A stretch of 64,000 nucleotides of DNA, taken from the NCBI RefSeq assembly GCF_009932475.1, contig NZ_BJOV01000001.1, forward strand, positions 248,001 through 312,000, written 5' to 3'. This document shows positions 1 to 64,000 of the stretch, in pieces; within the stretch, counting starts at the first letter, position 1, and the number at the start of each line of letters is the position of its first letter. The notes under the pieces were generated by a model, which ran no database searches, was not told where the DNA came from, and saw nothing but the letters and a program-made list of their open reading frames with translations. This stretch comes from Gordonia spumicola. GTDB lineage: Bacteria; Actinomycetota; Actinomycetes; Mycobacteriales; Mycobacteriaceae. The position numbers and the translations under genes are program-made.

Positions 1-349
1 CACCCGCCGAGATGAAGACGTCGCCCTCGCCTGCCTTGATCGCGTGCAACGCCATGCGCGTGGTCTGCAACGACGACGAGCAGTACCGGGTGATCGTGGT
101 GCCGGGGATCGCGTCGTGGCCGAGCGCGATCGCGACGTTGCGGCCCAGGTTGAAGCCCTGCTCGCCGCCGGGCAGACCGCAGCCGAGGAGGAGGTCGTTG
201 ACGTCGCGCGGGTCGAGAGCGGGGACCTTGTCGAGCGCGGCCCGGACCATCTGGGCGGCCAGATCGTCGGGGCGCATGCCGACGAGCGAGCCCTTCATGG
301 CGCGGCCGATCGGGGAACGGGCGATGGAAACGATGACGGCTTCGGGCAT
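1..349 (-). CDS. Thiolase (acetyl-CoA C-acyltransferase), N-terminal part only
   Basis: The reading frame opens with ATG at 347-349 on the minus strand and runs off the left edge, so about 116 N-terminal residues are visible. It begins MPEAVIVSIARSPIGRAMKG, a typical thiolase start. The segment RYCSSSLQTTRMA contains the nucleophilic cysteine that is acylated during thiolytic cleavage of 3-ketoacyl-CoA. It is therefore probably the last enzyme of a beta-oxidation-type pathway, acting in the cytosol. An AGGAGG-like ribosome site lies just upstream of the ATG. The gene diverges from the SDR gene at 527 across a 177-bp gap that holds two palindromes. Exact substrate class cannot be told from this fragment. 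Confidence 0.88.
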   Translation of the reverse strand, partial: MPEAVIVSIARSPIGRAMKGSLVGMRPDDLAAQMVRAALDKVPALDPRDVNDLLLGCGLPGGEQGFNLGRNVAIALGHDAIPGTTITRYCSSSLQTTRMALHAIKAGEGDVFISAG

Positions 350-379
350 GAGGGCCTCCTGGTCGACGAGATATCGCAA

Positions 380-412
380 TATGCGGACGCATAGTTTCTA
401 TGCGATTGCATA
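380..412. promoter_or_regulatory. Tandem palindromic operators TATGC-N4-GCATA
   Basis: Two 14-bp palindromes of the form TATGC-N4-GCATA occupy 380-393 and 399-412. Their starts are 19 bp apart, roughly two helical turns. They lie between the divergent thiolase and SDR genes, 30-60 bp from the thiolase start, where a repressor would control one or both promoters. The arms are identical in both copies while the spacers differ (GGAC, GATT). That is what conserved recognition half-sites look like. No regulator gene is adjacent inside the window. Confidence 0.55.
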
Positions 413-526
413 TAGTGGGCCAGACCGACGATCCGTTGTCAATAGCCCGTTCGGCGGCCCGTACACGGTGCCGTTGAGGTATGACTCGACGGGGGAACGT
501 CCCGTGAGACGAACAGGAGAAGACTC

Positions 527-1318
527 GTGAAGGTTGCAGGAAAGGTCGCTGTGGTCACCGGAGCCGGCGGCGGCATCGGTGCGGCGATCGCGCGGAAACT
601 CGTCGACGAAGGCGCGAAAGTCGTGCTCACGGACCTGCACGACGACGGGTTGAACGCCGTCGTCGCCGAGTTGGGCGACGCCGCGGTTGGTCTCGGTGGT
701 GACGCCTCCGCGGCGGACCACATCGCCGCCGTCATCGCGCTTGCCGAGGAGTCGTTCGGACCGGTCGGCCTCTACTTCGCCAATGCGGGCGTCGGCATCG
801 GATCGGAGCTCGAGTTCGACGACGCCGTGTGGGACACGGTGATCGACGTGAACCTCCGCGCTCACATCCGTGCCGCCCAGCAGCTGATTCCGGGGTGGGT
901 GGATCGAGGCGAAGGCTACTTCGTCAGTACCGCGTCGGCCGCCGGACTCCTCACCCAGATCGGGTCCGCGCCGTACTCGGTCACCAAACACGCCGCCGTC
1001 GGATTCGCCGAATGGCTGTCGGTGACCTACGGCGACCAGGGAGTCCGCGTCAGCTGCCTGTGTCCGATGGGCGTCAACACGAAGCTGCTCACCGACGACG
1101 CGTCGCTGTCGCCGACCGCGGCCCGCGCCGTCACGACGGCCGGTGCCGTGCTGGAGCCGTCCGACGTCGCCGACGCCGTCCTCGAGGCGATGGACGCCGA
1201 GCGGTTCTTGATCCTCCCGCACCCCGAAGTGCTCGACATGTACCGCCACAAGGGCGCCGACTACGACCGCTGGATCCGTGGCATGCGGCGGTTCCAGAAG
1301 GCGCTGCGCGGCGACTGA
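527..1318 (+). CDS. SDR family NAD(P)-dependent oxidoreductase
   Basis: A classical short-chain dehydrogenase/reductase of 263 residues, the usual length. The N-terminal Rossmann motif is VVTGAGGGIG (residues about 8-17), the NAG motif is FANAGVG, and the catalytic YxxxK is YSVTK with a preceding serine-rich strand. It should oxidise or reduce a hydroxyl/keto group using NAD(P)(H) in the cytosol. The GTG start at 527 is supported by AGGAGA about 8 nt upstream. It diverges from a thiolase and lies upstream of an Atu-like operon, so a role as a hydroxyacyl-CoA or terpenoid alcohol dehydrogenase (AtuB/AtuG-like) is possible but inferred. Substrate specificity cannot be read from the sequence. 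Confidence 0.85.
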   Translation: MKVAGKVAVVTGAGGGIGAAIARKLVDEGAKVVLTDLHDDGLNAVVAELGDAAVGLGGDASAADHIAAVIALAEESFGPVGLYFANAGVGIGSELEFDDAVWDTVIDVNLRAHIRAAQQLIPGWVDRGEGYFVSTASAAGLLTQIGSAPYSVTKHAAVGFAEWLSVTYGDQGVRVSCLCPMGVNTKLLTDDASLSPTAARAVTTAGAVLEPSDVADAVLEAMDAERFLILPHPEVLDMYRHKGADYDRWIRGMRRFQKALRGD

Positions 1319-1382
1319 CGCCGGTGTCGACGGGGCGAGCTCCTGCTTGTTCCTGGCTGTTGAGCGCAATCTCTTCCGGTCG

Positions 1383-1460
1383 TTGAGCGAGCTTGCGAGT
1401 CGAAGCGTCTTCTCGGTTCTATGGTCGATTCGGCTGGTTAGACGCTTCGGCTCGCTGCGC
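1383..1460. repeat. REP-like imperfect inverted repeat
   Basis: Two arms, 1383-1410 and about 1440-1460, pair through AGCGAGC and CGAAGCGTCT, with a 6-nt insertion in the left arm. The first 22 bases of the left arm (1383-1404) recur exactly, on the opposite strand, at 5354-5375. This marks it as a dispersed intergenic repeat and not a gene-specific terminator. It follows the SDR stop codon by about 65 bp and directly abuts the inverted-repeat element at 1460. No gene is seen between 1319 and 1836. Confidence 0.6.
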
Positions 1461-1759
1461 TAGTGTCCCGAATCGTTAGTCCGTTGAATAAGTATTCGCG
1501 CCCAATGGTGGTTGAGCCGGGCCGGAGCGATAGCGGAGGGCCGCGTCGAAACCCGGCGACAGTAGCTGGAACTGCGGTCCAGCTACTGTCGAATCGTTCC
1601 CACGAAACAGGTGTGACCAGTAATTTCGATAGACTCTGTCACTGAGTTTCAGCCGACCTCACCAGGTTTCGACACGGGCCTCCGCTATCGCTCCGGCCCG
1701 GCTCAACCACCATGAGGACTCGAATAGTTATGCAACGAGTTTACGGTTCGGGACACTAG
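1460..1759. mobile_element. MITE-like 300-bp element with long terminal inverted repeats
   Basis: The segment is bounded by CTAG at 1460-1463 and CTAG at 1756-1759. The outer roughly 95 bases of each end are imperfect inverted copies of each other, starting CTAGTGTCCCGAA. The inner part of the arms is almost identical and includes GGTGGTTGAGCCGGGCC. Between the arms sits a second, perfect hairpin: CGACAGTAGCTGGA (1557-1570), a 7-nt loop, and its complement (1578-1591). There is no transposase frame, so it would need a helper transposase. CTAG or TA could be the target duplication. It occupies most of the gene-free stretch 1319-1836. Whether it is mobile or a large repeat-derived cruciform is inferred only from structure. 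Confidence 0.55.
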
Positions 1760-1836
1760 CTCAATGATCGGGCGGGTGGCGACTGTGCGAGTCACTGCTC
1801 GCTCGTGGCGGGTGGGAGCTGAACGTCCCTGACGCC

Positions 1837-2721
1837 TCAGACGTCGAAGCGGGCGTCGGCGGTCGCGCGAGCGAGGAGGGTTCCCTCGTCGTCGCGGAGT
1901 TCGGCGTCGAAGATCGACAGGCGCTTGCCGAGTTTCACGGGAGTGACGCGGGCGTGGACGCCGCGGCCGTCGACTGCGGGGGAGCGCAGGAAAGCGACCG
2001 TGAAGTCGACGATCTGGTACTCGCGACCGGGCAGCATCGCCGCCTGCGCGCCGAACGAGCAGGCCTGACCGACGATCGCGCCGATCACGCCGCCGTGCAT
2101 CGTGCCCATCACGTTGCCCATCCACGGCGCGGTGATGCAGGTGAAGGTGAGTCCGTCGTCGTCGACGGCGGTGACCGAGCCGCCCAGCAGTTCACTGAGC
2201 GGACCGATCGGCGCATCGCCCGCCCGGATCGCGTCGATCACCTCGCGGCCGGACAGTGACGCGTCCGGTGCGGCGGGCACGGCGGCGTCGTCCGGGGTGA
2301 CCGGCGACGCCAACTCGAGAGTGCCGTCGCCGTCGACGACGAGCGCTCGACCCACCCGGACGTTGCGAGCCAGGCCGACGCACAGCGTGCGACCGTCGTC
2401 GCCGCTGATGTCGACGGTGGTGGTGCCGTAGCCGGGATTCTGCAGGCGCAGTTCCGCTGTCGCGGTGAGGCGTTCGGTGACCGCGGGCCGGTGCAGCATC
2501 GACATGGTCAGTCGCGCCTGCATCGACGAGGACGACCGGTCGGTGACGTAGAACGGGTAGCCGCCGAGGTCGTCGAACAGCACGGTGATCGCGGGCAGGT
2601 CGATGAGACCGCGGTGATCGGTCAATCGGGGTCCGAGCGCCTGGGTCATCTCGATCTTCGGCGCGCCGGGCTCCCTGCCGACGGCGAAAGCGGTGAAGGC
2701 GTCGGCTGGCGTCATCGTCAT
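1837..2721 (-). CDS. PaaI-type acyl-CoA thioesterase with two hotdog domains
   Basis: A 294-residue protein that reads as two tandem hotdog folds. The C-terminal half carries the clear PaaI-family signature around [19 protein letters not shown], where the HGG loop and following helix form the active site. The N-terminal half (about 1-130) is a weaker hotdog unit. The likely job is hydrolysis of an acyl-CoA or aryl-CoA thioester, releasing CoA in the cytosol. The ATG at 2721 is followed by a second in-frame ATG two codons later. It diverges from the Atu-like operon over a 146-bp region with two palindromes, so joint control with that operon is plausible. The substrate is unknown. Confidence 0.75.
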
Positions 2722-2742
2722 TGCTTGTGTCTAGCACACGTC

Positions 2743-2756
2743 TGAGCGATCGCTTA
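2743..2756. promoter_or_regulatory. Near-palindrome TGAGCGATCGCTTA
   Basis: A 14-bp near-perfect palindrome with AGCGATCGCT at its centre lies 22 bp upstream of the thioesterase ATG in the divergent gap. Its length and symmetry suit a TetR-family operator. The TetR gene that closes the Atu-like operon (12171) is the obvious candidate ligand-responsive regulator, but that link is inferred. Confidence 0.4.
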
Positions 2757-2820
2757 CTCGGCTTCTCGACTGCGCTCGAAGACCCGAGAAGGTTGCTCGC
2801 CAAGGCCCGAAGCAGGAAAC

Positions 2821-2838
2821 AATCATTCATGCTTGATT
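2821..2838. promoter_or_regulatory. 18-bp dyad AATCA-N8-TGATT upstream of the Atu-like operon
   Basis: AATCATTCATGCTTGATT is a dyad centred on CATG, with 5-bp perfect outer arms. It ends 29 bp before the first start codon of the operon (2868), the expected place for a repressor site over a promoter. The surrounding DNA is markedly more AT-rich than the genes on either side. Confidence 0.4.
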
Positions 2839-2867
2839 TATTGCGGGTGGTGTGTGACGCTCGACGC

Positions 2868-3650
2868 ATGTCGATCGCCGAAGACTTGAGGGCCGAGTAC
2901 GCCTCCCTCGACAACCTGGTCGCCGACCTCCCGGACGAGCGGTGGGCGTCACCCACGCCCGCGGAGGGCTGGACCATCGCACACCAGGTCGGACACATTC
3001 TGTGGACCGACCGAGTCTCGCTGCTCGCGGCCACCGACCCCGACGGCTTCGCCGAACTCCTCGTCGTCGCGGGCGCCGATCCGCTCGGCTTCGTGGACCA
3101 GGCCGCCGAGGTGGAGTCGCGGCGGACGCCCGCGGAGATCCTCGCCGACTGGCGCGACACGCGAGAGATGCTGCTCGCCGCGCTGGCCGACGTCCCCGAC
3201 GGTGTGAAGGTCCCGTGGTTCGGTCCGCCGATGTCGGCCACGTCGATGACCACCGCCCGCATCATGGAGACCTGGGCGCACGCGTTGGACGTGGCGGACG
3301 CTCTCGGCGTCCGCGTGGAGCCGACCGACCGCATCCGCAACGTCGCCCACATCGGCGTCCGGACCCGCGATTTCGCGTACATGGTCAACGGCAGGACCGC
3401 TCCGACCGAACCGTTCCGCTACGAACTGACGGGTCCGAGCGGCGAGGTGTGGACGTGGGGTCCGGACGATGCGACGAACATCGTCCGGGGAGACGCCGTC
3501 GACTTCTGCGAACTCGTCACTCAGCGGCGCTCGATCGACGATCTCGGACTGGAGCTCATCGGCGACGACGCGAACGAATGGGCGACGATCGCGCAGTGCT
3601 TCGCCGGCCCGCCCGGAAGCGGCCGCGCGTCGTCGAAGGAAGGTCTCTGA
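2868..3650 (+). CDS. TIGR03084-type metal-binding protein (DinB/maleylpyruvate-isomerase-like)
   Basis: A 260-residue protein starting [21 protein letters not shown]. It resembles the mycothiol-dependent maleylpyruvate isomerase/DinB group: a conserved N-terminal four-helix bundle with potential metal ligands in AHQVGHILW and [15 protein letters not shown] (the H-x3-D motif). The TIGR03084 assignment is from recall of this pattern and its usual neighbourhood next to AtuA-type genes. Biochemical role is unproved. ATG at 2868 is preferred over upstream in-frame starts because the upstream stretch (to 2721) overlaps the promoter region and has no protein-like character. It heads the operon, with the AtuA gene following after one base. 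Confidence 0.72.
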
Positions 3651-3651
3651 C

Positions 3652-5349
3652 ATGAGCGATCCTGTCCGCATCGGAAATGCGTCCGGCTTCTACGGGGACC
3701 GTCTCACGGCCGTCCACGAGATGCTCGACGGCGGTCATCTGGACTACCTGACCGGGGACTACCTCGCCGAACTCACCATGCTGATCCTCGGTCGCGACCG
3801 GCTCAAAGACCCGTCGCGGGGCTACGCCAAGACCTTCCTGAAGCAGATGGAGACGAGTCTCGGGCTGGCGATCGACAAGAACGTCAAGATCGTCGTCAAC
3901 GCGGGCGGCCTCAACCCGCACGGCCTCGCCGTCGCCCTCCGCGAACTCGCCGACACCCTGAGAGTCGACGCCCAGATAGCGTTCGTCAGCGGCGACGACC
4001 TGCAGCCGCGAGCGGCCGAGCTCGGCCTCGGGACCCCTATCACGGCCAACGCCTACCTCGGCGGCTTCGGCATCAAGGCGGCGCTCGACCGAGGAGCCGA
4101 CATCGTCGTGACCGGCCGGGTCACCGACGCATCGCTCACCGTCGGCGCCGCGGCCTCGGCGCACGGCTGGGGATACAAGGACCTCGACGCCATCGCGGGT
4201 GCGATCGTCGCGGGTCACGTCATCGAATGCGGACCGCAGGCCACCGGCGGCAACTACTCGTTCTTCACCGAGATCCCGATGGGACGCCTCGGTTTCCCGA
4301 TCGCCGAAGTCGCGGCGGACGGGTCGTCGGTCATCACCAAGCACGAGAACACCGGCGGTGCGGTCACCGTCGGCACCGTCACCGCGCAGCTCCTCTACGA
4401 GATCCAGGGGCCGCGTTACTACAACCCCGACTCGACGGCACTGCTCGACACCATCGAGATCGCCCAGCTCGGCGACGACCGGGTCGGCATCAGCGGGGTC
4501 CGGGGCGAAGCCCCGCCGACGGACCTGAAGGTGTCGTTGAATCACCTCGCGGGCATCCGCAACGAGGTGGACGTGGTCCTGACCGGACTCGACATCGAGG
4601 CCAAGGCGGATCTGTTCAAAGCGCAGTTCACCGCGGCGCTGCCGACGTCGCCCGCCGAACTCACGTGGGAGCTGTCGCGGCTGGACCGGCCGGACGCGGA
4701 GACCGAGGAACAGGCCAGCGCCCTCCTCAAGTGCGTGGCGCGCGACCCGAATCCGGCGGTCGTCGGCCGTCCGTTCAGCGCGACGGCCGTCGAACTCGCC
4801 CTCGCCAGCTACCCGGGCTTCACCCTCACCGCGCCGCCCGGAAACGGTGCGCCGTACGGCGTGTTCGAACCCGGCTATGTGGACGCGGGCCTCGTCGAAC
4901 ATCGCGTGACACAGCCGGACGGCGTGTCGATCGTCATCGAGCCGTCGCCGCTGCGGGCCGAGCCGACGCGCGATGTGAGCGTCCCCGACTCCGGGCCCGT
5001 CGACGACTGGGGGCCGACCAGACGCGCGCCGCTCGGCGAGATCATCGGAGCCCGCAGCGGCGACAAGGGCGGCAGCGCGAACATCGGCGCCTGGGCCCGG
5101 ACCGACGAACAGTTCACCTGGCTCGACCAGACACTCACCGTCGATCGGGTCAAGGAACTGCTGCCCGAGGTCGCGGACCTGACCGTCCACCGGTACCGCC
5201 TGCCGAAACTGCGCGCCCTCAACTTCGTCATCGAAGGCGTCCTGGGCCGCGGTGTCGCCGAGAACGTCCGCTTCGATCCACAGGCCAAGGGCCTCGGCGA
5301 ATGGCTGCGTTCGCGTGTGGTCGATCTGCCCGAACGGTTCAGTCGCTAG
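3652..5349 (+). CDS. atuA: Acyclic terpene utilization AtuA family protein (DUF1446)
   Basis: A 565-residue protein. The large N-terminal DUF1446 domain starts IGNASGFYGDRLTAVHEMLDGG and includes the family pattern IVVTGRVTDASLTVG. The C-terminal small domain carries GARSGDKGGSANIGAW, characteristic of AtuA proteins. AtuA is required for citronellol/geraniol catabolism in Pseudomonas, but its exact reaction is not established. The start follows the stop of the previous gene by one base, so the two are translationally coupled. The neighbours (acyl-CoA dehydrogenase, biotin carboxylase pair, enoyl-CoA hydratase) match the Atu set, supporting the call. Confidence 0.9.
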   Translation: MSDPVRIGNASGFYGDRLTAVHEMLDGGHLDYLTGDYLAELTMLILGRDRLKDPSRGYAKTFLKQMETSLGLAIDKNVKIVVNAGGLNPHGLAVALRELADTLRVDAQIAFVSGDDLQPRAAELGLGTPITANAYLGGFGIKAALDRGADIVVTGRVTDASLTVGAAASAHGWGYKDLDAIAGAIVAGHVIECGPQATGGNYSFFTEIPMGRLGFPIAEVAADGSSVITKHENTGGAVTVGTVTAQLLYEIQGPRYYNPDSTALLDTIEIAQLGDDRVGISGVRGEAPPTDLKVSLNHLAGIRNEVDVVLTGLDIEAKADLFKAQFTAALPTSPAELTWELSRLDRPDAETEEQASALLKCVARDPNPAVVGRPFSATAVELALASYPGFTLTAPPGNGAPYGVFEPGYVDAGLVEHRVTQPDGVSIVIEPSPLRAEPTRDVSVPDSGPVDDWGPTRRAPLGEIIGARSGDKGGSANIGAWARTDEQFTWLDQTLTVDRVKELLPEVADLTVHRYRLPKLRALNFVIEGVLGRGVAENVRFDPQAKGLGEWLRSRVVDLPERFSR

Positions 5350-5353
5350 ACCT

Positions 5354-5375
5354 TTCGACTCGCAAGCTCGCTCAA
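5354..5375. repeat. Dispersed 22-bp repeat, second copy
   Basis: This 22-base stretch is the exact reverse complement of 1383-1404. It lies in the 45-bp gap between the atuA-like gene and the following acyl-CoA dehydrogenase, inside what should be one transcript. In the mRNA it sits just upstream of the ribosome site (GAGAGG) of the next gene. It belongs to the REP-like intergenic family seen at 1383-1460. Confidence 0.6.
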
Positions 5376-5394
5376 GGAGCGGGAGAGGAAATCA

Positions 5395-6555
5395 ATGCCC
5401 ATCCCCAGTGACATTTGGGACTCGGAAGAACGTCGTGACCTGCGCAGTCTTGCCGCAGACTTCGCGACCAGACACATCCTGCCGTTCCAGGACCAGTGGG
5501 AGCGCGACGGCCTGATCCCGCGAGAACTGCACAAGCAGGCGGGCGACCTCGGTCTGCTCGGCCTCGGCACCCCCGAGGAGAAGGGCGGCAGCGGCGGCGA
5601 CGGGATCGACGCGCTCATCGTCTGCGAGGAACTGCACTACCGGGGCGTTTCCGGCGGTGTGTTCGCGAGCCTGTTCACCTGCGGTATCTCCACCCCGCAC
5701 ATCGCGAACAACGGGACCCCGGAACAGATCGCGAAGTGGGTCGCACCCGTCCTCGCGGGCGACAAGATCAGCAGCCTCGCCATCACCGAGCCCAGCGGCG
5801 GCAGCGACGTCGGTCACTTGCGGACCACAGCGAAGCGCGACGGTGACCACTTCATCGTCAACGGCGCCAAGACGTTCATCACCTCGGCTGTGCGCGCCGA
5901 TCACATCGTCGCCGCGGTCCGCACGGGCGGAGACGGCGCGGCGGGGGTGTCCCTCCTCGTGATCGAGAAGGGGACGCCCGGCTTCAACGTCGACCGCAAG
6001 CTGGAGAAGATGGGCTGGCTGGCGTCCGACACCGGCGAACTGTCGTTCGTCGACTGCCGGGTGCCGGTGGAGAACCTCATCGGTCCGGAGAACTCGGGCT
6101 TTGCGCAGATCGCCCAGGCCTTCGTGTCCGAGCGCGCCGCGCTCGCGGTGCAGGCGTACGCGCAGGCGCAGCGGTCGCTGGACCTGACCCTGGAATGGGT
6201 CCGCAACCGCGACACGTTCGGCAAGCCGTTGATCAAGCGTCAGTCGGTCCAGGACACGGTCACGGAGATGGCCCGCAAGGTGGACGTCGCGCGCACCTAC
6301 ACACGGTCCGTCGTCGACCGGCACATGATGAACGGCGACCCGATGCTCGCGGAGATCTGCTTCGCGAAGAACACCGCCGTCGAAGCCGCCGAATGGGTCA
6401 TCGACAAGGGCGTCCAGCTGCACGGCGGCATGGGCTACATGCGGGAGTCGGAGATCGAGCGCCAGTACCGCGACATCCGCATCATCGGAATCGGCGGCGG
6501 CACCAACGAGATCCTCACCGGTCTCGCCGCGAAGGTCCTGGGGTACCAGGGATGA
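5395..6555 (+). CDS. Acyl-CoA dehydrogenase (AtuD/isovaleryl-CoA dehydrogenase-like)
   Basis: A 386-residue flavoprotein of normal length for the family, introducing an alpha,beta double bond into an acyl-CoA with electrons passing to ETF. Visible motifs are the FAD/substrate loop ITEPSGGSDVGHLRTTA and the C-terminal signature LHGGMGYMRESEIERQYRD. At the position just before GT near the C-terminus, where MCAD has its catalytic Glu, this protein has Gly (IGGGTNE). A Glu in FVSERAALA aligns with the alternative base of isovaleryl-CoA dehydrogenase. That points to branched substrates such as citronellyl- or isovaleryl-CoA (inference). It precedes the carboxylase genes, as AtuD does in the Atu pathway. 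Confidence 0.87.
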   Translation: MPIPSDIWDSEERRDLRSLAADFATRHILPFQDQWERDGLIPRELHKQAGDLGLLGLGTPEEKGGSGGDGIDALIVCEELHYRGVSGGVFASLFTCGISTPHIANNGTPEQIAKWVAPVLAGDKISSLAITEPSGGSDVGHLRTTAKRDGDHFIVNGAKTFITSAVRADHIVAAVRTGGDGAAGVSLLVIEKGTPGFNVDRKLEKMGWLASDTGELSFVDCRVPVENLIGPENSGFAQIAQAFVSERAALAVQAYAQAQRSLDLTLEWVRNRDTFGKPLIKRQSVQDTVTEMARKVDVARTYTRSVVDRHMMNGDPMLAEICFAKNTAVEAAEWVIDKGVQLHGGMGYMRESEIERQYRDIRIIGIGGGTNEILTGLAAKVLGYQG

Positions 6556-6589
6556 GCGCGACCGCACGGGCGAAGCGAAAGGGCACCCG

Positions 6590-8188
6590 ATGACTGTTCT
6601 GAGAAGCAAGGTCGACACGACGTCCGACGAGTTCGTCGCGAACGTCGAGGCGATGAACGCCAAGCTCGCCGATCTCGACGTCGAGTTCCGCAAGGTGCTC
6701 GTCGGTGGCGGCGAGAAGTACGTGGAGCGGCACCGCAAGCGCGGGAAGCTCACGGCGCGCGAACGTATCGAGTTGTTGATCGACGAGGACTCGCCGTTCC
6801 TCGAACTGTGCGCGCTCGCCGCGCACGGTTCGCAGTTCACCGTCGGCGCCTCCGTCGTGGTAGGCATCGGGGTTGTCGAGGGTGTCGAATGCCTGGTCGT
6901 CGCGAACGATCCGACGGTCAAGGGCGGCACGTCGAACCCGTGGACGCTGCGCAAGGTGCTGCGCGCCAATGACATCGCCATGCAGAACCGCCTCCCGGTC
7001 ATCTCCATGGTGGAGTCGGGCGGCGCGGACCTGCCGACGCAGAAGGAGGTGTTCGTCCCCGGCGGCCGGATGTTCCGCGATCTGACGCGACTGTCGGCGG
7101 CCGGTATCCCGACCATCGCGCTCGTCTTCGGCAACTCGACCGCGGGTGGTGCCTACATTCCCGGGATGAGCGATCACGTCGTGATGATCGACGACCGGTC
7201 GAAGGTGTTCCTCGGCGGCCCGCCGCTGGTCAAGATGGCGACCGGTGAGGTGAGCGACGAGGAGGAGCTCGGCGGCGCGAAGATGCATTCGCGCGTCTCC
7301 GGTCTCGGCGACTATCTCGCCGCCGACGAACAGGACGCGGTGCGGATCGGCAGGCGGATCGTGGCCCGTCTCAACTGGCGCAAGCAGGGTCCCGAACCGA
7401 TCGCCGAGGTGGTCGAGCCCATCTACGACGAGAACGACCTCCTCGGCATCGTGCCGTCCGACCTCAAGATCCCGTTCGACCCGCACGAGGTGATCGCGCG
7501 CATCGTCGACGGCAGCGACTTCGACGAGTTCAAACCCGAGTACGGCACATCGCTCGTCACCGGGTGGGCCACCGTCCACGGCTACCCTGTCGGCATCCTC
7601 GCCAACGCGCAGGGCGTCCTCTTCTCGCAAGAGGCGCAGAAGGCGACGCAGTTCATCCAGCTCGCCAACCGCAGCGACACTCCGCTGCTGTTCCTGCACA
7701 ACACCACCGGCTACATGGTCGGCAAGGAGTACGAGCAGGGCGGCATCATCAAACACGGCGCGATGATGATCAACGCGGTGTCGAACTCGACGGTCCCGCA
7801 CATCTCGATCCTGATGGGCGCCAGCTACGGCGCCGGGCACTACGGCATGTGCGGCCGCGCCTACGATCCGCGGTTCCTGTTCGCGTGGCCCAGCGCCAAG
7901 AGTGCCGTCATGGGCGCCGCGCAGCTCGCGGGCGTCATCTCGATCGTGTCCCGCGCGGCAACCGAGGCCCGCGGCGGCGTCGTCGACGAAGAAGCCGACG
8001 CCGGGATGCGCGCCATGATCGAAGCCCAGATCGAGATCGAGTCGGTCCCGACGTTCCTCTCCGGGATGCTCTACGACGACGGTGTGATCGATCCCCGCGA
8101 CACCCGCACGATCCTCGGCCAGACCCTGTCCGCGATTGCTACCGCCCCCATCGAGGGCACCAGCAACTTCGGCGTCTTCCGGATGTGA
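6590..8188 (+). CDS. Acyl-CoA carboxylase, carboxyltransferase (beta) subunit
   Basis: A 532-residue carboxyltransferase of the MCC/GCC beta type. It transfers carboxyl from biotin to the gamma carbon of a branched enoyl-CoA. The two crotonase-like halves are visible: the N-terminal oxyanion region around VESGGADLPTQKEVF and GNSTAGGAYIPGMSD, and the C-terminal half with LHNTTGYMVGKEYEQGG and MGASYGAGHYGMCGRAYDPRF. This architecture is that of 3-methylcrotonyl-CoA and geranyl-CoA carboxylases (AtuC). ATG at 6590 lies 34 bp past the dehydrogenase stop. It is followed after 8 bp by the biotin subunit, with which it should form a complex. Geranyl versus methylcrotonyl preference is not decided. 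Confidence 0.9.
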   Translation: MTVLRSKVDTTSDEFVANVEAMNAKLADLDVEFRKVLVGGGEKYVERHRKRGKLTARERIELLIDEDSPFLELCALAAHGSQFTVGASVVVGIGVVEGVECLVVANDPTVKGGTSNPWTLRKVLRANDIAMQNRLPVISMVESGGADLPTQKEVFVPGGRMFRDLTRLSAAGIPTIALVFGNSTAGGAYIPGMSDHVVMIDDRSKVFLGGPPLVKMATGEVSDEEELGGAKMHSRVSGLGDYLAADEQDAVRIGRRIVARLNWRKQGPEPIAEVVEPIYDENDLLGIVPSDLKIPFDPHEVIARIVDGSDFDEFKPEYGTSLVTGWATVHGYPVGILANAQGVLFSQEAQKATQFIQLANRSDTPLLFLHNTTGYMVGKEYEQGGIIKHGAMMINAVSNSTVPHISILMGASYGAGHYGMCGRAYDPRFLFAWPSAKSAVMGAAQLAGVISIVSRAATEARGGVVDEEADAGMRAMIEAQIEIESVPTFLSGMLYDDGVIDPRDTRTILGQTLSAIATAPIEGTSNFGVFRM

Positions 8189-8196
8189 GAGAACAC

Positions 8197-10224
8197 ATGA
8201 GCAACCCGATCACCTCAGTCCTGGTCGCCAACCGCGGCGAGATCGCCTGCCGCGTGTTCACCACCGCCAAGGCCCTCGGCCTGCGGACGGTGGCCGTCTA
8301 CTCCGACCCGGACGCCGACGCCCCGCACGTCCGGCAGGCCGACGCCGCCGTTCACCTGCCGGGTTCGACGTCTGCCGAGACGTACCTGCGGGGTGAGAAG
8401 ATCATCGCCGCCGCACAGGCCGCGGGCGCCGACGCCATCCACCCGGGGTACGGCTTCCTGTCGGAGAACGCCGAATTCGCCGACGCCGTCGTCGCCGCCG
8501 GGCTCACCTGGATCGGTCCGCCCGCGGGCGCGATCACCGCGATGGGTTCCAAGGTCAACGCCAAGGAGCTGATGGCGGCCGCGGGAGTGCCCGTCCTGAC
8601 CGACATCGACCCCGAGAACGTCACCGCCGATGATCTTCCCCTGCTCATCAAGGCCTCGGCAGGCGGCGGCGGCCGCGGTATGCGCGTGGTCCGCGACCTG
8701 TCCGAACTCGCCGACCAGGTCGCGGGCGCACGACGGGAAGCCGAATCGGCGTTCGGCGACCCGACGGTGTTCTGCGAGCCGTACATCGAGCGTGGGCATC
8801 ACATCGAGGTCCAGGTGATGGCCGACGCACACGGCACCGTCTGGGCGGTCGGTGAGCGTGAATGCTCCATTCAGCGTCGTCACCAGAAAGTGGTGGAGGA
8901 GGCGCCCGCGCCGCTCGTCGAGCGCATCGGCGGCGACATGCGCGAGCGTTTGTACGCCGCGGCCCGCACCGCCGTCGAATCGATCGGCTACCGAGGTGCG
9001 GGCACGGTGGAGTTCCTCGTGGACGCCGGGAGCGCAGCGAGCGGGTCCGATGACAGCAGCCGGAATGCGAAATTCTATTTCCTGGAGACGAACACGCGGC
9101 TTCAGGTGGAGCACCCGGTCACCGAGCTGACCACCGGCACCGACCTCGTCGAATGGCAGATCCGCGTCGCCGAGGGGGAGGCGCTGCCCGCACAGGAGCC
9201 GACCACATCGGGCCACTCCATCGAGGTCCGTCTCTACGCGGAGGACCCGGCGAACGATTGGCAGCCGCAGTCGGGCACGATCACCACGATCCACCTGCCC
9301 GCCGATACTCGGTTCGGTCTGCTGTCGCGGCCGGGCGTGCGCGTCGACTCCGGCATCGCCGACGGCAGTGAGATCTCCACGTTCTACGACCCGATGCTCG
9401 CCAAGGTCATCTCGTGGGCGCCGACCCGTGACCGTGCGGCGGCCATGCTCGCTCGGGCGCTCGCCGATGCCACGATCCACGGCCTCGTCACGAACCGGGA
9501 CATGCTCGTCAACACCCTTCGGGACGCGACGTTCCTGTCCGGCGACACGGACACGGCCTATCTGGACACCGTCGGCCTCGACGTTCTCGCGGCGCCGCTG
9601 GCATCCGACGACGACGTCCGCGTCGCCGCCGTCGCGGCGGCCCTCGCGCAGTCGGCGGCCAACCGGTCGTCGGCCCGCAGGCTCGGCTCGCTGCCGTCCG
9701 GCTGGCGCAACATCGCGTCCGGCCACCAGACCAAGAGCTACGTCACCGCTGGGGGTGACGAGATCGTCGCCCGGTACCGGATCGAGCGTTCCGGCGTCGA
9801 CCTGCCCGACCTGGACGGCACGTCCGTCGTATCGGTGTCCGCGGGCGAGGTGGTCCTGCAGACCGCGGGCGTCACCCGCCGGTACACGGTGACCGTCGAC
9901 GGTTCGGCGGTGCACGTCGACTGGCCGGGCGCGGCGGTGTCGCTGACCCGAGTGCCCCGGTACATCGATCCGGCCGCTCAGGAACGCCCCGGTTCGCTGC
10001 TCGCGCCGATGCCCGGCTCGGTGATCCGCGTGGCCGTCGGCGAAGGCGACCGCGTGGTCGCCGGCCAACCGCTCCTGTGGCTCGAGGCCATGAAGATGGA
10101 GCACACCATCAGTGCGCCTGCCGACGGCGTCGTGTCGGTCCTGGCCGTCGAGGTCGGCCGTCAACTGTCCGTCGGCGACGTGCTCGCCGTCATCTCCTCC
10201 GAAGAAGAAGGAACGAACGAATGA
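8197..10224 (+). CDS. Biotin carboxylase/biotin carrier (alpha) subunit of acyl-CoA carboxylase
   Basis: A 675-residue protein with biotin carboxylase N-terminal, ATP-grasp and C-terminal domains followed by a C-terminal biotinyl domain. It starts MSNPITSVLVANRGEIACRVF. Visible are HPGYGFLSENAEFA, the glycine-rich ATP loop ASAGGGGRGMRVV, and the catalytic region NTRLQVEHPVTE. The biotin attachment motif EAMKMEH (lysine biotinylated) is about 45 residues from the end. It carboxylates its own biotin with ATP and bicarbonate for the partner at 6590. A short low-complexity insert (DAGSAASGSDDSSRNAK) interrupts the otherwise conserved region before FLETNTRLQVEH, which is unusual. The stop overlaps the next ATG by 4 bases. 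Confidence 0.93.
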   Translation: MSNPITSVLVANRGEIACRVFTTAKALGLRTVAVYSDPDADAPHVRQADAAVHLPGSTSAETYLRGEKIIAAAQAAGADAIHPGYGFLSENAEFADAVVAAGLTWIGPPAGAITAMGSKVNAKELMAAAGVPVLTDIDPENVTADDLPLLIKASAGGGGRGMRVVRDLSELADQVAGARREAESAFGDPTVFCEPYIERGHHIEVQVMADAHGTVWAVGERECSIQRRHQKVVEEAPAPLVERIGGDMRERLYAAARTAVESIGYRGAGTVEFLVDAGSAASGSDDSSRNAKFYFLETNTRLQVEHPVTELTTGTDLVEWQIRVAEGEALPAQEPTTSGHSIEVRLYAEDPANDWQPQSGTITTIHLPADTRFGLLSRPGVRVDSGIADGSEISTFYDPMLAKVISWAPTRDRAAAMLARALADATIHGLVTNRDMLVNTLRDATFLSGDTDTAYLDTVGLDVLAAPLASDDDVRVAAVAAALAQSAANRSSARRLGSLPSGWRNIASGHQTKSYVTAGGDEIVARYRIERSGVDLPDLDGTSVVSVSAGEVVLQTAGVTRRYTVTVDGSAVHVDWPGAAVSLTRVPRYIDPAAQERPGSLLAPMPGSVIRVAVGEGDRVVAGQPLLWLEAMKMEHTISAPADGVVSVLAVEVGRQLSVGDVLAVISSEEEGTNE

Positions 10225-11378
10225 GCTTTGTCGAGACCGAAGAACGCGCCGCGCTGCGGGAGTCCGTCGCCGCGCTGGTCAAGAAGTACGGACAGGAGTA
10301 CTTCACCGACTGCGCGCGCGAGGGTCGCAAGACCGACGAACTGTGGGAGGAGGCGGGCAAGCTCGGCTTCATCGGCGTCAATCTCCCCGAGGAGTACGGC
10401 GGCGGCGGGGCAGGCATGTACGAACTCGCGATCGTCATGGAGGAGCTCGCCGCGGGCGGTTCCGGCCTGCTGATGATGGTCGTCTCGCCCGCGATCTGCG
10501 GCAACATCATCGCCCGCTTCGGCACCGATGAGCAGAAGCAGCGCTGGATCCCCGGCCTCGCCGACGGGTCGATCACCATGGCGTTCGGGATCACCGAACC
10601 CGACGCCGGGTCCAACTCGCACCAGATCACCACCACCGCACGCCGCGACGGCGACGAATGGCTGCTGACCGGCCGCAAGGTGTTCATCTCCGGTGTCGAC
10701 CAGGCGCAGGCCGTCCTCATCGTGGCCCGTACCGAGGACTCGAAGACGGGACGGCTCAAGCCCGCCCTGTTCATCGTGCCGACCGACGCCGAGGGCTTCG
10801 AGGCCCAGGTCATCGAGATGGACATCATCAACCCCGAGAAGCAGTTCACCCTGTTTCTCGACGACGTCCGTCTGCCCGCCGACGCGCTGGTCGGCTCGGA
10901 GGACGCGGCGCTGTCGCAGCTGTTCGCCGGCCTCAACCCGGAGCGGATCATGGCGTCGGCGTCGGCCGTCGGCATGGGTCGCTTCGCCCTCGAGAAGGCC
11001 GTCGAGTACGCCAATCAGCGCACCGTGTGGAAGACGCCGATCGGCGCCCACCAGGCCGTCGCGCATCCGTTGGCGCAGGGCAAGATCGAACTCGAGATGG
11101 CGAAGCTGATGATGCAGAAGGCCGCGACCCTGTACGACGCGGGCGACGATTGGGGTGCGGCCGTCCCGGCCAACATGGCGAAGTACGCGGCGGGCGAGGC
11201 GGCGGCGAAGATCGTCGATCAGGCCGTGCAGACGCTCGGCGGCAACGGGCTCACCGTCGAGTACGGCATGGCCGCCATGCTGCCGCTGTCGCGTCTCATG
11301 CGGATCGCCCCGGTCAGCCGCGAGATGATCCTCAACTTCGTCTCGCAGACGTGCCTCGGCCTCCCGAAGTCGTACTGA
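10221..11378 (+). CDS. Acyl-CoA dehydrogenase, second copy in the Atu-like operon
   Basis: A 385-residue acyl-CoA dehydrogenase beginning MSFVETEERAALRESVAALV. It contains the FAD-binding loop FGITEPDAGSNSHQITTTA and the helix GLNPERIMASASAVGMGR, whose Glu aligns with the alternative catalytic base of isovaleryl-CoA dehydrogenase. The C-terminal site where MCAD has its Glu reads IAPVSREMI. It therefore probably acts on a branched acyl-CoA later in the pathway than the first copy (inference). The ATG overlaps the carboxylase stop in an ATGA arrangement, so translation is coupled. Only one base separates its stop from the hydratase gene. Confidence 0.87.
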   Translation: MSFVETEERAALRESVAALVKKYGQEYFTDCAREGRKTDELWEEAGKLGFIGVNLPEEYGGGGAGMYELAIVMEELAAGGSGLLMMVVSPAICGNIIARFGTDEQKQRWIPGLADGSITMAFGITEPDAGSNSHQITTTARRDGDEWLLTGRKVFISGVDQAQAVLIVARTEDSKTGRLKPALFIVPTDAEGFEAQVIEMDIINPEKQFTLFLDDVRLPADALVGSEDAALSQLFAGLNPERIMASASAVGMGRFALEKAVEYANQRTVWKTPIGAHQAVAHPLAQGKIELEMAKLMMQKAATLYDAGDDWGAAVPANMAKYAAGEAAAKIVDQAVQTLGGNGLTVEYGMAAMLPLSRLMRIAPVSREMILNFVSQTCLGLPKSY

Positions 11379-11379
11379 C

Positions 11380-12174
11380 ATGACCGACACCCTCGTGCGG
11401 ACGGAGGTCGACGCCGCGATCGCCACCGTGACGCTCGATTCGCCGGCCAACCGCAACGCGCTCAGTTCGGTGCTGGTCGCCCAGTTGCGGGCGGCGTTGG
11501 CCCATGCGGCATCCGACGACACGGTCCGCGCCGTCGTACTGACCCACACGGGCGGGACGTTCTGCGCGGGCGGCGACCTCCGCGAAGCGCTCGGCAGGGG
11601 ACTGTCGCCGGAGGAGGCGACCGCGGAGGGCGCCGAGGCGATGATCGGCGTGATGCGGGCGATGATGGAGATGCCGAAGCCGGTGATCGTGGTCGCCGAC
11701 GGGCACGTCCGAGCGGGTGGTTTCGGTCTGCTCGGCGCGGCCGACATCGCGATCGCCGGACCGGGCGCCACATTCGCGCTCACCGAGTCGCGACTCGGAC
11801 TGGCCCCGTCGATGATCTCGATCGTCCTGCTGCCGAAGCTCACCGCGCGGGCGTCTGGCCGCTACTTCCTGACGGGGGAGACGTTCACTCCCGCGCAGGC
11901 GGAGTCGTTCGGGCTGGTCAGCAAGGCCCTCGCCGCGGCCGACGACGTCGTAGCCGAACTGCGGTCGGTTTGCGAGGGGATCCGCAAGGCGTCGCCGCAG
12001 GGCCTTGCGGCGTCCAAGAGACTGACCACGGCGGCGCTCCTCGCGTCGTTCGACCGGCAGGCGCGGGACAGGGCAGCCGAGTCGGCGGCGCTGTTCGCGT
12101 CCGACGAGGCGCGTGAGGGGATGACGGCCTTCCTGTCGAAGAGCCGTGCCCCGTGGGACACGAGCGCGCAGTGA
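11380..12174 (+). CDS. Enoyl-CoA hydratase/isomerase family protein (AtuE-like position)
   Basis: A 264-residue crotonase-fold protein, normal length. The first oxyanion-hole segment is GTFCAGGDLREAL and the second is GHVRAGGFGLLGAADIAIA. The Glu in FALTESRLGLAP occupies a common acid/base position. It should hydrate the carboxylated enoyl-CoA, as isohexenylglutaconyl-CoA hydratase AtuE or methylglutaconyl-CoA hydratase do after the carboxylase step. That role is inferred from context. The ATG at 11380 is one base past the preceding stop, and the stop overlaps the TetR GTG start (GTGA). Confidence 0.85.
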   Translation: MTDTLVRTEVDAAIATVTLDSPANRNALSSVLVAQLRAALAHAASDDTVRAVVLTHTGGTFCAGGDLREALGRGLSPEEATAEGAEAMIGVMRAMMEMPKPVIVVADGHVRAGGFGLLGAADIAIAGPGATFALTESRLGLAPSMISIVLLPKLTARASGRYFLTGETFTPAQAESFGLVSKALAAADDVVAELRSVCEGIRKASPQGLAASKRLTTAALLASFDRQARDRAAESAALFASDEAREGMTAFLSKSRAPWDTSAQ

Positions 12175-12767
12175 ACCAGCCGGTCCGCGCACCCCAGCAG
12201 GACCGCTCCCGGATCACCCGGGAGCGGCTCCTGGCGTCGACCCTGGACATCCTGGCGGTCCACGGGTGGGCTGCCGCGACCGTGGCTCGTGTCGCCGAGG
12301 AGGCCGGGGTGTCCCGCGGTGCCGCCCAGCATCACTTCCCGACGCGGGAAGCGTTGATCACCGCGGCCCTGGAGCAGATGTTCACCGAACTCATCGCGAT
12401 GGCCGACACCCGCGAGGCCCTGCCGGACGGGCCCGAACGCATCGACATCGTGGTCGGGCGGGCGGTCGAGATCTACACCGGCCGCGAGTTCAAGGCCGCC
12501 CTGCAGGTGTGGGCGGCCGCCGCGTCCGACGAGGTGCTCCGCGAACAGATAACCCCGCTGGAGGCGAAGTTCGCGCGCGCCGCCTACCGGATGACCCGCA
12601 ACGGGTTGGACCCGGACGGATCGCAGCCCCTGTCGCATCGTCTCGCTCAGGCCACACTCGACCTCGCACGCGGACTCGGGCTCGCCGACACGCTCACGGA
12701 CGACTCTGTCCGCCGAGCCCAGGTGGTCGCGACGTGGAGCGAACAGCTCCGCGCCGCGTTGCGGTGA
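12171..12767 (+). CDS. TetR family transcriptional regulator of the Atu-like operon
   Basis: A 198-residue regulator. The N-terminal TetR helix-turn-helix is TVARVAEEAGVSRGAAQHHFPTRE (residues about 33-56, quoted in part as GVSRGAAQHHFPTR). The C-terminal ligand domain is unspecific. GTG at 12171 is chosen because it forms a GTGA overlap with the hydratase stop. An in-frame ATG at 12153 is possible. As the last gene of the operon it likely represses it and is relieved by a pathway acyl-CoA; palindromes at 2743-2756 and 2821-2838 are candidate sites. It converges on the alcohol dehydrogenase gene with a 34-bp gap. Confidence 0.85.
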   Translation: MNQPVRAPQQDRSRITRERLLASTLDILAVHGWAAATVARVAEEAGVSRGAAQHHFPTREALITAALEQMFTELIAMADTREALPDGPERIDIVVGRAVEIYTGREFKAALQVWAAAASDEVLREQITPLEAKFARAAYRMTRNGLDPDGSQPLSHRLAQATLDLARGLGLADTLTDDSVRRAQVVATWSEQLRAALR

Positions 12768-12801
12768 CGGCCGCGTTCCCCCTGGGTCGCACGGCGGAGA
12801 T

Positions 12802-13914
12802 CTACTGGGCGTGGTCGATGACGCCGCGGACGTTCAGACCGTTGCGAAGGTCCTCGTATCCCTGGTTGACGTCTTCGAGTGAGTAGCGCTTGGTGACCAG
12901 CTCGTCGAGCTTGAGCTCGCCCGCGTCGTACAGACGAAGCAGGCGGACGATGTCGTACTGCGGGTTCATCGAACCGAACAGCGAACCCATGATCGTCTTC
13001 TGATTCAGGGTCAGGTCGGTGCCCGACACCTGGACGGTGAGCTTGGTCGGGTCGGCCAGACCGGTGATCACGACTCGTCCGCCCTTGCCGATCACCGCGG
13101 TCGCGGCCTGAACCACCGGCACGTCGACGGTGCCGACGAGGATCAGCGCGGCGTCGGCGCCCTGACCCCACGTGAGCTCGGTGACCTTCTCCTGCGCCTC
13201 CTCCGCGGTCGCGAACGCATGGGTCGCGCCGAACTTGAGCGCCTGGTCCCGCTTCATCGAAATCGGGTCGACGGCGACGACGTACTTGCAGCCTGCCGCG
13301 ACGGCGCCCTGAACGGCGTTGATGCCGAGGCCGCCGATGCCGTAGATCACGGCGGTGTCGCCCGCGCGCAGGTTGCCCGCGTTGACCGCGGTGCCCCACC
13401 CGGACGGGACGCCGCAGCCGACCAGGACTGCGGTCTCCAGCGGAAGCCAGTCGTCCACCTTGACCACCGAGTGCTGCGAGATCGTCGCGTACTCGGAGAA
13501 GGTGCCCAGCATGCACATCGCTCCGAAGTCGACGCCGTCGCCGTGGAACCGGAACGTGCCGTCGGGCATCGATCCCTCCAGGATGGTGGCGCCCATGTCA
13601 CAGAGGTTCTGGCGGCCCGTCGAACAGTAGCGGCAGGTGCCGCAGTTCGGGATGAAGCTGCACACCACGTGGTCGCCCGCCTTGACCTTCGTCACGCCGG
13701 GACCGACCTCCTGGATGATTCCGGAGCCCTCGTGACCTCCGACGATCGGGTAGCGGGGCGGGAGGTCGCCGTCGGTGAGGTGCAGGTCGGAGTGGCACAG
13801 GCCCGCGGCCGTGTACTTGATCAGCACTTCGCCCGGACCGGGGCCGTCGAGTTCGAGTTCCATGATCTCGAACGGCTTGCCCGCTTCGAGGAGTACTGCT
13901 GCCTTGGTCTTCAT
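12802..13914 (-). CDS. NDMA-dependent (mycofactocin-associated) zinc alcohol dehydrogenase
   Basis: A 370-residue medium-chain zinc alcohol dehydrogenase. Catalytic zinc ligands are visible in GLCHSDLH (Cys) and GGHEGSGII (His-Glu). Structural-zinc cysteines lie in CGTCRYCSTGRQNLC. The nucleotide fold motif is GIGGLGINAVQG. The overall pattern matches the Rxyl_3153-type N,N-dimethylnitrosoaniline-dependent group, whose NAD stays bound and is recycled through mycofactocin. This family call is from recall. AAGGA precedes the ATG by about 8 bases. It lies 31 bp downstream of an aldehyde dehydrogenase on the same strand, so alcohol to acid oxidation by this pair is likely. Confidence 0.85.
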   Translation of the reverse strand: MKTKAAVLLEAGKPFEIMELELDGPGPGEVLIKYTAAGLCHSDLHLTDGDLPPRYPIVGGHEGSGIIQEVGPGVTKVKAGDHVVCSFIPNCGTCRYCSTGRQNLCDMGATILEGSMPDGTFRFHGDGVDFGAMCMLGTFSEYATISQHSVVKVDDWLPLETAVLVGCGVPSGWGTAVNAGNLRAGDTAVIYGIGGLGINAVQGAVAAGCKYVVAVDPISMKRDQALKFGATHAFATAEEAQEKVTELTWGQGADAALILVGTVDVPVVQAATAVIGKGGRVVITGLADPTKLTVQVSGTDLTLNQKTIMGSLFGSMNPQYDIVRLLRLYDAGELKLDELVTKRYSLEDVNQGYEDLRNGLNVRGVIDHAQ

Positions 13915-13945
13915 GGGGTGTCCTTACGTGGTGGTGGGGTTGGGG

Positions 13946-15442
13946 TCAGAGCGCGATGTTGACGGACTTGGTCTGCGTGTAGTGATCGACGGCGGAGTCG
14001 CCGAGTTCGCGGCCCCAGCCGGACTGCTTGAATCCGCCGAACGGCAGAGCGGTGTCGAAGCCGTTGTACTGGTTCACCCAGACCGAACCGGCCTGCAGCT
14101 TCGCGGCCGTGCGGTGGGCCTTCGAGACGTCCTTGGTCCAGATGCCCGCGGCGAGACCGTAGATCGAGTCATTGGCGGCGCGAGCGACGTCCTCTTCGTC
14201 GTCGAACGGGAGCGCGACCACAACCGGGCCGAAGATCTCCTCTTCGACGATCGAGAACTCGGGCTTCACGTCGACGAACACGGTGGGCTCGACGAAGTAG
14301 CCCTCATCGCCCCATCGGCCGCCGCCGGTCAGCGCGCGGGCGCCGTCGGCTAGACCCTGCTGGATGTAGCCGCTCACCCGATCGAACTGTTCCTGCGACA
14401 CCAGCGGTCCGAGCTCGGTGGTCGGGTCGAGTCCCGGGCCGATCTTCGCCTGCGATGCGGCGTTCGCGACGGCCTGCGTGAAGTCGTCGAAGATGTCGCG
14501 CTGCACGAACATGCGGGTGCCCGCCACGCAGCACTGGCCGTGGTTGAACATCCACGCGGCCACCGAACCGGCGACGGCTGCGTCGAGATCGGCGTCGTTG
14601 TAGACGATGTTCGGGCTCTTGCCGCCGAGTTCGAGGGTCACCTTCTTGAGGTTCCCGGTGGCGGCGTGAACGATCTTCTTTCCGACCTCGGTGGAACCGG
14701 TGAACGCGACCTTGTCGACGTCCATGTGCGCGGACAGCGCGGCGCCCGCGTCGCCGAAGCCGGGCACGATGTTGACGACGCCGGGCGGGAATCCGGCCTC
14801 CTCGAACACCTCGCCGAGCATCAGTGCGCTGAGCGGAGTCTGCTCGGCGGGCTTGAGCACAACGGTGTTGCCCGCGGCGAGGGCGGGTGCGAGCTTCCAC
14901 GTCGCCATCAGGATGGGGAAGTTCCAGGGGATGATCTGGCCGCAGACGCCGATCGACTCTCGTCGGGTGTAGGCGTGGAACTGCTGGTCGGGAGCGAACG
15001 GCATCGACGGTGTGACCGACGAGCCGGTGATCTTGGTGGCGAGACCGGCGTTGTACCGCCAGACGTCCGCCGACCATCCGACGTCGACCGCGGTGGCGAT
15101 GGCGACCGACTTCCCGTTGTCGAGCGCCTCGAGCTGACCGAAGATCTCGGCTCGCTCGGAGAGGATGTCGCCGACTCGCCAGATGAGACGTTCCCGCTCG
15201 TTCGGCTTCATCCGCGACCACGGGCCCTCGTACGCTGCGCGGGCGGCCGCGACGGCACGGTCGATGTCGGCTGCCTCGCCCTGCGCGACGTTGGTGATGA
15301 CGCGGCCGGTGGCCGGGTCGTTGGTGGCGAACGTGCGTCCTGATGCCGCATCGACCCACTGGCCGCCGATCAGCATCTTGCGGTCAGTGGAGACGAAGTC
15401 GGCGACGGCGGGAAGCAGTCCCGGAATCGTGGTCGTGGTCAT
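13946..15442 (-). CDS. NAD-dependent aldehyde dehydrogenase
   Basis: A 498-residue aldehyde dehydrogenase, the common length. It carries the general-base Glu motif LELGGKSPNIVYNDADLD and the catalytic cysteine in FNHGQCCVAGTRMFV. It also has the N-terminal WxxPxxxxxWK stretch IPWNFPILMATWKLAPALAAG. It should oxidise the aldehyde made by the neighbouring alcohol dehydrogenase to the acid. AGGAGG stands about 7 bases before the ATG. It is first of a two-gene unit downstream of an AcoR-like regulator. In acetoin users, AcoD-type aldehyde dehydrogenases serve to remove acetaldehyde, which would fit the neighbouring acetoin-dehydrogenase-like operon (inference). Confidence 0.9.
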   Translation of the reverse strand: MTTTTIPGLLPAVADFVSTDRKMLIGGQWVDAASGRTFATNDPATGRVITNVAQGEAADIDRAVAAARAAYEGPWSRMKPNERERLIWRVGDILSERAEIFGQLEALDNGKSVAIATAVDVGWSADVWRYNAGLATKITGSSVTPSMPFAPDQQFHAYTRRESIGVCGQIIPWNFPILMATWKLAPALAAGNTVVLKPAEQTPLSALMLGEVFEEAGFPPGVVNIVPGFGDAGAALSAHMDVDKVAFTGSTEVGKKIVHAATGNLKKVTLELGGKSPNIVYNDADLDAAVAGSVAAWMFNHGQCCVAGTRMFVQRDIFDDFTQAVANAASQAKIGPGLDPTTELGPLVSQEQFDRVSGYIQQGLADGARALTGGGRWGDEGYFVEPTVFVDVKPEFSIVEEEIFGPVVVALPFDDEEDVARAANDSIYGLAAGIWTKDVSKAHRTAAKLQAGSVWVNQYNGFDTALPFGGFKQSGWGRELGDSAVDHYTQTKSVNIAL

Positions 15443-15520
15443 CGGAGACCTCCTGGCGAGAGTATGTGAAGCGCGCCACTGTGACGCACATCATTTCTCG
15501 CACGGGGCCGCGGACCCGCC

Positions 15521-15539
15521 GTGTACGGAAACTGAACAC
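15521..15539. promoter_or_regulatory. Candidate activator site GTGTAC-N7-GAACAC
   Basis: A 19-bp inverted repeat with one mismatch, GTGTAC at 15521-15526 and GAACAC at 15534-15539. It lies 79 bp upstream of the aldehyde dehydrogenase ATG, between it and the AcoR-like regulator gene. Position and dyad form suit an activator site. There is no second copy to confirm it. Confidence 0.3.
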
Positions 15540-15590
15540 TCCAACTGGACAGGCCCTCCTCCGGCGGCGGGTGGCGACTGTCCGAGCAGG

Positions 15591-17198
15591 TCAGCCGGTG
15601 ATTCCGAGGGCCCGGATGCGGGCGTACAACGTGGTCCGACTGATGCCGAGAGCCTTGGCCGCTGTGCTCTTGTTGCCTTCCGCGGTGGACAGTGCCGCCA
15701 CGATCGCCTGACGTTCGGCCTGCTCGAGTCCCATCAACTTGGATGCTCGCGTCGACGCCTGGTAGTCGACGGGCAGGTCGATCGAACCGACCGTGCGTGA
15801 GCCCCGTGCGGCCGACGCGTCGGCCGCACGGCGGAGGACGTTGGTCAGTTCGGTGAGATTCCCCGGCCATTCCTGGCACACCAGAGCATCGGCGGCGTCG
15901 GACCCGAGATCGAGGCGCGGGTCGATTCTGGCGAGAGCTTCCTGCCCGAGTGCCGCGAGTTCCGTGGGTCGGTCGCGGAGCGGAGGCAGAACGATTCGCC
16001 GCCCGCAGCACGCCGTCAACGCGGCGACAGTCGGGGCGAGTGATTCCGGGGGACCGGTGACGACGATGATCGGGGGATCGGACGGGTTGTTCGACGCCAC
16101 GGCCGAGTGCATCAGCCGCAGGGACCTCTCGTCGAGAAGGTCCGCGCCGTCGAAGAGCACCCCGTCGCCCGACAGCCGAGCCTGACGCAGGACCGCTGTC
16201 ACATCGACCGGGGAGCCGTCGAGGATGGCCGCGGCGACGTCGACGATCGTCGCCCGATCGTCGGGCAGGCACGCGCGAGCTCGCGTCGAACGGCCCGTCC
16301 CCGGCTCGCCGCAGACCGCGGTGGTCGCGCCGACTGCGACCGGCACCGTCAACGGCACGGCGGTCGCCGATCCGACCTCGGGGCGCAGGCGGAACACGGC
16401 CGCGTGCGCGACGCCCGGAATCCGGTCGATCGCAATCTGCGCCACCGCACCGGAGACGAGGGTGATCGTCGACGGCATGAGGCGATCGTGGAGCAGGAGA
16501 CGGAGGGTTCCGAAGTCGGCCGGGGCGAGCAGGCCCGCGGCCAGGGCGTTGGTGAGCTGGAGGTCGTCGCCGACGGCGGCGACCGCGTAGTCGCGGCGAG
16601 CCGAGGCCTGCTCGAATGCGGCGATCACCGTGCGGTGCTCGGCGTGTGAACGGCTGAGGAGTCGGTCGGCGATATCGTCGACCAGTCCGCGCACGAGTGG
16701 GACCGACAGCGGGTTGATCCGGTCGGCGACCTCCGTCATGCAGATGATGCCTGCCACGCGACGGGTCGCCGGGTGGATGATTGGTCTGCCGAAGCAGCTC
16801 AGGGAGCGGAACTGCTCCAGATAGTGCTCACCGCTGTTGATGACGACGTCGCCGCGGACTTCGGCCGTGGTGCCGAGCGCCGTGGTGCCCATCGCCTCCT
16901 CGTGGAACGACGCGCCGTCGATCGCCCCGATGTCCTCCAGGCGCCGTTCGAGCGTCGAATCCGACGACACGCGGGCCACCATCCGGCTCTGGCTGTCGAC
17001 GAGCAGCAGCGCCGTCGACGTTCCGCTGAGCACTTCGGCCGCGCGAGCGAGTACCGGTCGCGCGGCGTCGAGCAGGGGATCGGCGGCCGCGATGTCCGAC
17101 AGGACGGGCTCGGGTCGGTCGTCGGGGAGCAGTCCCGACGACTGGACTCGCCGCCAGGAGGCGGCGATCACGTCACGGTGTGGCAGGGCGGTCGGCAC
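15591..17198 (-). CDS. AcoR/MimR-like regulator (GAF plus degenerate AAA+ plus Fis-type HTH)
   Basis: A 535-residue protein laid out like bacterial enhancer-binding proteins. An N-terminal sensor region of GAF type (about 40-200) contains the segment GASFHEEAMGTTALGTTAEVRG, typical of AcoR-like proteins. A central AAA+-derived region begins with a modified Walker A, GEPGTGRST. The C-terminal Fis-type helix-turn-helix has NKSTAAKALGISRTTLYARI. The GAFTGA loop needed to contact sigma-54 is not present and the central region is short, as expected in actinobacteria, which lack sigma-54. It probably activates the downstream aldehyde/alcohol dehydrogenase genes with SigA-type polymerase. A role at the nearby acetoin-like operon is possible. 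GTG start at 17198 has only a weak ribosome site. Confidence 0.78.
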   Translation of the reverse strand: MPTALPHRDVIAASWRRVQSSGLLPDDRPEPVLSDIAAADPLLDAARPVLARAAEVLSGTSTALLLVDSQSRMVARVSSDSTLERRLEDIGAIDGASFHEEAMGTTALGTTAEVRGDVVINSGEHYLEQFRSLSCFGRPIIHPATRRVAGIICMTEVADRINPLSVPLVRGLVDDIADRLLSRSHAEHRTVIAAFEQASARRDYAVAAVGDDLQLTNALAAGLLAPADFGTLRLLLHDRLMPSTITLVSGAVAQIAIDRIPGVAHAAVFRLRPEVGSATAVPLTVPVAVGATTAVCGEPGTGRSTRARACLPDDRATIVDVAAAILDGSPVDVTAVLRQARLSGDGVLFDGADLLDERSLRLMHSAVASNNPSDPPIIVVTGPPESLAPTVAALTACCGRRIVLPPLRDRPTELAALGQEALARIDPRLDLGSDAADALVCQEWPGNLTELTNVLRRAADASAARGSRTVGSIDLPVDYQASTRASKLMGLEQAERQAIVAALSTAEGNKSTAAKALGISRTTLYARIRALGITG

Positions 17199-17261
17199 CT
17201 GTCCACTGTGGCACGGATTACACCACGGAAGGAAGGTCCGCCGACCTCGATCGCGCGCCGG

Positions 17262-18194
17262 TCACGCGTCCTGACGGGCGGCGACGGCCGACTGGTACAG
17301 GCGTCCGGCGCGGTACGAGGACCGCACCAGCGGTCCCGACATGACGCCGAGGAAGCCGATCTCTTCGGCGCGCCTGCTCCAGTGCACGAACCTCTCCGGC
17401 TTCACCCACCGGTCAACCGGATGGTGACGCGGCGACGGACGAAGGTACTGGGTGATGGTGACGAGGTCGCAGCCGGCGTCGTGTAGATCGCGGAGGGCTT
17501 CGTCGATCTCGTCGTCGGTCTCTCCCATGCCGAGGATCAGGTTCGACTTGGTGATCAGTCCGGCGTCGCGCGCGTCGGAGATGACGCCGAGCGACCGTTC
17601 GTACGTGAACGCCGGGCGGATCTTCTTGAAGATGCGCGGCACGGTCTCGACGTTGTGGGCCAGGACGCTCGGGCGGGTCTCGAAGACCTCGTCGAGCAGG
17701 TCGGCCCGACGGTTGAAGTCGGGGATGAGCAGCTCGACGCCCGTGTCCGGGCAGGACCGACGGATCTGGCGTACGGTCTCGGCCCACAGCCAGGAGCCGC
17801 CGTCGTCGAGGTCGTCGCGGGCGACTCCGGTGACGGTGGCGTACCGGAGCCCCATCGTGGCGACCGATTCGGCGACTCGTCGGGGTTCGTCGGTGTCGAG
17901 GGCCGCGGGTCGACCGGTGTCGATGTTGCAGAAGTCGCAGCGTCGGGTGCACTGTTCGCCGCCGATGAGGAAGGTGGCCTCCCGGTCTTCCCAGCACTCG
18001 AAGATGTTGGGGCACAGGGCTTCCTGGCACACCGTGCGGAGTTGTTCGCTCCGGACGAGGTCGTTGATGGCGAGGAACTCGGGCCCGGTCTTCGCGCGTG
18101 CCCTGATCCAGTCCGGCTTCGTCTCGATCGGGGTCTGCGAGTTCCGGACTTCGAGTCGCAGCAGTTTGCGCTGGGGATCTCGTGCTGACGTCAT
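17262..18194 (-). CDS. lipA: Lipoyl synthase
   Basis: A 310-residue radical-SAM enzyme that inserts two sulfurs into octanoyl groups on lipoyl domains. The auxiliary cluster cysteines are C56, C61 and C67 (C-x4-C-x5-C). The radical-SAM triad is CTRRCDFC (C82, C86, C89). The C-terminal RSSYRAG motif holds the serine ligand of the auxiliary cluster. ATG at 18194 is chosen because AGGAGT lies 5 bases upstream; a longer frame from 18224 lacks support. No lipB is nearby. The gene diverges from the operon for a 2-oxoacid dehydrogenase complex that contains a free lipoyl protein, so it is probably a dedicated copy, like AcoS in some acetoin operons (inference). Confidence 0.93.
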
Positions 18195-18241
18195 GGTTAC
18201 TCCTAGGTCACATTCGACCACCACTTGTGTGATGGATTACA

Positions 18242-18257
18242 GGTATGACAACATACC
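18242..18257. promoter_or_regulatory. Perfect palindrome GGTATG-N4-CATACC between lipA and the E1 operon
   Basis: GGTATG (18242-18247), ACAA, CATACC (18252-18257) form a perfect 16-bp dyad. It lies 48 bp from the lipA start and 68 bp from the E1-alpha start. One regulator dimer here could control both divergent promoters. Candidate binders are the FadR-type GntR protein encoded just past the operon (28459) or the AcoR-like protein; neither is shown. Confidence 0.5.
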
Positions 18258-18325
18258 GGATGTCCGAACTGGTGCGGATCGATCCATCCGATGAGGGACC
18301 GATCCGCAGGAACTCAGGAGTGAAC

Positions 18326-19318
18326 ATGGCAGATGCTGTGACCCGCGAGGAGGCGCTGGAGCTGATGGCTCGCATGGTGCGGATTCGCAAATTCGAGGAG
18401 CTGGCGGCTCGCCTGCGCGCCAAGGGACTGATACCGGGCTTCCTGCACCCGTACATCGGCCAGGAAGCCGTCGCGGTCGGCGTCTGCGCCGCGCTCGGCG
18501 ACGGTGACGTCCTCACGAGCGCGCACCGCGGCCACGGTCACATCCTCGGCCGCGGCGCCGACCCGGCCAAGATGTACGCCGAGCTCTTCGCGCGAGTGAC
18601 CGGCTACAACCGCGGCAAGGGCGGCTCCCTGCACATGATCGACACCGAGCTCGGCTTCCTCGGGGCCAACGGCATCGTCGCCGGCGGCATCCCGCTGGCG
18701 ACCGGAGCCGCACTGCAGCTCAAGCGTGCGGGCGACGGCTATGTCGCCGTCACCTTCTTCGGCGACGGCGCGTCGAACGAGGGCGCGTTCCACGAGTCGA
18801 TGAACCTGGCCGCACTGTGGAAGCTGCCCGTGCTGTTCATCTGCGAGAACAACCTGTACGGCGAATTCACCCGCCAGGACAAGCACCAGCTCGTCACCGA
18901 CGTCGCCGACCGCGCGGCGAGCTACGTGATGCCCGGCGTCGTCGTCGACGGCAACGATGTGCTCGCGGTCCAGCAGGTGACCGCCGAGGCCGTCGAACTC
19001 GCACGCACCGGCGGCGGCCCGACCCTCATCGAGGCGAAGACCTACCGTCATCGGGGCCACTTCGAGGGCGACATGGCTCGCTACCGTCCGAAGGACGAGG
19101 TCGCCCACTGGATGGGTCGCGACCCGATCGACCTGTTCGCCGCGGTCCTCACCGACCGCTGGGGCGTCTCCGCGGACGAGATCGACAATCTCAAGACCGA
19201 GGTCGCCGAGGAGCTCAAACGTGCGGCGGCGTGGGCCGAGGAGCAGCCGTTCCCCGAGCCGTCCGACGCCCTCACCGACATCTACGTCAACGACTACGAA
19301 GGAGCGATGCTGCGATGA
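18326..19318 (+). CDS. Thiamine-diphosphate-dependent 2-oxoacid/acetoin dehydrogenase E1, alpha subunit
   Basis: A 330-residue E1-alpha of the AcoA/PdhA type. Catalytic features are LTSAHRGHGHILGRGADP and the ThDP-Mg motif starting GDGASNEGAFHESMNLAALW and ending in NN of ICENN. With its beta partner it decarboxylates or cleaves a 2-oxo/acetoin-type substrate and passes the acyl or aldehyde unit to lipoamide. ATG at 18326 has AGGAG 6 bases upstream. A longer in-frame ATG at 18245 overlaps the palindrome and is rejected. It is the first gene of a long co-directional operon. Similarity of order and lack of an E1 C-terminal extension favour acetoin-dehydrogenase-like enzymes, but true substrate is open. 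Confidence 0.88.
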   Translation: MADAVTREEALELMARMVRIRKFEELAARLRAKGLIPGFLHPYIGQEAVAVGVCAALGDGDVLTSAHRGHGHILGRGADPAKMYAELFARVTGYNRGKGGSLHMIDTELGFLGANGIVAGGIPLATGAALQLKRAGDGYVAVTFFGDGASNEGAFHESMNLAALWKLPVLFICENNLYGEFTRQDKHQLVTDVADRAASYVMPGVVVDGNDVLAVQQVTAEAVELARTGGGPTLIEAKTYRHRGHFEGDMARYRPKDEVAHWMGRDPIDLFAAVLTDRWGVSADEIDNLKTEVAEELKRAAAWAEEQPFPEPSDALTDIYVNDYEGAMLR

Positions 19319-20298
19319 CTCGATTCACCAATGCCGACGCAGTCCGGCAGGCCATCGCCGAAGAGATGGAACGCGACCCCAACGTCATCCTCATCGGCGA
19401 GGACGTCGGCGAGCCCGGCGGCGTCTTCGGCGTCACCAAGGGACTGTGGGACCAGTTCGGCGCCGACCAACTGTGGGACACCCCGATCTCCGAGGAGGCG
19501 ATCGTCGGCGCGGCCGTCGGCGCCGCCATGGTCGGCGCTCGCCCGATCGCCGAGATCATGTTCGGCGACTTCGTCACGCTCGCCATGGACATGATCGTCA
19601 ACCAGGCGGCCAAGCTGCACTACATGACCGGTGGCAAGCTGTCGGTCCCGATGGTCGTCCGCATGGTCACCGGCACCGCGGGCTCCACCGCGGCGCAGCA
19701 TTCGCAGAGCCTCGAGTCGTGGTTCCTGCACGTACCGGGTCTCAAGGTGGTCGCTCCCGGCACCCCCGAAGACACCAAGGGCCTGATGAAGCAGGCCATC
19801 CGCGACCCCGACCCGGTCATCTTCTTCGAGCACAAGCAGGTGTACGGAGGCCGCGGCGGCCCGGCGGGCGAGGTCGTCGAAGTCGAGCCCATCCCGTTCG
19901 GCAAGGGGCGCGTGCACCGTGAGGGCACCGACGTCACCGTCGTCTCCTACCTGAAGACGATGCACGACAGTCTCGCCGCGGCCGAAGAACTCGCCGACGA
20001 AGGCATCTCGCTCGAGGTCTGGGACCCACGCACGCTCGTTCCGTTCGACTACGACGGCCTGCGCGAGTCGATCGCCAAGACCGGACGACTCGTCATCGCC
20101 CACGAGGCCGTGCAGCGCGGCGGCATGGGCGCCGAGATCGCGGCCTGGGCCGCATCGGAATGCCACGACCTGCTCAAGGCCCCGATCCTGCGCATCGGCA
20201 ACCGCAACTCGCCGATTCCGTACGCGCCGGTCCTCGAACGCGAGGTCATCCCCGGCAAGGAGCGGATCGTCGACGAGATCCGCGCGCTCGTCCGCTGA
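19315..20298 (+). CDS. 2-oxoacid/acetoin dehydrogenase E1, beta subunit
   Basis: A 327-residue transketolase-type beta subunit. Recognisable parts are IGEDVGEPGGVFGVTKGL, the conserved TPISEEAIVGAAVGAAM, and the C-terminal transketolase domain with WDPRTLVPFDYDGL. It forms the alpha2beta2 E1 with the preceding gene. The two genes overlap by 4 bases (ATGA), which helps equal production. A 45-bp gap with AAGGAG leads to the lipoyl protein gene. Confidence 0.9.
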   Translation: MTRFTNADAVRQAIAEEMERDPNVILIGEDVGEPGGVFGVTKGLWDQFGADQLWDTPISEEAIVGAAVGAAMVGARPIAEIMFGDFVTLAMDMIVNQAAKLHYMTGGKLSVPMVVRMVTGTAGSTAAQHSQSLESWFLHVPGLKVVAPGTPEDTKGLMKQAIRDPDPVIFFEHKQVYGGRGGPAGEVVEVEPIPFGKGRVHREGTDVTVVSYLKTMHDSLAAAEELADEGISLEVWDPRTLVPFDYDGLRESIAKTGRLVIAHEAVQRGGMGAEIAAWAASECHDLLKAPILRIGNRNSPIPYAPVLEREVIPGKERIVDEIRALVR

Positions 20299-20343
20299 CC
20301 GACCGATCACCACCCGATTCAACCAACCAAGGAGCGAAACAGC

Positions 20344-20613
20344 ATGGCAACCGAATACCCGATGCCGCAGTGGGGCATCACCATGGAAGAGGGCATCATC
20401 GCCGAGTGGGCCGTCGCCGTCGGCGACGAGGTCGAGGAGGGCACCGTCCTCGGCCAAGTCGCCACCGACAAGATCGACGTCGACTTCGAGTCGCCCGCCG
20501 CGGGAGTCATCGCGGCACTGCTCGCCGCGGAAGGCGACACCGTCGCCTGCGGCACCGCGGTAGTGGTCATCGCCGACGACGCCGCCGACGCGGCCGCCTA
20601 CCAGGCATCCTGA
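20344..20613 (+). CDS. Free-standing lipoyl domain protein (split E2, swinging arm)
   Basis: An 89-residue protein that is nothing but one lipoyl/biotinyl domain. It begins MATEYPMPQWGITMEEGII, typical for E2 lipoyl domains, and carries the attachment lysine K43 in ATDKIDVDFESP. In standard E2 proteins this domain is fused to the acyltransferase core. Here a stop codon (TGA at 20611) and an 11-bp gap separate it from the catalytic gene. It should be lipoylated by the divergent LipA and act as a mobile carrier between E1, E2 core and E3. AAGGAG precedes the start by about 9 bases. Confidence 0.88.
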   Translation: MATEYPMPQWGITMEEGIIAEWAVAVGDEVEEGTVLGQVATDKIDVDFESPAAGVIAALLAAEGDTVACGTAVVVIADDAADAAAYQAS

Positions 20614-20624
20614 GACGTCGACCC

Positions 20625-21365
20625 ATGACTGAACAGACCACGCGGCTCACCCGAATCCGCGCGATCATCGCCCAGCGCATGCACGCCTCGCTGTCGACGA
20701 CCGCACAGCTCACCTCGGTGGTCGAGGTCGACGTCACCGACGTCATGGACGCGCGCCGCGCGCACGGCGCGACGTTCAAGGAGCGCCACGGCGTCTCGCT
20801 GTCGCCGTTCGCGGTGATCGCCCGCGCCGCGACCCTCGCCCTGGCCGAGCACCCGCTGCTCAATTCGGCGATCGACGTCGACGCGGGCACTCGGACGACG
20901 CACCCCGAGGTCAATCTCGGCGTCGCCGTCGACACCGAGGCCGGTCTCCTCGTGCCGAACATCAAGTCGGCGCAGGACCTCGACGTCGTCGGCCTGGCCG
21001 GTGCGATAACCGAACTGGCAGGCAAGGCCCGCGGTCGCGGTCTCAAGCCCGCCGACCTGGAGGGCGGCACGTTCACGCTCACCAACACCGGCTCGCGCGG
21101 GTCGATCCTCGACACTCCCATCCTCAACGCACCGGAGGTCGGCATCCTCGCCACCGGAGCCGTGGAGCGCCGCGTCATGGCGATCGGCGAGATCGACTCG
21201 GAGACGATCGCGGTCCGCGACTGCGCGTACTTGTGCCTGACCTACGATCACCGGCTCGTCGACGGCGCCGATGCCGCCCGCTACCTGGGAACCGTCAAGG
21301 ACATCCTGGAATCGGGTCGTCTCCTCGACGAACTCGGACTCGCCCCGGCGAAGGCGTCACTGTGA
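20625..21365 (+). CDS. E2 acyltransferase catalytic core without lipoyl or subunit-binding domain
   Basis: A 246-residue 2-oxoacid dehydrogenase acyltransferase domain. The active-site motif DHRLVDG (H209, D213, G214) and the conserved FTLTNTGSRGS are present. It begins directly at the catalytic domain (TRLTRIRAIIAQRMHAS). Neither a lipoyl domain nor the roughly 35-residue peripheral subunit-binding domain is encoded in it or in the preceding 89-residue protein. A normal E2 is about 400 residues or more. How E1 and E3 dock to the core is therefore unclear. The stop overlaps the following GTG start (GTGA). Confidence 0.87.
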   Translation: MTEQTTRLTRIRAIIAQRMHASLSTTAQLTSVVEVDVTDVMDARRAHGATFKERHGVSLSPFAVIARAATLALAEHPLLNSAIDVDAGTRTTHPEVNLGVAVDTEAGLLVPNIKSAQDLDVVGLAGAITELAGKARGRGLKPADLEGGTFTLTNTGSRGSILDTPILNAPEVGILATGAVERRVMAIGEIDSETIAVRDCAYLCLTYDHRLVDGADAARYLGTVKDILESGRLLDELGLAPAKASL

Positions 21366-21844
21366 CGTTTCGTGTCGATCACCTCGGGGTGGTGGTGACA
21401 GACCTCGACGTCGCCGTCGAGTTCTTCACCACCCGCCTGGGTGCGGAGCTGACGTTCCGCATGGAACGTTTCGTCGACGACACCGAAGCGGCCCCACGTC
21501 GCCTCGGCGCCGCAGGCGGAAGCTTCGCCCTCGCGATGCTGTCGATCGCGGGGCGACAGGTGGAACTCGTCCAATGGTGGGACGGGGACGGCTCGGGAAT
21601 CGTCGACGTCGCCGACGCCCGCCGCCCCGACCGGGTCGGCGCCGCCCACCTCGGCGTCGACGTCCCGGACGTCCCGGCCGCACTGGAGAAGCTGCGGGCC
21701 GTCGACGGCGTCACCGTCGTCGGCGAACCCGTCACCTTCGAGTCCGGGGTCACACCCGGCCTCACGAATGCCTTCGTGTGGACCGGTTTCGGTGTCCTCC
21801 TCGAACTCATGGCCTGGCCCGCCCCGTCACTCGGCCATCGGTGA
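21362..21844 (+). CDS. VOC (glyoxalase/bleomycin-resistance fold) protein
   Basis: A 160-residue vicinal-oxygen-chelate protein starting VTFRVDHLGVVVTDLDVAVEFF. Likely metal ligands are the His in DHLG, Glu in QVELVQW, His in AAHLGVDV, and the final Glu in VLLELMAW. Members are metal-dependent epimerases, lyases or dioxygenases acting on small oxygenated substrates. Its place directly after the E2 gene, with a 4-base overlap, ties it to the same pathway. The length and pattern are near methylmalonyl-CoA epimerase and glyoxalase-like proteins, but no specific function is claimed. Confidence 0.75.
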   Translation: MTFRVDHLGVVVTDLDVAVEFFTTRLGAELTFRMERFVDDTEAAPRRLGAAGGSFALAMLSIAGRQVELVQWWDGDGSGIVDVADARRPDRVGAAHLGVDVPDVPAALEKLRAVDGVTVVGEPVTFESGVTPGLTNAFVWTGFGVLLELMAWPAPSLGHR

Positions 21845-21877
21845 TCGCACCCGCGATCCGGCGATGAAAGGACTGTC

Positions 21878-23125
21878 GTGACCAACGACGACGCGCTCCT
21901 GCTCACTGGCGCACACATCTCGGGGAGCACCGATCGGCACGATGTGCTGATCATCGACGGCGTCATCAGCGACGTCGCCCCGGCCGGGAGGTTCCCGACC
22001 GACTCGCAGCGGTCGCCGCAACGCGTCGACCTGTCCGGCCACGTGCTGATGCCCGCGGCCGCCGAACCCCACGCCCACCTGGACAAGGCGTTCCTCGCCG
22101 ACCGGGCGGCCAACCTGACCGGCGACCTCGGCGGCGCCATCGAAGCGCTGATCAGCGTGTACCCGACGCTGTCCGCCGACGACGTCGCCGACCGGGCCCG
22201 CCGTGCCGTCGACATCGCCGTCGCCAGGGGCTTCACCGCCATCCGCACCCACGCCGACGTCGACCCGCTCGTCGGCGTCACCGGGGTCGGCGAACTGGTG
22301 AAGCTCGGCCGGTCGCGCAGCGACGTCGACCTGACCGTGGTCGCACTCGTGTCCGCGCCGGTCACCGGCGACGAGGGCGCGCAGCGTCGCCGTCTCCTCG
22401 ACGAGGCGATAGAAGCGGGTGCTCACGCGGTCGGCGGTGCGCCCGCCCTCGACGTCGACCCGCACGGCGCGGTCCGGATCCTCGCCGAACGGGCCGCCGA
22501 CGCCGGTCTGCCGATCGACCTGCACCTCGACGAGACGCTCGACGCGGGCAGCCGCACCCTCGAGACGTTCATGGGGGAGGTCGAGCGGTTGGGTCTCGGC
22601 GGCCGAGCCACCGCGTCGCACTGCGTCAGCCTCGGCCGACGCGACCTCGCCGAGGTCGTCGACGTCGCTCGACGTCTCGCCGACGTCGGCATCGCCGTCG
22701 TCACGCTGCCGCAGACCAACCTCGGTCTGCAGGCACGGGAGCACCCGACGCTCACACCGCGTGGACTGCCGCCGCTCCGGCCGTTGCTCGACGCCGGTGT
22801 CGCGGTCGCCGGCGGCAGCGACAACTGGCGCGACATGTTCAACCCGCTCGGTCGGATCGATCCGCTCGAGACGGCGGCCCTCCTCGTCGCCGCCGGACAC
22901 CTCCTTCCCGACGAGGCGGTCCACGCCGTGACCGGTGCGGCCCGCGACGCGATCGGCGCACCGGTCATCGACCGGGTCGAGGTCGGCGCCCCCGCCGAAC
23001 TCCTCGCCGTCCGCGCCGGATCCGTGGTCGAGGCGATCGCCTCCGGCACCGAGGCCCGCACCGTGATCCACCGCGGACGGGTGGTGGCACGCACCGACGT
23101 GACCACGCACCGCCCCACCCTCTGA
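21878..23125 (+). CDS. Amidohydrolase, cytosine-deaminase-like
   Basis: A 415-residue metal-dependent hydrolase. The first metal motif is EPHAHLDK (H65, H67). Further motifs are IRTHADVDP, HLDETLD, ASHCVSLG and the late aspartate region AGGSDNWRDMFNPLG. This order is that of the CodA/N-isopropylammelide group, which deaminate or open nitrogen heterocycles. A GTG start is used, with AAAGGA about 6 bases upstream. It lies between the oxo-acid dehydrogenase genes and an aldehyde dehydrogenase. An NCS1 permease, a family that carries pyrimidines, purines, hydantoins and allantoin, closes the operon. Together these suggest a nitrogenous ring substrate (inference). Confidence 0.8.
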   Translation: MTNDDALLLTGAHISGSTDRHDVLIIDGVISDVAPAGRFPTDSQRSPQRVDLSGHVLMPAAAEPHAHLDKAFLADRAANLTGDLGGAIEALISVYPTLSADDVADRARRAVDIAVARGFTAIRTHADVDPLVGVTGVGELVKLGRSRSDVDLTVVALVSAPVTGDEGAQRRRLLDEAIEAGAHAVGGAPALDVDPHGAVRILAERAADAGLPIDLHLDETLDAGSRTLETFMGEVERLGLGGRATASHCVSLGRRDLAEVVDVARRLADVGIAVVTLPQTNLGLQAREHPTLTPRGLPPLRPLLDAGVAVAGGSDNWRDMFNPLGRIDPLETAALLVAAGHLLPDEAVHAVTGAARDAIGAPVIDRVEVGAPAELLAVRAGSVVEAIASGTEARTVIHRGRVVARTDVTTHRPTL

Positions 23126-23156
23126 CTCATTCGAGAACACCCTCAGGAGAGACACC

Positions 23157-24638
23157 ATGACCACCGCCTTCACCCGTGGACCCTGGACCACGCTCAACCT
23201 CCCGACGGCCGACCAGACGTTCTGCGTCACCGGCAACGGCACCCTCGACAGCATCGACCCCACCACCGGCGAGGTCGTCGCGACCCTGTCGGTGTCGACG
23301 ACCAACGCCGAGGTCGACCAGGTGGTCGCCGCAGCGCATGAGGCGATGGCGTCGACGCCGTGGCGCAACGACGGCGCCCGCCGCGCCCGCGTCCTCAACC
23401 GCTACGCCCAGGGCTTGCGCGACAACGTCGACTTCCTCGCCGAACTGCTCACCCGCGAGCAGGGCAAGACCATCGGCGAAGCCCGCACCGAGGTGCTGTC
23501 CTCAGCGGAGATGGTCGAGTACTACGCGGGCGCCGCTCGGATGCTGTACGGCCGCGCGATGGCGCTCGGCGACAACGCCCACGCCGTCATTCTGCGCGAA
23601 CCGATCGGGGTCGTGGGCGTCATCACGCCCTGGAACTGGCCGCTCCTGCTGATGATCCGGGCGATCGCACCCGCCCTCGCCGCGGGCAACGCCGTCGTCG
23701 TCAAACCTGCCAGCGTGACTCCCGCGATCACCGTCGAAGGACTCGCGCCGCTGGCGGCCGACCCCGAGCTGCCTGCCGGGATCGTCTCCTGCGTCCTCGG
23801 TTCCGGCGGCATCGTCGGCGACGCCGTCGTCACCAATCCCGGCGTCGACATGATCGCTTTCACCGGCGAGTCGAGCACCGGCATCAACGTGATGAAGCGC
23901 GCCGCGGACGACCTCCGCAAGGTGTCGCTGGAACTCGGCGGCAAGTCGCCGAACATCGTCTTCGCCGACGCCGACCTGGACAAGGCGCTCGACGGCGCGC
24001 TGAACGCCGCGTTCTCCACCAGCGGCCAGATCTGCACCGCGGGCAGCCGCCTCCTCGTCGAGGACTCGATCTACGACACGTTCATGGCTCGCCTCACCGA
24101 GCGCGTCGAGGCGTTCCGCATCGGCGACCCGCTCGACCCGGCCACCACCATGGCGCCCGTCGTGTCGAAGTCGCAGCAGAAGTCGGTCACCGAGTACGCC
24201 GAGATGGGCCGCGACGCGGGCACCGTCATCGCCGAGGCCACCGTCCCCGCAGACGCTCCCGACACCTCGTGCTACGTCGCCCCCATCGTCATCGGCGACC
24301 TCGCGTCCGACTCGCCGGTCGTTCAGGAGGAGATCTTCGGACCCGTGCTCGTCGTGCAGCGATTCGCCGATGAGGCCGAGGCCGTCGAGATCGCCGAGGA
24401 CAGCGAGTTCGGTCTCGCCGCGGGAATCTGGACGAGCGATCTGAATCGCGCATGGCGCATGGGCCGGGCGGTCAGCGCAGGCTCGGTGTGGATCAACACC
24501 TACCATCACTTCTACGCCGAAGCCGAGGTCGGCGGTTTCAAGAAGTCTGGTCTGGGCCGCCAGCAGGGCGTCACCGGGATCGAGGAGTTCACCGAGACCA
24601 AGCACCTCAACTTCGACATCGCGGACACGCTGTGGTGA
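23157..24638 (+). CDS. Aldehyde dehydrogenase family protein, operon copy
   Basis: A 493-residue NAD(P)-dependent aldehyde dehydrogenase with LELGGKSPNIVFADADLD (general base) and the catalytic Cys in FSTSGQICTAGSRLLV. The cofactor stretch is TPWNWPLLLMIRAIAPALAAG. It is distinct from the copy at 13946 and is part of the E1-E3 operon. AGGAGA precedes the ATG. Its stop overlaps the GTG of the isomerase gene (GTGA). It would convert an aldehyde intermediate to an acid, such as a 2-oxo acid semialdehyde or a simple aldehyde released by the thiamine-dependent complex (inference). Confidence 0.88.
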   Translation: MTTAFTRGPWTTLNLPTADQTFCVTGNGTLDSIDPTTGEVVATLSVSTTNAEVDQVVAAAHEAMASTPWRNDGARRARVLNRYAQGLRDNVDFLAELLTREQGKTIGEARTEVLSSAEMVEYYAGAARMLYGRAMALGDNAHAVILREPIGVVGVITPWNWPLLLMIRAIAPALAAGNAVVVKPASVTPAITVEGLAPLAADPELPAGIVSCVLGSGGIVGDAVVTNPGVDMIAFTGESSTGINVMKRAADDLRKVSLELGGKSPNIVFADADLDKALDGALNAAFSTSGQICTAGSRLLVEDSIYDTFMARLTERVEAFRIGDPLDPATTMAPVVSKSQQKSVTEYAEMGRDAGTVIAEATVPADAPDTSCYVAPIVIGDLASDSPVVQEEIFGPVLVVQRFADEAEAVEIAEDSEFGLAAGIWTSDLNRAWRMGRAVSAGSVWINTYHHFYAEAEVGGFKKSGLGRQQGVTGIEEFTETKHLNFDIADTLW

Positions 24639-25423
24639 CCCGCGCCATCTCGATCGAGCTGATCTGGCGCGATCGACCGTTCCCCGAGCGTGCCGTCGCC
24701 GCCGCACGGGCAGGCTTCGACCTCGTCGACCTCTGGGACCGCCGGACCAGCGACCTCCCGGAACTCGCCGAGGCGTGTGCGGACAACGGCATCGGCATCA
24801 ACGGCTTCTTCGGCAACCGGGACAACGGTCTCGCCGACCCGGACGGCGGCTCCGCCGCTCTCGACGAGATCGCCCGCAACCTGGAGGCCGCTCACGAGGT
24901 CGGCGCCCGTCAGCTGCACGTGTTCTCCAACGCCATCCTCCCCGGCGGAATCGTCAAAGCGGTCCCCGCGCCGCGCGTCACCGCGTGGGGCACGGCCGTG
25001 GAGAACCTGTCCAAGGCGGCCGACATGGCGCGTGAGGCCGGTGTCCAGCTGATGCTGGAGCATCTGAACTCGGTGTACCTGCCCGGATACCTGTGGAGCG
25101 ACGCGGGGGCGGTCGCGGCCGTCGCGCGGGAGGTCGGCCGTGCCGAGGTGCGCGGCGTCTTCGACACCTATCATCAGCAGCTCACCGCGGGTCGTCTCGT
25201 CGACACCCTGATCGCAGGGTGGGACCAGTGGGGCCGTATCGACATCGCGGGCGTCCCCGGACGGTGCGAGCCGGGCAAGGGCGAGATCGACTTCCGCTAC
25301 CTGCAGTCGGTCATCACCGAACGCGGATGGGACGGTCCGATGACCTTCGAGATCACCCCCTCCGGCGACCCCGATGACGCGATGACGCTCATCGACGACA
25401 TCTTCCCCAAGGACCGACCATGA
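24635..25423 (+). CDS. TIM-barrel sugar isomerase/epimerase, hydroxypyruvate-isomerase-like
   Basis: A 262-residue xylose-isomerase-like TIM-barrel protein. Candidate metal ligands are the Glu in LMLEHLNS, Asp-His in FDTYHQ, and Glu in MTFEITPSG. The pattern PGRCEPGKGEIDFRYL, which follows a metal-binding Asp, is typical of hydroxypyruvate isomerase (Hyi)-like members. The probable chemistry is isomerisation between a hydroxy-aldehyde and a 2-keto compound. GTG start at 24635 overlaps the ALDH stop, and its own stop overlaps the E3 ATG by 4 bases. It is thus strictly co-translated within the pathway operon. Confidence 0.8.
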   Translation: MTRAISIELIWRDRPFPERAVAAARAGFDLVDLWDRRTSDLPELAEACADNGIGINGFFGNRDNGLADPDGGSAALDEIARNLEAAHEVGARQLHVFSNAILPGGIVKAVPAPRVTAWGTAVENLSKAADMAREAGVQLMLEHLNSVYLPGYLWSDAGAVAAVAREVGRAEVRGVFDTYHQQLTAGRLVDTLIAGWDQWGRIDIAGVPGRCEPGKGEIDFRYLQSVITERGWDGPMTFEITPSGDPDDAMTLIDDIFPKDRP

Positions 25424-26790
25424 CTGACTACGAAAACGACCTGGTGATCCTGGGCGGCGGTTCCGGCGGCTACGCGGCCGCGCTGCGCGCCGCAGGCCTC
25501 GGATTGACGGTGACGCTCGTCGAAGCCGACGAACTCGGCGGGACATGCCTGCACCGTGGATGCATCCCGACGAAGGCGCTCCTGCATGCGGGCGAGGTGG
25601 CCGAGACGGTCCGCACCGCGGGCAAGCTCGGCATCGGAGCCGAGTTCACCGGCATCGACGTCGCCGCCGTCCAGAAGTACAAGAACGCCATCGTCTCTCG
25701 CCTGCATCGAGGTCTCGCCGGTCTCGTCGGCGTCAACGGCATCACGGTCGTCAAGGGATACGGCACACTCGTCGACGGGCACACGGTCATGGTCGACGGC
25801 GATGCCGTCCGCGGCGAGCACATCGTCCTCGCCACCGGCGCGGCTCCGGTCGTGCCGCAGGCGTTCGCGTTGAGCTCCACGGTTCTGACCAGCGATCAAG
25901 CGCTCGACCTCGACCGGATCCCCGACAGCGCGATCATCCTCGGCGGTGGCGTCATCGGCGTCGAATTCGCCAGCATGTGGTCGTCGATGGGAGCCGAGGT
26001 GACGATCGTCGAGGCGGCCGACCGCCTCGTCCCCGCCGAGGACCCGGAGCTCGCGGCTCGTCTGCAGCGGGCGTTCAAACGCCGGAAGATCGTCATGCGG
26101 ACCGGTACCATGATGACCGGCGTCACAAGTTCGGACGCGGGTGTCGAGGTCGCTCTCGACGACGACTCGACCATCGCGGCGGACGTCCTGCTCATCGCGG
26201 TCGGTCGTGCGCCGGTCAGCGGGAGCCTCGTCGAATCCGGCATCGAGATCGATTCCGCGGGCTTCGTCGTCACCGACGACCGCCTACGGACGAGCATCGA
26301 CTCGGTGTTCGCGGTCGGCGACCTGGTTCGCGGTCCTCAGCTCGCACATCGTGGGTTCGCCCACGGCGTCTTCGTCGCCGAAGAGATCGCGGGCACGAAC
26401 CCGACTCCCGTCGATGACGACGGCGTCCCCCGCGTCACGTACTCCCAGCCGGAGATCGCTTCGGTCGGCCTGTCCGAGGCCGCGGCCACGGTGGAGTACG
26501 GCGGCGACGTCCGAACGGTCACCTACGACCTCGCAGGCAACGGGCGATCTCAGATCCTCGCCGCATCGGGTCTGGTGAAGCTCGTCCTCGCGCCCGACGA
26601 TCGGGTGCTCGGAGTACATCTCGTCGGCGAACACGTCGGCGAGCTCATCGGTGAAGCCCAGCTGCTCACTCAGCTCGGCGTACCGGCGACGGATGCGGCA
26701 CGGCTCGTCCATGCCCATCCGACACAGGGCGAAGCCCTGGGGGAAGCGCTGCTCATGGCGGTGGGCGCGCCCTTGCACGCACACAGTTGA
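25420..26790 (+). CDS. lpdA: Dihydrolipoyl dehydrogenase (E3)
   Basis: A 456-residue pyridine-nucleotide disulfide oxidoreductase. The FAD motif is ILGGGSGGYAAALRAA, the redox-active disulfide is GGTCLHRGCIPTKAL, and the NAD motif is ILGGGVIGVEFASMW. The C-terminal catalytic His-Glu pair is in HAHPTQGEALGE. It reoxidises dihydrolipoamide on the free lipoyl protein of the same operon, giving NADH. It sits five genes away from the E2 core, with catabolic genes in between, which shows those enzymes belong to the same unit. Length is usual for lipoamide dehydrogenases. Confidence 0.92.
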   Translation: MTDYENDLVILGGGSGGYAAALRAAGLGLTVTLVEADELGGTCLHRGCIPTKALLHAGEVAETVRTAGKLGIGAEFTGIDVAAVQKYKNAIVSRLHRGLAGLVGVNGITVVKGYGTLVDGHTVMVDGDAVRGEHIVLATGAAPVVPQAFALSSTVLTSDQALDLDRIPDSAIILGGGVIGVEFASMWSSMGAEVTIVEAADRLVPAEDPELAARLQRAFKRRKIVMRTGTMMTGVTSSDAGVEVALDDDSTIAADVLLIAVGRAPVSGSLVESGIEIDSAGFVVTDDRLRTSIDSVFAVGDLVRGPQLAHRGFAHGVFVAEEIAGTNPTPVDDDGVPRVTYSQPEIASVGLSEAAATVEYGGDVRTVTYDLAGNGRSQILAASGLVKLVLAPDDRVLGVHLVGEHVGELIGEAQLLTQLGVPATDAARLVHAHPTQGEALGEALLMAVGAPLHAHS

Positions 26791-26914
26791 CGTGGTCCCC
26801 GAGAAGCCCGGTTCGGACGTCCCCGTCCGACCAGGCTCCGCAGATCTGGGCAGTGAACCTCTTTCAAACGACCCGCAGTGCCGACAGCACTCCTCGAGTA
26901 AGGCGGTGGACACA

Positions 26915-28429
26915 ATGATTGATCCACATTCCGCAGTGAAACCCAGCGAGCAGATCGAACGCGAACTCGCCGAGAAGTACAAGCAGCCCAAGAACGTCGA
27001 ACAGTTCGGCGTCGAGCGAATCCCCGATGAACTGAGGACCGTTCGCTGGTGGGACATCTTCGCGATCTTCCTGAACTTCCTCATCAACCCGGGCACTATC
27101 ACCATCTCGGGAATCCTGATCGCCGCGGGCCTCGGCTTCTGGCAGGCCATGGTGACCGGTGTCCTGAGCATCCTGATCGGCTTCTCGGTCTACCTGATCG
27201 CCGCGACGGTCGGCTCCGACTACGCGATCCCCGGCCTGGTCAGCATGCGTGCGATCTTCGGCATCCGAGGCGCCGCGATCACGTCGATCCTCCGCGCGCT
27301 CTCCAGCATCTACTGGTTCGCGTTCCAGACGGTCGCCGCGTCCCTCGGCATCGCGATGGTCCTGCACCGGCTCTTCGACCGCGACTTCTCCCTGATCTGG
27401 ATCAGCGTCGGCTGCGCGGTCCTGCAGCTCGTCGTCTCGATGTACGGCTACCACGCGCTCGCCAAGCTCTCGCGGTTCGCGTTCGTCTACAAACTGATCT
27501 TCTCGTGCGTCATCATCGTCATGCTGATGACGTTCCCCGAAGACGGCTACGCGCCGAGTGAGGTGCTCAGGTTCGCCGGCTCCGATCACGGCCAGATCAC
27601 CCTGATGGCGTTCTGGGCGTTCGCGTGGGGCACCTCGTGGTTCACGAACTTCACCGACGCCGCCGACTTCTGCCGCTACACCAAGTCGCGCAAGGAGATG
27701 TGGCTCGGCACCCTGCTCGCAGCCATCGTCGGCCAGTTGATCTGCTCGTTCATCGGCGGCTACGCCGTCGCCGCGCTCGGCGGTGACATGGGCCCCGAGG
27801 ACAGCGCGCTGACCGTCATCGTCGACACCACCCGCGGTTCATGGATCCTGCTCGTCCTGCTGCTCGTCTACGTCGTCCTGGACGCCTGGATGATCAACGT
27901 GCAGAACCTGTACACCGCCGGACTGGCGATCACCTCGCTGTTCTCGCGGGTCGGCCGCTTCTGGGGCACGCTCGGCGTCGGCATCCTCGGCATCGCGCTG
28001 TCGATGTCGTCCACGTTGATCAGCGGTTTCGACGGGTACATGGACGCGCTCGGCAACATCTTCGCTCCGCTGGCGGGCGTCTTCGTGGCCCACTACGTGA
28101 TCCTGCAGAGGTGGGGGATGCAGGTGGACGAACTGTTCACGCACCGCGACAGCCGCTACTGGTACTGGGGAGGTGTCAACTGGGTCGCCATGATCGCCGT
28201 CGCGGTCGGCATCCCGGTCAACCACCTGGTCCCGCAGGAGTACGGCAACATCCTGGTCTCGGCGGCGTTCTCCGGACTGGTGTACCTGGTTCTCGTGCGG
28301 CTGTCCAAGAGCGGTTCGGACCAGCTGACCAACGCGCTGTACCCGATCCCGCACCGTCCGACCTTCTCGTACATGAAGGGCGACGCCTCGGTCGACGCGG
28401 TCCGGAGCGACTACGTCGCCGCGGACTGA
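26915..28429 (+). CDS. NCS1 family (purine/cytosine/hydantoin-type) permease
   Basis: A 504-residue integral membrane protein with about 12 hydrophobic segments. It begins with a hydrophilic N-terminus followed by WWDIFAIFLNFLINPGTITI, typical of the NCS1 family in the LeuT fold. Further conserved stretches are FRAIFGIRG-like (MRAIFGIRGAAI) and TNFTDAADFCRYTKSR. It should import a nitrogen-containing ring compound or vitamin with protons or sodium. ATG at 26915 has a GGCGGTGG stretch upstream; a GTG three codons earlier is also possible. The 124-bp gap from E3 holds a weak hairpin near 26812-26830, so expression may be partly separate. It likely delivers the operon's substrate. Confidence 0.88.
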   Translation: MIDPHSAVKPSEQIERELAEKYKQPKNVEQFGVERIPDELRTVRWWDIFAIFLNFLINPGTITISGILIAAGLGFWQAMVTGVLSILIGFSVYLIAATVGSDYAIPGLVSMRAIFGIRGAAITSILRALSSIYWFAFQTVAASLGIAMVLHRLFDRDFSLIWISVGCAVLQLVVSMYGYHALAKLSRFAFVYKLIFSCVIIVMLMTFPEDGYAPSEVLRFAGSDHGQITLMAFWAFAWGTSWFTNFTDAADFCRYTKSRKEMWLGTLLAAIVGQLICSFIGGYAVAALGGDMGPEDSALTVIVDTTRGSWILLVLLLVYVVLDAWMINVQNLYTAGLAITSLFSRVGRFWGTLGVGILGIALSMSSTLISGFDGYMDALGNIFAPLAGVFVAHYVILQRWGMQVDELFTHRDSRYWYWGGVNWVAMIAVAVGIPVNHLVPQEYGNILVSAAFSGLVYLVLVRLSKSGSDQLTNALYPIPHRPTFSYMKGDASVDAVRSDYVAAD

Positions 28430-28458
28430 CGGTCTCGTCGACGGCGTCGGGCGGACAC

Positions 28459-29214
28459 CTACCGTTCGGCGTCGTCGGTCGACGGGACGCGATCGTCGGT
28501 GGATCGGAGCCAGGCGCTGATCCGCTCCATGTGGGCGCGGGCGGCGTGCCGGGCGGCGTCCGGATCGCCCGCCGCGATGGCGTCGACGATCGCTCGGTGC
28601 TCGACGACCGAGCATTCGGCCTGACCCCGGTAGGAGAAGGTGGCCCCCCGCGACTCGGTGAGGACGTCGTTCAGGTCGTGGAGCAGCCGCGTCAGCAACG
28701 TGCTGTCGCTGTGGTCGGCGATCGCCAGATGGAACCGGCGGTCGAGGTCGGGCGCCGAAGCCAGGTCGTCGCGCTCGATCGCGTCGGCGAAGGCCTCGCT
28801 GGCCGCGCGGATCCGGTCGATCGCCTCCCGGTCACCGGCGGCCGCGACCTTCGCCGCCGCCAGCTCGTCGAGGGCCCCGCGGACGTCGGTCAACTCGATG
28901 AGACTGTCGCGGTGGACCGAGATGAAGGTCTTGACGCGAGACCCGTACTGATCGTCCGGGGTGTCGCGGACGAAGGCGCCCCGGCCGTGCTGGATGGTCA
29001 CCAGGTCCATCGCTTCCAGGGCGGCGAGGGCCTGTCGGACGCTGACTCGGCTGACCCCGAACGTCTCGGACAGCTCGCGTTCGGGTGGCAGGGCCGACCC
29101 CGGTGGGAGGTCGCCCTTCTGGATGGCGGCCAACAACTGCTCCCGCACCTGCTGCGTCGGGCCGAATCTGCGGACGGCTTGGAACTTCGGTGCGCTGTTC
29201 TTCGGCTCGGTCAT
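28459..29214 (-). CDS. GntR-family regulator, FadR subfamily
   Basis: A 251-residue regulator with the N-terminal winged helix (QQVREQLLAAIQKGDLPPGS, PPERELSETFGVSRVSVRQA) and a C-terminal FCD ligand domain with metal-type residues (DRRFHLAIA, EHRAIVDAI). It resembles the second GntR protein at 30541 strongly over its length, so the two are paralogues. ATG at 29214 (MTEPKN) follows a GGGGG-type ribosome site; a frame extension to 29247 is basic and less likely. It converges on the NCS1 permease and diverges from the FUSC-like gene. It is a candidate regulator of the E1-permease operon. Confidence 0.87.
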   Translation of the reverse strand: MTEPKNSAPKFQAVRRFGPTQQVREQLLAAIQKGDLPPGSALPPERELSETFGVSRVSVRQALAALEAMDLVTIQHGRGAFVRDTPDDQYGSRVKTFISVHRDSLIELTDVRGALDELAAAKVAAAGDREAIDRIRAASEAFADAIERDDLASAPDLDRRFHLAIADHSDSTLLTRLLHDLNDVLTESRGATFSYRGQAECSVVEHRAIVDAIAAGDPDAARHAARAHMERISAWLRSTDDRVPSTDDAER

Positions 29215-29292
29215 GCGTGCACGCCCCCGCTGTCGTGTCCGTCGCATCGGGACGGGAAAAATGTACGTTACGTGAGAAGGATGATCTTACCC

Positions 29293-30399
29293 ATGAGTGT
29301 GCTGTACGGGTGTTCGCGCCGCTGGCGAGGATTCGCCGCCGTGTTCCGCGGCTCGGAGGTCGCCGCGCGGACGGCGGTGCTCGCGGGCGTCGGGCTGGTG
29401 ATCCTCGGGATCGTCGGGCGCGTGGATCTGTCCGCCTACACGATGTTCGGCGCCTTCTGCGCCGCATACGGCGGCAACGAGACGTACGCGACGCGCGGTC
29501 GGACCGTCGCGCTCGCCGGCGTCCTCAACACCGGCGCGATCATCGCGGGTGTGCTGCTCGCCTGGGCCCACGGCAGTGAATGGGTGCGATTCGGCGCGTT
29601 CGCCGTCATGATCCCCATCGCCGTGATCATGGCGTACCGGTACGAACTGGTCCCGGCGCAGCCGTTCTTCCCGGCCATCTCCCTCGGCGTGTGCGGCGTG
29701 ATCCCGGTCGCGGGGGCGGGCGACGCCGCGATGCGCATCGGTCTCGCCGTTCTCGCGACCGTCGTGTCGTGGGCGTTCTGCATGTCGGGCTGGCTGGTGC
29801 GGCGCGTCGCGCACGACGGCGCCGTGCCGAGCATTGCGCCAGGTATGGCGTCGACGATGCTCAAGGATCTGGAACGGACCACTCGAGTGCGTGACCTCTC
29901 GCCGGGATGGCCCGCGATCGGCGCCGTCGTCGGGCTGATCGTGGTGTCGGGTGCGATCTCTGAACTGACGGTCCATCTGCTCGGTCTGCCACGGTCGTAC
30001 TGGGCGCTGATCACCTGTGCGTCGGTGATGCCCGTCGTCGGCGGTGCGATCTCGTTCCGCAAGTCGGTCGAGCGGGTCGTCGGAACGGCGATCGGTGTCG
30101 GGGTGCTGACCCTGTTCCCCTCGTTGCCGTTGCCGCTGGTGCTTGGCATAGCGATCATCGTCGTGTGTCAGTTCTTCACGCAGCTCCTCGTCGTCGCGTA
30201 CTACGTGGAGGCGCTGGTGTTCATCACCGTGCTGGTCTTCGTGAGCCTGGGCTACGCGATGCCGCTGGACGAGTCGGACCTGCTGGCACGATTGGCCGAC
30301 ACGGCGATCGGCGCGGCCGTGTCGCTGCTCCTGCTGACCGTCGCCGTGCGGCTGGTTCCGGCGCTCATGCGACCGGGAGGTCTGGTGCGCGACGAGTGA
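29293..30399 (+). CDS. FUSC/aromatic-acid-exporter-like membrane protein
   Basis: A 368-residue protein with about ten hydrophobic segments in two groups. The groups are separated by a hydrophilic stretch around residues 180-210 (LKDLERTTRVRDLSPGWP). The two-fold design and segments such as YWALITCASVMPVVGGAISFRKSVERVVGTAIGVG match the FUSC family (YccC/AaeB-related), often linked to export of organic acids. ATG at 29293 is preferred over ATG 29281 because AGAAGG then lies about 12 bases upstream and not next to the codon. It diverges from a GntR gene. A possible role is efflux of a pathway intermediate. The substrate is unknown. Confidence 0.7.
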   Translation: MSVLYGCSRRWRGFAAVFRGSEVAARTAVLAGVGLVILGIVGRVDLSAYTMFGAFCAAYGGNETYATRGRTVALAGVLNTGAIIAGVLLAWAHGSEWVRFGAFAVMIPIAVIMAYRYELVPAQPFFPAISLGVCGVIPVAGAGDAAMRIGLAVLATVVSWAFCMSGWLVRRVAHDGAVPSIAPGMASTMLKDLERTTRVRDLSPGWPAIGAVVGLIVVSGAISELTVHLLGLPRSYWALITCASVMPVVGGAISFRKSVERVVGTAIGVGVLTLFPSLPLPLVLGIAIIVVCQFFTQLLVVAYYVEALVFITVLVFVSLGYAMPLDESDLLARLADTAIGAAVSLLLLTVAVRLVPALMRPGGLVRDE

Positions 30400-30540
30400 G
30401 GCGGTGTCCGATGACGAGACACCTGGTCGCGCCGGCCGCCGCCCAGGCGGCTAGGGTGAGTAATTCCGCATGCTCGGATCGCGTGGCGCTCCTCCCGGGG
30501 TCGCGACGGTGTATCGGACATGATGACGAGAGAAGTCGGT

Positions 30541-31299
30541 ATGACCGCGAAAACTAATAGGGCTCCCGTCTCGACGGGAGCGGGGGCGGAGTTCACGGCG
30601 GTGCGACGGGTGAGCCCGACGCAGCAGGTCCGCAAGCAGCTGCTCGAGGCCATCGAGACCGGCGAGTTCGCGCCGGGCGCGGCCCTGCCCTCCGAGCGCG
30701 AGCTGTGCGAGTCGTTCGGCGTGAGTCGGGTGAGCGTGCGAGAGGCGCTCGCCGGACTGGAGGCGATGAATCTCATCAGCATCCAGCACGGTCGGGGCGC
30801 GTTCGTGCGGGAGAGCGTCCACAAGCAGTACATGGCGCCGTTCTCCAAGTACCTGGAGATTCACCACGCGGAGATGATCGAGATGATCAAGGTGCGCGGC
30901 GCGCTCGACGAACTGGCGGCTCAAGAAGTGGCGGTGGCCGGTCGGCCGGAGGCGATCGAGTCGATCCGCGAGGCGGCCCGCGAGTTCGAGGCGGCGGCCG
31001 AGTCGGGTGACTACCGCGCCGCGGCGGACTCCGATCGCGACTTCCACCTCCGCATCGCCGACAGCGTCGACGGGGAACTGCTGCCCAAGCTGATCCACAT
31101 GTCGAACAGCGTCCTGCTCGACTCCCGTGTCGCGACGTTCTCGCACGAGGGTCAGTTGTCGCAGTCGGTGGATGAGCATCGAGCGATCGTCGAGGCGATC
31201 GCCGCGGGCGACGTCCCCGCCGCCCGTGCGGCGGTCAACGCGCACATGGCCCGCATTCTGCTGTGGTTGGAGACCTTCGTCCCCGACGACGCGACGTAG
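30541..31299 (+). CDS. GntR-family regulator, FadR subfamily, second copy
   Basis: A 252-residue GntR/FadR protein. The DNA-binding part includes SPTQQVRKQLLEAIETGEF and RELCESFGVSRVSVREALAG; the FCD domain includes SDRDFHLRIADS and DEHRAIVEAIAAGD. It parallels the regulator at 28459 segment by segment. ATG at 30541 is favoured by AGAGAAG about 6 bases upstream; ATG 30520 is an alternative. It lies 128 bp upstream of, and in line with, the mycofactocin-type SDR gene, which it probably controls (inference). Confidence 0.87.
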   Translation: MTAKTNRAPVSTGAGAEFTAVRRVSPTQQVRKQLLEAIETGEFAPGAALPSERELCESFGVSRVSVREALAGLEAMNLISIQHGRGAFVRESVHKQYMAPFSKYLEIHHAEMIEMIKVRGALDELAAQEVAVAGRPEAIESIREAAREFEAAAESGDYRAAADSDRDFHLRIADSVDGELLPKLIHMSNSVLLDSRVATFSHEGQLSQSVDEHRAIVEAIAAGDVPAARAAVNAHMARILLWLETFVPDDAT

Positions 31300-31427
31300 C
31301 CGGTCCCGCCGCGCTCGCGTCTCGCGCGTGAGCGGATTCGCCTCCTGCATCACATTCTCGATTTGATATGATTCAGATAACAGGTCCTACAACCAACCTA
31401 TAGTCCTCATGCCACGAAAGGGCACTC

Positions 31428-32267
31428 ATGAACGTCAGCCTCGAAGGAAAAGTCGCCTACATCACCGGTGCGGCCCGTGGGCAGGGCCGCGCTCACGCGC
31501 TCCGGCTGGCCGCCGCGGGCGTCGACATCATCGGCATGGACCTGTGCGAAGACATCGACGGCATCGAGTACCCCCTCGCCACCCAGGCCGACCTCGACGA
31601 GACCGCAGCGCAGGTCGAGGCGCTCGGCCGGCGCATGTACTGGGAGCGGGGCGACGTCCGCGATCACGAGTTCCTCGAGGGACTCGCCGAGCGTGGACGT
31701 GCCGAGCTGGGCCGCATCGACTTCGTCATCGCCAATGCCGGAGTCATGCCGCTCTACGGTCCCCGTTCCAACGAGCGCGGAGCCTGGACGTTGGCGCTCG
31801 ACGTACTGCTGACCGGCGTCATGAACACCGTCGAAGCCACCTATCGGCACATCGTCGAACAGGGCGACGGCGGCTCCATCGTCCTCATCGCGTCGATGGC
31901 GGCGGAGCAGCCGATGATGCGCACCGAGATCGGTCACTCGATGGGCAACCTCGGCTATGCCGCGGCGAAGGCAGGCGTCGTGAACATGGCGGCCAACTAT
32001 GCGAGCCTGCTCGCGAGCCACCGGATCCGCGTCAACGCCCTCTGTCCGGCGGGCGTCGCGACGCCCATGGTCGAGAACCCGATGGTCGACCACTTCTACA
32101 CCAATGTCGCCACTCCGGAAGACTGCGCGGTCCTCGTTCCCGCGATCGCCATCGACAAGGTCGAGTCGGAAGACGTCGCCGGTGCGGCCTTCTGGTTGTG
32201 CAGCGACGACTCTCGGTACTTCACGGGCAGCACCATGCGGATCGACGGCGGCGCCTACTTGCGCTGA
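31428..32267 (+). CDS. Mycofactocin-coupled SDR family oxidoreductase
   Basis: A 279-residue short-chain dehydrogenase starting MNVSLEGKVAYITGAARGQGRAHALRL. After the second Rossmann strand (DIIGMDLCEDI) there is the insert YPLATQADLDETAAQVEALG. That insert marks the TIGR03971-type group whose NAD is held tightly and recycled by mycofactocin. The catalytic tyrosine-lysine is YAAAK and the ending FTGSTMRIDGGAYLR is typical. It should oxidise an alcohol, often a terpenoid or similar. AAAGGG stands 8 bases before the ATG. Together with the alcohol dehydrogenase at 12802 it implies that the genome makes mycofactocin, although the biosynthetic genes are not in this window. Confidence 0.87.
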   Translation: MNVSLEGKVAYITGAARGQGRAHALRLAAAGVDIIGMDLCEDIDGIEYPLATQADLDETAAQVEALGRRMYWERGDVRDHEFLEGLAERGRAELGRIDFVIANAGVMPLYGPRSNERGAWTLALDVLLTGVMNTVEATYRHIVEQGDGGSIVLIASMAAEQPMMRTEIGHSMGNLGYAAAKAGVVNMAANYASLLASHRIRVNALCPAGVATPMVENPMVDHFYTNVATPEDCAVLVPAIAIDKVESEDVAGAAFWLCSDDSRYFTGSTMRIDGGAYLR

Positions 32268-32347
32268 TCCCGACGGTCACTCCGTCCACTGGCGCAGCCG
32301 TATGCCGATCGACCGACGGGCCCGCTTAGCGGTCGTACCGTCGATGC

Positions 32348-32806
32348 ATGCGCTACTCCACGAAGGTCCTCACCGTCCTCCTGTCCGTCGTGGCCGCTCT
32401 CGGCCTCGTCGCCGCGCCCGCGACCGCGACGCCCGTGCCGCCGGTCGGTGTGCACCAGGTGAAACAGGTGGGGCCGGCCGGGGCGAAGTACACCGGCAAG
32501 TGGATCGGACACACGCGGAGCATGGCGCTCAACTCGAACGGGTGGGGCTACATGACGATCTTCTCCGGCGCGGCCGACGGCGCCAAGCATCTCGTGTCGT
32601 GGGGAGTCACCCGCAACGGCGGCATCCGCGTTCAGTTGCGCAAGCGCGTGAAGACCTACGGTGCGGGCGTGCCGATGCGTGCGGGCACCGTGTACTACGG
32701 CCGCCTCGTCAGGAGCGCGAAGGGGATCACCTACATGAACCTCGGCCGCGGTTCCACCTGGTGCAACGACGCGCGATTCGGCTACGCCCAGGAATGCGGC
32801 GCCTGA
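32348..32806 (+). CDS. Small secreted protein of unknown function
   Basis: A 152-residue protein with a clear Sec signal peptide: basic start MRYSTK, hydrophobic core VLTVLLSVVAALGLVAAP, and likely cleavage after ATA (about residue 28). The mature part is basic and rich in glycine, tyrosine and tryptophan, with two cysteines near the end (STWCNDARFGYAQECGA) that may form a disulfide. I do not recognise a family. It stands alone between the SDR and exonuclease III genes. Confidence 0.7.
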   Translation: MRYSTKVLTVLLSVVAALGLVAAPATATPVPPVGVHQVKQVGPAGAKYTGKWIGHTRSMALNSNGWGYMTIFSGAADGAKHLVSWGVTRNGGIRVQLRKRVKTYGAGVPMRAGTVYYGRLVRSAKGITYMNLGRGSTWCNDARFGYAQECGA

Positions 32807-32983
32807 TGACCTGCGTCGTTCTCGGACGAGTGGCGTCGCGACCGGCCGTCCTACCGGTGTACGAGCGGGCCGCCGTGCTCGCGCTCCACCGGATCGAACC
32901 GTCGCCGCGGGCGGACTCTCCGCGGCCCGAGATCGGCCGACGCCACCACTGATCTCGGACTGCGCCGGACTACCGTTGTCGGC

Positions 32984-33868
32984 ATGCGTGTCGCGACTTG
33001 GAATGTGAATTCGGTGAAGCAGCGGATCCCGCGGTTGTTGCCGTGGCTCGACGAGCGGGAGCCCGACGTCGTCTGTCTGCAGGAGACGAAGGTGTCCGAC
33101 GACGCGTTCGCCGCCGAACTCGGCGACGAGCTCACGGCCCGCGGGTACGAGTTCGCCCACGCGGGCCAGGGCCAATGGAACGGTGTCGCGTTGTTGAGCC
33201 GAGTCGGCCTCGACGAGGTCCGCGTCGCGTTCCCCGGTGCTCCCGGCTTCCCCGACCCGGCGGCCGATCCGGAGGGACGCGCGATCTCCGCCGTCTGCGG
33301 CGGCGTTCGTGTGCACTCCCTGTACGTGCCGAACGGCCGCGAAGTGGACTCCGACCACTACCTCTACAAACTGACGTGGCTTGAGGCGCTGCGCGCGGCC
33401 ATCGCCGACGAGGCCGAATCGACGATGATCTGCGGGGACTACAACATCATCCCGACCGACGCGGACAGCTTCGACCCGTCGGCGTTCGTCGGGCACACCC
33501 ACGTGACGCCCCGCGAACGTGACGCGCTCGCCGCACTGGAAGCCCTCGGCCTGCACGATGTGATGCGCGAGCGGTGGCCCGACGAGCGGATCTACACGTA
33601 CTGGGACTACCGTGCGGGCATGTTCCACAAGGACCTCGGCATGCGGATCGACCTGATCCTCGCCGGATCGCCGATCGCCGAGCGCGTGCGGGCGTCGTGG
33701 GTCGACCGCAAGGCCCGCAAGGGCACCAAACCGAGCGATCACGCGCCGGTGTTCGTCGACCTCGACACCGCCCCCGACGGCGATGTCGGGCCGGTCGTCC
33801 CGCCGCCGTCGCGCCCGGCGAAGGTCGCGGCCGGATCGGTGAAACTCCCGCACACGGTGGCCGACTGA
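32984..33868 (+). CDS. xthA: Exodeoxyribonuclease III (AP endonuclease)
   Basis: A 294-residue EEP-fold nuclease. It starts MRVATWNVNSVKQRIPRLL and has the metal Glu in VVCLQETKVSDD, the catalytic Asp-Asn pair in CGDYNIIPTDAD, and the final Asp-His of KPSDHAPVFVDL. It cleaves DNA at abasic sites and degrades 3' ends during base-excision repair. The C-terminus extends about 25 residues past the catalytic His as a proline/basic tail. It converges on dipZ with a 10-bp gap. Confidence 0.92.
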   Translation: MRVATWNVNSVKQRIPRLLPWLDEREPDVVCLQETKVSDDAFAAELGDELTARGYEFAHAGQGQWNGVALLSRVGLDEVRVAFPGAPGFPDPAADPEGRAISAVCGGVRVHSLYVPNGREVDSDHYLYKLTWLEALRAAIADEAESTMICGDYNIIPTDADSFDPSAFVGHTHVTPRERDALAALEALGLHDVMRERWPDERIYTYWDYRAGMFHKDLGMRIDLILAGSPIAERVRASWVDRKARKGTKPSDHAPVFVDLDTAPDGDVGPVVPPPSRPAKVAAGSVKLPHTVAD

Positions 33869-33878
33869 CGTCCGTCCG

Positions 33879-35600
33879 TCAGCCGTAGGTGAACGAGAAG
33901 ACCTGCAGCCCCGGCGACGCCGCGACCACCACACGACCGCGGTCGTCGTCGGCGGTCGAGACGATCTCGTGAAGGGTCGGCGGGCCGTCGATCGGTACGG
34001 TCGAGGTCGCCGAGCCGCTGGTCACGCGCAGGCTCCCGGTCCCGCCGACGACGATGTAGACGTGCTTGGCCCGGTACTCGAGCGCGATCGACGAGTCGGC
34101 GACGGCGGTCGCGCCCTGGTAGTCGAGCGTCCACCGGCCCCCGAGGGCGAACGAGTCGTCCGGCTGGTCGGCGGGCAGTGAGAAGTCGCCGACGCCCGCG
34201 GCGTACGAGCCGCCGCCCGCATAGTTGACGACCTTCCCGATTCCGAGATAGGTCTCCGGCGTCGTCGCCTCGGTCGGGGTCGTGTCCTGACGTTCGGACG
34301 GCTGCGGGAGCGAGACGCCCGGTCGGGCCTGGACGAGCAGTTCCCGGATGAGGCGCTCGGAGTCGGCGTACCCGCCCTCGCCGAACTCGATGTGCCGCAC
34401 GGTGCCGGACGCGTCGATGAGGTACTGGGCGGGCCAGTAGCTGTTCCGGTACGCGGTCCACGTGGAAAACGACGGGTCCAGGGCGATCGGGTACGTGATG
34501 CCGAGCCGTCCCGCGGCGTCGACGACGTTCGACGGCACCTTCTCGAAGGCGTACTCGGGCGTGTGCACACCGATCACCTCGAGCCCGCTGGAACGGTACC
34601 TGTCGTACCAGTCGACAACGTGGGGGATGGACCGCTGGCAGTTGATGCACGAGTACGCCCAGAAGTCGATGAGCACCACCTTTCCGCGCAGCTGCGAGAG
34701 GGTGAGCGGGGCGTCGCCCGGCGTGTTGAACCACTGGCTGATACCCGTGAGTCGAGGCGCGGCGCCACAGCTCTGCAGCCGGTCGGCTCCGTCGTCGCAG
34801 TTGGCGAGCTCCCGGTTCTCGTCAGTCACTATGCCGCCGAGTTGGAGTCGGGACGTCAGGCCGTCGGTGCCGCCGACGGAGTCCTGCAGCGCCCCCGTGT
34901 AGTCGGGGATCGCGCGTTGCAGGGCCGCGGGCACGTTCAACACGAGGCCGACGGCGAGCGCGATCATCACCACTCCGCCCGCGACCCGGATCGCCCGCTG
35001 CCGTTTCCGGAAGCCCGCGACGCGTTCGGCGATCCGTCGACCGGCGAGAGCGAAGACCAGCAGCGGAAGCGCGGCTCCTACCGCGAACGACACGGTCAAC
35101 GCGACCGTGTCGACGCCGATGCGGCCGGTGGCTCCGGCGACGACGATCGCGGCCAGGACCGGACCCGCGCACGGGACGTAGAGGACGCCGAGCGCCAACC
35201 CGAGCCCGAAGCCGGACTTGCCCTGCCCGACCCGGCGGGTGGGGAGGCGGGAGAAGGGCTTCTCCAGGAGTCGTTCGACGGGAGGGAAGATCAATCCGAC
35301 GCCGATCGTCGTCAGGACGATCAGGCCCGCCCAGCGGAACGCGTCCTGGGGGAGGCGGAGCAGCGACAGCAGGCTGGACCCGACGAGCGTCACGGTGGCG
35401 AAGCTGACCACCAGCCCGGCGATGACACGGTAGGGGCGGCTCCCCTCGACGAAGCGTCGTCGCAGGTCCGGCCGCTCGCCGTCGTCGTCGCGGGTGTTCT
35501 GCGCGCCCGACAGGAACACCACAGGCAGGACCGGGAGGATGCACGGCGAGATCCCGGTGATCAGGCCGCCGACGAATCCGATGAGCACGAGTGAGTTCAT
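33879..35600 (-). CDS. dipZ: DipZ-type CcdA/thioredoxin fusion for extracytoplasmic disulfide chemistry
   Basis: A 573-residue membrane protein. Residues 1-225 form a CcdA/DsbD-like six-helix domain with the paired redox cysteines C20 (ISPCILP) and C144 (VPCAGP). Residues about 285-430 form a thioredoxin domain outside the membrane, with C318-x-x-C321 in WAYSCINCQ. The last about 130 residues are a beta-rich DipZ C-terminal domain. It moves reducing power across the membrane. M. tuberculosis DipZ is longer (695). ATG at 35600 is chosen because the SigK-type -10 element lies at 35608-35612; transcription should begin at or next to 35600, giving a leaderless mRNA. ATG 35609 overlaps the -10 and is excluded. 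It diverges from the mpt83-like gene as dipZ does near mpt70/mpt83. Confidence 0.9.
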
Positions 35601-35607
35601 GCTCGGC

Positions 35608-35634
35608 ATTCGACGCCGCCGCGGCAGCGGATGG
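35608..35634 (-). promoter_or_regulatory. SigK-type promoter for dipZ
   Basis: On the minus strand CCATCC (35634-35629) is followed after 16 bases by CGAAT (35612-35608). This matches the reported mycobacterial SigK consensus (CCATCC, 16-17 bases, CGAAT). The expected start point, about 7 bases on, falls on the dipZ ATG at 35600. Confidence 0.8.
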
Positions 35635-35662
35635 GTCGGTGCCCCCGCGCCGCGGACCGCAC

Positions 35663-35689
35663 CCATCCGATCCGTCGACCGCTCCGAAT
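35663..35689 (+). promoter_or_regulatory. SigK-type promoter for the mpt83-like gene
   Basis: CCATCC at 35663-35668, a 16-base spacer, and CGAAT at 35685-35689 (CCGAAT if the preceding C is counted). It is back-to-back with the dipZ promoter, 28 bp away. It would give a leader of about 55 bases before the ATG at 35751. Confidence 0.82.
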
Positions 35690-35750
35690 GGCTCCTGTCA
35701 CACATCGAGTCGCCGGCGATCGGCCGGGACTCACGACAAGGGAGCAGTCG

Positions 35751-36410
35751 ATGAGGATCACGAAGAACACCGGAGTGAAAATGGCGGCCGTGGCCTTCGC
35801 GGCAGCGTTGGCGACGACGACGGCCGCATGTTCGAACGACGACTCGTCCAGCGCGGCGGACACGTCGACCACGGCGATGACGGCCACGAGTGCGATGACC
35901 GCCGATCCGGCGGCCGACCTCGTCGGGCCCGGCTGCGGCGACTACGCGAAGAAGGTGCCGACCGGACCGGGGTCGGTGACCGGCATGTCGACGGAGCCCC
36001 TCGCCGTCGCGGCGTCCAACAATCCGCTGCTGACCACGCTGACGTCGGCGGTGTCGGGCAAGCTCAACCCTGACGTGAACCTCGTCGACACGCTCAACGG
36101 GGGAGAGTTCACGGTGTTCGCCCCGGTCGACGACGCCTTCGCGAAGGTCCCGGCCGCGACCCTCGACTCGTTGAAGACCGACGCGCCCGGGCTCACGTCT
36201 CTGCTGACCTACCACGTCGTCTCGGGCCAGACGGCGCCGTCGAGCGTCGTGGGCGAACACAAGACCGTCGAGGGGTCGACGCTCGAGGTGACCGGAAGCG
36301 GCGACGACCTCAAGGTCAATGGGGCATCGGTGATCTGCGGCGGTGTGCACACCGCGAACGCGACCGTCTACCTGATCGACGGGGTCTTGATGCCGCCCGC
36401 GAAGAAGTAG
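35751..36410 (+). CDS. Fasciclin-domain lipoprotein (MPT83/MPT70-like)
   Basis: A 219-residue lipoprotein, against 220 for MPT83. The signal peptide ends in a lipobox with C27 (LATTTAAC). A Ser/Thr/Ala-rich linker follows, then one fasciclin domain (about 80-219) with [20 protein letters not shown] and [10 protein letters not shown]. Cysteines in GPGCGDY and VICGGV could form the disulfide seen in this family. It would be anchored on the outer face of the membrane, perhaps for adhesion. AAGGGAG is 6-7 bases before ATG 35751. Its divergence from dipZ and its SigK-type promoter reproduce the M. tuberculosis mpt83/dipZ/mpt70 arrangement, and the disulfide suggests it is a DipZ client (inference). 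Confidence 0.92.
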
Positions 36411-36445
36411 CGGCGGCCGACGTCCGTCACGGGCAGGCTGGAGTC

Positions 36446-37780
36446 ATGAGCATCGAGTTCACGAGCACCGTCGACGCGCCGATCGACGAGGTCTTCGACT
36501 GGTTCGGGCGTCCGGGGGCGCTGCGCCGCCTCCTTCCGCCGTGGCAGCCCATGCGCGCGATGAGTGAGGCCGGCTCGTTGGCGGACGGCCGGGCCGTGTT
36601 GGGCCTGCCCGCCGGTCTGGTGTGGCACGCCCAGCACATGGGCGCGGAGTTCTCGCCGCCGCACCGTTTCGTCGACGAGCGTGTCGTCGACGGCCCGGCG
36701 AGCGCTCCCGCGGCGCTCGCCGGGCCGTGGCGTCACGTGCACGACTTCCGGGAGGCTCCGGGCGGTGGCACCGTCATGATCGACCGCGTGCGCACCCCGG
36801 TGCCGGAGGCGCTCCTCCGGTCCACGTTCGAGTTCCGGCACCGTCAGGTGGCCGACGATCTCGCCGCGCACCGCACCTCGCGGCGCGGCGGCCTCGCCCC
36901 GTCGACGATCGCGGTGACGGGCGCGTCCGGGCTGGTCGGTTCGGCGCTGTGCGCCTTCCTGTCGACCGGAGGTCACCGCGTGATCAGGCTGGTCCGGCGG
37001 GCAGCGGACGGTCCGAACACTCGACTGTGGGACCCGGCGTCGCCCGCATCGGACCTGCTCGACGACGTCGACGCGGTGGTGCACCTGGCGGGCGAGCCGA
37101 TCGCGGGCAGGTTCACCGACGGCCACAAGGCGGCGATCCGCGACTCCCGCGTCGAGCCGACACGCCGCCTGGCCGATCTCGCCGCGGCGTCGCCGACGGT
37201 CCGCACGTTCGTCAGCGCGTCGGCGATCGGCTTCTACGGGTTCGACCGACCGGATGCGGTGAGCGAGTCGTCGTCGAAGGGCGGGGGATTCCTGGCCGAC
37301 GTCGTCGACGAGTGGGAACGAGCGGCGCGGGTGTCTGGCGTGCGAAGCGTCCACGTCCGGACGGGCATCGTCCAGAGCCCGCTCGGCGGCACCCTCCGAC
37401 TGCAGCGCCCGATCTATGCGGCCGGGCTCGGCGGTCGCATCGGAACCGGCCGCCAACGGCTGTCGTGGATCGACCTCGACGATCTGCTCGACGTCTACCT
37501 CCGCGCGCTGTTCGACGACAGGCTCGACGGCCCGGTCAACGCCGTCGCGCCCGGACCGGTGACCGCCCAGGAGTACGCGGCGACCCTGGGCCGGGTGCTC
37601 CGCCGTCCGGCGGTGCTTCCGGTCCCCGCGTTCGGGCCGGCGCTGCTCCTCGGCCGACAGGGCGCACGCGAACTGGCCGCCGCCGATCAGCACGTGTCGT
37701 GCGGTGCGCTCGACGCCGTCGGACACACGTTCCGGCATCCGACGCTGGAGGCGTCGCTGCGGCATCAACTCGGTCGATGA
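36446..37780 (+). CDS. TIGR01777-type NAD(P) epimerase with N-terminal SRPBCC domain
   Basis: A 444-residue fusion. Residues 1-145 form an SRPBCC (START-like) ligand-binding domain beginning MSIEFTSTVDAPIDEVFDWF. Residues about 150-444 are a YfcH/SDR39U1-type epimerase, with the nucleotide motif IAVTGASGLVGSALCAFL and the segment VHLAGEPIAGRFTDGHK. The exact reaction of this family is not established. It starts 35 bp after the fasciclin gene on the same strand, with a modest ribosome site (CTGGAG), so it may be read from the same SigK-type promoter. This gene is not part of the M. tuberculosis sigK or mpt83 loci. Confidence 0.82.
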   Translation: MSIEFTSTVDAPIDEVFDWFGRPGALRRLLPPWQPMRAMSEAGSLADGRAVLGLPAGLVWHAQHMGAEFSPPHRFVDERVVDGPASAPAALAGPWRHVHDFREAPGGGTVMIDRVRTPVPEALLRSTFEFRHRQVADDLAAHRTSRRGGLAPSTIAVTGASGLVGSALCAFLSTGGHRVIRLVRRAADGPNTRLWDPASPASDLLDDVDAVVHLAGEPIAGRFTDGHKAAIRDSRVEPTRRLADLAAASPTVRTFVSASAIGFYGFDRPDAVSESSSKGGGFLADVVDEWERAARVSGVRSVHVRTGIVQSPLGGTLRLQRPIYAAGLGGRIGTGRQRLSWIDLDDLLDVYLRALFDDRLDGPVNAVAPGPVTAQEYAATLGRVLRRPAVLPVPAFGPALLLGRQGARELAAADQHVSCGALDAVGHTFRHPTLEASLRHQLGR

Positions 37781-37799
37781 CGGCCTGATCGGGCTCGAC

Positions 37800-37826
37800 C
37801 CATCCGATCCTCGCGCGGCTCCGAAT
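37800..37826 (+). promoter_or_regulatory. SigK-type promoter for the flavoprotein-sigK operon
   Basis: CCATCC at 37800-37805, a 16-base spacer, CGAAT at 37822-37826. Within the spacer and flanks it is strongly similar to the promoter at 35663 (both have CCATCCGATCC and GCTCCGAATG). The predicted start point is about 37833, which coincides with the GTG at 37834. The same operon carries sigK, implying positive autoregulation. Confidence 0.82.
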
Positions 37827-37833
37827 GCCGTGC

Positions 37834-39156
37834 GTGAACACTCCATCACCACTGCCGCCCCGATCGTCCGTCGCAGTCGTCGGAAGCGGAGTCGCGGGCC
37901 TGACCGCGGCGCACCTGCTGTCGCGCGAGCACACCGTCACCGTCTTCGAGGCCGACGGACGGCTCGGCGGGCACGCGCACACCCAGCGGCTGACGACGTC
38001 GGACGGGCGAGCACACCGCGTCGACACCGGATTCATCGTCCACAACGACCGGACCTATCCGACACTCCTGCGATTGTTCGCCGAACTCGGGGTGGCGACT
38101 CGGGAGACCGACATGTCGATGTCGGTCACCTCCGAGGCCACCGGCCTGGAGTACGCCGGGGCCCGCGGCATCGGCGGGCTGTTCCCCTCCGTCCGGAACC
38201 TGACGAGCGCGCGTCATCTCCGGATGCTCGTCGAGGTCCGCCGCTTCCACCGCCTCGCCCGCGAACTGCTCGACGGGCCGTCGGACGACGTCCCGCTGCA
38301 CCGCTTCGTCCGCACGGCGGGACTGTCGGACTACTTCGTCGACAACTTCCTGCTGCCACTGGTCGCCGCGGTGTGGTCGTGCGACTCCGCGACCGCCGCC
38401 GACTACCCGGCCCGCCACCTGTTCACGTTCCTCGACCATCACGGGATGCTCACGGTGTTCGGGTCTCCGACGTGGCGGACCGTCGTCGGCGGATCGGCGA
38501 CCTACGTCGAGGCGGTGTCGCGCGGGATCGACGCGTCCGGCGGAGCCATCCGGACGTCGTCGCCGGTGATCGGGCTGCGCGAGAGCGCCGACGGCGTCGT
38601 CCTGCGCACCGCCGACACGACGGACGTGTACGACGCGGTCGTCGTCGCGACGCACCCGCACCAGGCGTTGGCGCTGCTCGACGAGCCGACCGCGGTGCAG
38701 CGCTCGGTCCTCGGGGCCATCCGGTACGCGGCCAAGCACGCGGTCCTGCACACCGACGAGGCACTGCTCCCGCGTGCCGAGCGGGCCCGCGCGTCGTGGA
38801 ACTACCAGATCCGCGACGACGGGCGCGAGGTCGCCGTCACCTACGACCTGACCCGCCTGATGCGTCTTCCGTCGTCGCCCGAGCGGGCGCTGGTCACGAT
38901 GGGGCGGACCGACCTCGTCGACCCGGCGAGGATCGTCGCGGAGATGACGTACGAGCATCCGGTGTACGACCTGGACTCCGTCGCGGCGCAGCGCCGACTC
39001 GCCGAGGTCGGCACGCCACGGACGGCGTTCGCGGGCGCGTACCGCGGGTGGGGTTTCCACGAGGACGGCGCGGCGGCGGGCGCGGCGGCCGCGCTCGGCT
39101 TCGGCGGACGGTGGGGACGGACCGGCGACGACCGGCTCGCCGAGGCGGCGCGATGA
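37834..39156 (+). CDS. FAD-dependent amine-oxidase-like protein (Rv0449c-like)
   Basis: A 440-residue NAD(P)/FAD-binding protein. The dinucleotide motif is VAVVGSGVAGLTAAHLLS followed by VFEADGRLGGHAHT, and the C-terminal FAD stretch is FAGAYRGWGFHEDGAAAG. It corresponds in type and gene order to Rv0449c upstream of M. tuberculosis sigK. Many relatives precede DUF1365 and cyclopropane-synthase-like genes, implying lipid modification. The first in-frame ATG (37825) overlaps the -10 of the SigK-type promoter, so GTG at 37834, on or next to the predicted transcription start, is the likelier start of a leaderless mRNA. Its stop overlaps the next ATG (ATGA). Confidence 0.85.
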   Translation: MNTPSPLPPRSSVAVVGSGVAGLTAAHLLSREHTVTVFEADGRLGGHAHTQRLTTSDGRAHRVDTGFIVHNDRTYPTLLRLFAELGVATRETDMSMSVTSEATGLEYAGARGIGGLFPSVRNLTSARHLRMLVEVRRFHRLARELLDGPSDDVPLHRFVRTAGLSDYFVDNFLLPLVAAVWSCDSATAADYPARHLFTFLDHHGMLTVFGSPTWRTVVGGSATYVEAVSRGIDASGGAIRTSSPVIGLRESADGVVLRTADTTDVYDAVVVATHPHQALALLDEPTAVQRSVLGAIRYAAKHAVLHTDEALLPRAERARASWNYQIRDDGREVAVTYDLTRLMRLPSSPERALVTMGRTDLVDPARIVAEMTYEHPVYDLDSVAAQRRLAEVGTPRTAFAGAYRGWGFHEDGAAAGAAAALGFGGRWGRTGDDRLAEAAR

Positions 39157-39893
39157 CTCGCGCGCACATCGTCCCGGTCCGGATAACGCACGTGCGGAGA
39201 GCGCCGGTCGACCACCGGTTCGCCTACCGCGGGCTGCTCTGGCTGATCGACGTGGACAGCCCGCCGACGCTGCCGATCGGACTCGGGTGGCTCGCGCGGT
39301 TCGCGCCGGACGATCACTTCGCGCGGGAGTCGTCGCCGGGCCGGTCGCTGCGGGACAAGCTCGACGACGCGGTGCGCGCGCAGGGAGTCGAGGCCCCGAC
39401 CGGCCGAGTGGTCGCCCTCGCCTCACCGCGCGTGGCGGGCCACACGTTCAATCCGCTGAGCGTCTACTGGTGCCACGACCGGGACGGCGCCCTGGCGTAC
39501 GTGGTCGCCGAGGTCCACAACACGTACGGCGGCAGACACACCTACCTGGTCCGCACCGACGACGAGGGACGCGCCGTCGTCGACAAGGAGTTCTACGTGT
39601 CGCCGTTCAACGACGTCGACGGCGAGTACCGACTCCGACTGCCCGAGCCGACACCCGACGGCCGGGTGTCGGTCGCGGTCGTCCTCGACCGTGCCGGGCA
39701 GCCGCCGTTCACGGCCGCAGTGTCCGGGCGTGCCCGACCCGCCACGATCCCGGCCGTGCTGCGGGCGAATCTCACATCGCCGTTCGCGCCCTGGCTGGTG
39801 ACGCTGCGCATCCGCTTCCAGGGCATCCGACTGTGGGCGGCGGGCGTCCCGGTCGTCCCCCGACCCCGAACCGCACGACGAGAGGCAGCCTGA
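39153..39893 (+). CDS. DUF1365 family protein (Rv0448c-like)
   Basis: A 246-residue member of DUF1365. It starts with THVRRAPVDHRFAYRGLLWLIDVD. Family landmarks are FNPLSVYWCHDRDG, EVHNTYGGRHTYLV and KEFYVSPFNDVDGEY. The function is unknown; the genes regularly lie between the flavoprotein and the fatty-acid methyltransferase, so a part in fatty-acid or lipid modification is inferred. It is coupled on both sides: ATGA overlap upstream and TGATG downstream. Confidence 0.88.
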   Translation: MTRAHIVPVRITHVRRAPVDHRFAYRGLLWLIDVDSPPTLPIGLGWLARFAPDDHFARESSPGRSLRDKLDDAVRAQGVEAPTGRVVALASPRVAGHTFNPLSVYWCHDRDGALAYVVAEVHNTYGGRHTYLVRTDDEGRAVVDKEFYVSPFNDVDGEYRLRLPEPTPDGRVSVAVVLDRAGQPPFTAAVSGRARPATIPAVLRANLTSPFAPWLVTLRIRFQGIRLWAAGVPVVPRPRTARREAA

Positions 39894-41167
39894 TGACCGT
39901 CGACCGAGACGACCGCCCGTCCATCTCCCGAACCGACCGGACCGGCAGACCCGCGGTGGAGCCCGCACCCGACTCCGCGGCGGCGGCGGTCCGCGGCGTG
40001 GCCGCGCGCGTGCTGTTCCGCAGGACCGCACGCGCCGCGCAGGTGACCGTCGACGACGGGAGCACCCGGTCCGAGGCCGGGGGAGGCGGGCCGACGATGA
40101 CCCTCGTCGACCCCGATGCGATGTTCCGACGTCTCGGATCGTCCGGCCTGATCGGTTTGGGCGAGGCGTACATGGCGGGCGAATGGACGGCGGACGACCT
40201 CGTCGGCGTCCTCGTCCCGTTCGCCGAACGGGTCGGAACACTCGTGCCGCCCGCCCTCCAGCGACTCCGACGCCTGGTGTTGCCGTCGCAGCCGCCGGAG
40301 GAGGAGAACACGGTCGACAACACGCGGTCGAACATCTCGCGGCACTACGACCTGTCCAACGAGCTGTTCGCGCTGTTCCTCGACGAGACGCTCACGTACT
40401 CGAGCGCGCACTTCGAGTCGGACGTCGCCGCGGAGCGCGCCACGGCGCACGATCTCGCCCGCGCCCAGCGCGTCAAGATCGACAGGCTGCTCGATCACGC
40501 CGGGGTCGGACCTGGCACGCGGGTCCTCGAGATCGGAACCGGCTGGGGCGAGCTGGCAGTACGCGCCGCGGCCCGCGGTGCGACGGTCCGGTCCGTCACC
40601 CTGTCGGCCGAGCAGCGCCTGCACGCGCGTCGGAAGGCGCGTGACTGCGGGTTCGAGGACCGGATCCGCGTCGACCTGCTCGACTACCGCGCGGTTCACG
40701 GCGAATACGACGCCGTCGTGTCCGTCGAGATGATCGAGGCGGTCGGCATGGCCTACTGGCCCACGTACTTCGCGACCGTCGAGCGTCTCCTCGCTCCCGG
40801 CGGACGCGCGGCGATCCAGGCGATCACCATGCCGCACGACCGGATGATCGCGTCGGCGGGAACCTACACGTGGATCCACAAGTACATCTTCCCCGGCGGT
40901 CAGATCCCGTCGAAGGAGGCCATGCGGGACGCGGCGGCGGGTGCGGGCCTCCGGGTCGACGAGACGGACGCGTTCGGCGTCCACTACGCGCGCACGCTGC
41001 GGCTGTGGCGCGAGCGGTTCGAGGCGAACTGGCCGCGGATCGCCGACCTCGGGTTCGACGAGACGTTCCGGCGGATGTGGACGTTCTACCTCGCCTACTC
41101 CGAGGCCGGGTTCGCGTCCGGATACCTCGACGTGGTGCAGGTCCGGCTCGTGCGGGACCGGCGATGA
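39893..41167 (+). CDS. ufaA1: Cyclopropane-fatty-acid-synthase-like methyltransferase (UfaA1-like)
   Basis: A 424-residue SAM-dependent methyltransferase; M. tuberculosis UfaA1 has 427. An N-terminal extension of about 130 residues precedes the CFA-synthase core. The core includes SRHYDLSNELFALFLDETLTYSS, the SAM-binding VLEIGTGWGELAVRAA and EMIEAVGMAYWPTYF. UfaA1 has been linked to methylation of oleate to tuberculostearic acid together with a flavoprotein. The FAD protein upstream makes that role plausible here (inference). In M. tuberculosis a DUF1295 gene (Rv0446c) lies between ufaA1 and sigK; here it is missing and a 119-bp gap follows. Confidence 0.85.
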   Translation: MTVDRDDRPSISRTDRTGRPAVEPAPDSAAAAVRGVAARVLFRRTARAAQVTVDDGSTRSEAGGGGPTMTLVDPDAMFRRLGSSGLIGLGEAYMAGEWTADDLVGVLVPFAERVGTLVPPALQRLRRLVLPSQPPEEENTVDNTRSNISRHYDLSNELFALFLDETLTYSSAHFESDVAAERATAHDLARAQRVKIDRLLDHAGVGPGTRVLEIGTGWGELAVRAAARGATVRSVTLSAEQRLHARRKARDCGFEDRIRVDLLDYRAVHGEYDAVVSVEMIEAVGMAYWPTYFATVERLLAPGGRAAIQAITMPHDRMIASAGTYTWIHKYIFPGGQIPSKEAMRDAAAGAGLRVDETDAFGVHYARTLRLWRERFEANWPRIADLGFDETFRRMWTFYLAYSEAGFASGYLDVVQVRLVRDRR

Positions 41168-41286
41168 GCGGCCGTCCGCGCGGGGCGTGGTCGGCGTCGG
41201 CGTGACGGGCGGTGGGACGCGTGGTGATCGGGAATCCGGCGAGGTCCAGGGTTACGCTGGACCTCGATGACCTCTGGAGACCAGTC

Positions 41287-41850
41287 GTGACGCGAGCCGA
41301 CACCGATGCGCACGTCCTCGTCGACCTGCTCGCGAGCGCCGCGGACGGCGACGTGGAGGCGTTCGCCGACCTGTACGACCGCACGAGTGCGCGGGTGTAC
41401 GGCATGGTGCTGCGGGTCCTGCGCGACCCCGGCTACTCCGAGGAGACGACCCAAGAGGTGTACCTGCAGGTGTGGCGGGGCGCGGCGCGGTACGACCCGG
41501 CCGAGGGATCGCCGGTCGCGTGGCTGCTGTCGATCGCGCACCGTCGTGCCGTGGACCGGGTGCGGTCGGAGACGTCCGCCGCGCGGCGCGAGTCGGACTA
41601 CGGCGCGCGTGAGCTCACCTCCGTCGCGGACTACGTCGGCGACGAGGTCCAGGCGCGGGACGACGGCCGCCGCATCCGGAACTGCCTCGGCACGCTCAGC
41701 GAACGGCAGGCCGAAGCGGTGGGCCTGGCATACTACGGCGGCCTCTCGTACAGCGAAGTCGCCGAGCGGCTCACCGTCGGACTGCCCGCGGTGAAGAGTC
41801 GGATCAGAGACGGACTGCGACGTCTGAGGGGGTGTTTGGAGAATGGCTGA
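41287..41850 (+). CDS. sigK: ECF sigma factor SigK
   Basis: A 187-residue extracytoplasmic-function sigma factor, the same length as M. tuberculosis SigK. Region 2 includes FADLYDRTSARVYGMVLRVL and the region after QEVYLQVWRGAARYD. Region 4 includes LSERQAEAVGLAYYGGLSYSEVAERL. C133 and C183 are present at the very positions reported to form the redox-sensing disulfide in M. tuberculosis SigK. GTG at 41287 is chosen from TGGAG 8 bases upstream, length and cysteine numbering. It directs the three CCATCC/CGAAT promoters of this locus. Its stop is overlapped by rskA (8 bp), coupling it to its inhibitor. Confidence 0.95.
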   Translation: MTRADTDAHVLVDLLASAADGDVEAFADLYDRTSARVYGMVLRVLRDPGYSEETTQEVYLQVWRGAARYDPAEGSPVAWLLSIAHRRAVDRVRSETSAARRESDYGARELTSVADYVGDEVQARDDGRRIRNCLGTLSERQAEAVGLAYYGGLSYSEVAERLTVGLPAVKSRIRDGLRRLRGCLENG

Positions 41851-42559
41851 CGACACCGCGGGCGACGACCTGCTCGATCAGGCCGTGCCCTTCGCGCTCG
41901 ACGCGCTCACCGAACTCGAGCGCGCCCGGCTGACGGCTCGCCTCGACTCGGCGTCGCCGATCGTCCGCGACGCCTTCGCCGCCGAGGTCGCGGAGATCCG
42001 CGAGACGCTCGCCGACATCGCCGAGACCACGGCTCTGGCTCCGCCCGCCGCGCTGCGCGCCGAGCTCGTCGAGTTCGCGCGGGCCGACACCGGGCGTGCA
42101 GCGTCCGCTCCGTCGAGACGACGACTGTGGGCGGTGGCCGCGGCCGCGGCGGTCGTGATCGGCGTCGGCGGCGGAGTCGTCGGGTACACGCTGTCCCGGG
42201 ACCCGGCGCCCGCCCAGACCACGGCCGGGCGCGTGTTCGGCTCCGCCGACGTCCGCACCACCACGGGGACCCTCGCCACCGGCCGTGCCTCGGTCACCTA
42301 CTCGCCGTCGACGGGCGCAGGCGTCCTCGTGATGAACGACGTCCCGCCGCCCGCGGCAGGCACTGTGTATCAGCTCTGGCTCGTCGGCCCGAGCGGAGCC
42401 CGTCTCGGCGGTGTGATGACGCGGGACGATGTCGCGCCCTCCACCACGGCGACCGTCGACGACCTCGGCGACGCCACGTCGATCGCGTTCACCGTCGGCG
42501 ACGCGTCGGAGCCGGATCGCATGATCAGTGCTCCGGTCGCAAGCCTTCCGTTGAGCTGA
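41843..42559 (+). CDS. rskA: Anti-sigma-K factor RskA
   Basis: A 238-residue single-pass membrane anti-sigma factor; the M. tuberculosis protein has 232. The cytoplasmic anti-sigma domain (1-90) begins DDLLDQAVPFALDALTELE. One membrane span covers about 95-117 after the basic SRRR. The outside RskA C-terminal domain contains the family pattern AGTVYQLWLVGPSG. It holds SigK inactive until cut by regulated proteolysis, as described for mycobacteria. There is no zinc-binding HxxxCxxC, so sensing is not of the ZAS type. It overlaps sigK by 8 bp. Confidence 0.93.
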   Translation: MADDTAGDDLLDQAVPFALDALTELERARLTARLDSASPIVRDAFAAEVAEIRETLADIAETTALAPPAALRAELVEFARADTGRAASAPSRRRLWAVAAAAAVVIGVGGGVVGYTLSRDPAPAQTTAGRVFGSADVRTTTGTLATGRASVTYSPSTGAGVLVMNDVPPPAAGTVYQLWLVGPSGARLGGVMTRDDVAPSTTATVDDLGDATSIAFTVGDASEPDRMISAPVASLPLS

Positions 42560-42698
42560 GTCGTCCACCCCAGGAGCAGTGTCGCGAAGCGTCTGGGGTC
42601 ACACGGTGCCGTAGATATGCGATTCCGGCGGACCGGCGCACCGATCGCGTCGTTGTGACTGATCGTGGCCGTCGAACTCACGGGCGAACCTATTGTGA

Positions 42699-42714
42699 TA
42701 GAACACATATTCGA
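42699..42714 (+). promoter_or_regulatory. LexA/SOS-like box upstream of the DUF222-HNH gene
   Basis: TAGAACACATATTCGA matches the actinobacterial SOS box (TCGAAC-N4-GTTCGA) at 10 of 12 defined positions. It lies 48 bp before the HNH gene ATG. In M. tuberculosis, genes of the same 13E12 family are known members of the LexA regulon. The gap 42560-42762 shows nothing else of note. Confidence 0.5.
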
Positions 42715-42762
42715 CTAGAATGGAGACAGCAAAGACCAGGCACTCGACGGGAGGTGGACGCC

Positions 42763-44273
42763 ATGACGAACATTGAACTTCCCGACAATGCGCTGGACCT
42801 CGTGCGGTTGCAGGACGAGGTCGCGCAGAAGCTCGCCACGGTGTCGCTGGCCCGGCTGTCCGACCGGGAACTGCTCGTGGCCTCCGAGGTCAATGAGCGG
42901 TCCAACCGCCGCGGTGTCGGCGTGGATGCCCGCCTGTTTGCCGAGGTCTCTCAGCGTGGTGCGTACCGTCTTGCCGGGTCGCAGATGCCCGGCAAGTACT
43001 TGGAAGGCCAGTTGCGGTTGTCGGCGCGGGCCCGCAAACAGCGGACCGACGCCGCATTGTGCCTGAGTTCGTTGGTCGCCTTCTCCGGTGAACCGCTCGA
43101 CCCGACCCTCCCGGCCACTGCAGGCGCCGTCGCGGATGGTGACCTGTCGCTCGACCACGTTGCGGAGATCGTCGACGTCATCGACGCGATCCCAGCTGCT
43201 ATTCCTGCCGATGTGAAGGCCCGTGCCGAAGCAGAGTTGGCCGGGGTGGCGCGGACGTTGACTCCCGAGCAGACCCGGGCCGCGGGCAAGCGGATCTCGC
43301 TCACCTCGACCCTGATGGGGAGTTGACCGACGACACCGACCGGGCCCGCACCCGTGGCGTGACTCTCGCCCCGCAGGATCGGCGGCTCATGTCGGCGATC
43401 AGCGCGAAGCTGACCCCGGCGGCCCGCGCCAAACTCGAAGCGCTGCTCGTGTCATGGGCGGCGCCGGGGATGAACAGTCCCGACGACGAGCAGTCGCCGT
43501 CCGGATCATCCGCGAACGTCGACCCCGACGCCCTCGCCGCAGCCGCCGAACGCGACACTCGTTCCCAGTCCCAGCGCAATCACGACGCACTCGAAGCGAT
43601 GTGGACGTTCCTGATCGCCAACGGCGGCCTCGGCGAGGGCACGTCGCTGTCGTCGCAGTTGGTGGTGACCGCGTCGCTGGATGATCTCGAATCCCGCTCG
43701 GGTGTCGCGACCACCGCGACCGGGACTCGTCTGCCGGTCAAGGATCTCGTCGAGATCGCCGGCGATGCGACCCCGTGGTTGGAGGTGTTCGCCACCGCGT
43801 CCGCACAGGTTCTGTACCTCGGACGCGGCAAACGCTTCGCCTCCAAGGCGCAGCGGCTCGCATTGTTCGGCCGCGATCGTGGCTGCACCGCGCCCGGATG
43901 CACCGTCCCGTGGTCGCGGACCCAAGCGCATCACATGCCCGACTGGCAGGACGGCGGCCCCACCGACATCGACCACCTCGGTGGAGCGTGCGGAGGCCAC
44001 AACCGCAGCGTGGACACCAAGCCCGGCGGATGGGAGACCACCATCCTCCAGTCCGGTCCCTTCACGGGCCGGGTCGGGTGGCGACCCGCCGGCTCGAATG
44101 AGCCGTGGAAGGTCAATCACGCCCTGCAGCCGGAGAAGATCCTCCCGACGTTCGGCGATCGGGTCACCGCGTCCGGATCGGCCGTCGAGAAATGGCTCGC
44201 CTGCCGAATCCCGGCCCCACCTCCGGGTCCGCCCGTCCCGCCGGGGACGGATGTGGTGCGGTACCCCGCCTGA
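42763..44273 (+). pseudogene. DUF222/HNH endonuclease (13E12 family), split by a frameshift
   Basis: The first part (ATG 42763, GGGAGG upstream) encodes a DUF222 domain ending ...LTPEQTRAAGKRISLTSTLMGS at a stop near 43324. In the next frame, from GATGGGGAG at about 43314, the sequence continues as DGELTDDTDRARTRGVTLAPQDR, the natural continuation in this family, through a C-terminal HNH motif (GCTAPGCTVPWSRTQAHHMPD... and HNRSVDTKPGGWE). Adding one C to the CCC at 43310-43312 would give one frame of about 503 residues. So a single-base loss, real or a sequencing error, breaks the gene. The downstream half might still be made from TTG 43323. These genes are repetitive in mycolata genomes and their function is unclear. 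Confidence 0.85.
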
Positions 44274-44289
44274 CAAGGGTCAGGCGGGG
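44264..44289. terminator. Bidirectional hairpin between the HNH and MFS genes
   Basis: CCCCGCCTGAC, loop AAGG, GTCAGGCGGGG: an 11-bp perfect stem. The stop codon of the HNH reading frame (44271-44273) lies inside the left arm. It sits between two convergent genes and can serve both. There is no long T tract on either side, common for actinobacterial terminators. Confidence 0.7.
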
Positions 44290-44303
44290 ACACCGTCATG
44301 CGT

Positions 44304-45560
44304 TCACTCCGTCTGTACCCGGCCACCCAGCTGGTCTTCGAGGTAGCGGGGACGGCAGATGACCCATGCGCCGCACAGCATCACCGCAGTCATCCCCGTG
44401 AGCAGGATGAACGGCGTTCCCCATCCGTCGCTGACGTCGTGGAGGACTCCGAACAGCATCGGACCGGCGCAGGCCAACAGGTACCCGACGCCCTGGCCGA
44501 AGCCCGAGAGCGACGCAGATGTGGAACTGCTGCGGGTGCGGACGTTGATCAGGGTCAACGCCATCGGGAAGGTGGTCGGGCCGAGGCCGCACAGGACGGC
44601 CCACAGCACCGGAGCCGACAGGGGAGCCCACATCAGTCCCGCGAAACCGGAGAGCCAGCACGCGGCGAACAGGACGGTGAACCCGAACGGATTCGCGAAG
44701 CGCGTGCACAGCCACGGCGCGACGAGAGTCGCGGCGAGGCCGACGCCGGAGAACACGGCGACCATGCTTCCGCCGAGCGATTCGCTGCCGCCCGCATCGC
44801 GCATGATCTTCGGCATCCAGGTGAACATCGCGTACGTGCAGGCCGAGGTCATGCCGAACATCAATGTGAGGCCCCACGCCATCGACGTCCGCCACACCGG
44901 GACGTGTGCGCCTTCGGTGACGGGCGCGTCGTCGGTCGATCGGCGCGCCGCCGCCCGACGTTCCTTGACGACCCAGATCCACGGGCCGAGTGCGGCGAGA
45001 GGGAACAGGGCCCAGATGCCGAGCGAGGTCCGCCAGTCGGTCGCGTCGGCGAGCGGGATCGCGACGGCGGCGGGAATGACGGTGCCCATCTGCACGAACA
45101 CGATGTACAGGGTGCTGATCGGTGCGATCCGGTCGGAGAAGTAGCGCTTCACGAGCGGCGGGATCAGGATGTTGCCGACGCCCATGCCGAACAGTGCGAC
45201 GCACGACAGCAGGATCAGCGTGATCACGTTCTGGCTCAGTGACCGGGTGGCGATGCCGACACCGGTGATGATCACCGCGGCCAACGTGACCTGCTCGATG
45301 CCGAACCGGCGTCCGAGCGCGGGGGAGACGATGCCGGCGACGCCGAAGGTCAGGGTCGGGATCATGCCGAGGAGTCCGGCGATCGTGTCGCCGAAGCCGA
45401 TGTCGTCGGAGATCCGCCCGAGCAGGGGCGTCAGCGACGTGACCGCGGTCCGCAGCGTGAACGCGAACACGACGATGGCGAGGAGAGTCACGATGCGGCC
45501 GCGCCACATGCGCGGCAAGGTCGTCGGTGCGATGGTCGCGGGCGGAGCGGTCGCAGTCAT
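44304..45560 (-). CDS. MFS transporter, CynX/NimT-like
   Basis: A 418-residue major-facilitator protein with about 12 membrane spans, beginning MTATAPPATIAPTTLPRMWRGRIVTLLAIVVFAF. The region LRTAVTSLTPLLGRISDDIG and the interior SPALGRRFGIEQ fit the cyanate/nitroimidazole (CynX/NimT) subfamily. ATG at 45560 is favoured over the frame opening at 45596, since the extension covers the short divergent promoter. It diverges from a GntR regulator over 55 bp, a typical regulator-transporter pair. The substrate is unknown. Confidence 0.85.
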   Translation of the reverse strand: MTATAPPATIAPTTLPRMWRGRIVTLLAIVVFAFTLRTAVTSLTPLLGRISDDIGFGDTIAGLLGMIPTLTFGVAGIVSPALGRRFGIEQVTLAAVIITGVGIATRSLSQNVITLILLSCVALFGMGVGNILIPPLVKRYFSDRIAPISTLYIVFVQMGTVIPAAVAIPLADATDWRTSLGIWALFPLAALGPWIWVVKERRAAARRSTDDAPVTEGAHVPVWRTSMAWGLTLMFGMTSACTYAMFTWMPKIMRDAGGSESLGGSMVAVFSGVGLAATLVAPWLCTRFANPFGFTVLFAACWLSGFAGLMWAPLSAPVLWAVLCGLGPTTFPMALTLINVRTRSSSTSASLSGFGQGVGYLLACAGPMLFGVLHDVSDGWGTPFILLTGMTAVMLCGAWVICRPRYLEDQLGGRVQTE

Positions 45561-45615
45561 GCCGAAATCATAGGATGAATGGTCGAATCGGAGCAATGTG
45601 TTTTAGGCTGCAGTC

Positions 45616-46281
45616 GTGGAGACCATCAAGCGGCAGAGCCTGATCGCGCAGGTGACCGAGCAACTGCGTGCCGAGATCGCGTCGGGTCGCTGGACTGTCG
45701 GGCAGCGGATCCCCACCGAGCCCGCGCTGTGCGAGATGACCGGCACCGCCCGGAACACGGTGCGCGAGGCCGTCCAGTCGTTGGTGCACGCAGGACTGTT
45801 GGAGAGGCGTCAGGGGTCGGGCACATACGTGATCGCCACCGACGAGCAGGAGGTCGTGTTCACCGACTTCTTCGCGGGTGCCCGCAGGCGTGACCTCATG
45901 GAACTGCGCGAGGCCCTCGAGGTGACCGCCGCGGGCCTGGCCGCCCGTCGCCGCGACGCCGACGACGTCCGCGCGCTCCGCGATGCGCAAGAGATCCGCA
46001 ATCGCGTCTGGGCCGACGTCGTCGACGCCGACGCGGCCGTCGAGACCGACACCCGCCTGCATCGGGCCATCGTCGCGGCCAGTCACAACGAGGTCTATCT
46101 GGAGTTCTACGACTCCCTCCTCCCTGCGCTGAGGCAGTCCGTCGCCCAGCAGGGCGTGGTCGGCGGGCCGTCGTACAGCGATCTGCACGATGCGGTGGTC
46201 GAGGCCGTGATCGACGGGGACGAGGTCGCGGCCCGCGACGCGGCCCGCGACCTGCTCGTCGGGGTCGCGGAGTTCGACTGA
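45616..46281 (+). CDS. GntR-family regulator (FadR subfamily) of the MFS gene
   Basis: A 221-residue regulator with the winged-helix start SLIAQVTEQLRAEIASGRW and PALCEMTGTARNTVREAVQ. The FCD domain has DTRLHRAIVAASHN and LHDAVVEAVIDGD. The GTG start at 45616 leaves only 55 bp to the divergent MFS gene, so it likely controls both. It is more distant from the two GntR proteins at 28459 and 30541 than they are from each other. Confidence 0.87.
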   Translation: METIKRQSLIAQVTEQLRAEIASGRWTVGQRIPTEPALCEMTGTARNTVREAVQSLVHAGLLERRQGSGTYVIATDEQEVVFTDFFAGARRRDLMELREALEVTAAGLAARRRDADDVRALRDAQEIRNRVWADVVDADAAVETDTRLHRAIVAASHNEVYLEFYDSLLPALRQSVAQQGVVGGPSYSDLHDAVVEAVIDGDEVAARDAARDLLVGVAEFD

Positions 46282-46335
46282 TCGCCGTCGGGCATCGGGC
46301 GTTCATGCGCCGTTCGACCGGCGCTGTCAATGATT

Positions 46336-46364
46336 TTGACCTCGGTAAATCCGGGCGGTAGAGT
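46336..46364 (+). promoter_or_regulatory. SigA-type promoter of the str operon
   Basis: TTGACC (46336-46341), a 17-base spacer, and TAGAGT (46359-46364) form a good housekeeping promoter. It gives an rpsL leader of roughly 265 bases. The 356-bp gap 46282-46637 otherwise holds short hairpin-forming stretches (for example GGCGCAAACGCGCC near 46500) and AAGGAG ahead of rpsL. No gene is seen in it. Confidence 0.7.
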
Positions 46365-46637
46365 ATTTCGTCGGTGCCTGCCCACGGTAGGTGCTGCCCT
46401 CGATCGGGTCGGCGACGACAACACCGAACGAGGGTGTCGCGAATCCGCGCGTGCGTGTCTGACACGCCCGACCTCGGGGTAGCGATTCCATAGTTGACCG
46501 GCGCAAACGCGCCGGTGGGGCGAGTTGCGGACATCGCTCGGAGCGTGCAAATGCGACACCGAGTGAAGTGCCCGGAGCACCAACCGCGACTACACATCGG
46601 ACCGGCGGGAGCCGGCCCACAAGGAGAAAAGAACTCA

Positions 46638-47009
46638 GTGCCAACGATCAACCAGCTGGTCCGTAAGGGCCGCAAGGACAAGGCGTCGATCAAGAAGACC
46701 GCCGCCCTCAAGGGAAGCCCGCAGCGTCGCGGCGTGTGCACGCGTGTGTACACCACCACCCCGAAGAAGCCGAACTCCGCACTCCGCAAGGTCGCCCGTG
46801 TGCGCCTGACGAGTGGCGTCGAGGTCACCGCCTACATTCCCGGCGAGGGCCACAACCTGCAGGAGCACTCGATGGTGCTCGTCCGCGGCGGTCGCGTGAA
46901 GGACCTCCCCGGTGTTCGTTACCGCATCATCCGCGGCTCGCTCGACACCCAGGGTGTCAAGGACCGCAAGCAGGCTCGCAGCCGCTACGGCGCCAAGAAG
47001 GGAAGCTAA
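46638..47009 (+). CDS. rpsL: 30S ribosomal protein S12
   Basis: A 123-residue S12, starting at GTG with AAGGAG 12 bases upstream. It begins [21 protein letters not shown]43 (in [13 protein letters not shown]) and K88 (in [12 protein letters not shown]) are both lysine, the streptomycin-sensitive form. S12 shapes the decoding centre of the small subunit. It opens the str operon. Confidence 0.98.
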
Positions 47010-47012
47010 GTC

Positions 47013-47483
47013 ATGCCTCGTAAAGGACCCGCTCCCAAGCGCCCGCTGATCAACGACCCGGTCTACGGTTCGCCGCTGGTCACCCAGCTCGTCAACAAGA
47101 TCCTGCTGGACGGCAAGAAGTCGACCGCCGAGCGCATCGTGTACGAAGCCCTCGAGCAGGCTCGTGAGAAGACCGGCACCGACCCGGTCGTCACCCTCAA
47201 GCGTGCGCTCGACAACGTCAAGCCCACCCTCGAGGTCAAGAGCCGCCGCGTCGGCGGCGCCACCTACCAGGTGCCGATCGAGGTCAAGCCGGGCCGCGCG
47301 AACACCCTCGCACTCCGCTGGCTGGTGACGTTCAGCCGTCAGCGCCGTGAGAAGACCATGGTCGAGCGTCTCGCCAATGAACTGCTCGACGCGTCGAACG
47401 GTCTGGGCGCCTCGGTCAAGCGTCGCGAGGACACCCACAAGATGGCCGAAGCCAACCGCGCATTCGCCCACTACCGTTGGTGA
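47013..47483 (+). CDS. rpsG: 30S ribosomal protein S7
   Basis: A 156-residue S7 starting [20 protein letters not shown], which nucleates assembly of the 30S head by binding 16S rRNA. Only 3 bp separate it from rpsL. The [14 protein letters not shown] segment is characteristic. A 98-bp gap with a strong hairpin separates it from fusA. Confidence 0.98.
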
Positions 47484-47500
47484 CCTTCTAGGATCCCCGG

Positions 47501-47527
47501 CCGCCGGAGACTCACAGTCTCCGGCGG
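47501..47527. terminator. 12-bp hairpin between rpsG and fusA
   Basis: CCGCCGGAGACT, loop CAC, AGTCTCCGGCGG: a perfect 12-bp stem with a 3-base loop, 18 bases after the rpsG stop. No T tract follows. It may be a partial terminator or an RNA-processing or stability element inside the str operon that sets the ratio of ribosomal proteins to elongation factors. Confidence 0.6.
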
Positions 47528-47581
47528 ACTGGCATCCTGGAAAACCACAGTCTTCAGTCCGAACTCTTCCGAAGGAACCAC

Positions 47582-49699
47582 ATGGCACAGGAAGTGCTCA
47601 ACGACCTCAACAAGGTCCGCAACATCGGCATCATGGCGCACATCGACGCCGGTAAGACGACGACGACCGAGCGAATCCTGTTCTACACCGGTGTGAACTA
47701 CAAGATCGGTGAAACCCACGACGGTGCATCGACCACCGACTGGATGGAGCAGGAGAAGGAACGCGGCATCACGATCACGTCCGCGGCGGTCACCTGTTTC
47801 TGGAACAAGAACCAGATCAACATCATCGACACCCCCGGCCACGTCGACTTCACGGTCGAGGTCGAGCGTTCGCTCCGCGTCCTCGACGGCGCCGTCGCCG
47901 TCTTCGACGGCAAGGAAGGCGTCGAGCCGCAGTCCGAGCAGGTCTGGCGTCAGGCCGCCAAGTACGACGTCCCCCGCATCTGCTTCGTCAACAAGATGGA
48001 CAAGATGGGCGCGGACTTCTACTTCACCGTGCAGACGATCATCGATCGTCTGGGCGCGAAGCCGCTCGTCCTGCAGCTCCCGATCGGTGCCGAGGACGAC
48101 TTCGTCGGCGTCGTCGACCTCCTCGAGATGCGCGCACTGGTGTGGCCGGGCGACGCCAAGGGCGACGTCACGATGGGCGCCTCGTACGAGGTGCAGGAGA
48201 TCCCCGCCGATCTCGCCGACAAGGCCGCCGAGTACCGCGAGAAGCTGCTCGAGACCGTCGCCGAGTCCGACGACGCGCTGATGGAGAAGTACTTCGGTGG
48301 CGAGGAGCTCTCCATCGAGGAGATCAAGGGCGCCATCCGCAAGATGACCGTCAACTCCGAGCTCTACCCGGTGCTGTGCGGCTCTGCGTTCAAGAACCGC
48401 GGTGTGCAGCCGATGCTCGACGCCGTGATCGACTTCCTGCCGACTCCGCTGGACATCGGCGAGGTCCACGGTCACGCCGTCAACAACGAAGAAGAAGAGC
48501 TGATCCGCAAGCCCAGCAAGGACGAGCCGTTCTCGGCTCTGGCCTTCAAGATCGCGGCTCACCCGTTCTTCGGCAAGCTGACCTTCGTCCGCGTCTACTC
48601 GGGCATGGTGGAGCCGGGCACTCAGGTGCTCAACGCCACCAAGGGCAAGAAGGAGCGCATCGGCAAGCTCTTCCAGATGCACGCCAACAAGGAGATGCCC
48701 GTCGACGACGCGGTGGCAGGCCACATCTACGCGATGATCGGCCTCAAGGACACCACGACCGGCGACACCCTGTGTGCCACCGACTCGCCGATCGTCCTCG
48801 AGTCGATGACGTTCCCGGACCCGGTCATCAACGTCTCCATCGAGCCGAAGACCAAGGCCGACCAGGAGAAGCTGGGCACCGCGATCCAGAAGCTCGCCGA
48901 AGAGGACCCGACCTTCTCGGTCAACCTCGACGAGGAGACCGGCCAGACCGTCATCGGCGGCATGGGCGAGCTCCACCTCGACATCCTCGTGGACCGCATG
49001 AAGCGCGAGTTCAAGGTCGAGGCCAACGTCGGCAAGCCGCAGGTCGCGTACCGTGAGACGATCCGCAAGACCGTCGAGAAGCACGAGTACACCCACAAGA
49101 AGCAGACGGGTGGCTCGGGCCAGTTCGCCAAGGTCATCGTCAAGCTCGAGCCGCTGGTCGACGCCGAGGACGGCGCGACCTACGAGTTCGCGAACGCCGT
49201 CACCGGCGGTCGCGTCCCGCGCGAGTACATCCCGTCGGTGGATGCGGGCGCGCAGGACGCGATGCAGTACGGCGTCCTGGCCGGCTACCCGCTAGTCAAC
49301 CTGAAGTTCACTCTCCTCGACGGTCAGTACCATGACGTCGACTCGTCGGAGATGGCCTTCAAGATCGCCGGTGCGCAGGCTCTCAAGGAGTCCGCACGCA
49401 TGGCGCAGCCCGTCATCCTGGAGCCGATCATGGCCGTCGAGGTCACGACTCCGGAGGACTACATGGGCGACGTCATCGGCGACCTGAACTCCCGCCGTGG
49501 TCAGATCCAGGCCATGGAGGAGCGCAGCGGTGCTCGAGTCGTCAAGGCTCAGGTCCCGCTGTCGGAGATGTTCGGCTACATCGGCGACCTTCGGTCGAAG
49601 ACTCAGGGCCGTGCAAACTACTCCATGGTCTTCGACTCGTACGCTGAAGTTCCGGCGAACGTGTCGAAGGAGATCATCGCCAAGGCGACCGGCGAGTAA
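47582..49699 (+). CDS. fusA: Translation elongation factor G
   Basis: A 705-residue EF-G. The P-loop is AHIDAGKT (residues 19-26), the second GTPase motif is DTPGHVDF, and the guanine motif is NKMDKMG. It drives translocation of the ribosome with GTP. GAAGGA lies 7 bases before the ATG. Length and all five domains are normal. Confidence 0.98.
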
Positions 49700-49888
49700 C
49701 CACTCGTCTGCCACCTCGGCGGAACCACGCCGGTCGATCTGATCGGGACGGCGTGAACAACTCGATCCTCGGTGGGCGACGCTAATCGTCGCCCATCGGG
49801 GGATCATAAGAAGCCTCTCCGCGAATGCGGAGAACCCATACGACTGTCGGGAACCACCCGGCACTCTTACAGTCCAGGAGGACACAAA
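49700..49888 (+). promoter_or_regulatory. tuf leader with two hairpins
   Basis: The 189-bp fusA-tuf gap can form two small stem-loops: TGGGCGAC/GTCGCCCA (49773-49780 with 49788-49795) and TCTCCGC-GAAT-GCGGAGA (49816-49833). The second may act as a leader structure and the gap may hold a tuf promoter, but no clear -35/-10 pair stands out. CCAGGAGG lies 8-9 bases before the GTG. Confidence 0.4.
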
Positions 49889-51079
49889 GTGGCGAAGGCG
49901 AAGTTCGAGCGGACCAAGCCGCACGTGAACATCGGCACCATCGGTCACGTCGACCACGGCAAGACCACCACCACGGCTGCCATCACCAAGGTCCTGGCCG
50001 ACCAGTACCCGGACCTGAACGAGAGCTTCGCTTTCGATCAGATCGACAAGGCGCCTGAGGAGAAGGCTCGTGGTATCACGATCAACATCTCCCACGTCGA
50101 GTACCAGACGGAGAAGCGTCACTACGCTCACGTCGACGCTCCGGGTCACGCCGACTACATCAAGAACATGATCACCGGTGCTGCCCAGATGGACGGCGCG
50201 ATCCTGGTCGTGGCCGCCACCGACGGCCCGATGCCGCAGACCCGTGAGCACGTCCTCCTGGCTCGCCAGGTCGGCGTTCCCTACATCCTCGTCGCACTGA
50301 ACAAGGCCGACATGGTCGACGACGAAGAGATCATGGAACTCGTCGAGATGGAGGTCCGCGAACTGCTGGGCGCTCAGGAGTTCGACGAGGACGCACCGGT
50401 CGTTCCGATCTCGGCGCTGAAGGCGCTCGAGGGCGACGAGAAGTGGGTCAAGTCGATCCAGGACCTGATGGCTGCCGTCGACGAGTCGGTTCCGGACCCC
50501 GTCCGCGAGACCGAGAAGCCCTTCCTCATGCCCGTCGAGGACGTCTTCACGATCACCGGTCGTGGCACCGTCGTCACCGGTCGTGTCGAGCGTGGCGAGA
50601 TCAACGTCAACGCTGAGGTCGAGATCGTCGGTATCCGCGAGAAGTCGCAGAAGACCACCGTCACCGGCATCGAGATGTTCCACAAGCTCCTCGACTCGGC
50701 TCAGGCAGGCGACAACGCCGGTCTGCTGCTCCGTGGCCTGAAGCGTGAGGACGTCGAGCGCGGCCAGGTCATCGTCGCTCCCGGCACCACGACCCCGCAC
50801 ACCGAGTTCGAGGGCCAGGCGTACATCCTGTCGAAGGACGAGGGCGGCCGCCACACCCCGTTCTTCAACAACTACCGTCCGCAGTTCTACTTCCGCACCA
50901 CGGACGTGACCGGCGTCGTCACCCTCCCCGAGGGCACCGAGATGGTCATGCCGGGCGACAACACCGAGATGAGCGTCGTGCTCATCCAGCCGGTCGCCAT
51001 GGATGAGGGCCTGCGCTTCGCTATCCGCGAGGGTGGCCGCACCGTCGGTGCCGGCCGCGTCACCAAGATCATCAAGTGA
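49889..51079 (+). CDS. tuf: Translation elongation factor Tu
   Basis: A 396-residue EF-Tu starting with GTG ([20 protein letters not shown]). GTP motifs are GHVDHGKT (19-26), DAPGHADY and NKADMVDD. It carries aminoacyl-tRNA to the ribosome. A strong AGGAGG supports this start over the in-frame ATG at 49772. It ends the operon at a clear terminator. Between stop and terminator the 8-base unit GATCAAGT is repeated. Confidence 0.98.
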
Positions 51080-51120
51080 TCAAGTGATCAAGCTCTGACC
51101 CAGCGTCAGAACTCTGGGAA

Positions 51121-51159
51121 CCCCGCTCCGACTTCGGTCGGAGCGGGGTTTTCTGTTTT
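51121..51159 (+). terminator. Intrinsic terminator after tuf
   Basis: CCCCGCTCCGAC, loop TTCG, GTCGGAGCGGGG (51121-51148), followed by TTTTCTGTTTT (51149-51159). A 12-bp perfect stem with a stable UUCG-type tetraloop and a T-rich tail makes this the best intrinsic terminator in the window. Confidence 0.92.
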
Positions 51160-51171
51160 AGGCTTACCGGC

Positions 51172-51984
51172 ATGTTCTCCGGTGCATTCCTCCGTGCTTT
51201 CGCCAAGTCGCTCGCGTTCATGCTGCTGTGCGGTGCCGTGGGGCCCGCGTTCCTGATCATCTACTTCCTGATGGGCGACGAGGGCCCGTCGTGGATGCTG
51301 TGGAACGGCATCGGCTGGACGGCGGTCGACGTGATCGCCGCATACGCTTTCGCTCGGTACTCGGTGAACAGTTCGGCCCGGACCGCGGTGTTGAAAGCGA
51401 CCGGAGTGCCGGGCATCGGTCACATCGTGGGGATGCGCGAGACGAACATGGAGATCAATGACCGCCGTGTCGTGGAGTTCACGTTGCGCGTCACAGGCCC
51501 GCGCGTCACCGAATTCACCACTTCGCTGAGGTTCCCGATGCCGGTGACCGCGACGCCTGCCATCGCCAAGGGCATGTTCGGCGTGTTCGTCTCCGCGGAT
51601 CAGACGAAGGTCGACATCGACTGGGACGCGACCGGTCTGTACATCGGTTCGATGCCCGCCACGTTCGAATCGTCCGAAGACGGGCAGACCTATGATCTGA
51701 CCGGCAACGCCGAAGCATTAGTTCAGGTGATCGATGTGCTGCGCCGCAACGGCATCTCCCTCGACGCAATGGTCGACGTCCGGAACGACCCCGCGGTCCG
51801 CGACGAGGTGATGGCGATCGTGCGACGGTACGCGGTGGCATCACCGCCCATGACCAAGGGACAGCCTGCTGACGGGCGCACCCTCAGCCAGCGTCTCACC
51901 GAGCTCGACGGCCTCTTTGCGGGCGGCCGCATCACGCGCGAGGAGTACGAACGTCTCCGCGGGAAGGCGATCGACGAGTACTGA
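51172..51984 (+). CDS. Membrane protein with C-terminal SHOCT domain
   Basis: A 270-residue protein. Two membrane spans lie at about 10-35 and 43-63. A soluble beta-rich region of about 130 residues follows, then a C-terminal SHOCT-type short domain (LSQRLTELDGLFAGGRITREEYERLRGKAI). SHOCT domains are common at the ends of actinobacterial membrane proteins and may aid oligomerisation. The function is not known. The start lies right after the tuf terminator tail, 12 bp away, so its promoter must be within or before the terminator region. Confidence 0.75.
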   Translation: MFSGAFLRAFAKSLAFMLLCGAVGPAFLIIYFLMGDEGPSWMLWNGIGWTAVDVIAAYAFARYSVNSSARTAVLKATGVPGIGHIVGMRETNMEINDRRVVEFTLRVTGPRVTEFTTSLRFPMPVTATPAIAKGMFGVFVSADQTKVDIDWDATGLYIGSMPATFESSEDGQTYDLTGNAEALVQVIDVLRRNGISLDAMVDVRNDPAVRDEVMAIVRRYAVASPPMTKGQPADGRTLSQRLTELDGLFAGGRITREEYERLRGKAIDEY

Positions 51985-51988
51985 CGTC

Positions 51989-52936
51989 TCAGACGGTGAC
52001 CGGCCGCTCCTCTGTGGCGGGGCGTTCCCCGAGCTTCACCACGATGACGCCGACGATGATGAGCCCGCCGCCGATCAGTTGGATCGCGGCGGGCACCTCG
52101 GCCAGGAAGATCCAGGCCGCCACGACGGCGGCGAGCACTTCGGCGAGGGCGACGAAGGAGGCGAGGCGCGGTCCGAGCCTACGGACCGCGGCGATCCCGG
52201 TCGCGTAGGCGAGGGCCGCGGTGATCAGGCCGAGGACCGCCATCGGTATCCACCAGGGGACCGTCGACCCGGCGAGCCGGACGTCGTCGGTCGATGTCGA
52301 CATGGGTAGGACGCCGACCGCGCCGGACAGTCCGAGGATCGCCGCGGCCGACAGCAGTCCACCCGCGGCCATCGCGATGCCGGGAAGCCTGGTCTCCGCG
52401 TCGCCGGACATCACGAAGTAGCCGGCGGCGCCGATCATCGCGCCGAGAGCCCATGCGACGCCCGCGGCGTCCAGTGAGACCGCGCCGAATATCTGCAGCA
52501 CGAGGGTCAGACCCGCGGCCGACACGATGGCCCCGACGAGCGTGAAGGCGGTGGGACGCTGGCGGTGCCTGAGCCACATCCAGACGATGACGACCACCGG
52601 CGACGTGTACTCGATGAGAAGGGCCACAGCCACCTGCAGTGTCTGGACCGCGTAGAAGTAGCAGAGCTGGGGGACCGCGACGGCGACGACGCCGTACGCG
52701 ACCAGTGACCCGATCGCTCGCGGACCGCGCAGCAGGTCCCACTTGCCGCGCATCGCGACGACGGCGGGCAGCATCAGTGCCAGACCGCCGATCGTGATGC
52801 GCAGGGTCACGGCCGCCCCCGCCGACCATCCGGTGTCGAGGAGACTTCGGGCCATCGCGCCCGACAGGCCGAATGAACACGATGAGATCAGCGCGAACGC
52901 GATGCCCGCGGACAGGCGCGCCGTTTGACTGTGCAT
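51989..52936 (-). CDS. EamA/DMT-family transporter
   Basis: A 315-residue protein with about ten membrane spans in two repeated EamA halves, for example SCSFGLSGAMARSLLDTGWSAG in the first and AWALGAMIGAAGYFVMSG in the second. Family members export amino acids or other metabolites. Stop codons converge with the SHOCT gene (4-bp gap). It diverges from the hydrolase at 52995. Confidence 0.85.
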   Translation of the reverse strand: MHSQTARLSAGIAFALISSCSFGLSGAMARSLLDTGWSAGAAVTLRITIGGLALMLPAVVAMRGKWDLLRGPRAIGSLVAYGVVAVAVPQLCYFYAVQTLQVAVALLIEYTSPVVVIVWMWLRHRQRPTAFTLVGAIVSAAGLTLVLQIFGAVSLDAAGVAWALGAMIGAAGYFVMSGDAETRLPGIAMAAGGLLSAAAILGLSGAVGVLPMSTSTDDVRLAGSTVPWWIPMAVLGLITAALAYATGIAAVRRLGPRLASFVALAEVLAAVVAAWIFLAEVPAAIQLIGGGLIIVGVIVVKLGERPATEERPVTV

Positions 52937-52994
52937 TCAGTCAGTTTAGGGCCTCTGGGGGTCGATCCGCAGCCGGTGCGTCTACCGTGGACGA

Positions 52995-53744
52995 ATGGGT
53001 GAATCGCGCCGAGTCCCGTCCGCGGCCGGGCCGCCGTTGGCGACGACTGTCTCCGGGCCGCTCGACTCGTCGACGCCCGTCGTCCTGGTGCACGGGATGG
53101 GCGGGGACAGGTCGACGTGGCGGATGTTCGCCGGGGAACTGCGCAGCCGCGGGCGGACCGTCGTGAGTTTCGATCTGCGAGGTCACGGCCGTACCGGGCC
53201 GGGTGACTCGTACCGCCTCGGCGACTTCCGGGACGACCTCGCGGCGGTCGTCGACCACCTGGGGGTCGATCGGGTCGATCTCGTCGGTCACTCCCTCGGC
53301 GCGCACACCGCACTCCGCTACGCGATGGCCGAGCCGGGACGGGTCCGCCGCATGGTGCTCGAGGAGGTGCCGCCGATGCCGCGCGACGACGCCGACCTCG
53401 CCGAGGCGATCACCCCGTCCGCGACGTTCGGCGAACGGATCCGCGGCGTCGCGGCGGTCATCGCGAACCCCGGCCCGCTCCTGCGGTACGACAGGGCGCT
53501 CGGCGCACCGGTGACCGAGGCTTTCGGCGTCGCCGAGCCGCAGTGGTGGTGCGGGCTGTCGAAGGTGACCGCACCGACGCTCGTCGTGTCCGGCGGTCGG
53601 CGGAGCTTCCTTCCGGCCAGACATCTCCGGGACCTCGCCTACGCTCTCCCGTCCGGCGACTTCCTGACGATCGACGCCGGGCACAGCATCCACCGCGACC
53701 GGCCCGTCGAATTCGCACGCGCCGCATCGGCGCACCTCGGCTGA
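52995..53744 (+). CDS. Alpha/beta hydrolase
   Basis: A 249-residue alpha/beta-fold hydrolase. The oxyanion region is VVLVHGMGGDRSTW, the nucleophile elbow is LVGHSLGAHTALRYA (Ser), and the acid and His lie in the C-terminal part (DAGHSIHRDRPVEF). It hydrolyses an ester, amide or similar bond. The substrate is not predictable. The ATG at 52995 has only a weak ribosome site; a leaderless mRNA is possible. Confidence 0.85.
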   Translation: MGESRRVPSAAGPPLATTVSGPLDSSTPVVLVHGMGGDRSTWRMFAGELRSRGRTVVSFDLRGHGRTGPGDSYRLGDFRDDLAAVVDHLGVDRVDLVGHSLGAHTALRYAMAEPGRVRRMVLEEVPPMPRDDADLAEAITPSATFGERIRGVAAVIANPGPLLRYDRALGAPVTEAFGVAEPQWWCGLSKVTAPTLVVSGGRRSFLPARHLRDLAYALPSGDFLTIDAGHSIHRDRPVEFARAASAHLG

Positions 53745-53793
53745 CGCCGCCGCTTGCGCGGTCGCTCGACCGTATCGATGGCCCGCGACCTTG

Positions 53794-53817
53794 ATAGGCA
53801 AGTAAATACTTGCCTAT
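53794..53817. promoter_or_regulatory. Perfect 24-bp operator of the ArsR-VOC pair
   Basis: ATAGGCAAGTA (53794-53804), AA, TACTTGCCTAT (53807-53817): 11-bp perfect inverted arms. It ends 9 bp before the GTG of the ArsR-family gene, in unusually AT-rich DNA, and must overlap the promoter. This fits autorepression by the encoded regulator. Confidence 0.75.
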
Positions 53818-53826
53818 AGTGGATCC

Positions 53827-54108
53827 GTGTCCGACGTCTACCGTGCGATAGCCGACCAGACGCGGCGGGAGATCCTCGACGACCTCGTCGCGCACGGCGA
53901 GCTGACGCTGTTCGACATCTGCGGGCGGCTCGCGGTCCGCGGCAACACGTCGTCGCGTCAGGCGATCTCGCAGCACCTCTCGGTGCTTGAGGCGGCGGGG
54001 CTCGTCCACTCCCGGCGCGACGGTCGAACCAAGCGGCACGTCGTCGACACCACCCCGCTCGCCGCCATCACCAGGCGCTGGCCCACCGAACCGAACGGAG
54101 CATCATGA
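53827..54108 (+). CDS. ArsR-family winged-helix regulator
   Basis: A 93-residue single-domain ArsR-type protein, starting at GTG: VSDVYRAIADQTRREILDDLVAHGE. The recognition region is RQAISQHLSVLEAAGLVHSRRDGRTKRHVV. There is no cysteine metal site of the ArsR/SmtB kind (the only cysteine is in FDICGR), so it is of the metal-independent group often paired with SRPBCC or VOC genes. It overlaps the VOC gene by 4 bases. Confidence 0.87.
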   Translation: MSDVYRAIADQTRREILDDLVAHGELTLFDICGRLAVRGNTSSRQAISQHLSVLEAAGLVHSRRDGRTKRHVVDTTPLAAITRRWPTEPNGAS

Positions 54109-54497
54109 AAGCCCGCATCGAACTGACGAGCGTCTTCGTCGACGACCAGACGAAGGCGGAGGCCTTCTACACGGAGAGGCTCGGCTTCGTCGTCAAGCAC
54201 GACGTGCCGACCGGCGTGTTTCGGTGGCTCACAGTCGTGAGCGGCGACGCCCCCGACGGCCCCGAGCTGCTTCTCGAGCCGAACGAACATCCGGCGGCCA
54301 AGGCGTACCAGGAGGCGCTGGCCGCGGACGGCATCCCGTGCGCGTCGTTCAAGGTCGACGACGTCCGTTCCGCATGCGCCGAGCTGGCCGACGCGGGAGT
54401 CCGCATCGTCAGCGAACCGATGGAGGCGGGTCCCGTCACCGTCGTCGTCATCGACGACACCTGTGGCAATCTCATCCAGTTGATGTCTGAGAACTAG
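54105..54497 (+). CDS. VOC family protein (glyoxalase-like)
   Basis: A 130-residue vicinal-oxygen-chelate protein, MKARIELTSVFVDDQTKAEAFYTERLGFVVKHDV, with the late motif VTVVVIDDTCGNLIQLM. Such proteins bind a metal and act as lyases, isomerases or resistance proteins. Co-translation with the ArsR gene (ATGA overlap) shows joint control. The first metal His common in glyoxalases is replaced by Glu/Thr near the start, so catalytic activity is uncertain. Confidence 0.8.
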   Translation: MKARIELTSVFVDDQTKAEAFYTERLGFVVKHDVPTGVFRWLTVVSGDAPDGPELLLEPNEHPAAKAYQEALAADGIPCASFKVDDVRSACAELADAGVRIVSEPMEAGPVTVVVIDDTCGNLIQLMSEN

Positions 54498-54677
54498 GTG
54501 CACCCAGTCCCCTCGGGGCGGCACCGGTTGAACGTGAGAACTGTGTTCAGTCGATGTCGGGGAGTCGACCGTTCGCCTAATTCACACCCGCACCTCAGGT
54601 GCGACACAGCAGTAGTCGTATTCAATGACGGCAGACGAGGTCGTCCGACTTCGCGCGACGCAGAGAGAAGGTGTGCG

Positions 54678-54902
54678 GTGACGTTTTCGGTTGTGGTGGG
54701 CGTGTTCATCGTCGTGTGCCTCGCGGCCGCGTTGGTCTCGGATGTCCGGGCCGGACGCGGATCGCGCGGATCGCACGGATCGGCCGACTCCGGTGGTTCC
54801 GGCTCCGGCGACAGCGGCTGGAGCTGGGGCGGGGACGGCGGCGGCTGGGGAGGCGACGGCGGCAGCTGTGGCGACTCGGGCGGCGGCGGAGGCTGTGACT
54901 GA
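54678..54902 (+). CDS. Small glycine-rich membrane-anchored protein
   Basis: A 74-residue predicted protein from GTG 54678 with GAGAAGG about 7 bases upstream. One hydrophobic segment (TFSVVVGVFIVVCLAAALV) is followed by a basic turn and a Gly/Ser/Asp/Trp-rich tail with WSWGGDGGGWGGDGG ending in GGGGGCD. Similar short proteins are common and uncharacterised in actinobacteria. It could be a membrane-anchored linker-like protein. Coding potential is moderate because of the low complexity. Confidence 0.55.
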   Translation: MTFSVVVGVFIVVCLAAALVSDVRAGRGSRGSHGSADSGGSGSGDSGWSWGGDGGGWGGDGGSCGDSGGGGGCD

Positions 54903-54989
54903 CGCGGCTGTCCCGACGATCGGCCCGATCATCGAACTCCGGCGGCAATACGCCGTCGCAACGGTGCATGCGGACCGATCTTCGGAGCA

Positions 54990-55901
54990 TCACCCGTTGT
55001 GCAGTCGGCGCGGATCGACGCCGACGCGGTCCCATCCCTCGTTGGCCCACGACAGGTACAGCCATCGGCGCGGCAGGCGGTTGACGAGCGGGTTGATCGA
55101 TCGCATGAAGCCCGCGAACCGATCGAACCGGCGTTGGCGTCGATCATCCCAGTCGAGTTCGCAGACGTCGCGCATCTGCTGGGGGAGCGTTCCGACGATC
55201 ACGGTCCGAACGAACCCGTTCAGCGGAGCCGACGCCAGCCGCCACACCGGCCGCGGCAGCCAGCGAGGCCCGGGGACGCCCTGCCTGATGTAGCCGGTCG
55301 CGTAGACGATCGTCTTCGTCGGGACGAACTTGTCGAGCATCGAATTCCAGTAGTCGACGAACTCGTCGTACGTCTGCGGCTGACTGCGGTCGGACACCCC
55401 GTACAGCTGATACCAGACCTTGCTCTCGTCGAAGATCTGGGCCTTCTCCTCGTACGAGAGCCGACGGATGAAGGTGTCCGTGATGTAGATGGTCTGGTCG
55501 ACGAACGTCGCGTGCGCCCAGTAGAACAACTCCGGGTTCAGCGCGTGATAGCGGGAGCCGTCGCTGATCGTGCCCTTGATGTCGCGGTGGAAGTCGCGGA
55601 CCGTCCGACCCCACCGGAGCGGGTCGTCGGAGTAGATCGTGCGCATGATGGGCGGCCCGCTGCGCTGTGCGCGCCCGACGAAGTCGTTGAAGATCACCGA
55701 GTGGTCCTCGACGCCCTTGGCGAGTTGCTCGATGCAGTTCTCCGTCCCCGCGAGTCGCTGGAAGCCGAGGACGGCGCGGACGTCGCCGTAGAACTTCCAG
55801 ACGAGGGAATCGGCTCCGAGCTTGAGGTCGAGCGAAGCGACGTCGTCGATCGGAGCGGGCTCGGCGTCCCCGACGTGCGCGTCGAAGTCGGTTGAGGTCA
55901 T
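54990..55901 (-). CDS. Oxygenase MpaB/DUF2236 family protein
   Basis: A 303-residue DUF2236 protein. The conserved DFHRDIKGT contains a likely heme-ligand His, and the adjacent YHALNPELFYWAHATFVD carries a second conserved His. Relatives include the rubber oxygenase Lcp and MpaB, which use heme. It may oxygenate a lipid or isoprenoid. It diverges from the Pro-rich membrane protein. Its upstream region shares an inverted motif with the P450 operon (58228-58255), pointing to joint regulation. Confidence 0.82.
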   Translation of the reverse strand: MTSTDFDAHVGDAEPAPIDDVASLDLKLGADSLVWKFYGDVRAVLGFQRLAGTENCIEQLAKGVEDHSVIFNDFVGRAQRSGPPIMRTIYSDDPLRWGRTVRDFHRDIKGTISDGSRYHALNPELFYWAHATFVDQTIYITDTFIRRLSYEEKAQIFDESKVWYQLYGVSDRSQPQTYDEFVDYWNSMLDKFVPTKTIVYATGYIRQGVPGPRWLPRPVWRLASAPLNGFVRTVIVGTLPQQMRDVCELDWDDRRQRRFDRFAGFMRSINPLVNRLPRRWLYLSWANEGWDRVGVDPRRLHNG

Positions 55902-55921
55902 GTCGTGACACTAACCCCAGT

Positions 55922-55949
55922 TTGAGACAAAATCTAGAGATCGTTCCAA
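55922..55949. promoter_or_regulatory. Candidate shared operator, copy A (upstream of the DUF2236 gene)
   Basis: TTGAGAC (55922-55928) and GTTCCAA (55943-55949) form an imperfect inverted repeat with a 14-base spacer, 21 bp upstream of the DUF2236 ATG. The same design with the same spacing lies ahead of the P450 gene at 58228-58255. The two 30-bp neighbourhoods agree at 20 positions without gaps. Confidence 0.45.
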
Positions 55950-56023
55950 CGGTCGTCGTCGAAATGGTCGACCCGAACTCCGTTCCGGGTGCTGGGCAGT
56001 GCGTCCCGGGCTAACATGCGGCA

Positions 56024-57139
56024 ATGACGAACCCTCCTGGTCCGGTCGGCCCACCGCCTTCGCCTCCGCCCACACCGCCGTCGGCGGCGGAGACCAGGCT
56101 CACCGCGATACCGGGCACGGACACGCCGTCGGGGCGACACGGGGCACTCCCCGGCGACCCGTCGCAACCCGACCAGCCGTGGGCGTCGTCGCCCGCGACG
56201 CACAGTCATGCCGCGGTCCCCGCCGGTCCCGAACCGACACGCGCCATGCCGGTGGCTTCGCCGGACTCGACCGTCGTCCACGGGCAGCCGTCGGTTCCGA
56301 CCGCGCCGCAGCCTGCTCCGGTGCATCAGCCGCAGTACGCACCCCAGCCGCAGTTCACGCCCCAGCCGCAGTACGCGCCGCCGCAGTACGGGACCACTCA
56401 GTTCGGACCCGCGCCGCATCAGCAGCCGATGATGCCGCCGTCGCAACCGTTCAATCAGGTCGGTCAGGTGCCGTACTACCCGACGGCTGCGCGTCCCGCC
56501 GATCGGCGGCGGTCCGCGGGGGTCGCCATCGGGATCGCGTTCGCGGTGCTCGCCGTGTACTTCGCCATCGACATGGCGACCTCTGCCGCGACGTACAAGA
56601 TCTACGAGTCGACGGCGATCGACGACGCGGAGACGCTGCGTCGAATCGTGGGGTGGCTCTGGATGATTCCCTTGCTGGTCCTCGTGATCGGCGTCGTCGC
56701 GTCCGCCGATCGTGCGGTCCGATCGCGCGGAGCGTCGATCGGTGCGGGGCTCCTGGCGGTCCTGATCTATGCGGTCCACCGGCTCGCGGCGACGACCGAC
56801 AAGTTCTGGGAGATCGTCGGCGATCGCGACGGCGTGACTGCCGGGTTCCGGTCCCAGGTGTTCTGGATTCTCACCGCGCTGACCGTGGCGGCGCTGACCG
56901 CGGCATGGGTTCTCGGGCATCGGAGGAGTCTCGCGGGGCTCATCGTCGCACCGTTCGCCGGCCTCGCCGCATACGGTGTCAGCGTCGGCCTGGACGAGGT
57001 CGACTTCCGGTGGGAGACGATCACCGAGACCATGATCAGCGAGGCTGCGTACACGGCTGCGTTCATCGCGGTCGCCGTCGTCTTCTGCTGGATCGCCGTC
57101 GGCATCGACAAGATGACGGAGCCGCGGCAGCCGTTCTGA
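56024..57139 (+). CDS. Proline-rich multi-span membrane protein
   Basis: A 371-residue protein. The first about 155 residues are Pro/Gln/Ala-rich and disordered, with repeats such as PQYAPQPQFTPQPQYAPPQY. Five or six membrane spans follow (SAGVAIGIAFAVLAVYFAID, WLWMIPLLVLVIGVVASA and others). No catalytic motif is visible. Similar Pro-rich tails in mycolata often serve as cytosolic docking regions. The function is unknown. It lies 16 bp upstream of menC but no functional link is evident. Confidence 0.75.
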   Translation: MTNPPGPVGPPPSPPPTPPSAAETRLTAIPGTDTPSGRHGALPGDPSQPDQPWASSPATHSHAAVPAGPEPTRAMPVASPDSTVVHGQPSVPTAPQPAPVHQPQYAPQPQFTPQPQYAPPQYGTTQFGPAPHQQPMMPPSQPFNQVGQVPYYPTAARPADRRRSAGVAIGIAFAVLAVYFAIDMATSAATYKIYESTAIDDAETLRRIVGWLWMIPLLVLVIGVVASADRAVRSRGASIGAGLLAVLIYAVHRLAATTDKFWEIVGDRDGVTAGFRSQVFWILTALTVAALTAAWVLGHRRSLAGLIVAPFAGLAAYGVSVGLDEVDFRWETITETMISEAAYTAAFIAVAVVFCWIAVGIDKMTEPRQPF

Positions 57140-57155
57140 TCGATAGGCTGGGGAC

Positions 57156-58217
57156 ATGGTGTTCTCGCAGCCTTCGGGAAAGAACAAGACGTCGCCGTTC
57201 GGGACGTCGGACGACCGGAAGAGTCCGGTTCCGACGTTCCGGTTGAAGCCGAAGGACGCGCCGCCGCCGTCGATGCCGACGGCCGACGACCTGCTCGAGA
57301 GCGCCCGCGTCGTCTCGCTGCCGATGCGGACCATGTTCCGTGGGATCACCGTCCGCGAGGCGTTGCTGTTCAAAGGTCCGGCAGGCTGGGGCGAGTTCGC
57401 GCCGTTCCCGGAGTACGACGACGCCGAATCGCGACTGTGGCTCGCCGCGGGCATCGAGGCCGCCTATCTGGGAGCGCCGCAACCGCTGCGGGACGCCGTC
57501 GACGTCAACGCGACGGTGCCCGCGGTCCCCGCCGATGAGGTGGCCGCGATCATCGGCCGTTACCCGGGAGCGAAGACGGTGAAGGTCAAGGTCGCCGAGC
57601 CCGGTCAGACTCTCGCCGACGACGTCGACCGCGTGGCCGCCGCGCGAGACGTGGTGCCGAATGTGCGGATCGACGCGAACGGCGCGTGGACCGTCGACCA
57701 GGCCATCGCCGCGATCGCCGCGATCGGCGACGTCGAGTACGTCGAACAGCCGTGCCGCACCGTCGAGGAGCTCGCGCAGGTGCGGCGGTCGGTGGACGCG
57801 CTGATCGCCGCCGACGAGTCGATCCGCCGGTCGACCGATCCGATGCGCGTCGCCAAGGCTGAGGCCGCCGACATCGCGGTGCTCAAGGTCGCGCCGCTGG
57901 GCGGCATGCGGTCGCTGCTCAACCTCGCGGCACGCCTGCCCATGGACGTCGTCGTCTCCAGTGCGCTCGACACCGCGATCGGGATGTCGGCGGGCGTCGC
58001 CGCCGCTGCCGCGCTCCCGAACCTGCACCGTGCGTGCGGACTCGGCACCGGAGCGATGTTCACCCGCGACGCCGGGATGTCGTTCCGCATGCACGACGGC
58101 GCCGTCGAGCCGCGCAGCGTGGTCCCGTCGGACGACGCGCCCCTCGCATCGGCCGCCCGCAGGCTGTGGTGGGAGGAACGTCTCCGCAGGTGCCACGCTC
58201 TGCTCGTCAACCGCTGA
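57156..58217 (+). CDS. menC: o-Succinylbenzoate synthase
   Basis: An enolase-superfamily enzyme of menaquinone synthesis, dehydrating SHCHC to o-succinylbenzoate. Motifs are the KxK lysine pair in VKVKVAEPG, the metal ligands Asp in RIDANGAW, Glu in VEQPCR and Asp-Glu in ADESI, and the second lysine in VLKVAPLGG. From ATG 57156 it has 353 residues. The N-terminal 39 residues are low-complexity and the family usually begins near MPTADDLLESARVV, so ATG 57273 (314 residues) may be the true start. No other men gene is within the window. Confidence 0.9.
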   Translation: MVFSQPSGKNKTSPFGTSDDRKSPVPTFRLKPKDAPPPSMPTADDLLESARVVSLPMRTMFRGITVREALLFKGPAGWGEFAPFPEYDDAESRLWLAAGIEAAYLGAPQPLRDAVDVNATVPAVPADEVAAIIGRYPGAKTVKVKVAEPGQTLADDVDRVAAARDVVPNVRIDANGAWTVDQAIAAIAAIGDVEYVEQPCRTVEELAQVRRSVDALIAADESIRRSTDPMRVAKAEAADIAVLKVAPLGGMRSLLNLAARLPMDVVVSSALDTAIGMSAGVAAAAALPNLHRACGLGTGAMFTRDAGMSFRMHDGAVEPRSVVPSDDAPLASAARRLWWEERLRRCHALLVNR

Positions 58218-58227
58218 GACGAAGTAC

Positions 58228-58255
58228 TAGAAACAATCTCAAGAATCTGTTCCAA
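58228..58255. promoter_or_regulatory. Candidate shared operator, copy B (upstream of the P450 operon)
   Basis: TAGAAAC (58228-58234) and GTTCCAA (58249-58255) with a 14-base spacer match copy A at 55922-55949 in arms and spacing. It lies 49 bp before the P450 ATG. The TetR-type regulator in the P450 operon (59646) is the natural candidate for binding both sites. Confidence 0.45.
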
Positions 58256-58304
58256 TGGGTGAGAGCGGCGTCACAGCGACGCCGCGCCCGAGGAGGAGAT
58301 CATC

Positions 58305-59645
58305 ATGGCGGCACCGGTTCTCGCGCAACCCGACATCGACAGCGGTCTGCGACCGGTGCCCGTGACCGACCGCAACGGCGTCCTCGAGATCCTCCGCATG
58401 CGCCGCGATCCGTTCTCCTTCGGCGACGACAAGCGTCTGCGGTTCGGCGAGGTGTACGGCATGAACGCGCTCGGCGTCCGGATGGTCACCTGCAACGGGC
58501 CGGCCGCGGCGGACGAGATCCTGATGAACAAGCGCCGAGCGTTCGCGAACGCCCCCGCGTGGAGCTACTTCATCGGCCCGTTCTTCAACCGTGGCGTCAT
58601 GCTCCTCGACTTCGACGAGCACCGTCACCACCGGCACATCCTGCAGCAGGCGTTCACGCCCAAGGTCCTCAAGGGCTACATGGACGAGATGCAGCCGATG
58701 ATCGCCGAGCGGATGACGCGCTTCCCGACCGGCCGCGTGCTGATGCTCAACGAGTTCAAACAGCTCACCCTCGATGTGGCGCTCGAAGTGTTCCTCGGCC
58801 TCGAACTGCCCAAGGCAGAGGCGGACCGCCTCAACAAGGCGTTCATCGAGACGGTCCGCGCGGGAGTGGCGTTCGTCCGCAAGCCGGTTCCCGGCGGACG
58901 CTGGTGGAAGGGCGTCCGCTCGCGCAAGATCCTCGAAGACTTCTTCTACCAGCACATCCCGGCCAAGCGGGCCACGGCGACGCCCGACCTGTTCTCGGTG
59001 CTGTGCCATGCCGAGAGCGACGACGGCGACACGTTCACCGACGAGGACGTCGTCAACCACATGATCTTCGTGTTGATGGCGGCGCACGACACGTCGACCA
59101 TCACGATGTCGCAGATGGCGTACCACATGGCGAAACACCCCGAGTGGCAGCAGAAGGCGCGCGAGGAGTCGCTCGCGCTCGGCGAGCATCTCACCTACGA
59201 CGACCTCTCCTCCATGACGACGATCGACCTCATCATGCGCGAGTCGCTGCGCATGTGTCCGCCGGTGCCCGCACAGCCGCGGATGGCGATCGAAGACACC
59301 GAGGTTCAGGGCTACTTCATCCCGAAGGGGACGATGGTCGTCGTGCCCCAGCTGGGGAACCACCGGCGCAAAGACCTGTACTCGCACCCGGACGTGTTCG
59401 ATCCGGAACGGTTCGGAGCCGACCGCGCCGAAGACAAGGCGCATCGGATGGCGTGGATGCCGTTCGGCGGCGGCGTCCACAAGTGCATCGGCCTGTACTT
59501 CGGGCAGATGGAGATCAAGACGATCATGCATCATCTGCTCCGCGGCTACGAGTGGACAGTCCCCGACGGCTACGTGATGCCGATGGACTACAGCGCGCTG
59601 CCCGTCCCGAAGGACAAGCTGCCCGTCACGATGCGGCGACGCTGA
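58305..59645 (+). CDS. Cytochrome P450 (CYP136-like by context)
   Basis: A 446-residue P450. The I-helix oxygen-binding segment is MAAHDTSTITMS, the K-helix ExxR is ESLRM, and the heme loop FGGGVHKCIGLYFGQ carries the ligand C394. It inserts oxygen into a hydrophobic substrate using electrons from ferredoxin and a reductase; one reductase gene begins at 63411. AGGAGGAG is 6-8 bases upstream. In M. tuberculosis, cyp136 (Rv3059) sits beside a TetR gene and an SDR gene of 287 residues, as here, which suggests the same family. That assignment needs a phylogeny. Confidence 0.9.
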   Translation: MAAPVLAQPDIDSGLRPVPVTDRNGVLEILRMRRDPFSFGDDKRLRFGEVYGMNALGVRMVTCNGPAAADEILMNKRRAFANAPAWSYFIGPFFNRGVMLLDFDEHRHHRHILQQAFTPKVLKGYMDEMQPMIAERMTRFPTGRVLMLNEFKQLTLDVALEVFLGLELPKAEADRLNKAFIETVRAGVAFVRKPVPGGRWWKGVRSRKILEDFFYQHIPAKRATATPDLFSVLCHAESDDGDTFTDEDVVNHMIFVLMAAHDTSTITMSQMAYHMAKHPEWQQKAREESLALGEHLTYDDLSSMTTIDLIMRESLRMCPPVPAQPRMAIEDTEVQGYFIPKGTMVVVPQLGNHRRKDLYSHPDVFDPERFGADRAEDKAHRMAWMPFGGGVHKCIGLYFGQMEIKTIMHHLLRGYEWTVPDGYVMPMDYSALPVPKDKLPVTMRRR

Positions 59646-60239
59646 ATGGTCGGGTCCGCACGCAAGCCGCGTGTCACGACGTCGCCGTCCGACCAGGAGG
59701 AGGCGATCCTCGCCGCCGCGGCGGGTGAGTTCGCCGAGGTCGGCGTGCGTCGTGCCAACATGGACGAGGTGGCGCGTGTGGCGGGTGTCAGCCGATCCAC
59801 GCTGTACCGCCGGTTCCCCAACAAGGACAACCTGCTGCTCGCCGTCGCGAACCGCACGTTCGAGGCAGGCATGGAGCGGATCGAGCGAGGCGTCGAGGGA
59901 CTCGGCCCGGCCGACGCCGTCATCGAAGCGTTCGCGACGGGCGCCGACATGGTCGAGAACGACCCGCTGCTGCGCCGCGTCGTCATCGAGGACGTCGAGA
60001 TCCGCAGCATCACGGCCACCGTCAGCTCGTTGTTCCTCGTCATGGTCACCGAGCGTGTCGCCCGAACGCTGCGCCGAGCGGGAGCCACCATGCCCGACGA
60101 CGACCTCCTCCAAGCCGTCGAACTGCACGTTCGGCTCGTGACGTCGTTCCTCGAGTCGCCGGTCGACGACCCGGAGCGTCGGACGCCCGAACACGTCCGC
60201 GCGATGGCCGCCAAGTTCCTCGCCCCGATGATCTATTGA
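59646..60239 (+). CDS. TetR-family regulator of the P450 operon
   Basis: A 197-residue regulator; the HTH is MDEVARVAGVSRSTLYRRFPNK (residues about 38-59). It begins at the base directly after the P450 stop, so translation is coupled. The C-terminal domain is all-helical and unspecific. It probably represses the P450 operon and, through the similar site at 55922, the DUF2236 gene (inference). Confidence 0.87.
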   Translation: MVGSARKPRVTTSPSDQEEAILAAAAGEFAEVGVRRANMDEVARVAGVSRSTLYRRFPNKDNLLLAVANRTFEAGMERIERGVEGLGPADAVIEAFATGADMVENDPLLRRVVIEDVEIRSITATVSSLFLVMVTERVARTLRRAGATMPDDDLLQAVELHVRLVTSFLESPVDDPERRTPEHVRAMAAKFLAPMIY

Positions 60240-60262
60240 TCCCTCATTCAGGAGTGCTCCCC

Positions 60263-61123
60263 ATGTCGTTCTTCTCTCGCCGTGCCGACGAACGCCTCGC
60301 CCGGATCCGTGGCGGGGTCGCGGGCAAGGTCGTCGCGATCACCGGCGGCGCCCGAGGCATCGGCTTCGAGATCGCCGGGCAGGTCCTCGCCGCGGGCGGA
60401 CGGGTCGCGCTCGGCGACATCGACGTCGACGCCGTCGCCAAGGCTGCGGCGGACCTCGGTGTGGAGGGCATGGCGCTCGACGTGACCGACAGCGCGTCGT
60501 TCGACTCGTTCCTCGACACAGTCGAGGAACGGGTCGGACCCGTCGACGTGCTCATCAACAACGCCGGGATCATGCCGGTCGGATCGATCCTCGACTACGA
60601 CGAGGCGCTCATCCGTCGGACCGTCGAGATCGACCTGGTCGGCGTCATCCTCGGCACGCGCGCGGCGGGGCGACGCATGGTCGCGCGCGGACACGGACAG
60701 ATCGTGAACATCGCGTCGGTCGCGGGCCGACTCGCCGCGCCGGGACTGTCGGTGTACAACGCCGCCAAGTCGGGGGTCATCGAGTTCTCCGAGACGGCAG
60801 ACGCGGAGCTGATGGGCAGGGGAGTGCGGGTGTCGACGGTGATGCCGTCGTTCACCGACACCGGGCTCATCGACGGACTGCAGACCAACATGCTCGTCCG
60901 GTCCGTCGGCACCGACGTGGTCGCGCGCGAAGTCCTTGCGACGATCGCGACACCGCGCGTCCGGGTCACGGCTCCGCGGTCCTTCGGTTGGGTGGATGCG
61001 AATCCGGCGGTGCCGGTCGGGCTCAAGCGTCGCCTGAGCCGTCTGACCAAGACCGACACGATGTTCCTGAACGCCGATCGCACGGCCCGCGCCGACTACG
61101 ACGCCCGGATCGGCCAGTCCTGA
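60263..61123 (+). CDS. SDR family oxidoreductase (Rv3057c-like)
   Basis: A 286-residue SDR. The cofactor motif is VVAITGGARGIGFEIAG, with LINNAGIMPVG and the catalytic YNAAK. The last 50 residues carry a basic extension (LKRRLSRLTKTDTMF) typical of a membrane-associated SDR group in mycolata. AGGAG lies 8 bases before ATG 60263; a frame extension to 60236 is not needed. It would oxidise or reduce the alcohol produced by the P450 (inference from operon order). A strong hairpin follows the stop. Confidence 0.87.
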   Translation: MSFFSRRADERLARIRGGVAGKVVAITGGARGIGFEIAGQVLAAGGRVALGDIDVDAVAKAAADLGVEGMALDVTDSASFDSFLDTVEERVGPVDVLINNAGIMPVGSILDYDEALIRRTVEIDLVGVILGTRAAGRRMVARGHGQIVNIASVAGRLAAPGLSVYNAAKSGVIEFSETADAELMGRGVRVSTVMPSFTDTGLIDGLQTNMLVRSVGTDVVAREVLATIATPRVRVTAPRSFGWVDANPAVPVGLKRRLSRLTKTDTMFLNADRTARADYDARIGQS

Positions 61124-61128
61124 CGGTT

Positions 61129-61171
61129 GCTCCGAGCCTGGTGACCACGGGCTGGTCACCGGGCTCGGAGC
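61129..61171. terminator. 18-bp hairpin after the P450-TetR-SDR operon
   Basis: Arms 61129-61146 and 61154-61171 pair over 18 positions with a single G-T wobble and a 7-base loop. It starts 6 bases after the SDR stop. There is no T tract, but the stem stability suggests a terminator between the SDR and the Mce-associated-like genes. Confidence 0.75.
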
Positions 61172-61193
61172 AGCGGTGATTATCGTGGCAAGC

Positions 61194-61763
61194 GTGTCCG
61201 AAACCGACCGATCCCTCGCCCGACTGCGCGCGGCGCGGCGCGCCGCCGGACAGGCGCGTGACGAACTCGCCGACGTCCGGGCGGGCTCTCGGACGTCGAC
61301 CCGGTCGGTGATGGCGCTCGCGGTGATCACGGTGGTGGTCGCGGCGCTGATCGGGGTCGTGTCCTGGCGGTATGCGACCGCCCCGTCGTACTTCTCCGAC
61401 GACGAGTTCATCGCGGCGACCACCGAGCGGGTGTCGCTGCTCCTCGAGGCGGACAACGGTGACACGGCCCGCGCCGGGCGGATACTGGCCGGGGCGACGG
61501 GCGAGTTCCACGACTCGTTCGCGCAGTCGGCCGACGCATACAGCAAGTACATCGAATCGGCCCGCACCCGAGGCGCGGGGCGGATCGACGGGGTGGCGGT
61601 GGCCCGACGCGACGGGAGCTCCGCGTTGATGCTCGTCACCGCGAGCGTTCGCATCAGCACGGCCGACGGCACCGACGACGCCGCGTCCGACTTCCGGATG
61701 CGCGTCCTGATGACCCCGGAGGACGGAGTCCTCAAGATCGCGGGCGTGGAGGTGCTGGCGTGA
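61194..61763 (+). CDS. Mce-associated-like membrane protein 1
   Basis: A 189-residue protein from GTG 61194. A charged N-terminus is followed by one span (SVMALAVITVVVAALIGVVSW) and an outside domain of about 120 residues. The pattern ATTERVSLLLEAD...GEFHDSFAQSADAY resembles the NTF2/VirB8-like fold of Mce-associated (Mas) proteins. In-frame GTGs at 61176 and 61185 exist. 61194 is preferred as the hairpin ends at 61171 and a GATTAT -10-like element would place transcription start near it. It begins a run of four such genes with overlapping ends. No mce or yrbE gene is in the window. Confidence 0.68.
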   Translation: MSETDRSLARLRAARRAAGQARDELADVRAGSRTSTRSVMALAVITVVVAALIGVVSWRYATAPSYFSDDEFIAATTERVSLLLEADNGDTARAGRILAGATGEFHDSFAQSADAYSKYIESARTRGAGRIDGVAVARRDGSSALMLVTASVRISTADGTDDAASDFRMRVLMTPEDGVLKIAGVEVLA

Positions 61764-62263
61764 GGATCGTCGAACGGTTGGAGGCCCCGGTCGACCGACG
61801 GACACGGCTCGCCGTCGCGGCGGTGGCCGTCGTCGTCGTGATCGCGTTCGTCTGGTGTGTCGCCGCGCTCGGGTCGAGGTCGACCGCGGTCGCCGACGCC
61901 GACGCGCGGACCGACCTCGCCGACCAGGCCCCGGTCGCCGTCGCGACCGTGTTCACGGTGCACGCCGCCACCTGGCGGAGCGACCGCGCGGCCGCCCGCG
62001 GCCATCTCGCCGAGCCACTGGCGACGACGCTCGCGCCTGCCCTCGCGTCGGGTGCCCCAGACGGCGTCGCGACCGTCGAATGGGCGCCGCTGACGACGGC
62101 GGTCGTCGACGTCGACGGTGACACCGGGTCGGTGCTGTTGACCGTCCGCGTGACGGTCACTCCCGCGTCCGGCACCCCGTCGACCGCACGGAAGGCCGTC
62201 CACGCGGACTTCAGCCGCGTGGCAGGCCAGTGGCGGCTGTCCGGATTGGACGACCTCTCATGA
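61760..62263 (+). CDS. Mce-associated-like membrane protein 2
   Basis: A 167-residue single-span protein (RLAVAAVAVVVVIAFVWCVAAL) with an outside domain ending in QWRLSGLDDLS, a typical Mas-type C-terminus. GTG start at 61760 overlaps the previous stop (GTGA). It is divergent in sequence from its neighbours but has the same length and layout. It is likely a partner in a complex with them. Confidence 0.65.
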   Translation: MRIVERLEAPVDRRTRLAVAAVAVVVVIAFVWCVAALGSRSTAVADADARTDLADQAPVAVATVFTVHAATWRSDRAAARGHLAEPLATTLAPALASGAPDGVATVEWAPLTTAVVDVDGDTGSVLLTVRVTVTPASGTPSTARKAVHADFSRVAGQWRLSGLDDLS

Positions 62264-62859
62264 CCGATACCCAGCGCGTGCGACAGGCCCGTGAGAAGCT
62301 CGCCGACGCCGTCCGCGAGGAGCGTCTCGCGCTGATCGCGGCCGCCCCGGCCCTGCGCGGTCGTGCCCGACGACGCCGCGCCGCGGTCCGGCTCGCGCTT
62401 GTCGCGGCGCTGGTGGTCGCGGTCGCCGCGGCGGGTGTCGGACTGTGGGCCACATTGTCCGCGTCGTCGACGCGGTCGGCGGTGGCGTCGTCGGACGACG
62501 CCGTGGCCGCGGCGTCCGCCGCCGTCGTCACGATGCTGACGCCCGACCCCGCGAACGCCGACGCGTACCTGGCCGCGATCGTCGACGACAGCACCGGCGA
62601 CCAGCGCAGACGGTTCGAGCAGAATCACGGGGCGATCGCCGAGTACGTCCGCTCGTCGGCGGTCCGGCCGGCGGGCAGTGTCGTCACCGCGGGATCCGAG
62701 CGCGCGGACGGCGACACCGTCGATGTCGTGCTCGTCGCGCAGGCCACCGATCCGACTCTCGTCGGCGGACAACAGGGGGAGCAGCGGGTGACCCTCCGGG
62801 TGACGATGACGAGGTCGGACGACAGGTGGCTCGTCGCGAACACGGAGCGACTCTCATGA
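62260..62859 (+). CDS. Mce-associated-like membrane protein 3
   Basis: A 199-residue protein with a charged helical N-terminus (VRQAREKLADAVREERLAL), a basic stop-transfer RGRARRRRAA, one span (VRLALVAALVVAVAAAGVGLW) and an outside domain ending DDRWLVANTERLS. The charged coiled-coil-like N-terminus is usual for Mas proteins. ATGA overlaps join it to both neighbours. Confidence 0.68.
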   Translation: MTDTQRVRQAREKLADAVREERLALIAAAPALRGRARRRRAAVRLALVAALVVAVAAAGVGLWATLSASSTRSAVASSDDAVAAASAAVVTMLTPDPANADAYLAAIVDDSTGDQRRRFEQNHGAIAEYVRSSAVRPAGSVVTAGSERADGDTVDVVLVAQATDPTLVGGQQGEQRVTLRVTMTRSDDRWLVANTERLS

Positions 62860-63374
62860 TCGGATGGAGTGATCGGCCGACGGGCGAGCGTCGCAGACTG
62901 TCCGTGTGGCTCGCGCTGATCGCGGCCGGACTGACCGTCGCGGTCGTCGTGGGCACGCTCAGCGTCCGCGCCAGAGTCGAACCGGTGCCGCCCGATGGAG
63001 AGGTCGCGGCGGCCGCCGCGTCGGCGGTGTCGGCGTTGATGACGTTCGCGCCCGCCGACACCACTCGCCGACGGGACGAGGTGGCCGCACACCTCACCGG
63101 GGTGCTGGCCGCCGACTACGCCCTTCGCGGGCCGGACGTCGTCTTCACCTCCGCCGTCGAGTCGGACGTGACGATGACCGTCGACGTGACCGACGCGGCG
63201 GCCGTCACCCGGTCCGACCGGTCGGCGCGGGTGATGGTCTTCGCGGATCAGACGATCGTCGTCGGGGCGCACGCGGACACGCCGTCGCATACCGGTGTCG
63301 CCCGCTGGGCGTGGATGCGGCGCGTGGACGGCCGGTGGCTTCTGGCTAAACTAGAACCTGTTACACCTCAGTGA
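62856..63374 (+). CDS. Mce-associated-like membrane protein 4
   Basis: A 172-residue single-span protein (LSVWLALIAAGLTVAVVVGTL) with the outside domain ending VDGRWLLAKLEPVTPQ. It is the last of the four-gene run. The ferredoxin-reductase promoter with its KstR-like box lies within its last 25 bases. Overall similarity in layout to the preceding three points to local duplication and divergence. Confidence 0.66.
   Translation: MIGWSDRPTGERRRLSVWLALIAAGLTVAVVVGTLSVRARVEPVPPDGEVAAAAASAVSALMTFAPADTTRRRDEVAAHLTGVLAADYALRGPDVVFTSAVESDVTMTVDVTDAAAVTRSDRSARVMVFADQTIVVGAHADTPSHTGVARWAWMRRVDGRWLLAKLEPVTPQ
63352..63365 (+). promoter_or_regulatory. KstR-like operator TAGAACCTGTTACA
   Basis: The 14 bases match the published KstR consensus TNNAACNNGTTNNA at every defined position. 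KstR is the TetR-type repressor of steroid catabolism in mycolata. The site is 45 bp upstream of the ferredoxin-reductase ATG and overlaps the end of the preceding gene. Confidence 0.6.
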
Positions 63375-63410
63375 GCCGCGGGGCGGCCGAGAAGTCGTGA
63401 AGGAGACTCC

Positions 63411-64000
63411 ATGAACGAACCGATCGTGATCGTCGGCGCAGGCCTCGGCGGAATCCGGCTCGCCGAGAACCTCCGCAACGGCGGCTACGAAGGCGAACTC
63501 GTCCTCATCGGGGAGGAGCCGCACGCCCCGTACGACCGCCCGCCGCTGTCGAAGGCCGTCCTGACCGGCGACCACACCACGACCGACCTCAAGCGCCCCG
63601 AGTACTACACGGACAGTCGTATCGATCTGCGCACCGGCACCCGGGTGACCGCGGTCGACCCGGCGTCGCACACCGTGACCGTCGACCATGACGGTGTCGT
63701 CGACCAGGTGAGCTATGGGACTCTGGTCCTCGCGACGGGGCTCGTCGCGCGCCGATTCCCGGGAGCCGACGACGTCCGCGGCGTCCACGTGATCCGCACG
63801 ATCGACGACGCCCTCGCCCTGCGCGCCGACGCCGCCACCGCGACGAAGGCGGCCGTCGTCGGCGCCGGATTCATCGGTTGCGAGGTCGCGGCCAGCCTGC
63901 GGGCCCTGGACATCCCCGTCACGGTAGTGGAACCCGCGCAGACCCCGCTCGCCGTGGCGGTCGGCGCCACGATCGGTGAGATGATCACCCGTCTGCATCG
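63411..64000 (+). CDS. FAD-dependent ferredoxin reductase (rhodocoxin-reductase type), N-terminal part
   Basis: About 196 residues are visible before the window ends. The first FAD motif is IVIVGAGLGGIRLAENLR, followed by the family-typical YDRPPLSKAVLTGD. The ATG of LVLATGLVARRF and the NAD motif AAVVGAGFIGCEVAASL follow. Such enzymes pass electrons from NAD(P)H to a ferredoxin that feeds P450s or Rieske oxygenases. AAGGAG is 6 bases before ATG 63411. The KstR-like box suggests a part in steroid oxidation; the P450 at 58305 is a possible partner. Both are inferred. Confidence 0.9.
   Translation, partial: MNEPIVIVGAGLGGIRLAENLRNGGYEGELVLIGEEPHAPYDRPPLSKAVLTGDHTTTDLKRPEYYTDSRIDLRTGTRVTAVDPASHTVTVDHDGVVDQVSYGTLVLATGLVARRFPGADDVRGVHVIRTIDDALALRADAATATKAAVVGAGFIGCEVAASLRALDIPVTVVEPAQTPLAVAVGATIGEMITRLH

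Follow-up and report, generated by a model that had tools for sequence, protein, structure and literature searches.

In the textbook 2-oxoacid dehydrogenases, a multidomain E2 covalently carries the lipoyl arm and docks both E1 and E3. Their E2 core comprises 24 or 60 chains, and their overall reaction, an oxidative decarboxylation, yields acyl-CoA and NADH. The E2 component of acetoin dehydrogenase, AcoC, is of the hydrolase type, and in the glycine cleavage system the free lipoyl protein GcvH travels from one separate enzyme to another. LbpA of sulfur oxidation likewise consists of one free lipoyl domain and has its own lipoylation genes close by; in PMC6067878 it is defined as a GcvH-like protein mostly having two conserved Cys residues and adjoining hdr genes. 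How much of the E2 architecture is needed has already been asked in work on actinobacterial AceF and OdhA (PMC10415282).

In this study, a locus was analyzed within the window, that is, the whole 64,000-nucleotide stretch of DNA under analysis. Like the complexes PDH, ODH, and BCKDH, the locus encodes E1-alpha/beta, a lipoyl domain, a CAT-fold E2 catalytic domain, and E3, but unlike them it places the lipoyl and catalytic domains on separate proteins and has neither a peripheral subunit-binding domain (PSBD) nor a multidomain E2. With acetoin dehydrogenase (AcoABC) it shares a PDH/acetoin-type E1 and a lipoyl protein whose best model is PRK14875, whereas its E2 is of the CAT type in place of the hydrolase-type AcoC and the PRK14875 score stays below cut-off. 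The lipoyl protein is a free carrier as GcvH is, with E1, E2, and E3 as partners instead of the P and T proteins; it resembles LbpA in being free and single-domain with a lipoylation gene nearby, and differs in its single Cys and its E1/E2/E3 neighbors. The split, untethered arrangement is probably a variant of known 2-oxoacid dehydrogenase chemistry that is new in its carriage. In the open-access literature, which was covered by titles and abstract starts and outside which most subscription papers lie, no description was found of E1 and E3 accompanied by a free lipoyl protein and a bare E2 devoid of a PSBD. If nature runs such a system without a covalent arm or a docking domain, and does so in several lineages, the need for the architecture becomes testable with small soluble proteins, and such a layout in distant bacteria questions the need to hold these enzymes in one large complex.

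Gene organization of the locus

The E1-alpha gene (18326..19318, + strand; 330 aa from the presumed ATG at 18326, ATG 18245 being also possible, with profile scans run from 18317) matched PF00676 with an E-value of 7e-81 and scored near, yet below, the cut-off of the PDH E1-alpha model (TIGR03182, 353 bits versus 394); its nearest solved relative was the human PDH E1-alpha. The E1-beta gene (19315..20298, +) matched PF02779 and PF02780 as well as NF006667 above cut-off, and the three Pfam matches of the pair indicated a ThDP-dependent E1 of the alpha2beta2 type. Downstream of the lipoyl and E2 genes described below, the row continued on the + strand with a VOC/glyoxalase-like protein (21362..21844; PF00903, E 9e-9), a cytosine-deaminase-like amidohydrolase (21878..23125; PF07969, with cytosine deaminases as best solved relatives, E 2e-28), an aldehyde dehydrogenase (23157..24638; PF00171, E 2e-153), a hydroxypyruvate-isomerase-like TIM barrel (24635..25423 from a presumed GTG start, scanned from 24608; PF01261, with TIGR03234 at 124 bits below its cut-off of 353), the E3 dihydrolipoyl dehydrogenase (25420..26790; TIGR01350 above cut-off, 438 versus 409 bits), and an NCS1-type permease (26885..28429; PF02133, E 5e-46), for which the 5' limit is approximate as 26885 is no start codon. 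Overlaps of 4 nt occurred at four junctions, namely E1-alpha/E1-beta, E2/VOC, aldehyde dehydrogenase/hydroxypyruvate-isomerase-like gene, and the latter/E3. The E1-alpha, E1-beta, lipoyl protein, E2, and E3 genes thus all lie on the + strand in a tight row and, together with the profile matches, this bore out the original prediction that both E1 subunits and E3 belong to the same operon.

Divergent from E1-alpha, a second lipoyl synthase gene, lipA (17262..18224, - strand; TIGR00510 above cut-off), was found, and the other lipA copy in the genome, 75% identical, adjoins the housekeeping E2 gene. An AcoR/DhaR-like regulator (15591-17198, -) showed in Pfam a Fis-type HTH and a weak AAA lid without the sigma-54 AAA core.

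The free lipoyl protein and the bare E2

The free lipoyl protein (20344..20613, +; 89 aa) matched PF00364 with an E-value of 2e-17, and its other Pfam matches up to E 1 were weak barrel-sandwich look-alikes only. Lys43, within a T-D-K motif, is the putative lipoylation site and would accordingly carry the lipoyl group. Its best NCBIfam model was PRK14875 (acetoin dehydrogenase E2), scoring 74 bits against a cut-off of 307 over the lipoyl part only. The glycine cleavage system to which the split had been likened proved a fitting parallel in mechanism but not in family: PF01597 (GCV_H) gave no match on the lipoyl protein up to E 1, by which its assignment as GcvH was ruled out. Assignment as LbpA, as defined in PMC6067878, was ruled out by the one Cys, the lack of PF01597, and the E1/E2/E3 neighbors.

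The bare E2 catalytic domain (20625..21365, +; 246 aa) matched PF00198 with an E-value of 2e-66 as its sole Pfam match up to E 1, and carries neither a lipoyl domain nor a PSBD. Its motif YDHRLVDG, which contains His209 and Asp213, aligned to the motif of the C. glutamicum E2p, and the active-site motif is intact. The TGA of the lipoyl gene lies at 20611-20613, the E2 ATG follows 11 nt further, and the reading frames of the two genes differ (20344 being 1 and 20625 being 0 modulo 3). The Pfam matches and the differing frames confirmed the predicted placement of the lipoyl domain (89 residues, K43) and the acyltransferase core (246 residues, H209/D213) in separate genes. A 401-aa open reading frame (20160-21365) also spans the E2 gene; it was rejected as a longer protein, being merely the E2 frame held open upstream through high GC content.

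A structural model of the window E2, built on a 23-sequence alignment, reached a mean pLDDT of 89.4, and the catalytic domain of C. glutamicum AceF (PDB ID: 6zzi) was the best PDB match of this predicted structure (TM 0.92, 45% identity). The window E2 was 48% identical to the housekeeping E2 of its own genome, which has the two lipoyl domains and the PSBD that the window E2 is without. With the actinobacterial E2p (AceF/SucB_Actino) it shares the catalytic-domain lineage, the fold, and a similar C-terminal length. In actinobacterial AceF, the trimeric state is kept by a three-residue insertion containing a Phe, according to PMC10415282. In a by-eye comparison, the C-terminal region of the window E2 had the AceF-like length with Leu in place of the key Phe. 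As the length of this trimer-keeping region is retained, the window E2 is probably a small free trimer, with the Leu-for-Phe replacement making its state unsure.

Absence of the subunit-binding domain

In Pfam searches up to E 1, no PSBD (PF02817) was detected on the lipoyl protein, E2, E1-alpha, E1-beta, or E3; profile searches of the lipoyl and E2 genes, as had been proposed, returned PF00364 on the former and PF00198 on the latter without any E3-binding domain, in agreement with the predicted absence of the domain from both. On other E2s, the PSBD was recognized by the same Pfam library with E-values of 3e-11 to 3e-18, so that the absence is not plain insensitivity. Throughout the genome (4.9 Mb, 99.97% complete), PF02817 was found once, on the 585-aa housekeeping E2, and the idea that the operon or genome conceals a further PSBD was thereby dismissed. 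PF00198 had three matches genome-wide, namely the housekeeping E2, the window E2, and a 1293-aa frame that we take to be OdhA/Kgd.

Pfam up to E 1 also gave no PSBD on fused lipoyl-catalytic E2s of a genome of the window's genus (L041) and of Rhodococcus plasmids (L047, L048, L049), two of which (L048, L049) adjoin a long one-piece E1. Kribbella pittospori (L097, 9824-10726) has an E2 with PSBD and catalytic domain and without a lipoyl domain, and the 3 kb downstream of its E1-beta yielded no lipoyl gene.

Close relatives of the locus

Three Actinomadura genomes encoded the closest counterparts, with identities to the window of 80-82% for E1-beta, 54-59% for the free lipoyl protein, and 61-63% for the bare E2; no relative closer than 82% for E1-beta or 63% for E2 was seen in the genomes searched. 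A free lipoyl gene lay downstream of the close E1-beta in all three, and their bare E2s (L051, L052, L053) matched PF00198 alone in Pfam. The bare E2 followed the lipoyl gene at a distance of ~3.6 kb in one genome (G486, locus L052) and ~11 kb in another (G487, L159), and the two genes were on separate contigs in the third (G485); given these distances and separate contigs, the partnership of lipoyl protein and bare E2 in Actinomadura is less certain. In three Actinomadura loci the VOC gene again adjoins that of the bare E2, and LipA, the amidohydrolase, and the VOC gene were common to L052, L159, and the window (LipA of L159 being cut by the stretch end). The E2 gene of L052 begins within the last part of an M24 peptidase-family gene. 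A second E1-beta in G486 (L154) and in G485 (L158), of another E1 lineage, also has a free lipoyl gene ~114 nt downstream.

Within the window's genus, E2 matches in 58 further genomes did not exceed about 53% identity, and the operon therefore looks rare there. A class-wide E1-beta search at E 1e-125 returned, among 394 genomes, the own genome only, and when the window lipoyl protein served as query at E 1e-14, 14 of the 394 matched, the 13 others having their matches in frames of 378-863 aa; the split layout was uncovered by neither search.

Wider distribution of free lipoyl genes

The description of the split as unusual for a 2-oxoacid dehydrogenase was right but too narrow, as the layout recurs in several lineages. 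In G093, an actinomycete of the same order, the row consists of E1-alpha, E1-beta, a lipoyl gene (81 aa), E3, and E2 (244 aa); a search of this genome with the window lipoyl protein was negative at E 1e-10, and the lipoyl gene was found in the gap between E1-beta and E3. Among plasmids, the same query yielded 21 records, mostly fused E2s, and pointed to a module on a plasmid of Streptomyces sp. NBC_00564, comprising E1-alpha, E1-beta, and a 77-aa lipoyl protein with no annotated E2 within the 16 kb seen. Plasmids of Paraburkholderia sp. PGU19, Diaphorobacter sp. HDW4B, and P. sprentiae carry E1-alpha, E1-beta, a lipoyl gene (76 aa), and a bare E2, and one plasmid of Azospirillum sp. B510 carries an E1-E1-lipoyl set and a lipoyl-E2 pair in two places. 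On pAt15955 of Agrobacterium tumefaciens (L168, 3524-7007), a fused E1, a free lipoyl protein, and a separate alpha/beta hydrolase with lipA nearby resemble a hydrolase-type acetoin dehydrogenase with a split E2. Sphingobium sp. RAC03 and TomTYG74 have more free lipoyl genes, not directly adjoining E1 in the stretches seen, and deep-branching actinobacteria, too, have free lipoyl genes next to E1. Many such genes are annotated merely as "lipoyl domain-containing" or "biotin/lipoyl-containing" proteins.

Of the 396 genomes in an actinobacterial sample, 110 gave lipoyl matches at E 1e-22, mostly in long frames, and 13 places, chosen mostly for short open frames, were inspected closely. E1-alpha, E1-beta, and a free lipoyl gene were present together in seven (L213, L214, L216, L217, L218, L221, L222). 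In three others (L215, L219, L220), the lipoyl frame measured 79-183 aa and no E1 match accompanied it; of the remaining places, L223 was truncated where its contig ends, L224 proved to be an ordinary fused E2, and L225 was a lipoyl match at a contig edge, again with no E1 match. The E1 of L217, L218, and L222 was 60-68% identical to that of the window, and these loci have in common with it a hydroxypyruvate-isomerase-like gene and an aldehyde dehydrogenase, the latter present in L218 as fragments only; no E2 match was found within the 12-13.5 kb read. Around their E1-lipoyl genes, an SDR gene was seen in addition and, by eye, tautomerase-like, isochorismatase-like, and, in L217 and L218 only, M24-like genes.

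PF00198 was searched in ten genomes including the near-complete G525 and G666, whose E1-lipoyl modules are L221 and L214, respectively. Four catalytic domains were found in G525 and three in G666, all in frames of 380-457 aa. Among the six of these seven that were scanned (a 402-aa G525 frame being left out), no bare E2 was found; all six had a PSBD and five had an in-frame lipoyl domain.

All nine bare E2s entered into the tree below (the window, L147, L164, L167, L052, L166, L176, L051, and L053) matched PF00198 alone. The four proteobacterial ones (L164, L166, L167, L176) read DHRVING instead of DHRxxDG. A damaged active site with Asn for Asp was considered and dropped, as the title of PDB ID 1dpb, whose source is presumably Azotobacter, names Asn614 in the catalytic mechanism of E2p, and the motif was read as an ordinary AceF-type feature.

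Phylogenetic analysis

In a tree of 41 E2 catalytic domains, three rows of which had long branches, the window and the three Actinomadura E2s grouped together (99/91) among actinobacterial E2s. The G093 E2 adjoined the Rhodococcus-type E2s, which are fused yet without a PSBD in Pfam (90/80), and the four proteobacterial bare E2s grouped together (98/95) beside AceF-type fused E2s (joint group 100/98). A single clade of all nine bare E2s was rejected by the AU test (p-AU 5e-44), as was a clade of G093 with the proteobacterial bare E2s (p 3.5e-59), and a single clade of the five actinobacterial bare E2s was rejected less strongly (p 0.009); the groups tested had been named after the gene layouts were read. 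On the basis of these rejections, bare E2s are firmly placed as having arisen at least twice, and three origins are likely.

The E1-beta tree was drawn from 65 places in the loci gathered, in which the next lipoyl gene was free in 27, fused in 35, absent in two, and cut in one. After removal of the cut row and of 12 others that were duplicates or near-copies, 13 in all, 20 free, 30 fused, and two without remained; since lipoyl and E2 queries had been used to collect the loci, these proportions are not frequencies. Along the tree, the free/fused label changes five times, at least four of them forced by well-supported branches; several branches are long, and a meeting of long branches near L154/L158 and L173 was flagged by the program. 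A clade of seven (100/100), all free, comprised the window, Actinomadura, L217, L218, and L222, and another all-free clade (97/85) comprised G093, Streptomyces, and four proteobacterial modules. G093 and the proteobacterial modules thus belong to one E1-beta clade with E2s from different lineages. As the simplest reading, the trees suggest that E1 plus free lipoyl protein is a module with its own history, to which catalytic domains were locally added or in which they were replaced.

Proposed mechanism and alternative explanations

From these observations, we consider it fairly probable that the product of the operon is a lipoate-dependent dehydrogenase of 2-oxoacids or acyloins, operating with a diffusible lipoyl carrier and without a multidomain E2 scaffold. 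Diffusion of the carrier, as originally predicted, would follow naturally from the split layout. In the proposed scheme, the ThDP-dependent E1 would decarboxylate or cleave the substrate and load the acyl group onto the free lipoyl protein, which would diffuse to the probably trimeric E2; E2 would pass the acyl group on to CoA, and E3 would reoxidize the dihydrolipoyl arm. The chemistry would be that of a standard 2-oxoacid dehydrogenase, the novelty being confined to carriage by a free protein, akin to H-protein shuttling in glycine cleavage.

The bare E2 that shares a row with E1 and the lipoyl gene in the window, in G093, and on three proteobacterial plasmids speaks for this untethered reading. 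Against it stand several E1-lipoyl modules without a nearby bare E2, two of them in the near-complete genomes in which none was found.

Tethering might instead be supplied in trans, with the E1 and E3 of the operon docking on the PSBD of the housekeeping E2 or contacting each other, and the free lipoyl protein and bare E2 acting inside or beside that complex. One PSBD-bearing E2 does exist in the genome, actinobacteria are known to run mixed PDH/ODH complexes on one E2 (PMC10415282), and G525 and G666, which have E1-lipoyl modules and no bare E2 found, bear a PSBD on every catalytic domain scanned. In that case, however, the row would have no need of a complete bare E2 and an E3 of its own, and the loss of the PSBD from all nine bare E2s scanned would argue that docking is unused; we therefore regard tethering in trans as unlikely.

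The acyl acceptor could also be other than the bare E2, for example the housekeeping E2 or, as the coupling of a free lipoyl gene with an alpha/beta hydrolase on Agrobacterium pAt15955 illustrates, a hydrolase, with the bare E2 in a side role. Since several E1-lipoyl modules lack a neighboring bare E2, the lipoyl protein may serve another acceptor there; for the window, the shared rows mentioned above and the intact active-site motif of its E2 make this quite improbable.

That one fused E2 gene was split by a frameshift, i.e., a sequencing or assembly error, has practically no chance of being correct: just 11 nt separate the two genes, but this gap has no space for a linker or PSBD, and the closest relatives, to which the original prediction had pointed as a check on a frameshift, are split too, with other genes lying between the parts. 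Nor would loss of the stop at 20611, envisaged as a refutation of the split, by itself give a fused gene, since the frames differ.

Beyond the preferred reading of a diffusible carrier in this operon, a broader one is put forward tentatively, at somewhat less than an even chance: E1 and free lipoyl protein would form a separate, scattered class of dehydrogenases needing no E2 scaffold, in which tethering is an optional optimization and not a requirement. With the same reserve, the transferase would be whichever catalytic domain the host lineage supplies, be it an actinobacterial E2, a PSBD-less actinobacterial E2, a proteobacterial AceF, or, where there is no bare E2, one acting in trans. If it is true that some modules have no dedicated E2, lipoyl carriers could be passed between systems, which bears on pathway evolution, on the annotation of such genes, and on the design of minimal dehydrogenases.

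Substrate class and translation signals

The substrate may be a 2-oxoacid or acetoin. The neighboring NCS1 permease and cytosine-deaminase-like amidohydrolase, along with the M24 creatinase-like, isochorismatase-like, and tautomerase-like genes of the relatives (the latter two labels being assigned by eye), hint at nitrogen-compound catabolism, and the gene set conserved among L217, L218, and L222 perhaps represents a single nitrogen-compound pathway.

The lipoyl gene of the window is preceded by the ribosome site AAGGAG, 9 nt ahead of its ATG, compared with a 3-base match for E2. The idea that a strong ribosome site renders the lipoyl protein more abundant than E2 was set aside as weak: across seven lipoyl/E2 pairs (the window, L052, L147, L164, L166, L167, and L176), the ribosome-site match of the lipoyl gene was longer than that of E2 in four, equal in two, and shorter in one.
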